From an uncultured archaeon (GTDB lineage: Archaea > Thermoproteota > Bathyarchaeia > TCS64), in the NCBI GenBank assembly GCA_938048735.1, contig CALIUM010000027.1, positions 1-40,472 on the forward strand: a stretch of DNA of 40,472 nt. The letters run 5' to 3'. This document shows positions 1 to 40,472 of the stretch, piece after piece. Each line of letters starts with the position of its first letter. Position 1 is the stretch's first letter. A program made the position numbers and the translations under genes. The notes beneath the pieces are model-generated. The model searched no databases. It had not been told where the DNA came from and worked only from the letters and a program-made list of their open reading frames with translations.

Positions 1-1179
1 GATCGACCTCTCGGCCTCATCGACGATCCTCTCAGAGCCACCCCTTATGAGGATGGAGACAGCCTTCGGGTCTTTACATCCCTCGACGAAGACCATCTTG
101 TCGTCACCTATCTTCCTCTCCTCCACCAGCTCGGCGTATCCAGTGTCGGCCTCGCTTAGGGCGTCTATATTGGTAACTATCTTGGCCCCCGTCGCCTTGG
201 CTAAGGCCTCCATATCGCTCTTCTTGAGCCTCCTCGCAGCAAGTATACCTTCTCTCGCCATGAAGTGCTGGGCCATGTCGTCTATGCCCTTCTGGCAGAA
301 TAGGACGTTTACACCAGCCTTCTTCACCTTCTCCACCATCTCCCTCAGCATCTGCTCCTCCTGGTCTAAGAATGCCTGCATCTCCTCAGGCCTTTCGATA
401 TGTATCTTTGAGTCGAACTCCGTCTTCTCTATCTCCATGGAGGCGTTGAGAAGGCCTATTCTGGCATTCCTGACGATCTTTGGCATATCTGCGTGGACAA
501 CCTCTTTATCTATCACCAAACCCTTTATCAGCCTCGTATCCCTCAATGATCCACCCTTCTTCTTCTCGACCTTTACCATATCTAGGTCGACCTCGAAGCG
601 ACCGTCGACCTCCTCAGCCACCTGGAGGATAGCGTCAACGGCAATTTCTGCCAGGAATTCAGCATGACCAGCTACAAGCTTGCTGGCCATAGAGGTCATG
701 GCTATCTTTTTCAAAACCTCCCTATCTCTTGGTGATACCTTTATGGAGACCTCCTCCAGATGCCTCAAGGCCTGCTCTTGGGCCCGACGGTATCCATCGA
801 TTATCGTGGTGGGGTGGATCTTCTTGTCCATCAGGTCGACGGCCTTTCCCAGCAACTCGCCAGCCAACACCACCACGCTCGTCGTTCCATCGCCAACCTC
901 CTGATCTTGGGCCTTGGCTATCTCGACCATCATCTTGGCCGCGGGGTGCTGGACATCCATCTCCTTCAGCATAGTAGCCCCGTCGTTTGTTATTGTGACG
1001 TCGCCGAAGCTGTCAACGAGCATCTTATCCATCCCCTTGGGGCCGAGGGAGCTCCTGACTACCTCTGCCACGATCCTAGCGGCCATTATATTCGCGTTCC
1101 TGGCCTCACTCCCACGGCTCCTTTCAGTCCCCTCCTTAAGGATTATTACTGGTTGACCTGAATAGGCTGGGGCGCTCAT
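1..1179 (-). CDS. Thermosome subunit (group II chaperonin), 3' end cut by window edge
   Basis: ATP-dependent cytosolic protein-folding chaperonin that builds a double-ring complex. The first 393 residues are visible out of about 545 usual for the family; the C-terminus lies left of the window. Nucleotide-binding motifs are intact: LGPKGMDKM near residues 45-53, ITNDGAT near 63-69 and GDGTT at 96-100. The ATG at 1179 is chosen because a purine-rich GAGGTGG (complement of 1190-1196) lies 10 nt upstream and a TATA element lies about 45 nt upstream. It is a paralogue of the complete thermosome gene at 14810-16450, with long shared stretches such as [16 protein letters not shown]. Mixed-subunit rings are known for archaea with two genes; that the two proteins co-assemble here is inference. 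Confidence 0.96.
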
Positions 1180-1221
1180 AATTCTATTTCCACCTCAAGA
1201 CCATAGACGAAACCAGAAGAA

Positions 1222-1235
1222 CCTAATAATAAAGG
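1222..1235 (-). promoter_or_regulatory. TATA box of the left thermosome gene
   Basis: On the minus strand this reads CCTTTATTATTAGG and is preceded by GGGAAA, which resembles a BRE. Its distance from the ATG at 1179 predicts a leader of roughly 20-25 nt that contains the GAGGTGG ribosome-binding site. Archaeal TATA boxes lie about 26 nt before the transcription start; the assignment is by spacing and sequence only. Confidence 0.55.
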
Positions 1236-1348
1236 TTTCCCAAACTGGAGTCAGGTTCCTTACTCCGCCACTTTACATCCATCTAGCCTTAAAACTTTCG
1301 CCAATTATCAAGGCATATAATAAATCTCTTCATAAACTAAGATATCAA

Positions 1349-1452
1349 AAACTCTTATTTAATTTTTCAGAGGATGATGAATATATCAGTAGAAATGCTC
1401 TTTAATGGAGTTCTTCACATCAGGTAAATGGAGAAAAATTTAATAAGAGTTT
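1349..1452. repeat. Long AT-rich inverted repeat in a gene-free stretch
   Basis: The arms are 1349-1368 and 1433-1452. They pair at 19 of 20 positions, the one mismatch involving T1441, around a 64-nt central part. The repeat lies in the 414-bp gap between the thermosome start (1179) and the fumarylacetoacetase-family stop (1594). No open reading frame or transposase is visible inside and no clear target-site duplication flanks it. It could be a miniature inverted-repeat element, a large RNA hairpin, or a regulatory site. Apart from the promoter at 1222-1235 and a few CTAGTAT repeats at 1471-1585, I see nothing else in this gap. Confidence 0.6.
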
Positions 1453-1593
1453 AAGGGTGCTAGACCCGTACTAGTATATCTGCACGATAGCTCTAGTATC
1501 CGATGATGAGTATCCACTGTGATGCCAAGAATCTCAAATCTCAGAATTTATATCAAAAACCGCTTGCCATGAACCGCTAGTATCCTTAATCTT

Positions 1594-2568
1594 CTAAGTT
1601 GGGGATCCGGGCTCAGCTACCACTCGGTTTCTTAGCTCTCCGATCTTTTCAACACCCGCCTCCACGAGGTCTCCGACCTTAAGAAGCCCTGAAGGGTGAG
1701 CTGAGCCAACCCCCGAAGGGGTTCCTGTGGCTACAATATCTCCAACCTCCACAGTCATACCATCCGAGAGGATGCTCAGGATCTCATCTACCCCGAAGAT
1801 CATATTCCTGGTGTTGGAGAACTGGCGGACCTCCCCGTTAACCCTTAGCCAGAGGTCTAGATTCATCGGGTCCCCGACCTCATCGGCCGTGACTAGGTAT
1901 GGACCCATCGGTGCGAAGGTGTCACATCCCTTCCCCTTGAACCATTGCTGGTGTCGCCTCTGGAGATCTCTCGCCGTAACATCGTTGAAGACCATGTAGC
2001 CTGCGATGTACTTGTAGGCCTCTTCCTTGGGTATGTATTTGCCTCTCCTTCCAACCACAAAGGCCAGTTCGACCTCATAGTCCAGCTTCTCCGTAACCCT
2101 CGGATATATAATGTCATCATAAGGACCTATCACTGAAGTTGGGGGCTTCGTGAAGAAGACCGGCGCCTCGGGGAGGGGGCGGGGTGGCTCCCCCCTCGCC
2201 CTGCTCCCCTCTGCCACATGCTCAGGATAGTTCAAACCAAGGCAGACGATGTTCTTTCTGGGACGAGGGATGGGGGCAGCCAGCTTGACTTGGCTCAGCC
2301 TTACGACTGTACCATCTCTAATGAGTTCGCCTCCATCCCCCTCAGCAAATAGCCTTCGGGCTACTTCAATAGCTCTCTCCACCTCTTGGAGGCCTCTATC
2401 CCCAAGCTCCAGTAGGGAGATCATGTCCAGTTTGAATGGGCCTTCGACCCCTTTGAAAGTGTTCCCAAGGTGTCTATTGAAGGCCCTGTTGAGGTCAAGA
2501 ATGTTCTCACCCTCAATTAGGGCTCCCAAACGGTATTCATTCCCAGATAGGTAGGTCAGGAGTTTCAT
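1594..2568 (-). CDS. Fumarylacetoacetate hydrolase family protein
   Basis: A 324-residue enzyme of the FAH superfamily, whose members hydrolyse, hydrate or decarboxylate 2-oxo/diketo acids in aromatic or sugar-acid catabolism; the substrate cannot be told from sequence. Family features are all present: LNYPEHVAEGS near residues 112-122, the metal-binding Glu pair in LDYEVELAF (E165, E167), FNDVTARDLQ with D196, and a C-terminal TGTPSGVG. The reading frame opens seven codons earlier with a TTG, but the ATG at 2568 gives the usual MKLLTYL-type N-terminus and is preferred. It diverges from the thioesterase gene at 2652, with an 83-bp gap holding what may be a shared TATA element. Confidence 0.9.
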   Translation of the reverse strand: MKLLTYLSGNEYRLGALIEGENILDLNRAFNRHLGNTFKGVEGPFKLDMISLLELGDRGLQEVERAIEVARRLFAEGDGGELIRDGTVVRLSQVKLAAPIPRPRKNIVCLGLNYPEHVAEGSRARGEPPRPLPEAPVFFTKPPTSVIGPYDDIIYPRVTEKLDYEVELAFVVGRRGKYIPKEEAYKYIAGYMVFNDVTARDLQRRHQQWFKGKGCDTFAPMGPYLVTADEVGDPMNLDLWLRVNGEVRQFSNTRNMIFGVDEILSILSDGMTVEVGDIVATGTPSGVGSAHPSGLLKVGDLVEAGVEKIGELRNRVVAEPGSPT

Positions 2569-2616
2569 CACGCCAAGGAGTATCTTCAAACTTTTAACGT
2601 TTCCGCTCTTAGATCG

Positions 2617-2630
2617 CTCTATTTAAAGAG
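2617..2630. promoter_or_regulatory. Probable shared TATA element for two divergent genes
   Basis: CTCTATTTAAAGAG is nearly palindromic, with ATTTAAA at its core. It lies about 26 nt before the ATG at 2652 on the plus strand, which would make that mRNA leaderless. It lies about 50 nt before the ATG at 2568 on the minus strand, leaving a leader of roughly 25 nt. No better TATA element is visible in the 83-bp gap. Use in both directions is inference. Confidence 0.45.
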
Positions 2631-2651
2631 GTGTGATGTAAAGATTTTTAG

Positions 2652-3041
2652 ATGGAGATAAGAACCCACAAACTTGCTCGTCAAAATCTCGTAGGCTCTC
2701 CAATCAGGATTATCGACGACGTAGAGGCCGAGGTTGAGCTCCGGGCAGTGGAGGAAATGGCCGTGGATGAGCGGGGCCTTATCCATGGGGGTTTCACCTT
2801 CGGCGTGGCCGACTATGCAGCAATGTTGGCCGTAAATCACCCCTTCGTCGTTTTAGGGGCCTCCCAGGCTCGTTTCACCGCACCTGTGAAGGTGGGAGAC
2901 TTGATGAGGGCAAGGGGAAAGGTAATCTCAAAGGAGGGGAGGAGGAGGGAGGTGGCCGTCGAGGTCTTTGTGGAAGACAAGAAGGTACTAACGGGAACGA
3001 TGATATGCTACATCCTCGATAGACACGTGTTGGAAAAGTGA
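2652..3041 (+). CDS. PaaI-type hotdog-fold thioesterase
   Basis: A 129-residue single hotdog-domain protein, the usual length for the PaaI/4HBT family of acyl-CoA thioesterases. The characteristic active-site stretch GLIHGGFTFGVADYA is at residues 42-56, followed by a beta-rich segment ending in an internal GDLMRARGKV motif typical of hotdog proteins. The acyl substrate is unknown. The ATG at 2652 sits at the distance from the ATTTAAA element expected for a leaderless transcript. It is divergent from the fumarylacetoacetase-family gene, so a linked catabolic role is possible but not shown. Confidence 0.85.
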   Translation: MEIRTHKLARQNLVGSPIRIIDDVEAEVELRAVEEMAVDERGLIHGGFTFGVADYAAMLAVNHPFVVLGASQARFTAPVKVGDLMRARGKVISKEGRRREVAVEVFVEDKKVLTGTMICYILDRHVLEK

Positions 3042-3058
3042 GATCTAAACCTCGATCT

Positions 3059-3089
3059 CTTGTATACTCAATATATATCCTTGTATACT
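3059..3089 (+). promoter_or_regulatory. Operator-like direct repeat upstream of the BlaI/MecI-type gene
   Basis: CTTGTATACT occurs at 3059-3068 and again, identically, at 3080-3089. The start-to-start distance is 21 bp, about two helical turns, and each copy contains the palindrome GTATAC. The second copy ends 4 bp before the TATA box at 3094. BlaI/MecI operators in bacteria are built on TACA/TGTA elements, and TGTA is present in both copies. Binding by the downstream gene product is inferred. Confidence 0.5.
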
Positions 3090-3093
3090 AACC

Positions 3094-3103
3094 CTTTTAT
3101 AAT
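3094..3103 (+). promoter_or_regulatory. TATA box of the BlaI/MecI-type regulator gene
   Basis: TTTTATAATA lies about 40 nt before the TTG start at 3139, which puts the transcription start near 3122-3125 and leaves a short leader containing GGTGA. It directly abuts the repeated GTATAC elements, so a protein bound there would be expected to hinder TBP/TFB. Confidence 0.5.
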
Positions 3104-3138
3104 AGAACAATGACTTCCCTCACCAAAGGTGACTCCTG

Positions 3139-3567
3139 TTGCCTATAGTTCTAGATACGAGTAGAAATGGTTTGGAGAAGGTTTTAAGAGATTATCAGAT
3201 AAAGGTCCTTGAAGTAATATGGAAAAATCCAGATAAAGGATTAACCTCCCGTGAAATATATGATCATGTTAACAAGATTTTGAAAACCAAGACAGTATCA
3301 AGAGCGTCGATCATAAACTTCCTTAACGAGATGTGCGAGTATGATATTATAAAATACGAGACCGAGACCTGCAAGGGAGGAGCCAGGAGAAAGTATTTCC
3401 AAAAACTCGATGAGGAAGGCTTCAAGAGGTACATAGCAAAAAGGGTTTTTGAAAGCCTGATGAAAGATTTCCCAGAGCAGACTATCATGGGAATATATGA
3501 TTCGCTGGAAAACAACCCATTAGCGGCTGAGAAGCTCATTAAGCTCGTAAATAACTTACCATGTTAA
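3139..3567 (+). CDS. BlaI/MecI-like winged-helix transcriptional regulator
   Basis: A 142-residue DNA-binding protein. Residues about 8-85 form a winged helix of the penicillinase-repressor type: a helix with VLEVIWKNPDKGLTSREIYDHV, a recognition helix with SRASIINFLNEM, and a wing with GGARRKYFQ. The C-terminal helices probably dimerise. There is no ATG near the N-terminus. The TTG at 3139 is chosen because GGTGA lies 6 nt upstream and a TATA box lies at a suitable distance. No BlaR1-like membrane sensor/protease is adjacent, so the signal it responds to is unknown; autoregulation through the 3059-3089 repeats is inferred. Confidence 0.75.
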   Translation: MPIVLDTSRNGLEKVLRDYQIKVLEVIWKNPDKGLTSREIYDHVNKILKTKTVSRASIINFLNEMCEYDIIKYETETCKGGARRKYFQKLDEEGFKRYIAKRVFESLMKDFPEQTIMGIYDSLENNPLAAEKLIKLVNNLPC

Positions 3568-3652
3568 GAAGAAGGGCCACTCCAAACTATCGGGTGGATA
3601 TTTCAGAGTTATAAGCCCTTAATTAGACCTTTTTATCAAGGGGTGATGGGAC

Positions 3653-4279
3653 TTGCTAGATGGGATTAGGTGTGTGAGCCTCTCGCCCGCCGATGGTTTT
3701 GACCTTAAAATCTACCTCCTAGACTGCCCAGAGGGGCTTATCCTCTTCGATACCGGATACATGCCCGAGGACATAGAGAGCATAGGGAAGGCGATTAGGG
3801 ATATGGGCAGGGATTGGAGGGATGTAAAGCTCATACTGTTAACCCATGGGCATGGAGACCACATAGGCAACCTAGCTAGGATTAAGGAGTTGACTGGGGC
3901 GGATGTTGCCTCGGGGGAGGGCGAGATGAGAGATGTCGAGGAGGAGACAGGGGTTAAGGTTGACCGGGGCCTTAGGCACGGAGACTATATAGACCTGTGC
4001 GGAGGGATAGAGGCTATCCATGTCCCGGGCCACACTGTTGGAAACTTCTCCTTCTACCTCTTTAGGCAGAAGGCCATCATAGCCGGGGACACCATCTTCG
4101 GGGACGAGGATGGAAACCTCTACCCTCCACCAGAGAGGTATAGCCTAGATGCTTATACCGCTAAGAGGGAGCTGAAGAGGCTCCTATTCTACGAGTTCGA
4201 CATCCTACTCCTCTCACACGGTAGGAACCTGCTCCGGGATGCGAAGAGGAGGGTTAAGATGCTCTGCGAGGCGGTTTAG
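3653..4279 (+). CDS. Metallo-beta-lactamase-fold hydrolase
   Basis: A 208-residue compact MBL-fold protein, close to glyoxalase II-like hydrolases in length and motif order. The full binuclear metal set is present: HGHGDH (H65, H67, D69, H70), H127 in VPGHTVGN, D146 in AGDTIFG and H189 in LLSHGRN. The substrate cannot be deduced. No ATG is in frame at the N-terminus; the TTG at 3653 is preferred because GGGGTGAT is centred about 9 nt upstream. It converges with the DUF1805 gene, 20 bp away. Confidence 0.82.
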   Translation: MLDGIRCVSLSPADGFDLKIYLLDCPEGLILFDTGYMPEDIESIGKAIRDMGRDWRDVKLILLTHGHGDHIGNLARIKELTGADVASGEGEMRDVEEETGVKVDRGLRHGDYIDLCGGIEAIHVPGHTVGNFSFYLFRQKAIIAGDTIFGDEDGNLYPPPERYSLDAYTAKRELKRLLFYEFDILLLSHGRNLLRDAKRRVKMLCEAV

Positions 4280-4299
4280 GTCCCTATTCAATTCCAATC

Positions 4300-4614
4300 C
4301 TAAGCGATGAGGCCTATTATATCTCTGACCGTCTTCCCTCTTTCCAGGCCGAGGGCTGAAGCCTTTGTCGTGGCCCCCTTTATCTGAGCGTTCAAGACAT
4401 CCTCGAAGCTCTTCACCCCTGTAACAACGGCTGCTGCCAATCCCAGCCTCTCTGCCACCTCCAGGTTCAAGTATCCACACATGACGAAACCCTTCTCACC
4501 CCTCAAGAGCAGTAAAGGAGGCGCTTCGGGCATCTCAACCTTTAAGGCTAGGAGAGATCTATCACCCACCTTAATCTGATCTATCTCAATCATTGGTTTG
4601 AGAAAATATTGCAT
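4300..4614 (-). CDS. DUF1805 domain-containing protein
   Basis: A 104-residue protein of the small YunC-like DUF1805 family, whose biochemical role is not established. The family core is visible: VGDRSLLALKVEMPEAPPL, then the conserved GEKGFVMCGYLNLEVAERL segment and the VKSFEDVLNAQI stretch. Possible starts are TTG 4617, ATG 4614 and ATG 4593. ATG 4614 is chosen because AGGAGTT (complement of 4624-4630) lies about 10 nt upstream. The gene diverges from the Lhr-like helicase over an 88-bp gap. Confidence 0.78.
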   Translation of the reverse strand: MQYFLKPMIEIDQIKVGDRSLLALKVEMPEAPPLLLLRGEKGFVMCGYLNLEVAERLGLAAAVVTGVKSFEDVLNAQIKGATTKASALGLERGKTVRDIIGLIA

Positions 4615-4656
4615 CAAAGATTTAACTCCTTCGAGTACGAATCCCGTTCGGCATGG

Positions 4657-4666
4657 TTTTTATTTT
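4657..4666. promoter_or_regulatory. A/T element in the DUF1805 / helicase divergent promoter region
   Basis: TTTTTATTTT on the plus strand is the only strong A/T core in the 88-bp gap. Its spacing would suit a transcription start about 16 nt before the GTG at 4703, or about 21 nt before the ATG at 4614 on the other strand. Which direction it serves, or whether it serves both, cannot be decided from the sequence. Confidence 0.35.
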
Positions 4667-4702
4667 CGGCGGTTTCATGATCTTGAGCTGGCGGGATAGT
4701 CG

Positions 4703-7564
4703 GTGGAGGAGCCTTTCTCAATTCTTTGCCGTCCGATAAGGAGGTTGCTGGAGGAAAAGGGCTTCAACCAGCCTACAGAGCCCCAGAGGAGGATCATACC
4801 GCTCATCCTTGAAGGTAGGAATGTCCTCCTCATCTCGCCAACCGCCACGGGAAAGACTGAGGCAGCCCTCCTCCCGGTATTCCACATGTTCCTGATGAGA
4901 GGGGCTCGTCCACCGGGTATCAGCATCCTCTACATCACACCTTTGAGGGCTTTGAATAGGGACATCCTCGATAGGTTCACATGGTGGTGTAACCGGCTGG
5001 ACATAAGCTTGGCCGTCAGGCATGGGGACACCACCAACAAGGAGAGGGACAGTCAGAGGAGATCCCCCCCAGAGATGTTGATAACCACCCCTGAAACCCT
5101 CCAGGCCCTATTAATGGGCAGGACGATGAGGCGCTACCTGAGGCATGTGAGATGGGTTATAATAGACGAGATCCACGAGCTCGCCGATAACAAGAGGGGA
5201 TGCCAGCTCAGCATAGCCCTTGAGAGGCTCAGGCAGATAGCTCAGGAAGAGTTCCAGCTCATAGGGCTGAGCGCCACGATCGGTAGCCCAGAGGAAGTGG
5301 GGAGATTCCTGGTCGGGGTTGGCCGAGAGGTGGAGGTGGTCCAGGTATCCATGGCCAGGGAGATGAGACTCGACATAATCTGCCCTGAACCTGAGCCAGA
5401 GGACTATGACCTGGCATCACGGCTCTACACCTACCCTGAGGTGGCCACAAGGCTGAGGGTGATGAAGGAGCTCGTCGAGGGGCATAAGACCACGCTGATC
5501 TTCACAAATACCAGGGCCACCTCTGAGGTCCTGGCGAGCAGATTCAACATATGGGATCTGGACTTCCCCCTCAGCATCCATCACGGATCCCTAGCAAAGA
5601 CGAGCAGGATCGCTGCCGAGAAGGGCTTGAAATCGGGTGAACTAAGAACGGTCGTGTGCACAAGCTCCCTTGAGCTGGGTATAGACATAGGAAGCATAGA
5701 CCTGGTGATCCAGTACAACTCTCCCAGGCAGGTGACCAGGCTTCTCCAGAGGGTCGGGAGGAGTGGGCATAGGGTCGGAGGGGGGGCTAAAGGGATCATC
5801 ATAGCGCTAGACAGCGACGATGTACTCGAGTCTATGGTCATCTGCAGGAGGGCCCTAAACGAGGAGCTTGAACCTGTGAAGATACCTCACAAGCCATACG
5901 ATGTCCTCATAAACCAGATCGTCGCGGAGCTGATGTCGAGGGGCCGAATATACTATCTACAGATAATGAGCCTCTTCAGGGGCGCCTATCCATATAGGGA
6001 TCTGGATGAGGATGACATAAGGTTCGTCGCGAGGTATATGCATGACAGGTTTCCAAGATTAGCATGGTTATCAGAGGAGGATGAACTCCTAATAAAGCCG
6101 AGGGGCGAGAGAAAAACCCTCTACAACTACTTCTTCAACAACCTCTCTATGATCCCCGACGAGAAGGATTACCTCGTTATAGATGTGGAGGATGAGAACC
6201 CTGTCGGGATACTCCACGAGGCTTTCGTCGCCGAGTATGCAAGGCCTGGGGTCAAGTTCATAATAAGGGGGAGACCTTGGAAGATACTCAACATCTACAG
6301 CGACAAGATCTATGTAAGGGCGGAGGACGATCCCACAGGGGCTATACCGAGCTGGGTTGGAGAGGAGATTCCAGTTCCGCTCGAGGTGGCCCTAGAGGTG
6401 GGCTCCATTAAGGCAAAGGTTGAGCAGGAGCTAAGAGAAGGAGTTAATCCTGAGGAGATCGCCGCCAGGTTATCTGAGGCTTACCCAGCAAGGTTCGAGA
6501 CGATAGTAAAGGGCATTGAACCGATAGTTGAGCAGGTGAGAAGAGGCCTCAAGGTGCCGACGGATAATAGGATCCTGGTCGAGGAGTGGGGGGAGAACAT
6601 CATAATCCATATGAGCTTTGGAACCCTAGTTAATAGAACCCTCTCGATCCTTCTAGGCCACATCATATCGGAGGAGACAGGATACCCTGTAGGTCTCCAG
6701 CACGACCCCTATAGGGTTGTCATCCAGGCGGCTGGGGGTATCGATGGAGGCTACGTTTCCAATCTTTTGAAGGGACTGGCGAGGAGAGATCTAAAGCAGA
6801 TCCTTAGGGGCGCTGTCACGAGATCCGGCCTGTTTAAGAGGCGATTGATAAATGTGGGGAGGAAATCCGGAGCCCTTAGCAAGAGTGTGAACTTCAGCAA
6901 CGTGACGTTAGGTAGGCTGGCCAAGAGCTTCGAGGGTACATGCATCTTCGAGGAGGCCCTTAGGGAAACCCTTGAGAAAGATCTGGATCAGGAGGCAGCC
7001 ATCAGGATTCTCGAATCCATCTCCTCTGGAGAGATAATGGTGGAAAGGCTTGAGACGGGGGGAGAGCTGAGCCCCCTTGCAATGGTCGCCATAGAGAGCA
7101 TCAAGATGAAGACAGATGTCGTTCCGCCGGAGAAGATGGATAGGGTCATATACGAGTCAGCGAGAGCCCGCCTCCTAAACGAGTTTAGGGTACTTGGATG
7201 CCTAAGGTGCCGGGAGTATGTCGAGAGTAGGAGGATAAAGGATCTTCCAGAGATGATAAAATGTCCAAACTGCGGCTCGACCGAGGTTGGGATCTTCGAT
7301 AGGAGCGTTGAGGAGGTCAGGATAGCGATGGCCCAGGCCGACCATAGAATCTCCAAGGAGTTCACATGGTGGTGGAGCCGGGGAAGGGACTCCGCCAGGC
7401 TTGTCTCCATATATGGGAGGAGGGGGGCCATAATAGCCTCAGCCAAACGCGTCGACTTCAAGGAGGCTTGGGACATACTTGAGGAGACGGAGGACGAGTC
7501 TGAGGAGTTCTTCAAGGCGATCATAGAGGCGGAGAGGAATGCCCTCAAAAACCGGTTCCTATAA
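4703..7564 (+). CDS. Lhr-like superfamily 2 ATP-dependent helicase
   Basis: A 953-residue DNA/RNA helicase of the Lhr type, associated with nucleic-acid repair or RNA processing. The RecA-like core comes first: Walker A SPTATGKTE (45-53), DEIH (155-158), motif III in LSATIGSPEEVG, and motif VI QRVGRSGHR (about 349-357). The long middle and C-terminal part matches the Lhr winged-helix core. A four-Cys zinc site follows at C833/C836 and C854/C857. The start is a GTG; no in-frame ATG lies close by. AroM follows 47 bp downstream on the same strand, probably cotranscribed. The subfamily (Lhr1 versus Lhr2) is not resolved here. Confidence 0.88.
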   Translation: MEEPFSILCRPIRRLLEEKGFNQPTEPQRRIIPLILEGRNVLLISPTATGKTEAALLPVFHMFLMRGARPPGISILYITPLRALNRDILDRFTWWCNRLDISLAVRHGDTTNKERDSQRRSPPEMLITTPETLQALLMGRTMRRYLRHVRWVIIDEIHELADNKRGCQLSIALERLRQIAQEEFQLIGLSATIGSPEEVGRFLVGVGREVEVVQVSMAREMRLDIICPEPEPEDYDLASRLYTYPEVATRLRVMKELVEGHKTTLIFTNTRATSEVLASRFNIWDLDFPLSIHHGSLAKTSRIAAEKGLKSGELRTVVCTSSLELGIDIGSIDLVIQYNSPRQVTRLLQRVGRSGHRVGGGAKGIIIALDSDDVLESMVICRRALNEELEPVKIPHKPYDVLINQIVAELMSRGRIYYLQIMSLFRGAYPYRDLDEDDIRFVARYMHDRFPRLAWLSEEDELLIKPRGERKTLYNYFFNNLSMIPDEKDYLVIDVEDENPVGILHEAFVAEYARPGVKFIIRGRPWKILNIYSDKIYVRAEDDPTGAIPSWVGEEIPVPLEVALEVGSIKAKVEQELREGVNPEEIAARLSEAYPARFETIVKGIEPIVEQVRRGLKVPTDNRILVEEWGENIIIHMSFGTLVNRTLSILLGHIISEETGYPVGLQHDPYRVVIQAAGGIDGGYVSNLLKGLARRDLKQILRGAVTRSGLFKRRLINVGRKSGALSKSVNFSNVTLGRLAKSFEGTCIFEEALRETLEKDLDQEAAIRILESISSGEIMVERLETGGELSPLAMVAIESIKMKTDVVPPEKMDRVIYESARARLLNEFRVLGCLRCREYVESRRIKDLPEMIKCPNCGSTEVGIFDRSVEEVRIAMAQADHRISKEFTWWWSRGRDSARLVSIYGRRGAIIASAKRVDFKEAWDILEETEDESEEFFKAIIEAERNALKNRFL

Positions 7565-7611
7565 AATCCAGCATCAAGAATATCTATGGAATAAAGGCGA
7601 TATTAAGAGTG

Positions 7612-8277
7612 ATGAAGAGGATCGGCTTATTAACACTCGGGCAGTCGCCTAGGACTGATATACTCCCAGATATGATGATGATCCTAGGCCAAGAGTTCGA
7701 GGTTCTTGAGGCAGGGGCCCTAGACGACTACACATCCCGAGATGTGGAGGGGCTCCCTATTAGGGAGGGAGAGGAGATCCTCGTTACGAGGATGAGGGAT
7801 GGAAGAGAGGTGAAGGTGACGAAGAGTTTCATCGTCCCATTGATCCAGAAGAGGATCTCGGAACTCGAGAAAGAGGTTGAGATCATACTGCTACTATGCA
7901 CTGGAAGGTTCCCGGAGTTCAAGTCAAAGGCGCTGATCGTGACGCCGTCAGAGATTGTAAAGGGGGCCGTCAACGCGGCCATAAGGAGGGGTAGGCTGGG
8001 TGTAGTCTACCCCGCCAAGGAGCAGACAGCCCACGCTTATAGGGAGTGGGGCAGGGAGGGGCTTGAGGTCCACGCGGATGCAGCATCCCCCTACGGTTCG
8101 GAGGGTGAGATAGCCGCGCTCGCTGAGAGGCTTGCGGAGAAGAACCTCGATCTCATCCTCCTGAACTGTATGGGCTTCGGTTATAAGGCCAAGTTGCTGA
8201 TCAGGGAGAGGACCGGGAGGCCTGTTATCCAGGCGAATACCCTCGTGGCAAGGGTTCTGAAGGAGATCGCCTCCTAG
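7612..8277 (+). CDS. AroM family protein
   Basis: A 221-residue protein of the AroM family. The E. coli member sits beside aroL, but no biochemical function is established. The family's N-terminal signature IGLLTLGQSPRTD is at residues 4-16. The C-terminal half has the Asp/Glu racemase-like pattern, including LLNCMGFGYK, consistent with a two-lobed fold. The frame can also start at a GTG one codon earlier (7609); the ATG at 7612 is preferred. It follows the Lhr-like helicase and converges with rlmE two bases away. No shikimate gene is nearby, so the E. coli context does not transfer. Confidence 0.8.
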   Translation: MKRIGLLTLGQSPRTDILPDMMMILGQEFEVLEAGALDDYTSRDVEGLPIREGEEILVTRMRDGREVKVTKSFIVPLIQKRISELEKEVEIILLLCTGRFPEFKSKALIVTPSEIVKGAVNAAIRRGRLGVVYPAKEQTAHAYREWGREGLEVHADAASPYGSEGEIAALAERLAEKNLDLILLNCMGFGYKAKLLIRERTGRPVIQANTLVARVLKEIAS

Positions 8278-8279
8278 CT

Positions 8280-8903
8280 TTAGGCGCCTCCGGATCTCAG
8301 CCCCCTAGCCACGATGTACACCTCCGCGCTCCTCTTCCTAGATGCCTGGGGCTTCACAACTCTGACATAGTTGAATGAGTTCTTCACCTCCTCGATGAAG
8401 GCCTCGAAATCTGCTCCCTGGAAAACCTTAATCACCGCCCATCCATCAGCTCTGAGAAGGCTCCTGGCAACTCTAAGAGCGGCCTTCGCTAGCTCGATCT
8501 GCCTTGATTGGTCAACCTCCCAGACCCCTGAGACATCAGGAGATAGATCTGAGAGGAGAACATCGATGCCCTCTCTGAATATGCTGCATAACAGCTTAAT
8601 TATTTCATCGTCCCTTACATCCCCAACTATCGTCTTCACATTCTCAAGCGGAAGAGGTGGTATAGGCCTCTGATCCACTCCCACTATCAACCCATCTCCC
8701 CCAACTCTCTCCGAGGCTACCTGAAGCCATCCTCCGGGTGCAGAACCAAGATCCAATACGTGTTTAGCCCCCCCAAGAAAGCCGAACCTCTCATCGAGCT
8801 GGATCAGCTTGAAGGCAGCCCTAGACCTATACCCCCTCTCCTTCGCCATCCTATGGTATGGCTCGTTCAATCGCTCAGTGAGCCATCTCCTGGAACTCGG
8901 CAA
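8280..8903 (-). CDS. rlmE: RlmE/FtsJ-type rRNA 2'-O-methyltransferase
   Basis: A 207-residue SAM-dependent 2'-O-ribose methyltransferase expected to modify 23S rRNA. The SAM motif DLGSAPGGW is at residues 51-59. The catalytic K-D-K-E tetrad of the family is intact: K32, D119, K159 and E194. Length matches bacterial RlmE, and there is no long eukaryote-like extension. The start is a TTG at 8903, three bases after the stop of trm1 and preceded by a purine-rich AGGGG, so translation is probably coupled. A specialised tRNA target (Trm7-like) cannot be excluded, but the neighbours do not suggest it. Confidence 0.9.
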   Translation of the reverse strand: MPSSRRWLTERLNEPYHRMAKERGYRSRAAFKLIQLDERFGFLGGAKHVLDLGSAPGGWLQVASERVGGDGLIVGVDQRPIPPLPLENVKTIVGDVRDDEIIKLLCSIFREGIDVLLSDLSPDVSGVWEVDQSRQIELAKAALRVARSLLRADGWAVIKVFQGADFEAFIEEVKNSFNYVRVVKPQASRKRSAEVYIVARGLRSGGA

Positions 8904-8906
8904 TCC

Positions 8907-10106
8907 TTAACCCCTCTCCGCCAAATCCTTAAGGATCCTATCGAACTCTAGATTTGAGGCGTCGGATTTAACCCCTCTCTCGTCGAAATGCGTCCTAGCT
9001 GCCCTAAACCCTGCATCCCTAAGGGAGGTGAGAATCTTATTTGTGGGCTGGGATCTTACCTTAAGCCTCGAGCAGTGTAGGTCGATATTGTAGAAGGATG
9101 GAGGGAGCTCGGCCTCATCCCTAACCAGGTTTATGAGCCTCACCAGCCTCAGATCCCCAAGGTGTTCCTCGGATATAGAGGCCATCACGCTGCAGAAGGC
9201 GGGGTCCGCAAGCTTGCCCGTCCAGAGTGGCCCTCCAACCTCCATCTTCCCACCACAGACGTCACATACCTCCTCCACCCCCCACAGGCTTTGACGTACT
9301 ACCCTCCTGTTCAGGCAGTTGCTGCAGTGGAGGATGTAGCCAACCTCATTTAGGCAAGAGTCGGCCCCCTTAGCCCCCCTCCCAACCGTGGCGTAGACCC
9401 TGAGATAGTGATCTATGGAAAAGCTGAATATGGGGTTTATGGACATCTCAAGCCTTGCAGCTGCAAGGACTAGGGAGCTTATGAGCAGCCTCAAAGCCAG
9501 CTCCTTAGAGTACTCTGTACGGAGAGGCCACCCACCATACCTCCTGAGACATGCTCTCGGGTTTACCCCGCATAGAGGGGCCATATCCGTCGCTGTGAGG
9601 GCTATGATACCTCCATCTCTACATGCTCTCAATGCGGAATCGATGTAGGGTACTGGTGAACCGTAGGGGTCTATATCGATATAATCAAATCTCTGGGTGC
9701 GAGAGGTGTGAAGAGCGAGTAGGAGGTTCGCCTCCATGAGGCGAACCCTAACCCTATCCAAGACGTTGTTTAAATCTGCATTTATCTCGGTAAGCCTAAC
9801 GGCCAATGGATTGACATCGCCCAGGACAACCTCCTCCAACCCCTCGACCTCAAGGGCTAATCTTATCCCCCTGACACCCGTCCCGCACATGGGTTCACAT
9901 AGCCTAAAGCTCTTCGAGAACATCCTCTGATGAGCCTTTAGGACGATGACTGCGGAATCCCTATTCAACTTCATCCTAGGATTATAAAAGACCGGGGCCT
10001 TGTAGATGGCTCTATCTGGGGATTTATCTGGACAGGTTTCCAGTACTGGCACGTTGATTAGGGCGGCACCTTCCCTGATCTGGGATGTCGAGAAGGGGAG
10101 TCCCAC
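8907..10106 (-). CDS. trm1: tRNA (guanine26-N2/N2)-dimethyltransferase Trm1
   Basis: A 399-residue enzyme that methylates G26 of tRNA using SAM. Seen in order: the N-terminal PVFYNPRMKLNRD region typical of Trm1, SAM motif CEPMCGTGVRG (70-80), the catalytic DPYGSP motif, and a C-terminal zinc-binding segment with CSNC and CDVCGG. Length is normal for archaeal Trm1. The start is a GTG at 10106; an ATG two bases upstream is out of frame. A TATA-like AATATATC lies at 10131-10138. It is the first gene of a two-gene unit with rlmE, so two RNA methyltransferases are made together. The tRNA-Glu gene in this window carries G26. Confidence 0.93.
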   Translation of the reverse strand: MGLPFSTSQIREGAALINVPVLETCPDKSPDRAIYKAPVFYNPRMKLNRDSAVIVLKAHQRMFSKSFRLCEPMCGTGVRGIRLALEVEGLEEVVLGDVNPLAVRLTEINADLNNVLDRVRVRLMEANLLLALHTSRTQRFDYIDIDPYGSPVPYIDSALRACRDGGIIALTATDMAPLCGVNPRACLRRYGGWPLRTEYSKELALRLLISSLVLAAARLEMSINPIFSFSIDHYLRVYATVGRGAKGADSCLNEVGYILHCSNCLNRRVVRQSLWGVEEVCDVCGGKMEVGGPLWTGKLADPAFCSVMASISEEHLGDLRLVRLINLVRDEAELPPSFYNIDLHCSRLKVRSQPTNKILTSLRDAGFRAARTHFDERGVKSDASNLEFDRILKDLAERG

Positions 10107-10130
10107 ATCTCACCAAATGACACCTAGTGT

Positions 10131-10138
10131 AATATATC
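10131..10138 (-). promoter_or_regulatory. TATA box of the trm1-rlmE unit
   Basis: On the minus strand this reads GATATATT, about 28 nt before the GTG at 10106. The predicted transcription start is at or within a few bases of the start codon, so the mRNA may be essentially leaderless. The rest of the 225-bp gap up to rtcA is AT-rich, with no gene visible. Confidence 0.45.
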
Positions 10139-10331
10139 TTTGATCGGAAGGCTGAATTTTCATATAATCTTAAAGATGTAGGAACTTTAAAATTAATATA
10201 CCTTATCTTAGAATCATTGATTTAAACTTTAATATAGCTATTTATTTTAGAAAGCTTTCCTTTTATTAATCCAACAGCCAGATTCAGTTTAAAGCTGGAA
10301 TTCCGATGAATCCAACTTCCCCGACGGCCTC

Positions 10332-11387
10332 TCAGGCATTCAGGCCTGCTCCTTTGCATCTTATTCTTGCGATGCTTCCTCTCTCCCCCTCGACCTTGAA
10401 CTCAGCGCCGGCGAGGAGCTTTGCGAGTTCGATAGCAGTCTCGGTGTGGAGGGTTAGCTTACTTGTCGTGAAGACCGACTCGCCCTTGGCGAGGGAGCAC
10501 CAGATGATCAAGTTGTCGGCGGTGTGTAGGTCTACACCTGCACCGGATCTCAGCTGATCAACTAAGGACTCGGCAGCTTCAGCCCCAACCCTCTCCGCCG
10601 GTTTTCCCCTCTTTCCAAGGGAGTCCGCGCCGAGGAAGGTCTTCGGTACAGTCTCCGCCCAAAGGGAGATATAGCTGCCAGGGGATAGGGGCTCTTCTGA
10701 ACCTTCTAAGGCTCTATACTCTACTTCGCCTTCGTAGCCGGCTTCCCTGAGGACCGCCATCGCCGATCGGGCTTGCCTCTCGGCAACATGGCTTGGCAGC
10801 CTCCCGCAGATGGATATCCCCCTTATCCTATCAACCTTCCAAGGTGGCTCAACCGCTATCGGTTTCAGCTCCTCTACCGGGTATATCTGAGCATCTACAA
10901 TACCTCCCCCTTTAGGGTAGAAGCCCTCCCTCAGGATCTTGAGTTTACCATTGAAGCCCATCGCCCTTAAGGCCTCCCAAACAACACGTTCAAGGGTTGT
11001 GACTGGAGGTGACATATCCGTGGCTGTCCCTCCTATCACCCTCAGCCTCGATTCTGAATCGGCAAATGTTAGGATGGGAGCTACGCACTGTAAGAGGAGG
11101 CTTATGCTGCCAGCGGTTCCTATGTCGAAGAGGTAGCTTCCTCCTCTTGGTGGTCCGGGGTGGAACTCTACCTCCCTGGAGCCTATTGATAGCCCTTTCA
11201 CCCCCGCCCGGCATATCTCTGCAACGGCTTTCAGGGTGGTTAGATGCTGAGGTCGAAGCCCGGGCGGGTCTCTCCCTCCCCTCACATTAATGACCCTCAC
11301 GGGGGTGGACCTTATTACGCTGTAGGTGATGGCCATCCTTAGGAGCTGGCCTCCCCCCTCCATCATCGAGCCGTCGATCTCGATCAA
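10332..11387 (-). CDS. rtcA: RNA 3'-terminal phosphate cyclase RtcA
   Basis: A 351-residue enzyme that converts RNA 3'-phosphate ends to 2',3'-cyclic phosphates through a covalent nucleotidyl-histidine. The N-terminal signature IDGSMMEGGGQLLRMAI is at residues 3-19. The conserved C-terminal LHTADNLI holds the His (about 288) expected to carry the nucleotidyl group. Length fits the RtcA family rather than the eukaryotic Rcl1 branch. The start must be the TTG at 11387: an in-frame TAG lies two codons upstream and no ATG is available. GGTGG precedes it. It is the last gene of a minus-strand unit with the B3/4-domain protein and nadM. Confidence 0.93.
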   Translation of the reverse strand: MIEIDGSMMEGGGQLLRMAITYSVIRSTPVRVINVRGGRDPPGLRPQHLTTLKAVAEICRAGVKGLSIGSREVEFHPGPPRGGSYLFDIGTAGSISLLLQCVAPILTFADSESRLRVIGGTATDMSPPVTTLERVVWEALRAMGFNGKLKILREGFYPKGGGIVDAQIYPVEELKPIAVEPPWKVDRIRGISICGRLPSHVAERQARSAMAVLREAGYEGEVEYRALEGSEEPLSPGSYISLWAETVPKTFLGADSLGKRGKPAERVGAEAAESLVDQLRSGAGVDLHTADNLIIWCSLAKGESVFTTSKLTLHTETAIELAKLLAGAEFKVEGERGSIARIRCKGAGLNA

Positions 11388-11398
11388 GAGCTATCCAC

Positions 11399-12058
11399 CT
11401 AGGCCTCGATACCTCCGCAGAACCTCTTTATATAGTCAACCGCTAGTTGCGCAGAGGCCTCCAGCAGCTCTCCGCTTATACCTGGTACTCCGCAGGCAAG
11501 TATTAAGACTCTCCTTGTCTCCCTGGTGACCTTAGAGTACTCCGCATCCCTATATGGGTATATGGCTATCAGCCTCTCCGAGTCTGTTATGATTATCTCC
11601 CCCCCTTTGAGGGATATCGGGTGGCTCATCCCGATGCCCAAGAAGCTCTCCCCTTTCTTGGCCGTCCTCATCAGGAGTTGTCCTTTAAGCTTCCCCTCGT
11701 CGAAGGCCGCTAGGGATATGCTGGTCTCAATGGAGGCGAGGTTGTAGGCGTCTACTAAGGTGTTGATCTTCGAGAGGGGATTTCCATGGAGAATCCTCCT
11801 GATCAATGCCTCTGCAGATGGCCTTGTCTTGGTCGGGTCGATCCCTATCCTCCAGAAGAAGTCCCTGTATGCCCTGAGGTTCGGGTGTTCCCTTATCCTC
11901 TCCAGCGTCCACCTCTCCCTGGTTCTCCTTATCACCTCCTCCTTGAAAAGCTCTAGTTCTGGATCCTCATCCTCAACCTTAACATCCGTCAGGTGGACGG
12001 CTTGAACCTCCAAGTCCGGGAACCTCTCCTTCAACTCGGGGTGGAAGGTTATGGACAA
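11399..12058 (-). CDS. B3/B4 tRNA-binding-domain protein
   Basis: A 219-residue stand-alone B3/4 domain protein, related to the editing-type domain in the beta subunit of phenylalanyl-tRNA synthetase; such free-standing proteins are widespread in archaea and bacteria. Recognisable family stretches include YRDFFWRIGIDPTKTRPSAEALIRR and NTLVDAYNLASIETSI. A tRNA-related or amino-acid-sensing role is plausible, but the function of the free-standing form is not established. The start is a TTG at 12058 directly after the TAA stop of nadM, with GGAG just upstream, so translation is probably coupled. rtcA begins 11 bp after its stop. Confidence 0.82.
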   Translation of the reverse strand: MSITFHPELKERFPDLEVQAVHLTDVKVEDEDPELELFKEEVIRRTRERWTLERIREHPNLRAYRDFFWRIGIDPTKTRPSAEALIRRILHGNPLSKINTLVDAYNLASIETSISLAAFDEGKLKGQLLMRTAKKGESFLGIGMSHPISLKGGEIIITDSERLIAIYPYRDAEYSKVTRETRRVLILACGVPGISGELLEASAQLAVDYIKRFCGGIEA

Positions 12059-12631
12059 TTATATCTCCTCGAGAGATTTGGATTCCAGGCCCTCTCCCGA
12101 TGCCCGAGACACCGTGTCGGTCTTAGCCAGATCCCTTATCCTCCCCTCTCCATCTATCTCCTTCACGAAGTCGTAAACCTCTCTAGGCACTAGCATGCTC
12201 CAGTCCTCCCCTGAGAGGATCCGCCTCCTGATCTCCGTGGCCTCATACATATCCCTCCTGTATAGCCTTATGCTCCTAACCTCATAACCGGCCTCGGAGA
12301 GCAGCCTTCTGGTCAGGGGCTGGTTCGTGTACACCACGTCGAACTTGGGGGTCTGGGACTCGACCAGGGAGACCCAAACCCTATGCGCTGGGGCGTCGGG
12401 CACGGGGATGATGAGGTACCTTGAGGGATCTATCTCCTCCGAGTTAAGGGCTCTCCTTATCATCTCTATCCTCTCCCCCGCAGTGAAGGGATTGTCGAGT
12501 TCATGGCTCATCTGCGCGCTTCCCACGGCTATTATCAACTCATCGACCTCCTTGAGGATGGCCTTCAGAGCGTAGAGATGCCCATTATGGAAGGGCTGGA
12601 ACCTGCCTATGAATAATCCCCTTCTAACCAT
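12059..12631 (-). CDS. nadM: Nicotinamide-nucleotide adenylyltransferase (archaeal NadM)
   Basis: A 190-residue enzyme that joins NMN and ATP to form NAD+. The HxGH-type nucleotidyltransferase signature GRFQPFHNGH is at residues 9-18. The archaeal NadM core continues through VGSAQMSHELDNPFTAGERI and ends with the ATP-site ATEIRRRI, in the position of the family's ISSTxxR. A TTG two codons upstream is also in frame; the ATG at 12631 is preferred. It leads a three-gene minus-strand unit with the B3/4 protein and rtcA. Roughly the last 20 residues are not part of the conserved core. Confidence 0.92.
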   Translation of the reverse strand: MVRRGLFIGRFQPFHNGHLYALKAILKEVDELIIAVGSAQMSHELDNPFTAGERIEMIRRALNSEEIDPSRYLIIPVPDAPAHRVWVSLVESQTPKFDVVYTNQPLTRRLLSEAGYEVRSIRLYRRDMYEATEIRRRILSGEDWSMLVPREVYDFVKEIDGEGRIRDLAKTDTVSRASGEGLESKSLEEI

Positions 12632-12819
12632 ACTCAATCAAAGCCTTTATGATGCACACACCTTTAACATTTATCTCCTTCTATACGTTTAAGATAAAGG
12701 CACTGGAAAGAACAATATAGGAGCCTCTAAAACCACCTCAAAATCTTGAAAAGATTCTTTTGATCAGTTATCCCAAACCAATTATTACTATCAAATATCT
12801 CCCTGATCATCTTAAATGT

Positions 12820-13068
12820 TTAAACTTCTGGCTCCGTCTCGATCGACTCCTTTGATTCCCCTTGCGTTGACTCGAGCTGAGCACTTCTAGTCTTCACCAT
12901 CCTTGTTATGTAGCCGGCCACCCTGTTTCTGAGCCTCTTGGACAAGGTGAACCCTATCTCTTTTAGAAACTGCTTATTCTCCTCAAAGTTTGCTGTGAAT
13001 CTCTCGGGATATCTACTCATGAGCTCCTTGGAGGCCCGCTTCACAATTTCTATCCTTACCTTCCCCAA
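12820..13068 (-). CDS. rps17e: 30S ribosomal protein S17e
   Basis: An 82-residue small-subunit ribosomal protein found in archaea and eukaryotes. The diagnostic N-terminal half is MGKVRIEIVKRASKELMSRY; the SKRLRNRVAGYITRMVK segment follows. The acidic tail (about residues 65-82) is not conserved in the family. The start is a TTG at 13068: an in-frame TAG lies five codons upstream, no ATG is available, and GGTGA precedes it at a suitable distance. It diverges from the histone gene. A small 6-bp hairpin at 12742-12756 in the following 188-bp gap may help end transcription; nothing else is seen there. Confidence 0.93.
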   Translation of the reverse strand: MGKVRIEIVKRASKELMSRYPERFTANFEENKQFLKEIGFTLSKRLRNRVAGYITRMVKTRSAQLESTQGESKESIETEPEV

Positions 13069-13102
13069 TCTTTCACCGACCTACGAATGGCCATCTATAG
13101 AC

Positions 13103-13111
13103 TATTAAAGG
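13103..13111 (-). promoter_or_regulatory. TATA box of the S17e gene
   Basis: On the minus strand this reads CCTTTAATA, about 38 nt before the TTG at 13068. That predicts a leader of about 12 nt containing GGTGA. The assignment is by position and composition. Confidence 0.45.
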
Positions 13112-13130
13112 TTACCCTCCACGCTCCAAG

Positions 13131-13152
13131 GGCTTTATACCTTAATAAAGCC
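13131..13152. repeat. Perfect 8-bp inverted repeat between S17e and histone genes
   Basis: GGCTTTAT at 13131-13138 and ATAAAGCC at 13145-13152 are exact reverse complements separated by 6 bp. The element sits in the divergent gap, upstream of both predicted promoters. It has the form of an operator for a dimeric regulator, or could be a small hairpin. No binding protein can be named. Confidence 0.55.
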
Positions 13153-13198
13153 TTGAAGCTGAATAAGAAGGGGCTGCTTCTTAAAATAGGCACAAGTG

Positions 13199-13208
13199 TT
13201 AAATATTT
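13199..13208 (+). promoter_or_regulatory. TATA box of the histone gene
   Basis: TTAAATATTT lies about 40 nt before ATG 13243 and predicts a start of transcription near 13228. That leaves a leader of about 15 nt with GGTGGG. It argues against the long N-terminal extension of the reading frame. Confidence 0.45.
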
Positions 13209-13242
13209 CTCGATGAGAGAGGAGAAAATGGTGGGTCTCACC

Positions 13243-13467
13243 ATGGAAGGCGAGATTAAGGTCGCACCTATGCACAAGCTGATAAAAAGGGCGGGCGCCT
13301 CCAGGGTCAGTGAGGAGGGTGCCATAGCCCTAGGCGAGGCTCTAGAGGAGATCGGGATAAAGATAGCCAAAGAGGCAATGGACTACGCGAGGCATGCTGG
13401 AAGGAAGACCATCAAGGCGAGGGATATAGAGATAGCCACTCAGAAGGTCCTCGGGAGATCAAGCTAA
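13243..13467 (+). CDS. Archaeal histone (HMf-like)
   Basis: A 74-residue histone-fold protein expected to dimerise and wrap chromosomal DNA. The whole fold is visible: an N-terminal VAPMHKLIKRAGASRVSEE segment, a long central helix, and the HAGRKTIKARDIEIA stretch whose RKTIKA matches the DNA-binding loop of HMfA/HMfB. The frame is open back to 13087, but the 52 upstream codons are not histone-like and overlap the predicted promoters. ATG 13243 is chosen because GGTGGG ends 7 nt upstream and it gives standard histone length. ATG 13228 is the main alternative. The reductase gene follows 26 bp downstream and may be cotranscribed. Confidence 0.9.
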   Translation: MEGEIKVAPMHKLIKRAGASRVSEEGAIALGEALEEIGIKIAKEAMDYARHAGRKTIKARDIEIATQKVLGRSS

Positions 13468-13493
13468 AATATCGAAGGGTTTCTCGTAAAAGG

Positions 13494-14687
13494 ATGCAAT
13501 GCCAGCGGTATGACATAGTGGTAGTGGGTGCAGGTCCAGCGGGCTCAACAGCCGCGAGGGCGGCTGCTGAGAGAGGAGTGGAGGTCCTGCTTTTAGAGGA
13601 GCACCCTAGGCCAGGCCTCCCAAACCACTGCGCAGAGGGGTTAAGCCAGAACGGCCTCAGGGACGCGGGGGTTGACCCTACACCGGAGATCGTCAGCCAG
13701 AAGATAACAAGTATGAGGGTATACGCGCCAAATGGGCGATTCCTCGAACTCAAGAGCCCAGATATGGTTGGGTACACTATAAACCGGGACGCATTTGACC
13801 TCTTGCTCTCCACAAAGGCTGTGGAGGCTGGAGCAGAACTCATGACCGAGGCGAGGGCACTAGGGGTCATTAAGAGGGGCGGAATGGTCTCAGGGGTACT
13901 GGCTGAGAGGAAGGGAATTAAGTTTGAGGTGGAGGCCAAGGTAGTTATAGGCGCAGATGGAAACGCCTCGGTTATCCGGAGAACAGCAGGTCTTGGGAGA
14001 TGGTACCCAGATGTAGTCAGCTGTGCCCAGTTCAGGGTTGGAAACCTAGACCTAGATAACCCTGAGGTCAACGAGTTCTACATAGGCTCCAAATATGCGC
14101 CTGGGGGCTATGCATGGATATTCCCAAAATCCAGCAGTACGGCCAACGTGGGCCTTGGGGTTCGAGGAGGCCACAGGGAGCCGGCTCTATCCTACCTGAA
14201 GAGGTTTATGAATTCCGACCCCAGGCTCAAAGATTCGAAGATCCTCGGGTTGGCTGGGGGGATAACGCCCGTCTCTGGGGTTCTGAATAGGATCGTAGGG
14301 GATGGTGTGATGCTGGTCGGGGATGCGGCTGGTCAGTTAATACCAATTACCGGGGCAGGGGTCCATGCCGGCGTAGTGGCTGGAAGGATAGCCGGGGAGG
14401 TCGCTGCAGAGGCTGTGCTCAGAGGAGATGTCACGGCCCCCACCCTATCCCTCTATGAAACTAGATTCGATGCCAACTGGGGTAAGAGGATAAAGGAGAG
14501 CAGAAGGGTCCTGGAGATGCTGGACAGGTTCAGTGATGAGGATCTTAACATGCTCGCCGAGGTAATAACAGGAGAGGAGATAATAGCCCTAGCTAACGGT
14601 CTAGATGTCACACGAGTATTGACTAGGATCTTCAAGAGATCTCCGATAAAGCTGATGAGGCTCATGGCCTCATATATAAGAGGATAA
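13494..14687 (+). CDS. Geranylgeranyl reductase family protein (lipid-saturating flavoenzyme)
   Basis: A 397-residue FAD enzyme of the geranylgeranyl reductase/digeranylgeranylglycerophospholipid reductase family, which saturates isoprenoid chains of archaeal membrane lipids. It shows an N-terminal dinucleotide-binding motif (VVVGAGPAGS, about 9-18) with LLLEE at the end of the second strand, a NHCAEGL substrate-side motif, the GADGNASVIRR segment, and the FAD-contact motif LVGDAAGQLIPITGAG near 280-296. Length is normal for the family. It follows the histone gene closely. It is the better candidate of the two reductase-family genes here for bulk lipid saturation, because its composition matches its neighbours and the usual motifs are intact. 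Confidence 0.88.
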   Translation: MQCQRYDIVVVGAGPAGSTAARAAAERGVEVLLLEEHPRPGLPNHCAEGLSQNGLRDAGVDPTPEIVSQKITSMRVYAPNGRFLELKSPDMVGYTINRDAFDLLLSTKAVEAGAELMTEARALGVIKRGGMVSGVLAERKGIKFEVEAKVVIGADGNASVIRRTAGLGRWYPDVVSCAQFRVGNLDLDNPEVNEFYIGSKYAPGGYAWIFPKSSSTANVGLGVRGGHREPALSYLKRFMNSDPRLKDSKILGLAGGITPVSGVLNRIVGDGVMLVGDAAGQLIPITGAGVHAGVVAGRIAGEVAAEAVLRGDVTAPTLSLYETRFDANWGKRIKESRRVLEMLDRFSDEDLNMLAEVITGEEIIALANGLDVTRVLTRIFKRSPIKLMRLMASYIRG

Positions 14688-14753
14688 AATTCAACCCCCC
14701 AAAGCCGCCTAGGATGATCAAATTCTCCAATACAGGCCGAGGAGAAGTAAAAC

Positions 14754-14760
14754 TTTATAT
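14754..14760 (+). promoter_or_regulatory. TATA box of the second thermosome gene
   Basis: TTTATAT within AAAACTTTATATTC lies about 53 nt before the ATG at 14810, so the predicted leader is about 30 nt. The leader carries the strong ribosome-binding sequence GGAGGT at 14796-14801, 8 nt before the start. Confidence 0.6.
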
Positions 14761-14809
14761 TCAATCCCCCTTTCTGCTCTCTTAGCTAGTTCGTTGGAGG
14801 TCTCGAGAA

Positions 14810-16450
14810 ATGGCTTACATGACGGGTAAACCCATCCTAATCTTGAAAGAGGGAACTTCCAGGAGTAGAGGAAGAGATGCGAGGAAGTCAAACATCCTCG
14901 CAGCGAGGATAATAGCGGAGGCCCTAAAGACCACCCTCGGGCCACGTGGGATGGATAAGATGCTCATAGACAGCCTAGGGGACATAACGATAACGAACGA
15001 TGGGGCCACCATCCTAGATGAGATTGAGGTGCAGCACCCCGCGGCCAAGATGATGGTCGAGATAGCCAAGGCCCAGGACGACGAGGTTGGGGACGGCACG
15101 ACCACGGCAGTCGTCCTAGCGGGTGAACTCCTGAGCAAGGCTGAGGAGCTTCTGGAGCAAAACATCCACCCATCCATAATAGTCTCAGGCTACAAGAAGG
15201 CGTCAGAGAAAGCATTAGAGATGCTAGAGAAGCTGGCGATGAATGTAGATCTAGAGGATAGGGAGACCCTAATGAAGCTGGCAACAACATCGATGAGGAG
15301 CAAGGCTGTATCCCAGGTGGCATCCCACTTCGCAGGGATCGCCATAGACGCTATAAAGCAGATCATAGATATCAGAGACGGAGAGACTGTCGCAGATGTC
15401 GACAACGTACAGATAGTGAAGAAGGAGGGGAAGAGCCTTAACGAGACCGAACTCGTAAAGGGGATAATAATAGACAAGGAGGTGGTCCACCCCGGGATGC
15501 CAAAGAGGGTTGAGAAGGCGAAGATAGCCCTCGTAGACGCAGCCCTTGAGGTCGAGAAGACGGAGATAAGCGCTGAGATAAGGATCCGCCGGCCTGAGGC
15601 CATAAAGGCCTTCCTAGACCAAGAGGCATCGATGCTGAAGAGGATGGTAGACAAGGTTAAGGAGAGCGGAGCTAACGTCCTGTTCTGCCAGAAGGGCATA
15701 GACGACATGGCCCAGCACTTCCTCGCAAAGGAGGGCATCCTGGCGGTGAGGAGGGTGAAGAAGTCGGACATGGAGAAGCTTGCTAAGGCCACTGGAGCCC
15801 GGATCGTGTCAAACCTCAACGACCTTAAGCCCTCAGACCTAGGATCATGCGAACTGGTGGAGGAAAGGAGGATAGGGGATGACAAGATGGTCTTCGTCGA
15901 GGGATGTAAAGACCCGAAGGCCGTCTCTATCTTCATAAGGGCAGGCCTAGAGAGGATGATGGACGAGGCGGAGAGGTCTATGAAGGACGCCCTATATGTA
16001 ATCTCTGACGTGGCCGAGCTGCCGAAGATGGTGCCCGGAGGGGGAGCCATAGAGATGGAACTTTCGAAGGCTTTAAGGGCTTACGCTAGACAGGTGGGCG
16101 GAAGGGAGCAGCTGGCGATCGAGGCCTTCAGCGACGCGTTAGAGGTGATCCCAAGGACCCTCGCCGAGAACGCGGGCCAAGACGTGCTGGACACCATGGT
16201 GAAATTGAAGGCTGCTCATGAAAGAGAGGACGGATACCCATATGGGGTGGATGTCTTCAAGGGTGGAATAGCCAACATGCTGGACCTGGGAGTGATAGAG
16301 CCGATGGTCGTGAAGGTCCAGGCCATCAAATCGGCCACGGAGGTTGCCTCGATGATACTGAGAATAGACGATGTGATAGCCGCCAGCTCAGAGAAAGAGA
16401 CAACGCCTCCAGGAGAGAAGAAAGAGGAAACTGAGAAAGGCGAAGAATAA
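14810..16450 (+). CDS. Thermosome subunit (group II chaperonin), complete
   Basis: A 546-residue chaperonin subunit with equatorial, intermediate and apical domains in the usual order. ATP-site motifs are LGPRGMDKM (43-51), ITNDGAT (61-67) and GDGTT (94-98). The apical domain has the conserved [15 protein letters not shown] region. The C-terminus is a charged Glu/Lys-rich tail and lacks the Gly-Gly-Met repeats seen in many archaeal subunits. A strong GGAGGT site sits 8 nt before the ATG. It is a paralogue of the partial gene at 1-1179. Whether it is heat-inducible cannot be read from the promoter. Confidence 0.98.
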
Positions 16451-16649
16451 ACCCAAATTTTTATCTCACACAATCCCACTTTCAATATTCAAAATTAAAC
16501 ATGACATATAATATACTTTACTTCGATCAATAAAATTATAATAACTTCAGTTAGATGGATTGGATAATTGGAGGCTTGTTTCGTTATTTCTTTGAGGCTT
16601 TAATGAAAAGTCTTAACAACACCTCCGAGCCTTAAATTATCCGACCTCG

Positions 16650-17540
16650 ATGTTAAGGACAAATAGGGATAGGTTGGTGAAGATCTCCGTCATCGGAGAG
16701 GTTGTGAGCCCAGTTGTGGGGGTGGAGGTCTATAAGATATCCGCGGAGGGTGAGCCGGTAATCCTTCCAGGAGTCGGGGGCATCACATACAACGTGAGGG
16801 TTGGGGATCCAGCCTGTGGATGGATGGCTGACCATGTTGAGCCAGGGGTGAGCCTCGAGAATAGGGTCGCAGATCAGCGTTACCCACAGGGGCAGAGCAG
16901 GGCCCTAAATGTCCTCAGTTGTATAGGCAATGAGGCCATAGTCGTCTCGGGGAACGCTAAGGGGGAGAGGGGCGTAGTCGTCGGTAAACATGGAGGGATA
17001 GAGCATGTTATGGTTGACTTTCAGCCAGAGGTTATGGAGAAGCTGGTCATAGAGGATAAGGTGATGATCAAGGCCTATGGGGTGGGCCTCCAGCTCCTAG
17101 ACCTCCCCAAGGTCAAGGTCTTCAACATGGATCCAGGATTCCTTGAGGCCATAAACCCAAGGATAGTGGATGGCTACCTAGAGGTACCAGTGACCCACCT
17201 TGTCCCAGCGGCCATAATGGGTTCCGGCCTGGGATCGAGCCACGTGGCATCGGGCGATTATGACATAACACTCTTCGACGAAGGCACGGTAAAGGAGTAT
17301 GGCCTTGAAGACCTCCGCCTCGGAGACCTAGTCGCGATAATGGACGCCGATAACAGCTATGGGCGCATATACAGGAAAGGCTCAGTCACCGTCGGGATAG
17401 TTGTACACACAAACTGCGTCATCTCGGGCCACGGCCCCGGAGTAACAGCACTATTCACCTCCAGAAACGGGAAGATAAAGCCGATAATCGACGAAAAGGC
17501 CAACATAGCGAGAATCCTGAAACTAAGGACCGATCTTTAA
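16650..17540 (+). CDS. DUF4438 domain-containing protein
   Basis: A 296-residue protein matching the DUF4438 family, known from structural genomics of thermophiles but without assigned biochemistry. Family stretches seen include the N-terminal TNRDRLVKISVIGEV, GVGGITYNVRVGD, the HGGIEHVMVDF segment and the C-terminal VVHTNCVISGHGPGV with candidate metal ligands (His, Cys, His). The ATG at 16650 matches the family N-terminus. A possible TATA element (CTTTAATG at 16599-16606) would give a leader of roughly 20-25 nt. The 199-bp gap from the thermosome gene is AT-rich with no gene in it. Confidence 0.8.
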   Translation: MLRTNRDRLVKISVIGEVVSPVVGVEVYKISAEGEPVILPGVGGITYNVRVGDPACGWMADHVEPGVSLENRVADQRYPQGQSRALNVLSCIGNEAIVVSGNAKGERGVVVGKHGGIEHVMVDFQPEVMEKLVIEDKVMIKAYGVGLQLLDLPKVKVFNMDPGFLEAINPRIVDGYLEVPVTHLVPAAIMGSGLGSSHVASGDYDITLFDEGTVKEYGLEDLRLGDLVAIMDADNSYGRIYRKGSVTVGIVVHTNCVISGHGPGVTALFTSRNGKIKPIIDEKANIARILKLRTDL

Positions 17541-17584
17541 ACCCCTAACATAACTCATTTTATTTGTTCTAGAGTCACTGGAAG

Positions 17585-17592
17585 ATTTAAAT
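17585..17592 (+). promoter_or_regulatory. TATA box of the tRNA-Glu gene
   Basis: ATTTAAAT within GAAGATTTAAATCC is centred about 36 nt before the mature tRNA 5' end. It predicts transcription starting near 17614 and a 5' leader of about 10 nt for RNase P to remove. Confidence 0.6.
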
Positions 17593-17624
17593 CCGAGCTG
17601 GATGGAAGGCTTAATGGCTACCAT

Positions 17625-17703
17625 GCTCCGGTCGTCTAGTCCGGTTAAGGATGCGGGCCTCTCGAGCCTGAGATCCCGGGTTCAAATCCCGGCCGGAGCA
17701 CCA
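17625..17703 (+). tRNA. tRNA-Glu (anticodon CUC), CCA encoded
   Basis: The cloverleaf folds completely. Acceptor GCTCCGG pairs with CCGGAGC; the D stem is GTCT/GGAT with wobble pairs; the anticodon stem CGGGC/GCCTG encloses loop CTCTCGA with anticodon CTC reading GAG; and the T arm is CCGGG-TTCAAAT-CCCGG. The discriminator is A17700 and the CCA end is encoded at 17701-17703. G26, the target of Trm1, is present. No intron is seen. A run of five T follows directly and probably ends transcription. An AT-rich block of different composition begins about 130 bp downstream, as often found beside tRNA integration sites. Confidence 0.96.
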
Positions 17704-18022
17704 TTTTTAGCCTCTTTCTCGAAGACACCCGTTTTAAGCCTCCATTACTCGTCTCAGGGCATATCAAGGATTTTTGAGAAATCGAGGCCGAGTTGCTTCT
17801 GGAGGAGTGGAACCCCCCTTAAATTTGAATAAATCTTAGAGTAATATGACAATTTCATTTTAATAAAAAATCGAATCAAATATAATCTCATGAAATGATG
17901 TCTATCAAGTTAACTTTATAAATTTTCCAGTATTTTTTAGAAATAACATTCCATTAATATCTCCTAACAGAAAGCCATAATTATCTGTAGGCATAGAAGA
18001 CAAAATACATATTGATTGAGGG
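17704..18022. other. Gene-free stretch, AT-rich in its second half
   Basis: The first part after the tRNA T-run (to about 17830) has ordinary composition and no supportable gene. From about 17830 the sequence becomes strongly AT-rich, leading into the atypical reductase gene. I found no second copy of the tRNA 3' end and no integrase reading frame. No convincing TATA element was picked out for the gene at 18023. Confidence 0.5.
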
Positions 18023-19159
18023 ATGAGTGGCTTGAAAGAGTATGATGTTGTGGTTGTGGGTGGGGGTGTGGCTGGTTCTGTTGCTGCAAGGTTTGCTGCA
18101 AAAAGTGGTTTTAAGACGTTGTTGCTTGAGAAGTTTAAGACCCCTAGGAACAAGCCTTGTTCTGGAATTCAGTTTCCATATTTTGAGAAGCTTATTGGTG
18201 AGAAGATACCGAGGGAGAAGCTTTGCGGAAACGAGCTCTTTAAGGTGGAGTTGATAACCCCAACGGATAAGGTTTTGAAGGGGAGAATGAAAATGCTGAA
18301 CTTTTGGAGATCAACCTTCGACAGTTGGCTCAACTCACTTGCGGAGGATGCTGGAGCAGATTTTCGCGATAATACTTCACTAATTGATTTTGTTGAAGAT
18401 AAAAGCGAAGGCAAAATAATCGTTAAAGTGTCAGTGGAAGGTAAGCTCGAGGAGGTTGTGGCTCGCTATCTTATCGGCGCTGACGGAATGCTTTCACGGG
18501 TTAGAAGAAAACTGCGGCCACAAGACTTTAATAGAAAAGCCTCAGGGGCAACAATAAACTATTACTTTGTCGGAGAGGCAAACTTGGACCCAAACACGCT
18601 TTACATGTTCTATAGACGAGAGTTCTGTCCCCTAATGTTTGCATGGGTTTACCTAAAAGATGACAAATGGGTGATTGGCACTGGCGCCAATGAAAACCCG
18701 CTAGAATATGCAGATAGATTCTTCAACTATATTAAGAAAAGATATGAACTTCGAGGTGAAATTGTTAAGAAAGAAGGTTTCTCTTCAACATTAAAAAGCA
18801 CTATATTCCCTGGAGAAGGGCGAATATTGCTGGTTGGGGATGCTGCAGGCTTAATTGATTTATATCGAGGTGTGGGGATGGATAACGCTGCCCTCAGCGG
18901 ACGCTTGGCGGTAAAAGCCATAACAAAGGCTGAAGAGGAAGGCTTAGAAGTTGCAAAAGCATATGAAAATTTAATGAAAAAAGTTGTAAAGAAAATTGAG
19001 GTAAATGCGAAAAAGCAAATGAAAAGGCTCTCATCGAACACTGAACTCGAAAAAAGCCTATCACCACTGAACATGCTCAAAGGAGGGCTACATATGCTTA
19101 TAGCCAACCAAATAAACAAAATACTGCCGCCAGAAAAAATGATATTCCTCCCACCCTAA
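18023..19159 (+). CDS. FAD-dependent oxidoreductase of the geranylgeranyl reductase family, atypical composition
   Basis: A 378-residue flavoprotein. The N-terminal VVVVGGGVAGSVAARFAAKSG and LLLEK motif (about 9-37) binds FAD. GADGMLSRVRR and LLVGDAAGLIDLYRGVGMDNA complete the family pattern. In place of the usual CGGGL-type motif it has KPCSGIQFPYF. It is visibly AT-richer than its neighbours: 17 of 60 bases are G/C at 18361-18420, against 35 of 60 at 14101-14160 in the other reductase gene. With the tRNA-Glu gene 320 bp upstream and a decayed region downstream, lateral acquisition is likely. The substrate may be a lipid or quinone side chain, or something unrelated; sequence alone does not decide. 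Confidence 0.85.
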   Translation: MSGLKEYDVVVVGGGVAGSVAARFAAKSGFKTLLLEKFKTPRNKPCSGIQFPYFEKLIGEKIPREKLCGNELFKVELITPTDKVLKGRMKMLNFWRSTFDSWLNSLAEDAGADFRDNTSLIDFVEDKSEGKIIVKVSVEGKLEEVVARYLIGADGMLSRVRRKLRPQDFNRKASGATINYYFVGEANLDPNTLYMFYRREFCPLMFAWVYLKDDKWVIGTGANENPLEYADRFFNYIKKRYELRGEIVKKEGFSSTLKSTIFPGEGRILLVGDAAGLIDLYRGVGMDNAALSGRLAVKAITKAEEEGLEVAKAYENLMKKVVKKIEVNAKKQMKRLSSNTELEKSLSPLNMLKGGLHMLIANQINKILPPEKMIFLPP

Positions 19160-19191
19160 TTTAGGCAATCATCGCTTCCATTAGTTCATCG

Positions 19192-19767
19192 TTAAAGGAA
19201 TTGATGGCTGAGTTTCTTCAGACTGGGTCTATCGGGAGACAATGCATTAAAAATTGGCTGATGATCAGCCTGATAAAACTGATACGGCCTTTTACCGCCA
19301 GTTTCAAATTGAGATGAAGGCCTTCTCAAATCACATGTATCAATTATATCAGATCGAACACCCTAACCCCGAGCGTTAAGCAGCCAAGAGCCGCTTTTCA
19401 TAGAGCCTAGAAACTCGAGAACCTTTTTCTCAAGCTTAGATCCGGCCGATGATAGTGCCTCGAGAGGACTGGGGGGCTTATCCTGTGGAAGGTCCACAAC
19501 CCCCGATGGGATGATCATCCGAGATGTATCAGCCACAAACCTACTCCGATGTTCCGGGGTGGTAGAAAGGCGGGATCATGTTCATGTGGAAGGGAATGGA
19601 AGCGGCGATTATAGAAGAGTTGTCGAACTGCTTTAAAGAGTGTTGGAGATCTTTCACTCCTTGGCCAGATACTCCGCATATCGGGGATAGAATTTTCGGC
19701 CTGTCTCATATTTGGGGGCCCCTCCCTGGATAAGTCCGGAAGAGGAAGAGAGAAAATCTTTACTCAA
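19192..19767 (-). pseudogene. Possible decayed protein gene (at least two frameshifts and one stop)
   Basis: This 750-bp gap has no intact gene, but the minus strand reads as protein-like pieces in alternating frames. From a TTG at 19767 to a TGA at 19654 the frame includes KFYPRYAEYLAKE. The next frame, down to a TAG at 19541, includes IAASIPFHMNMIPPFYHPG. The original frame then resumes from about 19545 to a TAG at 19363 with DLPQDKPPSPLEALSS and KLEKKVLEFL, and stays open for 57 more codons to 19192. Two compensating shifts plus an internal stop would explain this. I do not recognise the family. The plus strand has a competing 90-codon open stretch (19367-19637), so coding origin is not certain. 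Confidence 0.33.
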
Positions 19768-19912
19768 TATTTACCACCGGCAGCATTTTGTTTATTTTAT
19801 TTAGTGGGATATAATATTTCCTAACTATTTTGAGACCTAGAAAAAGGTATTTCCCTGGGAAGTCCTTAGTAGTAGAGCACACCATCAGCCATAAAACTTA
19901 GGGGGTGGTAAT

Positions 19913-20605
19913 GTGGGGGAGCTTGTCTCTTTGAGGGATGTTTGGAAGATCTACAGGGTGGAGGACGTGGAGTACCCAGCTCTGCGTGGTGTTGATATGG
20001 ATGTTTATGGGGGTGAGTTCCTAGCCGTTGTTGGCCCCTCGGGCTCTGGTAAGTCTACCCTTCTCCACATAATTGGTGGGTTAGACACCCCTACAAAGGG
20101 CAGGGTGATTGTGGAGGGCTCCGATATCTCAGGTTTCAGCGGAGAGAAGTTAGCTGATTATAGGAACAGGATGGTGGGATTCATATTTCAGTTCTACAAC
20201 CTCCTCCCCTATCTAAGGGCTGTAGAGAATGTAGAGCTGCCGATGGCCATCGCCAACATCAGTCCCAATAAAAGAAGGGAGAGAGCCCTAGAGCTTCTAG
20301 GGCTTGTCGGACTGGGGGATAAGGCCTTTAAGAGGCCAACGGAGCTGAGTGGAGGAGAACAGCAGAGGGTTGCCATCGCACGCTCCCTGATAAATGACCC
20401 CAGGCTAATCTTGGCGGATGAGCCTACCGGGAACATTGACAGCTCATCGGCCGGGGTCATCATGGAGATTTTTAGGAGGCTTGTGGATGAGAAGGGGGTC
20501 TCGATAGTGATGGTAACCCATAACCTCGAGCTTATAAGGTTCTGTGATAGGCTCATAAAGCTCAGGGATGGCAAGATCGTTGAGGTGGAGGCGCCGTCGA
20601 AGTGA
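19913..20605 (+). CDS. ABC transporter ATP-binding protein (MacB/LolD type)
   Basis: A 230-residue ATPase. Walker [10 protein letters not shown] is at 41-49, the Q-loop near 93, signature LSGGEQ at 145-150, Walker B LILADEP with the family's TGNID extension at 165-176, and the switch His at 203. It pairs with the FtsX/MacB-type permease that starts 69 bp downstream. Such transporters usually move lipoproteins, peptides or drugs out of, or within, the membrane by mechanotransmission; the cargo is unknown. The start is the GTG at 19913, with GGGGGTGGT just upstream. The ATG two bases before it is in another frame. Confidence 0.93.
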
Positions 20606-20673
20606 GCATATTACAACTCAAGAGTTTTCAACTCGAATTTTGAAGGAATGGGAAATTGGCATAGGTGAGTAGG

Positions 20674-21867
20674 ATGAGGCACTTGGATCTTCTCAGCCTC
20701 TCTTGGAGACAGCTTAAGGAGAGGAGGCTGAGAAGTATTCTGACCGTGCTCGCGGTCGCGGTAGGAGTAACCACCATAATATCCGCCTCAGCCCAGGTGG
20801 AGGGAGCAAGGGTGAGCATCCTAGAGAACCTTGGCAAGCTTGGCCCTGACTCGATAATAGTCACGGTTAGAGGTAGGGTCCCATTCACAGATGTAGACGT
20901 TGTTAAGATCAGTAGCCTTTACGGGGTAGCGAAGGCCACACCTGTGCTCAGGATGAACGTCAGGATCGCAGGAATAGATAATCCTATCACACTAGTCGGT
21001 ATATCCTCGAGGGACCTCCCAGAATTTCTTGGGGAGTTAAGGCTTTATGAGGGGGGGCCATATCCAGATTTGCCGATCCCTCAAGCCCTGATAGGAAATA
21101 AAATAGCCATCGATGAGACTGGCCAGACGAGATACAGGGAGGGGCAGCCCATCCTGGTTCAGCTTGGGCAGAGGCAGTTAGTCTTTACCGTGACCGGGGT
21201 CTTAGATACCTATGGTGCGGCCGGGATCTTCCCTCCAGATACCTCTATATTCATCCCCAGGGAGTACTATAACCACTTAGTGAGGGGTAGCGGATACTCG
21301 GTCATACTCGTCAAGGCGGAGAATATGGAGATCGTTGATCAGGTCTCTGAAACTATAGGAGAGGTCTTCGGAGGCAGGGCCACCATCACAACCATAAAAC
21401 ATATAGCCGAAATGGTGACAAGGATCACCGACCAGATCAACCTCCTCCTCACCGCTATAGCTAGTACATCATTCATAGCCGCAGGTCTTGGAACCCTGAA
21501 TATAATGATGATCTCGGTCCTAGAACGGGTTAGGGAGATAGGCATCCTGAAGGCCTTAGGAATGAAGGATAGAGGCGTCCTTCTCATATATGTGGTTCAG
21601 GGTCTTCTCATCGGGATCTTCGGAAGCCTTGTAGGCTTCGCCATGGGGAGCCTCGTGGCTCACCTGATACCTGGTATAATAAGCGGGATGTCTCAGAGAA
21701 CCGGAGTGGCTGGAGAGTTTCCAAGGCTGGCCTACTCCCCCATCATAAGCCCGGCCTATCTGGGTATAGCCTCCCTCATCTCCATCCTTGTAACTCTCTT
21801 GGCAAGCGCTTATCCAGCTTGGAGGGCCTCAAAACTGAAACCCGTAGAGGCTCTGAGATATGGATGA
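20674..21867 (+). CDS. ABC transporter permease (MacB/FtsX type)
   Basis: A 397-residue membrane protein with the MacB layout: one N-terminal membrane helix (about 18-40), a large extracytoplasmic domain, then three C-terminal helices at about 255-280, 302-332 and 360-384, ending in the coupling motif AYPAWRASKLKPVEALRYG. It belongs with the ATPase immediately upstream; together they form a type VII ABC system. A GTG at 20665 is also in frame. The ATG at 20674 is chosen because GGTGAG lies 5 nt upstream. No membrane-fusion partner or outer component is adjacent. Confidence 0.92.
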   Translation: MRHLDLLSLSWRQLKERRLRSILTVLAVAVGVTTIISASAQVEGARVSILENLGKLGPDSIIVTVRGRVPFTDVDVVKISSLYGVAKATPVLRMNVRIAGIDNPITLVGISSRDLPEFLGELRLYEGGPYPDLPIPQALIGNKIAIDETGQTRYREGQPILVQLGQRQLVFTVTGVLDTYGAAGIFPPDTSIFIPREYYNHLVRGSGYSVILVKAENMEIVDQVSETIGEVFGGRATITTIKHIAEMVTRITDQINLLLTAIASTSFIAAGLGTLNIMMISVLERVREIGILKALGMKDRGVLLIYVVQGLLIGIFGSLVGFAMGSLVAHLIPGIISGMSQRTGVAGEFPRLAYSPIISPAYLGIASLISILVTLLASAYPAWRASKLKPVEALRYG

Positions 21868-21900
21868 CGGGGATGATGAAAAGTTGAATCTCCCACCCCT

Positions 21901-22407
21901 TTAAAGGGCGGATTGAATAACCAGTTCATCTAGCATGCTGATGGTTGCTTCTAGGTCTTTTATATCGATCTCGATGACTTGAGGCTCTAATCCTCTTCTC
22001 TTCAGCTCCTTTAACAACTCCTCGAAGAAGATTCCCCCGGGGTTGGAGCCGGGCTCGACCTCCTTAGCTGCGCAGCTTGGGGATCTCGCAAGCCCTATCA
22101 AACCCATTAGTTTGAGCCCTGGCCTCCTACTCATGTTTATAAGGGCCTCTATGCCTGAGCTGGCCTCTAGTGAGAGCTTTTTAACATGCTCCCTATAGCC
22201 TCTCAGCCTCTCATACTCCCCCCTCGTCATCGATGGTCTAGGATTTCCTAGGAAGGTTAGCTCAGGGCATGGAAGCTGATAGACTCCAAATCCGAGTTCA
22301 TCCAGCCTCTTAACGACCTTCCATAGGCATCCCTTAGATGGGTCGCTGCCCTTCTCCTCATTCCACCACCTTGTAGCCTGGTTGAGGATGCAGTGGGCTA
22401 CAGCCAC
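21901..22407 (-). CDS. TudS-related (DUF523-like) putative desulfidase
   Basis: A 168-residue protein resembling DUF523/TudS, a family whose characterised member removes sulfur from 2-thiouracil using a [4Fe-4S] cluster. The three cysteines expected to hold the cluster are in family-like contexts: C6 in HCILNQ, C47 in LPCPE and C112 in SPSC. The start is a GTG at 22407; no ATG is in frame nearby. It begins 13 bp after the stop of the TtuA-like gene on the same strand, so the two are probably cotranscribed. A role in tRNA thiolation or in turnover of thiolated nucleobases is suggested by this neighbour but not proven. Confidence 0.75.
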   Translation of the reverse strand: MAVAHCILNQATRWWNEEKGSDPSKGCLWKVVKRLDELGFGVYQLPCPELTFLGNPRPSMTRGEYERLRGYREHVKKLSLEASSGIEALINMSRRPGLKLMGLIGLARSPSCAAKEVEPGSNPGGIFFEELLKELKRRGLEPQVIEIDIKDLEATISMLDELVIQSAL

Positions 22408-22420
22408 AACTCCCAGCTCT

Positions 22421-23332
22421 CTAATTCCTCTTCACCAAATCCACCCTTTTACAGTAGGCACATATATCTTCCGAGCTTGGGAAGCCACACCTCCTGCATG
22501 TCTTCAGATCAGGTTGGGTTATCTCCCTCTCGAGAATGGGTATGAGCTTCTTGAGGAAGAGTGAGAGAGCCTGATACCTAAAGCCCGGACGCCCTTTCCC
22601 CAGCGCCTCGAGAACTTCCCTCCCCTTCTTTATCGCGGGTGAGTGGGGGCAGTTCTCAGCTCTTATGGGGATCTCTGTGTAGAGGGCGTACATGTAGTCC
22701 TCGAACTCGCTCAGCCTAATGAGGGGCTTTACCTTCTTGGTTTGCTTGGGGTGTCTTGGGGGGAGAACTGGTTTCAACCTTATGAGCTGGGCTAGGTCTC
22801 CCGCGAAGAAGGTCTCCAACATGGTCGATACCACATCGTCGAGGTTATGCCCAGTGGCGAGGGTCTTTACGCCTGATTCCAGGGTCATGGAGTCCAGCAG
22901 GTGCCTCTTAATGACGCCGCAGGGGGAGCAGACTCGATTCCTATAGATGGTCTTGAGGAAATCATCCACTGTGAATCCCATCTCCCCTATCCTCAAGACC
23001 CTGAGCTCAGCCCCATCCATATCCGCAAGCCTTCTAACCTTCTCCTCGCAGTGGTCGGAGTAGCCCTTTATACCGAGGTTTATGTGTAAAGCTTGGAGTT
23101 CAAGGTCGGGGTATACCCTCCTCAGAGCGTGTAGTAGAGCCCCGCTATCCTTACCTCCCGAGACCGCGACGGCTAACCTCTCATCAGGCCTGAACATCTT
23201 AAACTCTTGAACGGTCTTCATAAGCCTCTCCTCGAAATATTCCATGAAACAGTCGGGGCAGAGCCTCAATCCTCCCGCTGCAACCCTCACCTCAGCAGGT
23301 GCACCTCTACATCTGCTGCAGAGTACTGGCAT
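22421..23332 (-). CDS. TtuA/Ncs6-type tRNA 2-thiolation enzyme
   Basis: A 303-residue ATP-pyrophosphatase that activates a tRNA uridine for sulfur transfer, either U54 (TtuA) or U34 (Ncs6/NcsA). The N-terminal zinc finger is C5/C8 with C25/C28. The PP-loop is SGGKDS at 58-63. Catalytic cysteines are C135 and C138 in CSPCG, with C228 as the third [4Fe-4S] ligand in the TtuA pattern. GHNLDD is at 161-166, and a second zinc finger closes the protein (CRRC and CAYC). The ATG at 23332 has AGGGGATT upstream. Which uridine is modified is not decided by sequence alone. The TudS-like gene follows. Confidence 0.9.
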   Translation of the reverse strand: MPVLCSRCRGAPAEVRVAAGGLRLCPDCFMEYFEERLMKTVQEFKMFRPDERLAVAVSGGKDSGALLHALRRVYPDLELQALHINLGIKGYSDHCEEKVRRLADMDGAELRVLRIGEMGFTVDDFLKTIYRNRVCSPCGVIKRHLLDSMTLESGVKTLATGHNLDDVVSTMLETFFAGDLAQLIRLKPVLPPRHPKQTKKVKPLIRLSEFEDYMYALYTEIPIRAENCPHSPAIKKGREVLEALGKGRPGFRYQALSLFLKKLIPILEREITQPDLKTCRRCGFPSSEDICAYCKRVDLVKRN

Positions 23333-23442
23333 GGGAATCCCCTATTGATGGAAAATCCTGAAAATTAAATCTGGGTATGACCGTTCTAGTGATGCTCTGG
23401 AAGGACTATGAGCCACACGCGGCTAGCCCCCTCAACTTGATG

Positions 23443-24756
23443 TTAGCATCGATTCGGGTTTCTGAGCCTCTCTGGGATGACCTGGCCTCTTAATAGATCC
23501 TCCAGTCCCTCCCTACTCCTTATCAGCTCGTACTCTCCTCTCTTCACGAGGACCTCCGCAGGCCTGGGCCTCGAGTTATACTGAGAGCTCATCGAGTAGC
23601 CATAGGCCCCAGCGCACAGGATGGCTAGAAGGTCCCCCTCAGACAGTTCTGGCAGGCGACGGCCCTGAGCTAGGATGTCTCCAGACTCACATATCGGCCC
23701 CACGATATCATACTCTTTTACCGGGGGATCGTCTAGTTTTCCGGCTGCTATTATGTGATGATAAGATCCATATAACGTGGGCCTCATTATGGTATTGAAA
23801 CCGGCATCCACCCCAGCGTAACTCTTGGATGGAGTAGACTTTATGGTGTTAACCCTTGTGAGGAGCACTCCAGCCTCGGCAACCAAGAATCTACCAGGCT
23901 CCATCCAGATCTCCGGCTCTCCAAGATGGTGCATCCCTATCCTCTCCCTTATGAAACTCATAAGCCTCCTAGTGAACTTCTCTATGTCCAACGCATCTTC
24001 GTCCGGCCTGTAGGGGATCCCAAGCCCGCCTCCTAGATCTATGAATTCAAACTCGATCCCGAGGCTTTCATGGATCTCTTTTGCCACTTTTAATAGCCTC
24101 TCCGAAGCCAGGATGTAGGGATCCACGCTCATTATACCTGAGCCTATATGCATGTGAATTCCAAACTTCTCCACCCCACCCTCCTTTGCCTCTTTATAAG
24201 CCTCCATCGCCTCCCCCTCCCAAACTCCGAACTTCGAAGCCTCACCAGCCGTGACAACATGTTCGTGGTGCCCAGCCCCGATCATGGGATTCACCCTCAC
24301 AGATAGGAGCTTGGGGATACCTAGCCTCAATAGCCTCCTGAGTTGAGAGGTCGAGTCGATATTTATCATGACCCCCTCCTTCAGAAGGTACTCCAACTCA
24401 TCATCCCGGACACTCGTCCCCGTATAGAGAATACTATCAGGGTTATAACCAGCCCTAAGGGCTAGATAAACCTCCCCTGGACTTACAACATCAAGCCAGG
24501 CACCCTCCTCGAGGAGTATCCTCAGGATGGCTAGGTTCGAGTTGGCCTTGGCCGAGTATAGAACCCGAGCTCTACCTATATGGTTGGACAGGGCGTCTTT
24601 GAGCCTCCTATATTGCATCCTTATCTTCTCCTCACTCATGACATATAACGGGGTGTCAAACTCCTCGGCCAGCCTTGGGGAGGAAACCCCGTCAACATAT
24701 AGTTCTCCGGCCACATTCTCTAAGGGAAACCTGAGCAACTTTACCTCAGTGATCAA
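23443..24756 (-). CDS. lysA: Diaminopimelate decarboxylase
   Basis: A 437-residue PLP enzyme catalysing the last step of lysine synthesis by the diaminopimelate route. The PLP lysine is K70 in VLYSAKANSN. The His of the barrel is in FGIHMHIGSG, the phosphate-binding glycines in DLGGGLGIPY, and the second active-site Cys in GPICESGD; the C-terminal AYGYSMSSQYNSRPRP is typical of LysA. The start is a TTG at 24756 with no ATG available. A TATA-like TTATAATG on the minus strand lies near 24800-24808. No other lysine gene is in the window, so the rest of the pathway cannot be judged. Confidence 0.95.
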   Translation of the reverse strand: MITEVKLLRFPLENVAGELYVDGVSSPRLAEEFDTPLYVMSEEKIRMQYRRLKDALSNHIGRARVLYSAKANSNLAILRILLEEGAWLDVVSPGEVYLALRAGYNPDSILYTGTSVRDDELEYLLKEGVMINIDSTSQLRRLLRLGIPKLLSVRVNPMIGAGHHEHVVTAGEASKFGVWEGEAMEAYKEAKEGGVEKFGIHMHIGSGIMSVDPYILASERLLKVAKEIHESLGIEFEFIDLGGGLGIPYRPDEDALDIEKFTRRLMSFIRERIGMHHLGEPEIWMEPGRFLVAEAGVLLTRVNTIKSTPSKSYAGVDAGFNTIMRPTLYGSYHHIIAAGKLDDPPVKEYDIVGPICESGDILAQGRRLPELSEGDLLAILCAGAYGYSMSSQYNSRPRPAEVLVKRGEYELIRSREGLEDLLRGQVIPERLRNPNRC

Positions 24757-24853
24757 TATTCGAGATCTGCCCAGATGAATTTTTCGAGATTTTTATCTCA
24801 TTATAAACATAGAACAAATAATTCAGGAGATAGTATAATGGGCGCCTTTAAAA

Positions 24854-26503
24854 TCAGGATCTATAAACGATTTTACCGTTGATGATCGTCATGTACGCCT
24901 TTAGTTCTTTAAGCCTATCTTCAGGTATCGTATATGGATCCTCGTTCCATACGGTCATATCGGCGTATTTCCCAACCTCTATCGAGCCTATCCTGTCCTC
25001 CATGAAGATATGCCTCGAGGCCCATGTGGTGTATGTCCTCAGAGCCTCCTCAATCGTCAGACCTTCCTCCGGGCATAGGATCCTCCCGCTCCTTGTCCTC
25101 CTCGTCACGGCTGCCCAGAGGCCTAGGCTGGCTGGTATGGGCCCCGAGGGATAGTCTTGGCTGTTCCCCACTGGTATGCCCTTCCTTATCATCGTCTTAA
25201 GGGGCTTGACACGCTCCCCCCTCCCCTCTCCTAGGTTCTTGATGTAAGTGTCTCCCTCGAAGTGGATGAATACCGATTGGACGTTCGCCATTAGGCCTAG
25301 GCGCCTAACCCTCTCTATAGCCTCGGCTGTCGGGTAGTATAGGTGGATCACCTGGTGTCTCGGGTCTGGCCTGGGGTTCTTCTTCATGGCCTCCTCGAAG
25401 GCGTCTATAGCCCAGTCTATGGCCTCATCTCCTATCGCGTGGATGCAGCACTGGAAGCCTGCATCGTGGAGGATGCTGACGGCCTCTATTAGGTCCTCTT
25501 TCCTCCATTTTGACCTTCCCCTGTTCTGGGGCTCGCCCGCATAGGGCTCATAGAACATGGCTGTTTTAGGCACGACTCCCCCGTCAAGGCTAAGCTTTAC
25601 TCCCCCTATCTTGAACATATCATCTCCGAAGACCGCCACCCTTCTGACAGCCTCCTTTGCCTCCTCTACACTTCTCACGAAGCCGTATAGAGCGTAGACG
25701 CGGACGGTGAGTTTCCCTCTACTTGCCACCCTCTGATATGCGACTATGTCGTCCGGGTCGGTGGCCCCAATTCCAGGATCGACGACGGCCGTGAAGCCCT
25801 CCGCATTATAATCTGAACACGCCTTGATTATCGCCTCCTCCTTCTGGCGTGTGGTGAACTTGGGCATAACACCCAAGAATGGGTCGGCGGAGGGGAGGAT
25901 TGTGAGGAAGACGCCTGTGGGCTCCCCCCTCTCATCTCGGTATATCCTGCCATACAGGGGGTCGGGTGTGTCTCTGGTTACCCCAGCAATCTTGAGGGCT
26001 AGGCTGTTCACCGAGACCATCTGATAGACCCTACCCAGGTAGACTGGATTGTCTGGAGAGACTGGGTCTAGATCCCATCGGTTTGGGGGCCTCCCCTCCT
26101 CTAGGAGGTTTTCATCCCAGCCATAGCCTATTATCCATTCACCCTTCGGGACCTCCTTGACCTTCATCTCAACGGCCTTAACGATATCCTGTATGCTCTT
26201 TACCTTGGGATACCAGAGGTCTATTCCGAACCTTGCGTTTAACCCATAGTCCAGAAAATGGTCGTGGGTTGAGATCAAGCCCGGGGTGACGGCTCTTCCC
26301 TGAAGGTCGATCACCTCGGTACCATTCCTAACGAGGCGCGATATCTCAACATCGGAACCAACCTTAGCGATCATTCCATATTTCACAGCAACCGCCTGGG
26401 CTATCGTTCCTTTCTCATCGAGCGTAATTATCTTCCCATTCATTAGTGCCATCTCGGCTCCCAGAGCCTCTGCTATCTTAGGAAGATCCTCCTTCCAGTT
26501 CAT
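24854..26503 (-). CDS. YtcJ-like amidohydrolase
   Basis: A 549-residue metal-dependent hydrolase of the amidohydrolase superfamily (YtcJ/amidohydrolase 3 type), acting on unidentified amides or N-acyl compounds. Seen: an N-terminal composite-barrel strand (ALMNGKIITLDEKG), the metal motif HDH in STHDHFLDYG, HAIGDEAIDWAID, the HLYYPT histidine region, NSQDYPSGPI, and the closing GSIEVGKYADMTVW. The ORF can begin at an ATG at 26527, but the TATA element (complement of 26540-26549) predicts transcription starting near 26520. The ATG at 26503 is therefore preferred. It is downstream of, and may be unconnected to, the Etf-GlcD operon. Confidence 0.88.
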   Translation of the reverse strand: MNWKEDLPKIAEALGAEMALMNGKIITLDEKGTIAQAVAVKYGMIAKVGSDVEISRLVRNGTEVIDLQGRAVTPGLISTHDHFLDYGLNARFGIDLWYPKVKSIQDIVKAVEMKVKEVPKGEWIIGYGWDENLLEEGRPPNRWDLDPVSPDNPVYLGRVYQMVSVNSLALKIAGVTRDTPDPLYGRIYRDERGEPTGVFLTILPSADPFLGVMPKFTTRQKEEAIIKACSDYNAEGFTAVVDPGIGATDPDDIVAYQRVASRGKLTVRVYALYGFVRSVEEAKEAVRRVAVFGDDMFKIGGVKLSLDGGVVPKTAMFYEPYAGEPQNRGRSKWRKEDLIEAVSILHDAGFQCCIHAIGDEAIDWAIDAFEEAMKKNPRPDPRHQVIHLYYPTAEAIERVRRLGLMANVQSVFIHFEGDTYIKNLGEGRGERVKPLKTMIRKGIPVGNSQDYPSGPIPASLGLWAAVTRRTRSGRILCPEEGLTIEEALRTYTTWASRHIFMEDRIGSIEVGKYADMTVWNEDPYTIPEDRLKELKAYMTIINGKIVYRS

Positions 26504-26539
26504 CGCTCTTAACCTACCGCTCCTCATTTTAAGGCTTCA

Positions 26540-26549
26540 TTTATAAAAA
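26540..26549 (-). promoter_or_regulatory. TATA box of the amidohydrolase gene
   Basis: On the minus strand this reads TTTTTATAAA and is followed by TGAAGCC. Standard spacing puts the transcription start near 26520, between the two candidate ATGs, and so favours the downstream start. Confidence 0.5.
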
Positions 26550-26617
26550 CGTGAGGCCTTTAGAGCCCCCATAAGCTCCGTGAATGGATGTCGAAGGTTA
26601 AGAACGCTTCATGTTAT

Positions 26618-26652
26618 TTGAAATGAGCAGAGTTCGCTTCAGCTCATTTCAA
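26618..26652. repeat. Perfect 11-bp inverted repeat (hairpin or operator) after the Etf-GlcD operon
   Basis: TTGAAATGAGC at 26618-26628 and GCTCATTTCAA at 26642-26652 are exact reverse complements around a 13-nt loop. In RNA the stem could extend by a G-U and an A-U pair. It begins 38 nt beyond the GlcD stop codon and about 70 nt upstream of the amidohydrolase TATA box. No T-run follows on the minus strand, so a simple bacterial-type terminator is unlikely. A 3'-end stabiliser or a regulator-binding palindrome fits better. Confidence 0.65.
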
Positions 26653-26689
26653 GTTAGATGTAAGATCTCTAAAAACTCCAGCTCATAAG

Positions 26690-28090
26690 TTATAGGTCAA
26701 AGACCTTCCCTGGGTTGAGGATGTTATGGGGATCAAAGGCTCTTTTTATTGCCTTCATCAGTTCAACCTGAACTCTTCCTACCTTATATGGGAGATACTT
26801 TTTCTTAGTATATCCAATTCCATGCTCTCCAGATACGGTTCCTCCGAGGCTTATCCCCAGCTCTATGAGCCTCTCCGTCACCCTTTCAAGAAGTTGTAAC
26901 CATCGATCCCTCTCGAGTTCCCCCCTGACTATTATGCTATGTACATTCCCGTCACCGGCATGGCCTATGTTAGATATGAGGACTCCATAGGTCTCCATGA
27001 TCCTCTTGACGCCCTCTATATAGTCGGGTATTCGGCTCCTTGGCACACAGACATCCACCTCATCTATCTCCCAGAAGGCCTTATAAGCGTCGAAGAGGCA
27101 CTTTCTGGCCTCCCAGAGCTGCCTCTGCCTTGTCTGGGTATCGGCCACATAGACCTCGACCCCTCCCCCCTCCATGCATATCTCTCCCACGGTCTCTAGA
27201 TCTCTTTCAACCTCCTCCTCCCTGTTCCCCTCCACCCCCACTATGAGGTATGCTGGATGGCTGTGGTCGGGGAGGCTTCTTCCGAGATACCTCTCTGCGG
27301 TAAGAACTCCATGCTGTTCAACGTATTCTAGGGCGTAGGGCATCACCCTCCTCCTAACTATCTCGGAGACGGCCTTGGCCGCTCCCTTCACATCATTGAA
27401 GGGGATGTAGGCGAGGGCTGTGTGTTGGGGCTTTGGTACGAGCTTGAGGGTCGCCTTGGTCACCACAGCGAGGGTCCCCTCGGAGCCTATGATTAGGTCC
27501 AATAACTCGTATCCCGTTGAACTCTTCATCGCCTTCCCTCCCAGGCTTATGAACTCGCCGCTCGGAAGGACCGCCTCGAGCCCGTTAACATAGTCCCTAG
27601 TGACTCCGTACTTCATCCCCCTAACCCCTCCCGCATTGGTGGATATGTTCCCTCCTATAGTTCCCGACTCCTGCCCGGGATCTGGGGGGTAAAGGAGCCC
27701 CCTCTTCTCCGTCTCCTGGTGGAGGTCCATGATGAGGACCCCTGGCTCGACCACAGCCATGAGGTTCTCCTCATCTATCTCAAGGATCCTGTTCATCCCT
27801 TCAAGGGTCATGGCGATCCCACCGTAGAGCGGGTTGGCCCCACCGCTTAGACCGGTCCTAGACCCCTGAGGAGTCACCGGTATCCTCTTCTCGTATGCCA
27901 GCCTCATTATCTTCGACACCTCCTCTGAGCTGGACGGCCTCACAACCACCTCTGGCAGGTGGGGAGGCATGAGGCTCTCGTCATGAGAGTGTTTACTGAG
28001 TTCCTCTTCGTCCTCTAGGATCCCTTCACTCCCAACTATCTCGAGAAGCTTGGACTTGATGTCAGGGGTCACCCTTCCGTACTGATACAT
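26690..28090 (-). CDS. FAD-linked 2-hydroxyacid (lactate) dehydrogenase, GlcD/LctD type
   Basis: A 466-residue flavoenzyme of the FAD-linked oxidase family. It has an N-terminal PCMH FAD-binding domain with PQGSRTGLSGGANP (74-87) and DPGQESGTIGGNISTNAGG, and a C-terminal catalytic domain with GHAGDGNVHS (about 375-384) and SGEHGIGYTKK (about 418). The family oxidises D-lactate, glycolate or similar 2-hydroxyacids. It overlaps the EtfA stop by 29 bp and closes a minus-strand EtfB-EtfA-GlcD operon. In Acetobacterium woodii the same three-gene order (lctBCD) encodes an electron-confurcating lactate dehydrogenase, so the same complex is inferred here. The true substrate is not fixed by sequence. 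Confidence 0.9.
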   Translation of the reverse strand: MYQYGRVTPDIKSKLLEIVGSEGILEDEEELSKHSHDESLMPPHLPEVVVRPSSSEEVSKIMRLAYEKRIPVTPQGSRTGLSGGANPLYGGIAMTLEGMNRILEIDEENLMAVVEPGVLIMDLHQETEKRGLLYPPDPGQESGTIGGNISTNAGGVRGMKYGVTRDYVNGLEAVLPSGEFISLGGKAMKSSTGYELLDLIIGSEGTLAVVTKATLKLVPKPQHTALAYIPFNDVKGAAKAVSEIVRRRVMPYALEYVEQHGVLTAERYLGRSLPDHSHPAYLIVGVEGNREEEVERDLETVGEICMEGGGVEVYVADTQTRQRQLWEARKCLFDAYKAFWEIDEVDVCVPRSRIPDYIEGVKRIMETYGVLISNIGHAGDGNVHSIIVRGELERDRWLQLLERVTERLIELGISLGGTVSGEHGIGYTKKKYLPYKVGRVQVELMKAIKRAFDPHNILNPGKVFDL

Positions 28091-29285
28091 CCTTCTTATA
28101 CTCCCTTATCCTCTCTATAAGGCGTGGGATGATCTCATAAAGGTCTCCCACAACCCCGAGGGATGCCACGGTGAAGATGGGGGCCTCGCGATCCTTGTTT
28201 ATGGCTATTATGAAGTCAGATGTCTTCATCCCCGCAAGGTGCTGGACCGCCCCGGAGATGCCGCAGGCCATGTAGAGCTTTGGCCTAACCGTTCTACCGC
28301 TCAACCCGACCTGGTGGGAATACCCTATCCAACCTTCGTCTACACATGGCCTGCTGGCACCGACAGCCCCACCCAGAAGATCCGCGAGCTCCTCCAGCAT
28401 CTTGAAGCCTTCGGGAGTTCCTAGCCCCTTACCTCCCGAGACCACCAAATCGGCCTCTGTTATGCTGACCTCCTCCTTAAGGGGCTGGAAGTCTAGGATT
28501 CTCACCCTGTCGGGGAGGTTTGCTGGGTCGAATTTCATCAGTTTTATCTCCCCCCTGCGGTTTGGGTCTCTGGGAGCCTCAGGCATCACCTTATACCTCA
28601 CAGTCGCCATCTGAGGCCTAGTCCTTGGGCAGATTATAGTCGCCATAACGTTTCCACCGAAGGCGGGCCTTGTCTGCACTAGGAGTCTCGTCTCAGGGTC
28701 TATATCCAAGCCTGTGCAATCTGCAGTGAGGCCTGTGTTTAGTGAGGCCGCAACCCTTGGAGCCAGGGAACGGCCTATCGATGTGGCGCCGAAGAGGAAT
28801 ATGCTGGGCCTAACCTTCCTCACAAGGTCGACGAGGAGCGCCGAGTATGGGTCATCCCTAAAGTCCGCGAGCCTTGGGTCGTCGTAGACATAGACCCTAT
28901 CGGCGCCCCTCATTATGAGTTCTTCAGCCATCTCGGTAACCCCGCTTCCTATGATAACTGAGCTCAAGGGCTCTCCCAGCTTGTCAGCCAGCTCCCTACC
29001 TTTCCCTAGAAGTTCATAGGAGACTGGGTGGATCCTTCCCCTCCTCTGCTCGGCGAAGGTTAGGACCCCGCTGTAACCCGAGGCTTCCTCGGTCTCAGCA
29101 CCCTCAATTATTGTTAATGCCTCGTTTGGGCATATATCGACGCATGAGGCGCAGAGCCTGCAACCATCCCCTATGACTGGGTAGCCGTCGATGATCTCAA
29201 TAACGCCGAATGGACAGGCCGAGGCGCATATTCCGCAGCCTGTGCACCTATCCCTCTCCAGCCTTAAAGGCCCCTCAGATGCCAA
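28062..29285 (-). CDS. Electron transfer flavoprotein alpha subunit with N-terminal ferredoxin domain
   Basis: A 407-residue fused EtfA. Residues 1-60 hold two [4Fe-4S] motifs (C14/C17/C20/C24 and C42/C45/C48/C52) absent from ordinary EtfA but present in LctC of Acetobacterium. The EtfA body follows, with the C-terminal FAD-binding stretch [19 protein letters not shown] near 325-343. With EtfB it should shuttle electrons from the GlcD-type dehydrogenase; the ferredoxin domain gives a likely route to or from ferredoxin. The start is a TTG at 29285 directly after the EtfB TAA stop, with GGTGATC upstream, so translation is coupled. Confidence 0.94.
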
Positions 29286-30083
29286 TTAGATCACCTTAAG
29301 CTCTATTAGCTTCTTGAAGATTGTCTCCGCTAAATAGTCGGGTGGCCCTTCTATAACCTCCCCTCCCACAACCTTCGGGGGTGTGAAGACCTTTACCACC
29401 CTGGTGGGGGAGGCCTCCAGCCCATAGCTCTTGGGATTTCCTCCCAGATCTTTGAGGGTTATGGTCTTTATCTCAGCCCTCTTAGCCCTTAGCCTCCCGC
29501 TTAGGGTTGCAAGCCTTGGAGTATTGATCTCCTTCGTAACCGTGATGAGGGTGGGCAGCGGGGCTTCTAGTGTCTCGACACCATCGTCCAGCATCCTTGA
29601 AACCTTTATCGACCTCTCCGAGACCTCGAGGATGCGATTCACATAGCATATGTGAGGAATCCCCAGATGCTGGGCCAGCTCTGGGCCGGTCTGCCCGGTA
29701 TCCCCATCCGTGGTCTTAAGTCCGCAGATTATCAGGTCGTACGGGCCCATCTTCCTTATACACTGTGCCAGTGTGAAGCTTGTGGCCCATGTGTCAGCCC
29801 CTGCGAAGGCCCTATCCGTGGCGAGCCAAGCCTCGTCGCAGCCCATGGCCAGGGCGTCTCTCAACGCCTCCTCTGCCTGGGGAGGGCCCATGGTGAGGAC
29901 CTTAACCCATCCCCCATACCTCTCCTTCAGCCTGATCCCTTCCTCCAATGCGTACTCGTCGAATGGGTTAATTATCGCCGCGACCCCCTCCCTCTTCAGC
30001 CTCCCCGTCTCTGGGTCTATCTCTACCTCCGTGGTCTCAGGAACTTGCTTTATACAGACTACTATGTTCAGGCCAGGATTCAA
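29286..30083 (-). CDS. Electron transfer flavoprotein beta subunit
   Basis: A 265-residue EtfB. Motifs seen are CIKQVPETTEVEID (10-23), INPFDEYALEEGIRLKE, DRAFAGADTWATSFTL (90-105), DGDTGQTGPELA (126-137) and the C-terminal recognition-loop region. DRAFAGADT and the DGDT pattern resemble EtfB subunits of bifurcating enzymes, where a second FAD replaces AMP; this assignment rests on motif resemblance. The start is a TTG at 30083 with a strong GGAGGAG 8 nt upstream. It is the first gene of the EtfB-EtfA-GlcD operon and diverges from purB. Confidence 0.94.
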   Translation of the reverse strand: MNPGLNIVVCIKQVPETTEVEIDPETGRLKREGVAAIINPFDEYALEEGIRLKERYGGWVKVLTMGPPQAEEALRDALAMGCDEAWLATDRAFAGADTWATSFTLAQCIRKMGPYDLIICGLKTTDGDTGQTGPELAQHLGIPHICYVNRILEVSERSIKVSRMLDDGVETLEAPLPTLITVTKEINTPRLATLSGRLRAKRAEIKTITLKDLGGNPKSYGLEASPTRVVKVFTPPKVVGGEVIEGPPDYLAETIFKKLIELKVI

Positions 30084-30129
30084 GTTGATCTCTCCTCCTG
30101 AGTATACTCCTATGAAGGGTCGTGTAGGG

Positions 30130-30138
30130 ATTTAAAAT
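30130..30138 (-). promoter_or_regulatory. TATA box of the Etf-GlcD operon
   Basis: On the minus strand this reads ATTTTAAAT, about 50 nt before the TTG at 30083. It predicts a leader of about 24 nt that carries the GGAGGAG site (complement of 30092-30098). Confidence 0.55.
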
Positions 30139-30206
30139 CATCGTGGTTTATCTTCAAGAGGAAACCCTTAATGTAGAGCTGCTAGATCGACTGTTGATGA
30201 GGTCGA

Positions 30207-31559
30207 ATGTCGGTCCATCCGATTGAGAACAGGTACTACTACCCTGAGATGAGGGGGATCTTCACCGAGGAGGCGAGGCTCCAGAAGATGCTCGACGTGG
30301 AAGCCGCGCTCTCATGGGCTCAGGCCCAGCTCGGGCTTATTCCACCAGAGGCAGCGGAGGAGATCGGGAGAAAGGCGAAGACGGCGTATGTCCGGTTGGA
30401 GAGGGTGAAGGAGTTGGAGCGCCTTTTGGATCATGACGTTATGGCCATGGTCTCCGCCCTCTCAGAGGTCTGCGAGGGAGGTGCAGGAGGATATGTCCAT
30501 CTAGGGGCGACGAGCTACGACATAGTCGACACGGCCTTGGCGCTGCAGATAAGGGACGCCTTGGAGCTGTTGGAGAGGGATCTGAAGGAGCTCTTGAGGG
30601 TTCTCATTGAACAAGCTGAGGCTCATAAGAAGACCATCTGCATGGGGAGGACCCATGGACAGCACGCAATTCCCACGACCTATGGGATGAAGTTCGCCAT
30701 CTGGGCCTGTGAGGTCTCAAGGCATCTGGAGAGGCTCGGGGAGTGTAGGAGGAGGGCTCTCGTCGGGAAGATGAGCGGAGCTGTGGGGACTATGGCCGGA
30801 TTCGGGCCTGAGGGCTTCGAGATCCAGAGGCTGACCATGGAGAGGCTGGGTCTCAAGCCGGCTGATATAACGAACCAGGTGGTTCAGAGGGATATCCACG
30901 CCGAGCTGCAATGCCTCCTAGCCCTGATAGCTGGAACCCTAGACAAGATCGGCAGGGAAATCAGAAACCTCCAGAGGACCGAGATATCCGAGGTTTATGA
31001 GCCCTTCTCACCAGGACAGGTTGGGTCCTCCACGATGCCCCATAAGAGGAATCCACATAAGAGTGAGAGGATCTGCGGCCTGGCTAGGATAATAAGGGCG
31101 AGCGTCCTCCCCTCCCTTGAGACCATAGCCCTAGAGCATGAGAGGGATCTCACCAACTCCTCGGTGGAGAGAATTACCATCCCAGAGGGCTTCATCCTAA
31201 CCGACTATATCTTGAGGCAGATGATCTCCATAATCAGAGGGTTGGAGTTCAACTATGAAAAGATAACCCAAAACTTCGATCTATCCCTCGGCCTCCCCAT
31301 GACTGAGAGGATCATGATAGAGCTGACGAGGAAGGGTCTGGGGAGGCAAAGGGCCCATGAGATGCTGAGGCGCCTCGCGATGAGGTGCTGGAGGGAGAAA
31401 CGGAGCCTGAGGGAGGTTATACTCGAAGATGGAGAGGCCTCGTCTTTGATTGAAAGGGAGGAACTCGACGAGTGGCTTAGGCCGGAGGCATACCTCGGGA
31501 CCGCCGTGGAGCAGGTGGAGAGGGTGACTAGGAAATTAAGGGAGCTATGGCTGGATTAG
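30207..31559 (+). CDS. purB: Adenylosuccinate lyase
   Basis: A 450-residue enzyme that makes AMP from adenylosuccinate and AICAR from SAICAR in purine synthesis. The fumarase/aspartase-superfamily signature GSSTMPHKRNP is at about 272-282. The catalytic GRTHGQHA with H150 and the TSYDIVDTALALQ segment are intact. Length is normal for the short archaeal/Gram-positive type. The ATG at 30207 is preceded by GAGGT. It diverges from the Etf operon over 120 bp and stands upstream of grpE-dnaK without obvious functional link. Confidence 0.95.
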   Translation: MSVHPIENRYYYPEMRGIFTEEARLQKMLDVEAALSWAQAQLGLIPPEAAEEIGRKAKTAYVRLERVKELERLLDHDVMAMVSALSEVCEGGAGGYVHLGATSYDIVDTALALQIRDALELLERDLKELLRVLIEQAEAHKKTICMGRTHGQHAIPTTYGMKFAIWACEVSRHLERLGECRRRALVGKMSGAVGTMAGFGPEGFEIQRLTMERLGLKPADITNQVVQRDIHAELQCLLALIAGTLDKIGREIRNLQRTEISEVYEPFSPGQVGSSTMPHKRNPHKSERICGLARIIRASVLPSLETIALEHERDLTNSSVERITIPEGFILTDYILRQMISIIRGLEFNYEKITQNFDLSLGLPMTERIMIELTRKGLGRQRAHEMLRRLAMRCWREKRSLREVILEDGEASSLIEREELDEWLRPEAYLGTAVEQVERVTRKLRELWLD

Positions 31560-31613
31560 TAAAGGAGATAAATAACCCTTCATAGTTGTTTCAGGAGCCT
31601 CGGATGTGTCGCC

Positions 31614-32165
31614 ATGTCCTCCGGGAAAGATGAGGAAAAACCAGCCCAAGGTGAGGATCCCATGAAGAGATTGGCGGAGTTAGAGGCGGCATATCTAGGG
31701 GAGAAGCAGAAGGCGGACTCATTTCTAAACCAGCTGAAGTATGCCCAAGCAGATATCGAGAACCTAAGGAAGCAGATGCAGAGGAGGGTGGAAGAGGAGG
31801 TGGAGAGGTGGAGATCCCACCTCCTGCTGCAGCTCCTACCAGTGGTGGAGGAGCTTGATCTCGCCATAGAGTCTGCAAGTGAGGCTGATGGGTCTCAGCT
31901 CCTTCAAGGCGTGAAGATCATCAGAAAGAAGCTGGGAAGGATCCTGGAGAGGGAGGGGGTCTCCCCCATAGAGGCCTTGGGAAAACCCTTCGACCCCAAC
32001 CTCCACGAGGCGGTTATGGAGGTGGAAACCCCTGAAAAGGAGGACGGGATGGTCGTAGAGGAGGTGAGGAAAGGCTACCTCCTAAGGGGGAGGGTTCTCA
32101 GGCCTAGCATGGTAAAGGTGGCCCGCAACCCGGTCTCGAGGAAGATCGAGGAGGTGAGCAGATGA
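31614..32165 (+). CDS. grpE: GrpE nucleotide-exchange factor
   Basis: A 183-residue GrpE: an acidic N-terminus, a long coiled-coil helix (about 17-75, with [18 protein letters not shown]), and a C-terminal beta domain with [12 protein letters not shown] and [20 protein letters not shown], the conserved DnaK-contacting segment. It speeds ADP release from DnaK. A TATA-like ATAAATAA at 31568-31575 lies upstream. Its stop overlaps the dnaK start by four bases (ATGA), so translation is coupled. No dnaJ lies beside the pair. Confidence 0.95.
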
Positions 32166-34033
32166 GCGGTGAGAAGAGGGAGAAGATTATAGGGATAGAC
32201 CTGGGAACCACGAACTCAGCCGCCGCCGTGATGATTGGAGGGAAGCCCGTTGTGATCCCAAGCGCCGAGGGGCCGACGGTGGCGGGCAAGATGTTCCCAT
32301 CCGTGGTGGCATTCACAAAGGATGGGCAGATCCTAGTAGGGGAGCCCGCAAGGAGGCAGGCCGTCACAAACCCGGAGGGGACCATCAGGGAGATAAAGAG
32401 GATGATGGGAACCGACTATAAGGTTGAGGTCTTCGGCAAGGAGTATACACCCCAGCAGATATCTGCATTCATCCTCAAGAAGATCATTAGAGATGCGGAG
32501 GACTACCTGGGGGAGAAGATAACCAAGGCCGTCATAACGGTTCCCGCACACTTCAATGATAATCAGAGGCAAGCGACCATAGACGCGGGGGAGATCGCAG
32601 GGCTGAAGGTGACTAGAATAATAAACGAGCCGACTGCGGCAGCCCTCGCATACGGCTTGGACAAGGCGGATAAGGAGATGAAGATAATGGTCTTCAGCTT
32701 CGGCGGGGGGACCAACGACACGACGATAATGGAGATAAGCGGAGGCGTCTTCCAGGTTCTGGCGACGAGTGGAGACACAAAGACTGGAGGGGCCGACATC
32801 GACAACGCAATAGTCGACTATCTGATTGAAGAGTTTAGGCGTGAGACCGGCATAAACCTCAGGGGTGATGTGAGGGCGATGGCGAGGCTAAAAGAGGCGG
32901 CGGAGAAGGCGAAGATAGAGCTCTCGAACCTCCTGACCACCGATATAGATCTCCCATATATAACCTCCGACGCCACCGGTCCGAAACACCTCCACATGAC
33001 CCTCACAAGGGCTAAGCTTGAGCAGCTGGCAAGGCCGATCGTGGAGAAGATAAGGGAACCGATTATGAGAACACTAGCAGACGCAAAGCTAACGCCCAAA
33101 GATATAGATAAGATAATCCTTATAGGAGGCCAGACCAAGATGCCACTAGTCCAGCAGTACATAGAGGAGATCATGGGGAAGAAGCCGGAGAGAGGTATCG
33201 ACCCCATGGAGTGTGTTGCCATAGGGGCAGCGATACAGGGGGCAGTACTGGCCGGAGAGATAACGGACATACTTCTCCTCGACGTCACACCTCTCTCCCT
33301 AGGTGTCGAAACCCTTGGGGGGGTCTTCACGAAGATCATAGAGAGGAACACTACGATACCCGTTAGAAGGAGCCAGATATTCACCACGGCCGCCGACTTC
33401 CAGACTGCTGTCACGATCCACGTACTGCAGGGTGAGAGGGCCATGGCTAAGGATAACATCAGCCTTGGCCGCTTCGACCTGACTGGGATCCCTCCAGCCC
33501 CAAGGGGGGTGCCCCAGATAGAGGTAACCTTCGATATAAACGCCGACGGGGTTCTGAATGTTACCGCGAAGGATCTCGCTACCGGGAAGCAGATGGGGAT
33601 CACGATAACGGCGTCGACAAAATTGAGCAAGGAGGAGAAGGAGAGGATGATTAGAGAGGCCGAGCAGTATGCCGAGCAGGACAGGAAGGCCAGAGAGCTC
33701 GCCGAGGCGAAAAACCTCGCAGATTCACTGATCTACACGACGGAGAAGACTCTAACCGAGCTTGGGGACAAGCTCAAGGATGAGCATAAGACCAGGATTA
33801 GGAAGGCCGTCGAAGAACTCAAGGAGGCCATGAAGACGGACAAGACTGAGGAGATAAATAGGAAGGCCGAGGAGCTGAGAAAGGTGGTTCAAGAGGCCGG
33901 AGCAGAGGTTTACCAGAGGGTAGCCTCACAATATGCCCAGCGGCAGGAGGGAGGAAAGACCTCCTCGGAGGAGGGGAAGAAGAGGGTAGACGCCGAGTAT
34001 AAGGTCGTAGATGAAGAAGAGAAGAAAAGGTAA
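32162..34033 (+). CDS. dnaK: DnaK (Hsp70) chaperone with an altered active-site motif
   Basis: A 623-residue Hsp70: an N-terminal ATPase ([11 protein letters not shown] with D13; [12 protein letters not shown] with E156), linker [11 protein letters not shown], a substrate-binding beta domain and a helical lid. The second phosphate motif reads [13 protein letters not shown] instead of the usual VYDLGGGTFDVSI, so the Asp equivalent to E. coli D194 (bovine Hsc70 D199) is Ser179. D186 (Hsc70 D206), T184, E156 and D13 are retained. Other usual residues also differ, for example GDTKTGGAD where GDTHLGGED/TD is common. Translation is coupled to grpE through ATGA. Slow ATP hydrolysis is inferred. Confidence 0.96.
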
Positions 34034-34060
34034 TTGATCAGATTATCAATATATCACATT

Positions 34061-34582
34061 CTACTCATCAAATCTGAGATTACAGTCTTGAAACCATATT
34101 GAAAGCTCCCTCTCAGCCTCCTCCCTCGATCCTGATGCGTGGACCAGGTTCTCGCATGCCCTCCCCTCCTCGGTGCTCCTCCTTATCGAGTCCAGCCCGA
34201 GATCCCCCCTTATGGTTCCCCTCTCAGCCTTGGAGGGATCTGTGTAGCCGGTAACCCTCCTCGCCACCTCCACCGCGTCCTCCCCACCAAGCTTAAGGGC
34301 TATGACTGGCCCTCTTGACAGGTACCTTCTAAGCCAGCCAAGGACCTTGAGGCCGTGGGCCTCTGGGTCGGCCACCCCCCCAACAGCATCCTTGGCCTTC
34401 ATACCCAGCTGGAGCGCCATTGAATCCGGATATTGTCTTCTAACCAGTTCCTCATCCACCTTATCATAAAACCTTATGTCGAGAATACTAAGCCCGGCCT
34501 CCTCGTACCTCTTTATTATCTCCCCTACGAGTCGACGCTCAAGAGCATCGGGCTTGAGGAGTATCAATGTCTCCTCATACAT
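34061..34582 (-). CDS. ndk: Nucleoside diphosphate kinase, long archaeal form
   Basis: A 173-residue enzyme that balances NTP pools by phosphotransfer through a histidine, here H148 in ENLVHASGS. Other core motifs are LILLKPDALERRLVGEI (7-23), SRGPVIALKLGGEDAV and RGTIRGDL. The common EHKGKPFF region is replaced by a longer segment (about 54-88), giving a protein some 20-30 residues longer than typical NDKs. I recall such forms from crenarchaea. The HASGS active site also differs from the common HGSDS. It is the last gene of the L7Ae-S28e-L24e-Ndk operon, 16 bp after L24e. Confidence 0.93.
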   Translation of the reverse strand: MYEETLILLKPDALERRLVGEIIKRYEEAGLSILDIRFYDKVDEELVRRQYPDSMALQLGMKAKDAVGGVADPEAHGLKVLGWLRRYLSRGPVIALKLGGEDAVEVARRVTGYTDPSKAERGTIRGDLGLDSIRRSTEEGRACENLVHASGSREEAERELSIWFQDCNLRFDE

Positions 34583-34598
34583 TTCTTCGCCTTCCCTG

Positions 34599-34781
34599 TC
34601 ATCTCCTCCCGTACTTCAAGGTCCACTTGAACTTTCTTGGATCCCTTTTTAGGTTGATCATGCTCTTCCTACACTTGCTTGAGCAGAATCTGATTATCCT
34701 TCCATCTCTCCTCACGAGGCTTGTGCCCGTTCCAGGTGGTATCTTTCTTCCACAGAAGTCGCATGTATAGACCTGCGGCAT
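34599..34781 (-). CDS. rpl24e: 50S ribosomal protein L24e
   Basis: A 60-residue zinc-ribbon ribosomal protein of archaea and eukaryotes. The four-Cys zinc site is C7/C10 in CDFC and C33/C37 in CSSKC. The GRKIPPGTGTSLVRRDGRIIRF core and the basic C-terminal WTLKYGRR are characteristic. The ATG at 34781 is nine bases after the S28e stop. It is part of the conserved archaeal ribosomal cluster L7Ae-S28e-L24e followed by ndk. Confidence 0.95.
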   Translation of the reverse strand: MPQVYTCDFCGRKIPPGTGTSLVRRDGRIIRFCSSKCRKSMINLKRDPRKFKWTLKYGRR

Positions 34782-34790
34782 TGATGAGAC

Positions 34791-34997
34791 CTACCTTATC
34801 CTCCTAGCCTCCCTCTCCGTCTCCCTGAGCAGGAGGATGTCGTTCAGGCGGACGGGGCCCTTCACGTTCCTCGAGATTATCCTGCCCTTATCCTTCCCCT
34901 CAAGGATCCGAACTCTCACCTGTATGACTTCCCCTGTCAAGCCGGTTCTTCCGAGGATCTGGATGACCTCGGCGGGTGTTAGAACCTCCTCGGACAA
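34791..34997 (-). CDS. rps28e: 30S ribosomal protein S28e
   Basis: A 68-residue small-subunit protein with the S28e core [17 protein letters not shown], the loop [17 protein letters not shown], and the invariant C-terminal [13 protein letters not shown]. The start is a TTG at 34997 that follows the L7Ae TAG stop without a spacer (TAGTTG), so translation is almost certainly coupled. No ATG is available. Confidence 0.96.
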
Positions 34998-35390
34998 CTA
35001 CTTGATGATCCCCCTCAGCTTCGATATTATCTCATCTATTAGGGCCTTCGCCTCTCCGGGTTCCTCTATGGAAGCCGCCGATGCGTTGACCCCTAGTCCC
35101 ACGACCTCTCCGATTCGCCTTTTGTCCGGCACATAAACATATGGGGTCTTCCTCTCCTCGCAGAGCAGGGGTAGGTGGGCTACCACCTCTGGGGGATCCA
35201 CGTTCTCCGCTATCACCACAAGCTTAGCCCTCCCCCTCTCCACGGACTTGGTCGTCTCGTTTGTCCCCTTCCTGATCTTCCCAGTGTCGGACGCTATTTT
35301 CAGGGCCTCGTATGCGGCCTCAGCTACCTCCTTCGGAACCGTGAACCTCACGTAGAAGGGCTTCGAAGGATCCACATCTCTTCTAGACAT
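34998..35390 (-). CDS. rpl7ae: 50S ribosomal protein L7Ae
   Basis: A 130-residue kink-turn-binding protein that serves in the ribosome and in archaea also in C/D, H/ACA and RNase P particles. The RNA-binding [23 protein letters not shown] segment is intact, followed by [13 protein letters not shown] and the LG..VN..AASI region. The open frame runs 42 codons further upstream, but those residues are not L7Ae-like. The ATG at 35390 has AAGGAG 5 nt upstream and a TATA box at normal distance. First gene of the L7Ae-S28e-L24e-Ndk operon, immediately downstream of gltX. Confidence 0.96.
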
Positions 35391-35430
35391 TTCATCTCCT
35401 TCCAGTTTACCTCTCTTACGATGGAGATCA

Positions 35431-35439
35431 CTTTTAAAC
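35431..35439 (-). promoter_or_regulatory. TATA box of the L7Ae operon
   Basis: On the minus strand this reads GTTTAAAAG, about 45 nt before the ATG at 35390 and just past the gltX stop. It predicts a leader of about 20 nt carrying AAGGAG. It indicates the ribosomal operon is transcribed independently of gltX. Confidence 0.55.
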
Positions 35440-35448
35440 CTTGTGCTC

Positions 35449-37173
35449 TCAATCATGGGCGAAGTATGCCAGGAGGGGCCTCGTCTCCTCAATCCTGACG
35501 AAACCGAAGCGTTCAAACTGGATTATCTCGCCTCGCCTCAATGATGAGCATGAGGCCTCCGCGAGCCCAATTTTGACCGTGGAGTCGGGCATTATCACCC
35601 TCGCCTCCACATTCTCCCTCCATGGAAGCCAGTGGATGAATCGGGCCCCCATCTCCCTCGCTTTTATGTGATCTCTTGAGTGATACTTTCCCTCGACACC
35701 CCCCTCACCTAAGCTTATAATCTGGACATTGAATAGGCCCATAAGTCTGACTATATCGCCATCCTTCAGGCTTTTAGAATCGGCCTTGGATATCCACACC
35801 TTGATTGCTCCACCCTCCCTCCTAACCTCCATACTCCTCACCCCCCTCTCCGGATGATCAGGGTGGAGAGGGAGCGTCGAGGAGTACTCCTCCTCAGAGT
35901 CCAGTATTCTAAGAGGTGTTGGATCGGCGACGAAGAAGTAGCGATTGGCTATCGGCTCGACTATCCTCCTGTTCATCGTGGCGAGGTTCTCCCAGCTTAT
36001 GGTTGCATTGCTTGGCTTTGGCCCGACCTCTATCATCAGCCTCCTTATGGCCTCGGGCTGGATACCCCTCTTCCTAAGCGCCATTAGGGTTCCAAGCCTC
36101 GGATCATCCCATCCCGAGTAGACTCCTCCCTGGACACCGGCCCTGATCTTGGACTTGCTTAGGACTCCCACCTCCAGGCCTAGGCGGCCCACGCTTATAA
36201 CCTCTGGGAACTCCCACCCCATATGTTCGAAGAGGAACCTCTGCCTCACCGTGTTCACCTCGTGTTCCTTTCCTCTTATCACATGGGAGATCCTCATCTC
36301 ATGATCGTCAATGGCACAGCTGAAGTTGTAGAGCGGCCAGACCCTATATCTAGTTCCCACCCTTGGATGGGGCGTTGTAGATATCCTCAGCGCCGGCCAA
36401 TCCCTGACCGAGGGGTTCGGATGGTGGAGGTCGGTCTTTATCCTGACCACCGCCTCTCCCTTTTCATAGGAGCCGTCAAGCATCCTATCCCACCTCTCGA
36501 GGTTGTCCTCTGGGGGAAGATCCCTGCATGGACAAGGGTTTCCAGCTAGGTAGCGCCTCTTAAACTCTGTGGGAGGACATGTGCAGACATAGGCCGCCCC
36601 CTTCGAGAGCAGGCTCCTCGCGTGGGAATAGTATATCTCCATTCTATCTGACTGGATATAGATCTCGTCAGGCTCGGCGCCGAGCCATTTAAGGTCCTCT
36701 AGAATATATTCATACATTTCCGGTAGGGGTGCCTTGACCTCGGGCGAGGTGTCCTCAAATCTCAAGATGAACCTTCCATGGTAGATCTTTGAGTACTCGC
36801 TGCACAATATGGCCGGCCTGGCGCTGCCCAGGTGGAGGGGGCCGTCGGGGTTTGGGGCGAACCTCGTTCTGACCTCTTCAAACCTCTCCACGTTAGGTAG
36901 GGGAGGCAGTTCTCTCTTCTCGGCCTCCCTCTTTGGGGCCAGCAGCTCCGGCCAATGCTCCATCAGCATGCTCTCCTGCCTCTCCAACGTCCACGAGTTC
37001 ACCTCCTCAACTATATCCGATGCCAGAGGGATGATCTCCCTCACCCTCGACCTGAGCTCCGGGCGCTCGGCCAAGAGCTTGCTGATGACGGGCCCGATCT
37101 GGGCTCTCCCTCCATGCTGGTAAGCGTTAAGTGTGGCGTACTTTAGAAGCCCCTCCTTTAGCTCCTCACTCAT
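35449..37173 (-). CDS. gltX: Glutamyl-tRNA synthetase, archaeal type
   Basis: A 574-residue class I synthetase of the archaeal/eukaryotic GluRS-GlnRS branch. An archaeal N-terminal helical extension covers about 1-100. The HIGH-equivalent is HLGS (114-117) within [16 protein letters not shown], and the KMSKS-equivalent LSKSK lies near 345. The C-terminal beta-barrel anticodon-binding domains follow. Archaea lacking GlnRS use such an enzyme to charge both tRNA-Glu and tRNA-Gln; whether this one does cannot be seen here. The ATG at 37173 has GAGGTGG 10 nt upstream. A tRNA-Glu(CUC) substrate is encoded at 17625. Confidence 0.95.
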
Positions 37174-37257
37174 ATCCCATATCCACCTCGAGTTAAAAGA
37201 TTAGGAGTTTCGATGATAGGAGAATAAGAGGGGAAGCCTGAATATGGCCTCATGAAG

Positions 37258-38319
37258 TCATGTTCTCCTCACTACAACAAATTCGGTGAGTCTTAACAGC
37301 TCCTCTCTCGCATCCGTCCTTGGAAGATTGTCCAGGATTTTCCTAGCTCGTTCAGCGTATTCGCGGGCCCTATTCAGGGTGTAGTCTATGGAACCGAGCC
37401 CTTCAAGGATTATCCTCGCCTTATCTAAGTCCTCCTTGGATGCTTGCCTATCTCCAAGAATCCTCCCTATTATCTCCCATTCGGTCGGTGAGGCCATCTT
37501 ATTTGCGTGAATTAAGATCAAAGTCTTCTTCCCCTCCTTGAGGTCGCTTCCCACAGGCTTTCCCAGAGCCTCCTCCTCGGAGGTAAGCCCTATACAGTCG
37601 TCTACAAGTTGGAAGGATAGCCCTAGGTTGTAGGCATACTCGCCCAGGAGACCAACCATTTTGGCATCTCCCCCTCCAACTATGGCTCCGATCTCTGCGG
37701 AGGCTTGGAATAGCCTCGCGGTCTTCAATCCTATCATTCTCAAGTAATCCTCTTCAGTAACATCAGCCGCCGACGGGAAGGAAATGTCGAGGATCTGGCC
37801 CTCACATATGGCCATGGCGGCATCTGTTAGGCGTTTCAAACATCTAAGTATAGTATCTGGAGGGGATGAGCTCCCCTTTAATATGGCCTCATAGACCTTC
37901 GCGAATAGGAGGTCGCCCGCCGCGATTCCTATTGGTATACCCCACTTTACATGTACTGTCGGCACCCCCCTCCTCAACTCATCGCCGTCCATTATATCAT
38001 CGTGTATTAATGTGAAGGTGTGGAGTAGCTCGACAGCGGCCGCGAAGGGTAGGGCCGCGCCTTCGTCGCCTCCCACGAGTTCACAGCTCTTTAAAACTAG
38101 GTAGGGCCTAAGGCGTTTTCCTCCAGCCCTGATTATGTGGTTCGCCGCGTCGTATAGGACTCTGGGCTCCCTGGCCTCCATGAGCTTGAAGATGAACTCA
38201 TCTACCCTCGAAGTGGCGTCCTCTATGTTCTTGAAGAGCTTGTCAGGCCTATGTGTCACAGGGATTATTGAGTTTTGGGGATAGATAAAGGAATCTAAAC
38301 CCTCTTTGGGACTTTTCAA
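37258..38319 (-). CDS. idsA: Geranylgeranyl diphosphate synthase (polyprenyl synthetase)
   Basis: A 353-residue all-helical prenyltransferase that adds IPP units to make the C20 precursor of archaeal lipids. The first Asp-rich motif DDIMD is at 107-111, preceded by GGKRLRP (66-72). The second is QLVDDCIGLTSEEEALGKPVGSDLKEGKKT. F102, five residues before the first motif, matches the position that limits product length in Sulfolobus GGPP synthase, supporting a C20 product. The start is a TTG at 38319 whose TTGA overlaps the fni stop. It is the last visible gene of the isoprenoid operon. Confidence 0.93.
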   Translation of the reverse strand: MKSPKEGLDSFIYPQNSIIPVTHRPDKLFKNIEDATSRVDEFIFKLMEAREPRVLYDAANHIIRAGGKRLRPYLVLKSCELVGGDEGAALPFAAAVELLHTFTLIHDDIMDGDELRRGVPTVHVKWGIPIGIAAGDLLFAKVYEAILKGSSSPPDTILRCLKRLTDAAMAICEGQILDISFPSAADVTEEDYLRMIGLKTARLFQASAEIGAIVGGGDAKMVGLLGEYAYNLGLSFQLVDDCIGLTSEEEALGKPVGSDLKEGKKTLILIHANKMASPTEWEIIGRILGDRQASKEDLDKARIILEGLGSIDYTLNRAREYAERARKILDNLPRTDAREELLRLTEFVVVRRT

Positions 38320-39416
38320 CTCCTTGTGGAATAGACCTCCGGCCTGAATCCTCTAAGGCGGAGCCACTCAGCTGTCTTCCCGAGGATGATGAGGGGTTTC
38401 CTCTGCAGTTCTTCAGTGGTTCTGGAGCCTGTGAGGAACATGACCGTCTTAAGCTCCATTAGCAACTGCTCTACATATTCTTTGAGAGGATCTCTGCCCT
38501 TGATAACCCTCTCTAGGAATGGCCTCGCTAGGCCAACCGCGTCGGCCCCTAATGCGATGGCCTTGGCTGCATCAAGCCCTGTTCTGATCCCTCCGGAGGC
38601 TATTACCTTCAGCCTTGTTGACCTATCTACCTCGACGATGCTTATGGCTGTGGGGATCCCCCAGTATCTGAGGCTTCTGCCCAGGGCCTCCAGGTGAGCC
38701 TTCCCCTCATCCCTGGCTATGTATTGCTCCACGGCCGCCCAACTGGTTCCGCCGACACCGCTCACGTCTATCCCCTCTGCCCCGGCTCTCTCGATCTCAA
38801 CCGCGTCCTCTAGGGAGACGCCGCAGCCCGTCTCCTTCATTATTACGGGTTTATCGATCTCCTCCACTATCTCCCGGATCTTTTTTAGGAGGCCCCTGTA
38901 TCTGGCCTCCCCACCGACCTGAACAGCCTCCTGTAGGGGGTTCATGTGGATGGCTAAAGCATCTGCATCGATCATCTCCAAACACCTCCTCGCCTCCCGG
39001 GGCCCCCAACCCGTTGAAAGCTGGGGGCATCCCAGGTTGCCTATGACGAGGGATGAGGGGGCCTTCTCCCTAACTATTCTGAAGGTTCTCTCCCTTCTAG
39101 GATCCTCTAGTGCTATCCTCTGGCTCCCCACCCCTATTCCAAGCCCATATTCCTCCGCCACCTCAGCCAGGGCCTCGTTTATCCTCTCCGCCTCCTCTAT
39201 CCCCCCTGTCATGGCGGAGATTATGATGGGTGCTGAGAGGCGTCTACTGAAAAGAGAGATCTCCGTCGAGACCTCTTCTAGATCGATCTCTGGAAGGGCT
39301 CTATGGACAAGTTGCACATCCTGGAGGCCTGAGTATGCCTCATTCTCGACATCTTCCTCTAGGACGACTCTTAGATGCCTCCTCTTCCTATTCTCTATAT
39401 CGCTCGAGGCTTTCAC
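38316..39416 (-). CDS. fni: Isopentenyl-diphosphate delta-isomerase, type 2
   Basis: A 366-residue FMN-dependent isomerase interconverting IPP and DMAPP, the form used by most archaea. Seen: an N-terminal RKRRHLRVVLEEDVE (basic, substrate-binding), SAMTGG near 67-72, GVGSQRIALEDP, NLGCPQL, HMNPLQEAVQ, KETGCGVS and the FMN-phosphate region ASGGIRTGLDAAKAIALGAD. The start is a GTG at 39416 that overlaps the upstream stop as GTGA. It lies between isopentenyl phosphate kinase and GGPP synthase, so the path from isopentenyl phosphate to GGPP is encoded in consecutive genes. Confidence 0.96.
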   Translation of the reverse strand: MKASSDIENRKRRHLRVVLEEDVENEAYSGLQDVQLVHRALPEIDLEEVSTEISLFSRRLSAPIIISAMTGGIEEAERINEALAEVAEEYGLGIGVGSQRIALEDPRRERTFRIVREKAPSSLVIGNLGCPQLSTGWGPREARRCLEMIDADALAIHMNPLQEAVQVGGEARYRGLLKKIREIVEEIDKPVIMKETGCGVSLEDAVEIERAGAEGIDVSGVGGTSWAAVEQYIARDEGKAHLEALGRSLRYWGIPTAISIVEVDRSTRLKVIASGGIRTGLDAAKAIALGADAVGLARPFLERVIKGRDPLKEYVEQLLMELKTVMFLTGSRTTEELQRKPLIILGKTAEWLRLRGFRPEVYSTRS

Positions 39417-40192
39417 CTCACTATGATTGTGCCCCTTACCCCCTCCCCCTTTAAGGCCCTATAGGTGTTTTCAGGTTTAGAGGCGTTGAATATCAATACC
39501 TCTACGCCCGCCTCAGCCGCCATTGACGCCTCGGAAACCTTTCCCAACATTCCACCAGTCACATCGGTGGTCAGAGCCCCTCCAACCTCAAATATGCCTC
39601 TAAGCCTGGAGATGGGCAGGCGCTCTATGAGACGGGCCTCAGGAGCTAATTTTGGATTTGATGTATATACTCCATCGACATCGACGCCGAATAACAGCTT
39701 ATGGGCTTTGAGGTCTATTGCTAGACGAGCTGCTAGCTGGTCACCCGATATTACCGAGAAGCCCTTGGCCCCATCTAAGACGATATCGCCGTATAGGACT
39801 GGGATGATCCCCTTGTCGGCCAGTCTTTCGACTATACCGAAGTCGGCCGAACCTATTCTTCCATTCTCGGCGACCACGAATGATGAGGGGGATATGCCCA
39901 TGGCTGGCACCCCCACCGCTGTCAGGGCCTCGACAACCATCCTGTTGAGGGTAACCATCGACCCATGGATCTTTGAGACCCCTATGAGTTGTGCCTCTGA
40001 GTAATACCCCTCCCCAATTCTATACTGCTTAGCTAGAGGGTGGCCGAAGGAGCCTCCCCCATGAATGATGATAAGCCTCCTAGCCCTTGAGGAGGCGATC
40101 TCCTCGGCAATCCTTCTTATGTTGTCATGGTTCGCTGCCATACTCCTCTCCTTATAGGTGATGACGCTGCCTCCCAATTTGAGGACTATCAT
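39413..40192 (-). CDS. ipk: Isopentenyl phosphate kinase
   Basis: A 259-residue amino-acid-kinase-fold enzyme that phosphorylates isopentenyl phosphate to IPP in the archaeal variant mevalonate pathway. It has LKLGGSVIT (4-12) at the ATP site, HGGGSFGH (44-51) whose final His matches the catalytic His of the family, and VDVDGVYTSNP plus DVTGGMLGKV in the C-terminal half. The ATG at 40192 directly follows the mevalonate kinase TAA stop. It supports the decarboxylation-before-second-phosphorylation route, although the decarboxylase itself is not in the window. Confidence 0.95.
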   Translation of the reverse strand: MIVLKLGGSVITYKERSMAANHDNIRRIAEEIASSRARRLIIIHGGGSFGHPLAKQYRIGEGYYSEAQLIGVSKIHGSMVTLNRMVVEALTAVGVPAMGISPSSFVVAENGRIGSADFGIVERLADKGIIPVLYGDIVLDGAKGFSVISGDQLAARLAIDLKAHKLLFGVDVDGVYTSNPKLAPEARLIERLPISRLRGIFEVGGALTTDVTGGMLGKVSEASMAAEAGVEVLIFNASKPENTYRALKGEGVRGTIIVR

Positions 40193-40472
40193 TTAGGTTA
40201 TCCTCCTAACCGTCACTCCATCCGAGGAGAGCCTCACTCTCATGGGTTTCCCCCCAGATTTCGCGATGGCCTCCTCCACCTTCCCCAGTCGATTCCCGGT
40301 CGCGAGGGCCACCATGCAGCCCCCCCCTCCAGCACCCGTGAGCTTAGCTCCCAAGGCCCCAGCACTCTTGGCGGCGTGTACTAGCAGGTCGAGCTCCGGG
40401 CATGACACCCCTAGAGATGTGAGGAGGCCATGGCTGATATTCATCAATGTTCCCATCCTTTGGAGGTCTCCC
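40193..40472 (-). CDS. mvk: Mevalonate kinase, C-terminal part (5' end beyond window)
   Basis: Only the last 93 or so codons are visible; the gene runs past the right edge and the internal ATG at 40456 is not its start. The visible part shows the GHMP-kinase C-terminal motif GALGAKLTGAGGGGC followed by MVALA, and an upstream LGVSCPELDLLV helix typical of mevalonate kinases. It phosphorylates mevalonate at the head of the operon with ipk, fni and GGPP synthase. Other GHMP kinases share the motif, but the neighbours make mevalonate kinase by far the best call. Confidence 0.88.
   Translation of the reverse strand, partial: GDLQRMGTLMNISHGLLTSLGVSCPELDLLVHAAKSAGALGAKLTGAGGGGCMVALATGNRLGKVEEAIAKSGGKPMRVRLSSDGVTVRRIT

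Follow-up and report, generated by a model that had tools for sequence, protein, structure and literature searches.

A TudS-like desulfidase gene beside a TtuA-type tRNA thiolase gene in Bathyarchaeia: a candidate system for making and clearing 2-thiouridine

Why should the gene for a desulfidase-like protein sit directly behind the gene for an enzyme that puts sulfur into tRNA? We address this question for a locus of an uncultured archaeon of the class Bathyarchaeia; the window, that is, the whole stretch of DNA that was analyzed, is 40,472 nucleotides long. A preliminary description of the locus had proposed that a TudS-like desulfidase, acting as a sulfur partner or as an eraser or salvage enzyme, is paired with a TtuA/Ncs6 thiolase. 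Opposite reactions in one operon are plausible, and the pairing suggests that the making of a modification is tied to its clean-up. The reading that we prefer, with a probability of about 0.45, is that a small operon couples the making and the clearing of 2-thiouridine, and that the TudS-like protein would desulfurize 2-thio-UMP or 2-thio-5-methyl-UMP derived from tRNA turnover. Little is understood of how sulfur is removed from 2-thiouridine; RudS and TudS, the desulfidases compared here, act best on 4-thiouridine species.

The two genes and their products

Both open reading frames lie where the preliminary description had placed them, on the minus strand, with the TtuA-type gene first and the TudS-like gene second. 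A diaminopimelate decarboxylase gene, 110 bp off, is the upstream neighbor on the same strand, and a convergent ABC permease gene lies downstream. The features are as follows.

22421..23332, minus strand: TtuA-type tRNA 2-thiouridine synthetase gene, ATG start, 303 aa; assigned from family models, the PH0300 match, and residues
23144..23161, minus strand: PP-loop SGGKDS, TtuA residues 58-63, from the table of relatives
22919..22930, minus strand: TtuA Cys135-x-x-Cys138, predicted [4Fe-4S] ligands, from the match to known TtuA and the table of relatives
22649..22651, minus strand: TtuA Cys228, predicted third [4Fe-4S] ligand, on the same basis
22408..22420, minus strand: junction of the two genes, 13 bp in the window; homologous pairs elsewhere overlap by 4 to 17 bp
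21901..22407, minus strand: TudS-superfamily desulfidase-like gene, 168 aa from a GTG start, perhaps longer upstream to an ATT at 22425
22390..22392, minus strand: TudS-like Cys6 in HCILN, equivalent by alignment to Cys10 of TudS_A (numbering of PMC10611767)
22366..22371, minus strand: Arg13-Trp14, spaced like TudS_A Arg17 (phosphate) and Tyr18 (base stacking) in the alignment with PDB 6z92
22261..22269, minus strand: Cys47-Pro48-Glu49, with Cys47 and Glu49 aligned to TudS_A Cys43 and Glu45 (PMC10611767)
22072..22083, minus strand: Ser109-Pro110-Ser111-Cys112, with Ser109, Ser111, and Cys112 aligned to TudS_A Ser101, Ser103, and Cys104 (PMC10611767)

The spacing of 13 bp given in the preliminary description holds for the GTG start, as it does in a related genome (G002), and it depends on that start. 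In the sister genome G001, the TudS-like gene starts from a GTG placed so that the gene shares 4 bp with the end of TtuA; the window codon aligned with that GTG is the ATT at 22425, so the true start may lie upstream of 22407 and the genes may overlap. The TudS start in the window is uncertain between these two codons. Overlaps of 4 bp are found in G001, G061, and G063, and of 17 bp in G062 and G270. Judged by dN/dS ratios of 0.11-0.28 for TudS and 0.05-0.19 for TtuA across four genome pairs, purifying selection acts on both genes.

Two further loci in the window deserve mention. An AroM family protein (PF07302, 236 bits) is encoded in this archaeon at 7609-8277, directly after an Lhr-type helicase. 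At 31614-34033, a bacterial-type GrpE gene is followed by a DnaK-like gene, and the window also carries two thermosome genes (DnaK and thermosome recognized from sequence).

The preliminary description had left the thiolase as TtuA or Ncs6; the first half of that identity stands and the second does not. The TtuA model NF049949 matches at 212 bits (E 8e-63), under its cut-off of 450, and the NcsA model at 118 bits. Known TtuA proteins are matched at E 2e-54 (PH0300, the Pyrococcus horikoshii TtuA of known structure) and E 5e-46 (Thermus thermophilus TtuA). Both zinc-finger cysteine pairs, N- and C-terminal, are present. The host genome (G000; 1.6 Mb, 94.6% complete) holds two thiolase paralogs; the second, on contig C26, is NcsA-type (221 bits for NcsA vs 159 for TtuA), and a MoaD/SAMP1-like gene lies directly upstream of it. 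MmNcsA and PhTtuA have different pocket residues (PMC10067955). At positions taken from that paper, all 7 paired TtuA proteins have L86, S92, and K142, the equivalents of PhTtuA Leu81, Ser87, and Lys135, and Glu, Arg, and Arg occupy these sites in all 16 NcsA-like proteins. The Thr228 site coincides with a gap in the alignment, and Leu254 is kept. The best model, the pocket residues, and the tree described below make the window thiolase a TtuA-type enzyme with a predicted U54 specificity; on the same three grounds, Ncs6/NcsA identity is ruled out.

The small protein carries the three TudS-type cysteines that had been claimed for it (C6, C47, and C112), just as the thiolase carries C135, C138, and C228. 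The concern that these cysteines might not be kept in close homologs has fallen away. In the thiolase, C25, C28, C135, C138, and C228 are kept in 66/66 tabulated relatives (7 paired, 43 unpaired TtuA-type, and 16 NcsA-like); in the TudS-like protein, H5, C6, C47, P48, E49, S109, and C112 do not vary across an alignment of 54 sequences (A2: the window, L064, and 52 of 69 listed references). The three putative cluster cysteines match the positions of Cys10, Cys43, and Cys104, the cluster ligands of TudS_A, which are assisted by Glu45, Ser101, and Ser103 (PMC10611767). The catalytic-type residues E49, S109, and S111 are present in the window; the Ser111 site is S, T, N, or C in relatives, and Asn replaces it in two paired genomes (G061 and G063). 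According to docking in TudS_A (PMC10611767), Arg17 contacts the phosphate, and Tyr18 and Pro102 surround the base.

The family models place the protein at a distance. PF04463 matches at 26 bits (E 1e-5; cut-off 34.7) and the nearest model, NF045597 (TudS_rel_CD3072), at 92 bits over residues 2-148 (E 2e-26; cut-off 130); both matches extend across the domain. Since neither cut-off is reached, the protein is filed as a divergent relative, neither TudS proper nor a CD3072 equivalog; its sequence places it in the TudS superfamily, as a divergent member. We call its subtype, marked by Arg and Trp at the TudS phosphate- and base-binding positions, the RWW type. An Arg at Cys+7 with an aromatic residue directly behind it occurs in 17/17 RWW-type sequences (7 paired, 10 sister) and in 0/80 other family members, one further sequence that lacks the first-cysteine motif having been skipped; it occurs in 22/22 RWW-type matches of the window's class. 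TudS itself (PDB 6z92; C10, R17, Y18) has the same step. The RWW protein keeps this phosphate-type Arg, yet it is far from known TudS in sequence.

Profile comparisons give a similar picture of remoteness. Across most of the domain, a profile of the 54 relatives aligns with one built from 11 canonical archaeal TudS (84.7% probability, E 6.6e-6), and a 12-sequence profile of the subtype alone reaches only 5% probability. The AlphaFold model has a pLDDT of 90.2; Foldseek and VIA-align searches of PDB and BFVD gave no confident structural match, with TudS not among the 50 matches listed although its sequence is in the PDB sequence set, and the family sequence profile found no match among PDB chains. 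DUF1722 was not found in the 168 aa by family model search. Elsewhere in the family, three TudS relatives (L181, L182, and L183) have lost one presumed cluster ligand, in the third cysteine motif; L181 and L183 read SPSS there, and the motif is missing in L182.

Distribution, co-occurrence, and descent of the pair

A survey of 256 genomes of the window's class and 400 sampled Nitrososphaeria genomes turned up 7 in which TtuA and TudS genes adjoin each other in one orientation; 3 belong to the window's genus and 4 to Nitrososphaeria. Adjacency was taken from loci for most matches, and from contig and position only for 16 weaker class matches. Some genomes carry two handles (for example, G051/G068, and G002/the genome of L064), and each class count uses one search. 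A first reading, based on 61 relatives, found a TudS match in 18 genomes, beside TtuA only in the three of the window's genus; the restriction to one genus that this implied was overturned by a wider genome-contig scan. Within the best 80 of 346 loci of that scan, TtuA is adjacent in four: L064 (Bathyarchaeota QZM_A1_bin_46) and L065-L067 (Nitrososphaeria MAGs, their TudS 49-54% identical). The 400 Nitrososphaeria genomes hold 10 TudS matches, 4 of them RWW-type, and all 4 lie beside TtuA (G061, G062, G063, and G270).

The pair has three flanking contexts: the window's genus, G061/G063, and G062/G270. Between G000 and G062, identity is 55% for TudS and 64% for TtuA. Behind the pair, and in the same orientation, G062 and G270 carry a gene for a HAD-family phosphatase (L066:5571-6245; L177:2069-2767); the HAD family is too broad for naming a substrate. 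Chance neighborhood in a single genome is ruled out by conservation in 7 genomes and three contexts. The preliminary description had called for a survey of gene neighborhoods in archaea and would have taken rarity as a refutation. That survey cuts both ways: RWW-type TudS adjoins TtuA in 3/22 carrier genomes of the window's class, and in 4/4 in the Nitrososphaeria sample. The pair is rare but not accidental.

Co-occurrence extends beyond adjacency. Among the 256 class genomes, the RWW type is present in 22, a TtuA-type gene in 50, and both in 17, where about 4 are expected; cut-offs were set at gaps in the score lists (RWW-type at least 93 bits, next 71; TtuA-type at least 199 bits, next 174), and genome handles for these counts were transcribed by eye. 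TtuA-type genes occur in 17/22 RWW genomes vs 33/234 genomes without RWW (Fisher p 9e-10, counted per genome). Kinship is considered only through a count by genus, in which the figures are 6/8 vs 18/100 (p 0.0014), and 5/7 vs 18/100 (p 0.005) with the window's genus excluded. The RWW type is confined to three families of the class (f1, f11, and f22), so the co-occurrence is too sparse to convince at the family level. Five of the 22 RWW genomes have no detected TtuA-type gene (G625, G628, G641, G642, and G643; completeness 66, 92, 87, 71, and 85%), and 33/50 TtuA-type genomes of the class have no RWW-type gene. In Nitrososphaeria, 18/400 genomes have a TtuA-type gene, including 4/4 RWW genomes.

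Canonical TudS, found in 52 class genomes, shows no such association (TtuA-type in 10/52 vs 40/204; p 1.0), so the association is specific to the RWW subtype, and a general co-occurrence of any TudS with TtuA is ruled out. The figures for other CD3072-type TudS are 10/33 vs 40/223 (p 0.10). In one Bathyarchaeota genome whose RWW-type TudS is unlinked, TtuA shares 4 bp with the gene of a small CxxCxxCC metal-binding protein (PF03692; L148:1509-1880).

The two genes tell congruent histories. In a tree of 91 of 98 sequences, the 7 paired TudS fall into a single clade (100/99); not included were L009 (fused ORF), L017, L023 (two pieces), L089, L114 (cut), and the second copy of L130. The 7 paired TtuA likewise form one clade (100/99), inside a larger and mostly Bathyarchaeia TtuA group, in a tree of 76 of 77 sequences (L160 left out). 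With one clade per gene, the pair probably formed once and then stayed together, through inheritance or through transfer from one class to the other. The link between the two genes that had been proposed is real: the pair occurs in two archaeal classes, its clades are congruent, and the genes co-occur even where unlinked.

Relatives outside the paired clade keep other company. The sister clade comprises 10 Bathyarchaeia proteins whose genes have HerA/NurA-like genes, and no TtuA, next to them; the loci (L027, L028, and L068-L076) share a conserved neighborhood with HerA-like, NurA-like, and winged-helix genes. At L078-L143, mostly from Bacillota, CD3072-type TudS stands beside the substrate-binding component of an ECF transporter (PF12822 by one representative, its family present in 26/98 loci), with EcfA/EcfT genes too at some loci. 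Such loci possibly encode a system that imports a thiolated pyrimidine or nucleoside.

A proposed coupling of making and clearing a thiolated nucleotide

Linkage, congruent clades, and subtype-specific co-occurrence point to a desulfidase that serves the product of TtuA. In the mechanism that we propose, the TtuA-type enzyme would adenylate tRNA U54 (or m5U54) and add sulfur via its three-cysteine [4Fe-4S] cluster, following the chemistry in the literature. The three cysteines of the TudS-like protein would hold a [4Fe-4S] cluster with one open iron; this iron would take up the sulfur of a thiolated uridine nucleotide, forming a [4Fe-5S] intermediate by the chemistry described for such enzymes, and sulfide would be released. 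Arg13 would bind the 5'-phosphate and Trp14 the base, which makes a mononucleotide from the turnover of TtuA-modified tRNA, 2-thio-UMP or 2-thio-5-methyl-UMP, the most likely substrate. The benefit would be twofold: thio-UTP is kept out of RNA, and sulfide and UMP are recovered.

The source of substrate also bears on the question of 2-thio versus 4-thio species. A full-length ThiI match to PF02568 was not found in G000, G001, G002, G062, or G270; it was found in 2/12 genomes searched (G027 and G510), both unpaired. The best PF02568 match in G000 is a PP-loop protein with an NFACT-R domain, not a THUMP-ThiI. Without full-length ThiI in those paired genomes, s4U is a less obvious source of substrate, and the main thio-nucleotides may be 2-thio species; s4U as the main substrate is thereby made less likely, on evidence that is weak because MAGs may miss genes. 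G063 encodes a ThiI-like protein (L276) with a degenerate PP-loop that lacks SGGxDS, and G061 has matches of similar score.

Several observations count for clearing of a 2-thio nucleotide: linkage, congruent clades, RWW-specific co-occurrence, the kept C6, C47, E49, S109, S111, and C112, the Arg-aromatic step, the TtuA pocket, and the missing full-length ThiI. Against it stand the preference of known TudS for 4-thio substrates, the 33/50 TtuA-type genomes without the partner, the 5/22 RWW genomes in which no TtuA-type gene was detected, the HerA/NurA neighbors of the sister clade, the spread of the RWW type over just three families of the class, the scores under the cut-offs, and Asn at Ser111 in G061 and G063. 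Characterized TudS prefer 4-thio-UMP, with no specific binding of 2-thiouridine, and TudS without DUF1722 act on mononucleotides from RNA turnover rather than on tRNA, taking 4-thio over 2-thio (PMC10611767).

Of the three alternatives, all of which we rank below clearing, an operon of convenience comes closest and is still unlikely. It holds that the desulfidase acts on some other thio-compound and that adjacency goes back to one event and then spread by descent and transfer, the two functions being uncoupled. One clade per gene for all seven pairs fits this account, since adjacency may have arisen only once; so do the different neighbors of the sister clade and the ECF transporter genes beside the Bacillota relatives. 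What it explains poorly is a pair that persists in three contexts and two classes at the divergence of G000 from G062 and with gene ends that overlap or almost touch, and an RWW type that keeps company with TtuA-type genes also where unlinked. Rather more doubtful is an eraser that takes the 2-thio group off U54 within tRNA, such that writer and eraser together set the level of the modification, perhaps in response to temperature. That the gene adjoins the writer gene and co-occurs with it suits this proposal; against it, tRNA U54 is part of the folded T-loop, and the 168-aa protein lacks DUF1722 or any added RNA-binding domain. A precedent exists in RudS (TudS-DUF1722), which removes tRNA s4U and co-occurs with ThiI (PMC11417400), but TudS lacking DUF1722 did not act on the s4U of tRNA or mini-tRNA (PMC10611767).

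The more specific version of this proposal, a dedicated s2U54 writer/eraser operon in which a compact TudS-type protein without DUF1722 desulfurizes tRNA s2U54 or acts in complex with TtuA, has in our estimate a slimmer chance still. If true, one archaeal operon would install and remove a heat-adaptive modification, and the eraser of tRNA 2-thiouridine would be of a kind not met in the excerpts of literature compared. Least probable of all is a sulfur relay, in which the TudS-like protein would form [4Fe-5S] from a thio-compound and pass sulfide to the TtuA cluster. A [4Fe-5S] intermediate has been described for both protein families (PMC8584467), and inorganic sulfide is usable by TtuA (PMC10067955). 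G000 has six ThiS-fold (MoaD/Ubl) matches, two of them beside the NcsA-type paralog, so ordinary carriers are likely available and a relay seems unnecessary. Moreover, 33/50 TtuA-type genomes of the class manage without the TudS-like protein, and the chemistry would use up the very class of product that TtuA makes.

Comparison with known systems

In the excerpts of literature searched for TudS together with TtuA, no description of the gene pair was found. The small protein resembles TudS (DUF523, PF04463; PDB 6Z92-6Z96) in its three cysteine ligands, in CPE and SPSC, in the equivalents of Glu45, Ser101, and Ser103, and in the Arg-aromatic step at Cys+7/+8. It differs in having HCILN where TudS has SACLLG at the first cysteine, Trp for Tyr18, a diverged C-terminal part, a score under the Pfam cut-off, and TtuA as neighbor. 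With the CD3072 family (NF045597), its closest model, it shares the HC-CPE-SPSC layout; unlike that family, the window subtype has the Arg-aromatic step, absent from the 80 other relatives compared, and other gene neighbors. Another parallel is RudS, which belongs to the same superfamily of desulfidases and is found together with the enzyme that makes its modification (PMC11417400); the window protein, in contrast, has no DUF1722, is linked to TtuA and not to ThiI, and is encoded by a separate gene.

The thiolase is like Pyrococcus horikoshii PH0300 and Thermus thermophilus TtuA in its cluster cysteines, PP-loop, two zinc fingers, and U54-type pocket residues. It departs from them in reaching about half the score that the NCBIfam equivalog requires and in being partnered with a TudS-like gene. 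As a defined clade, the TtuA-linked subtype offers a concrete candidate enzyme by which 2-thiouridine could be cleared, recycled, or erased.
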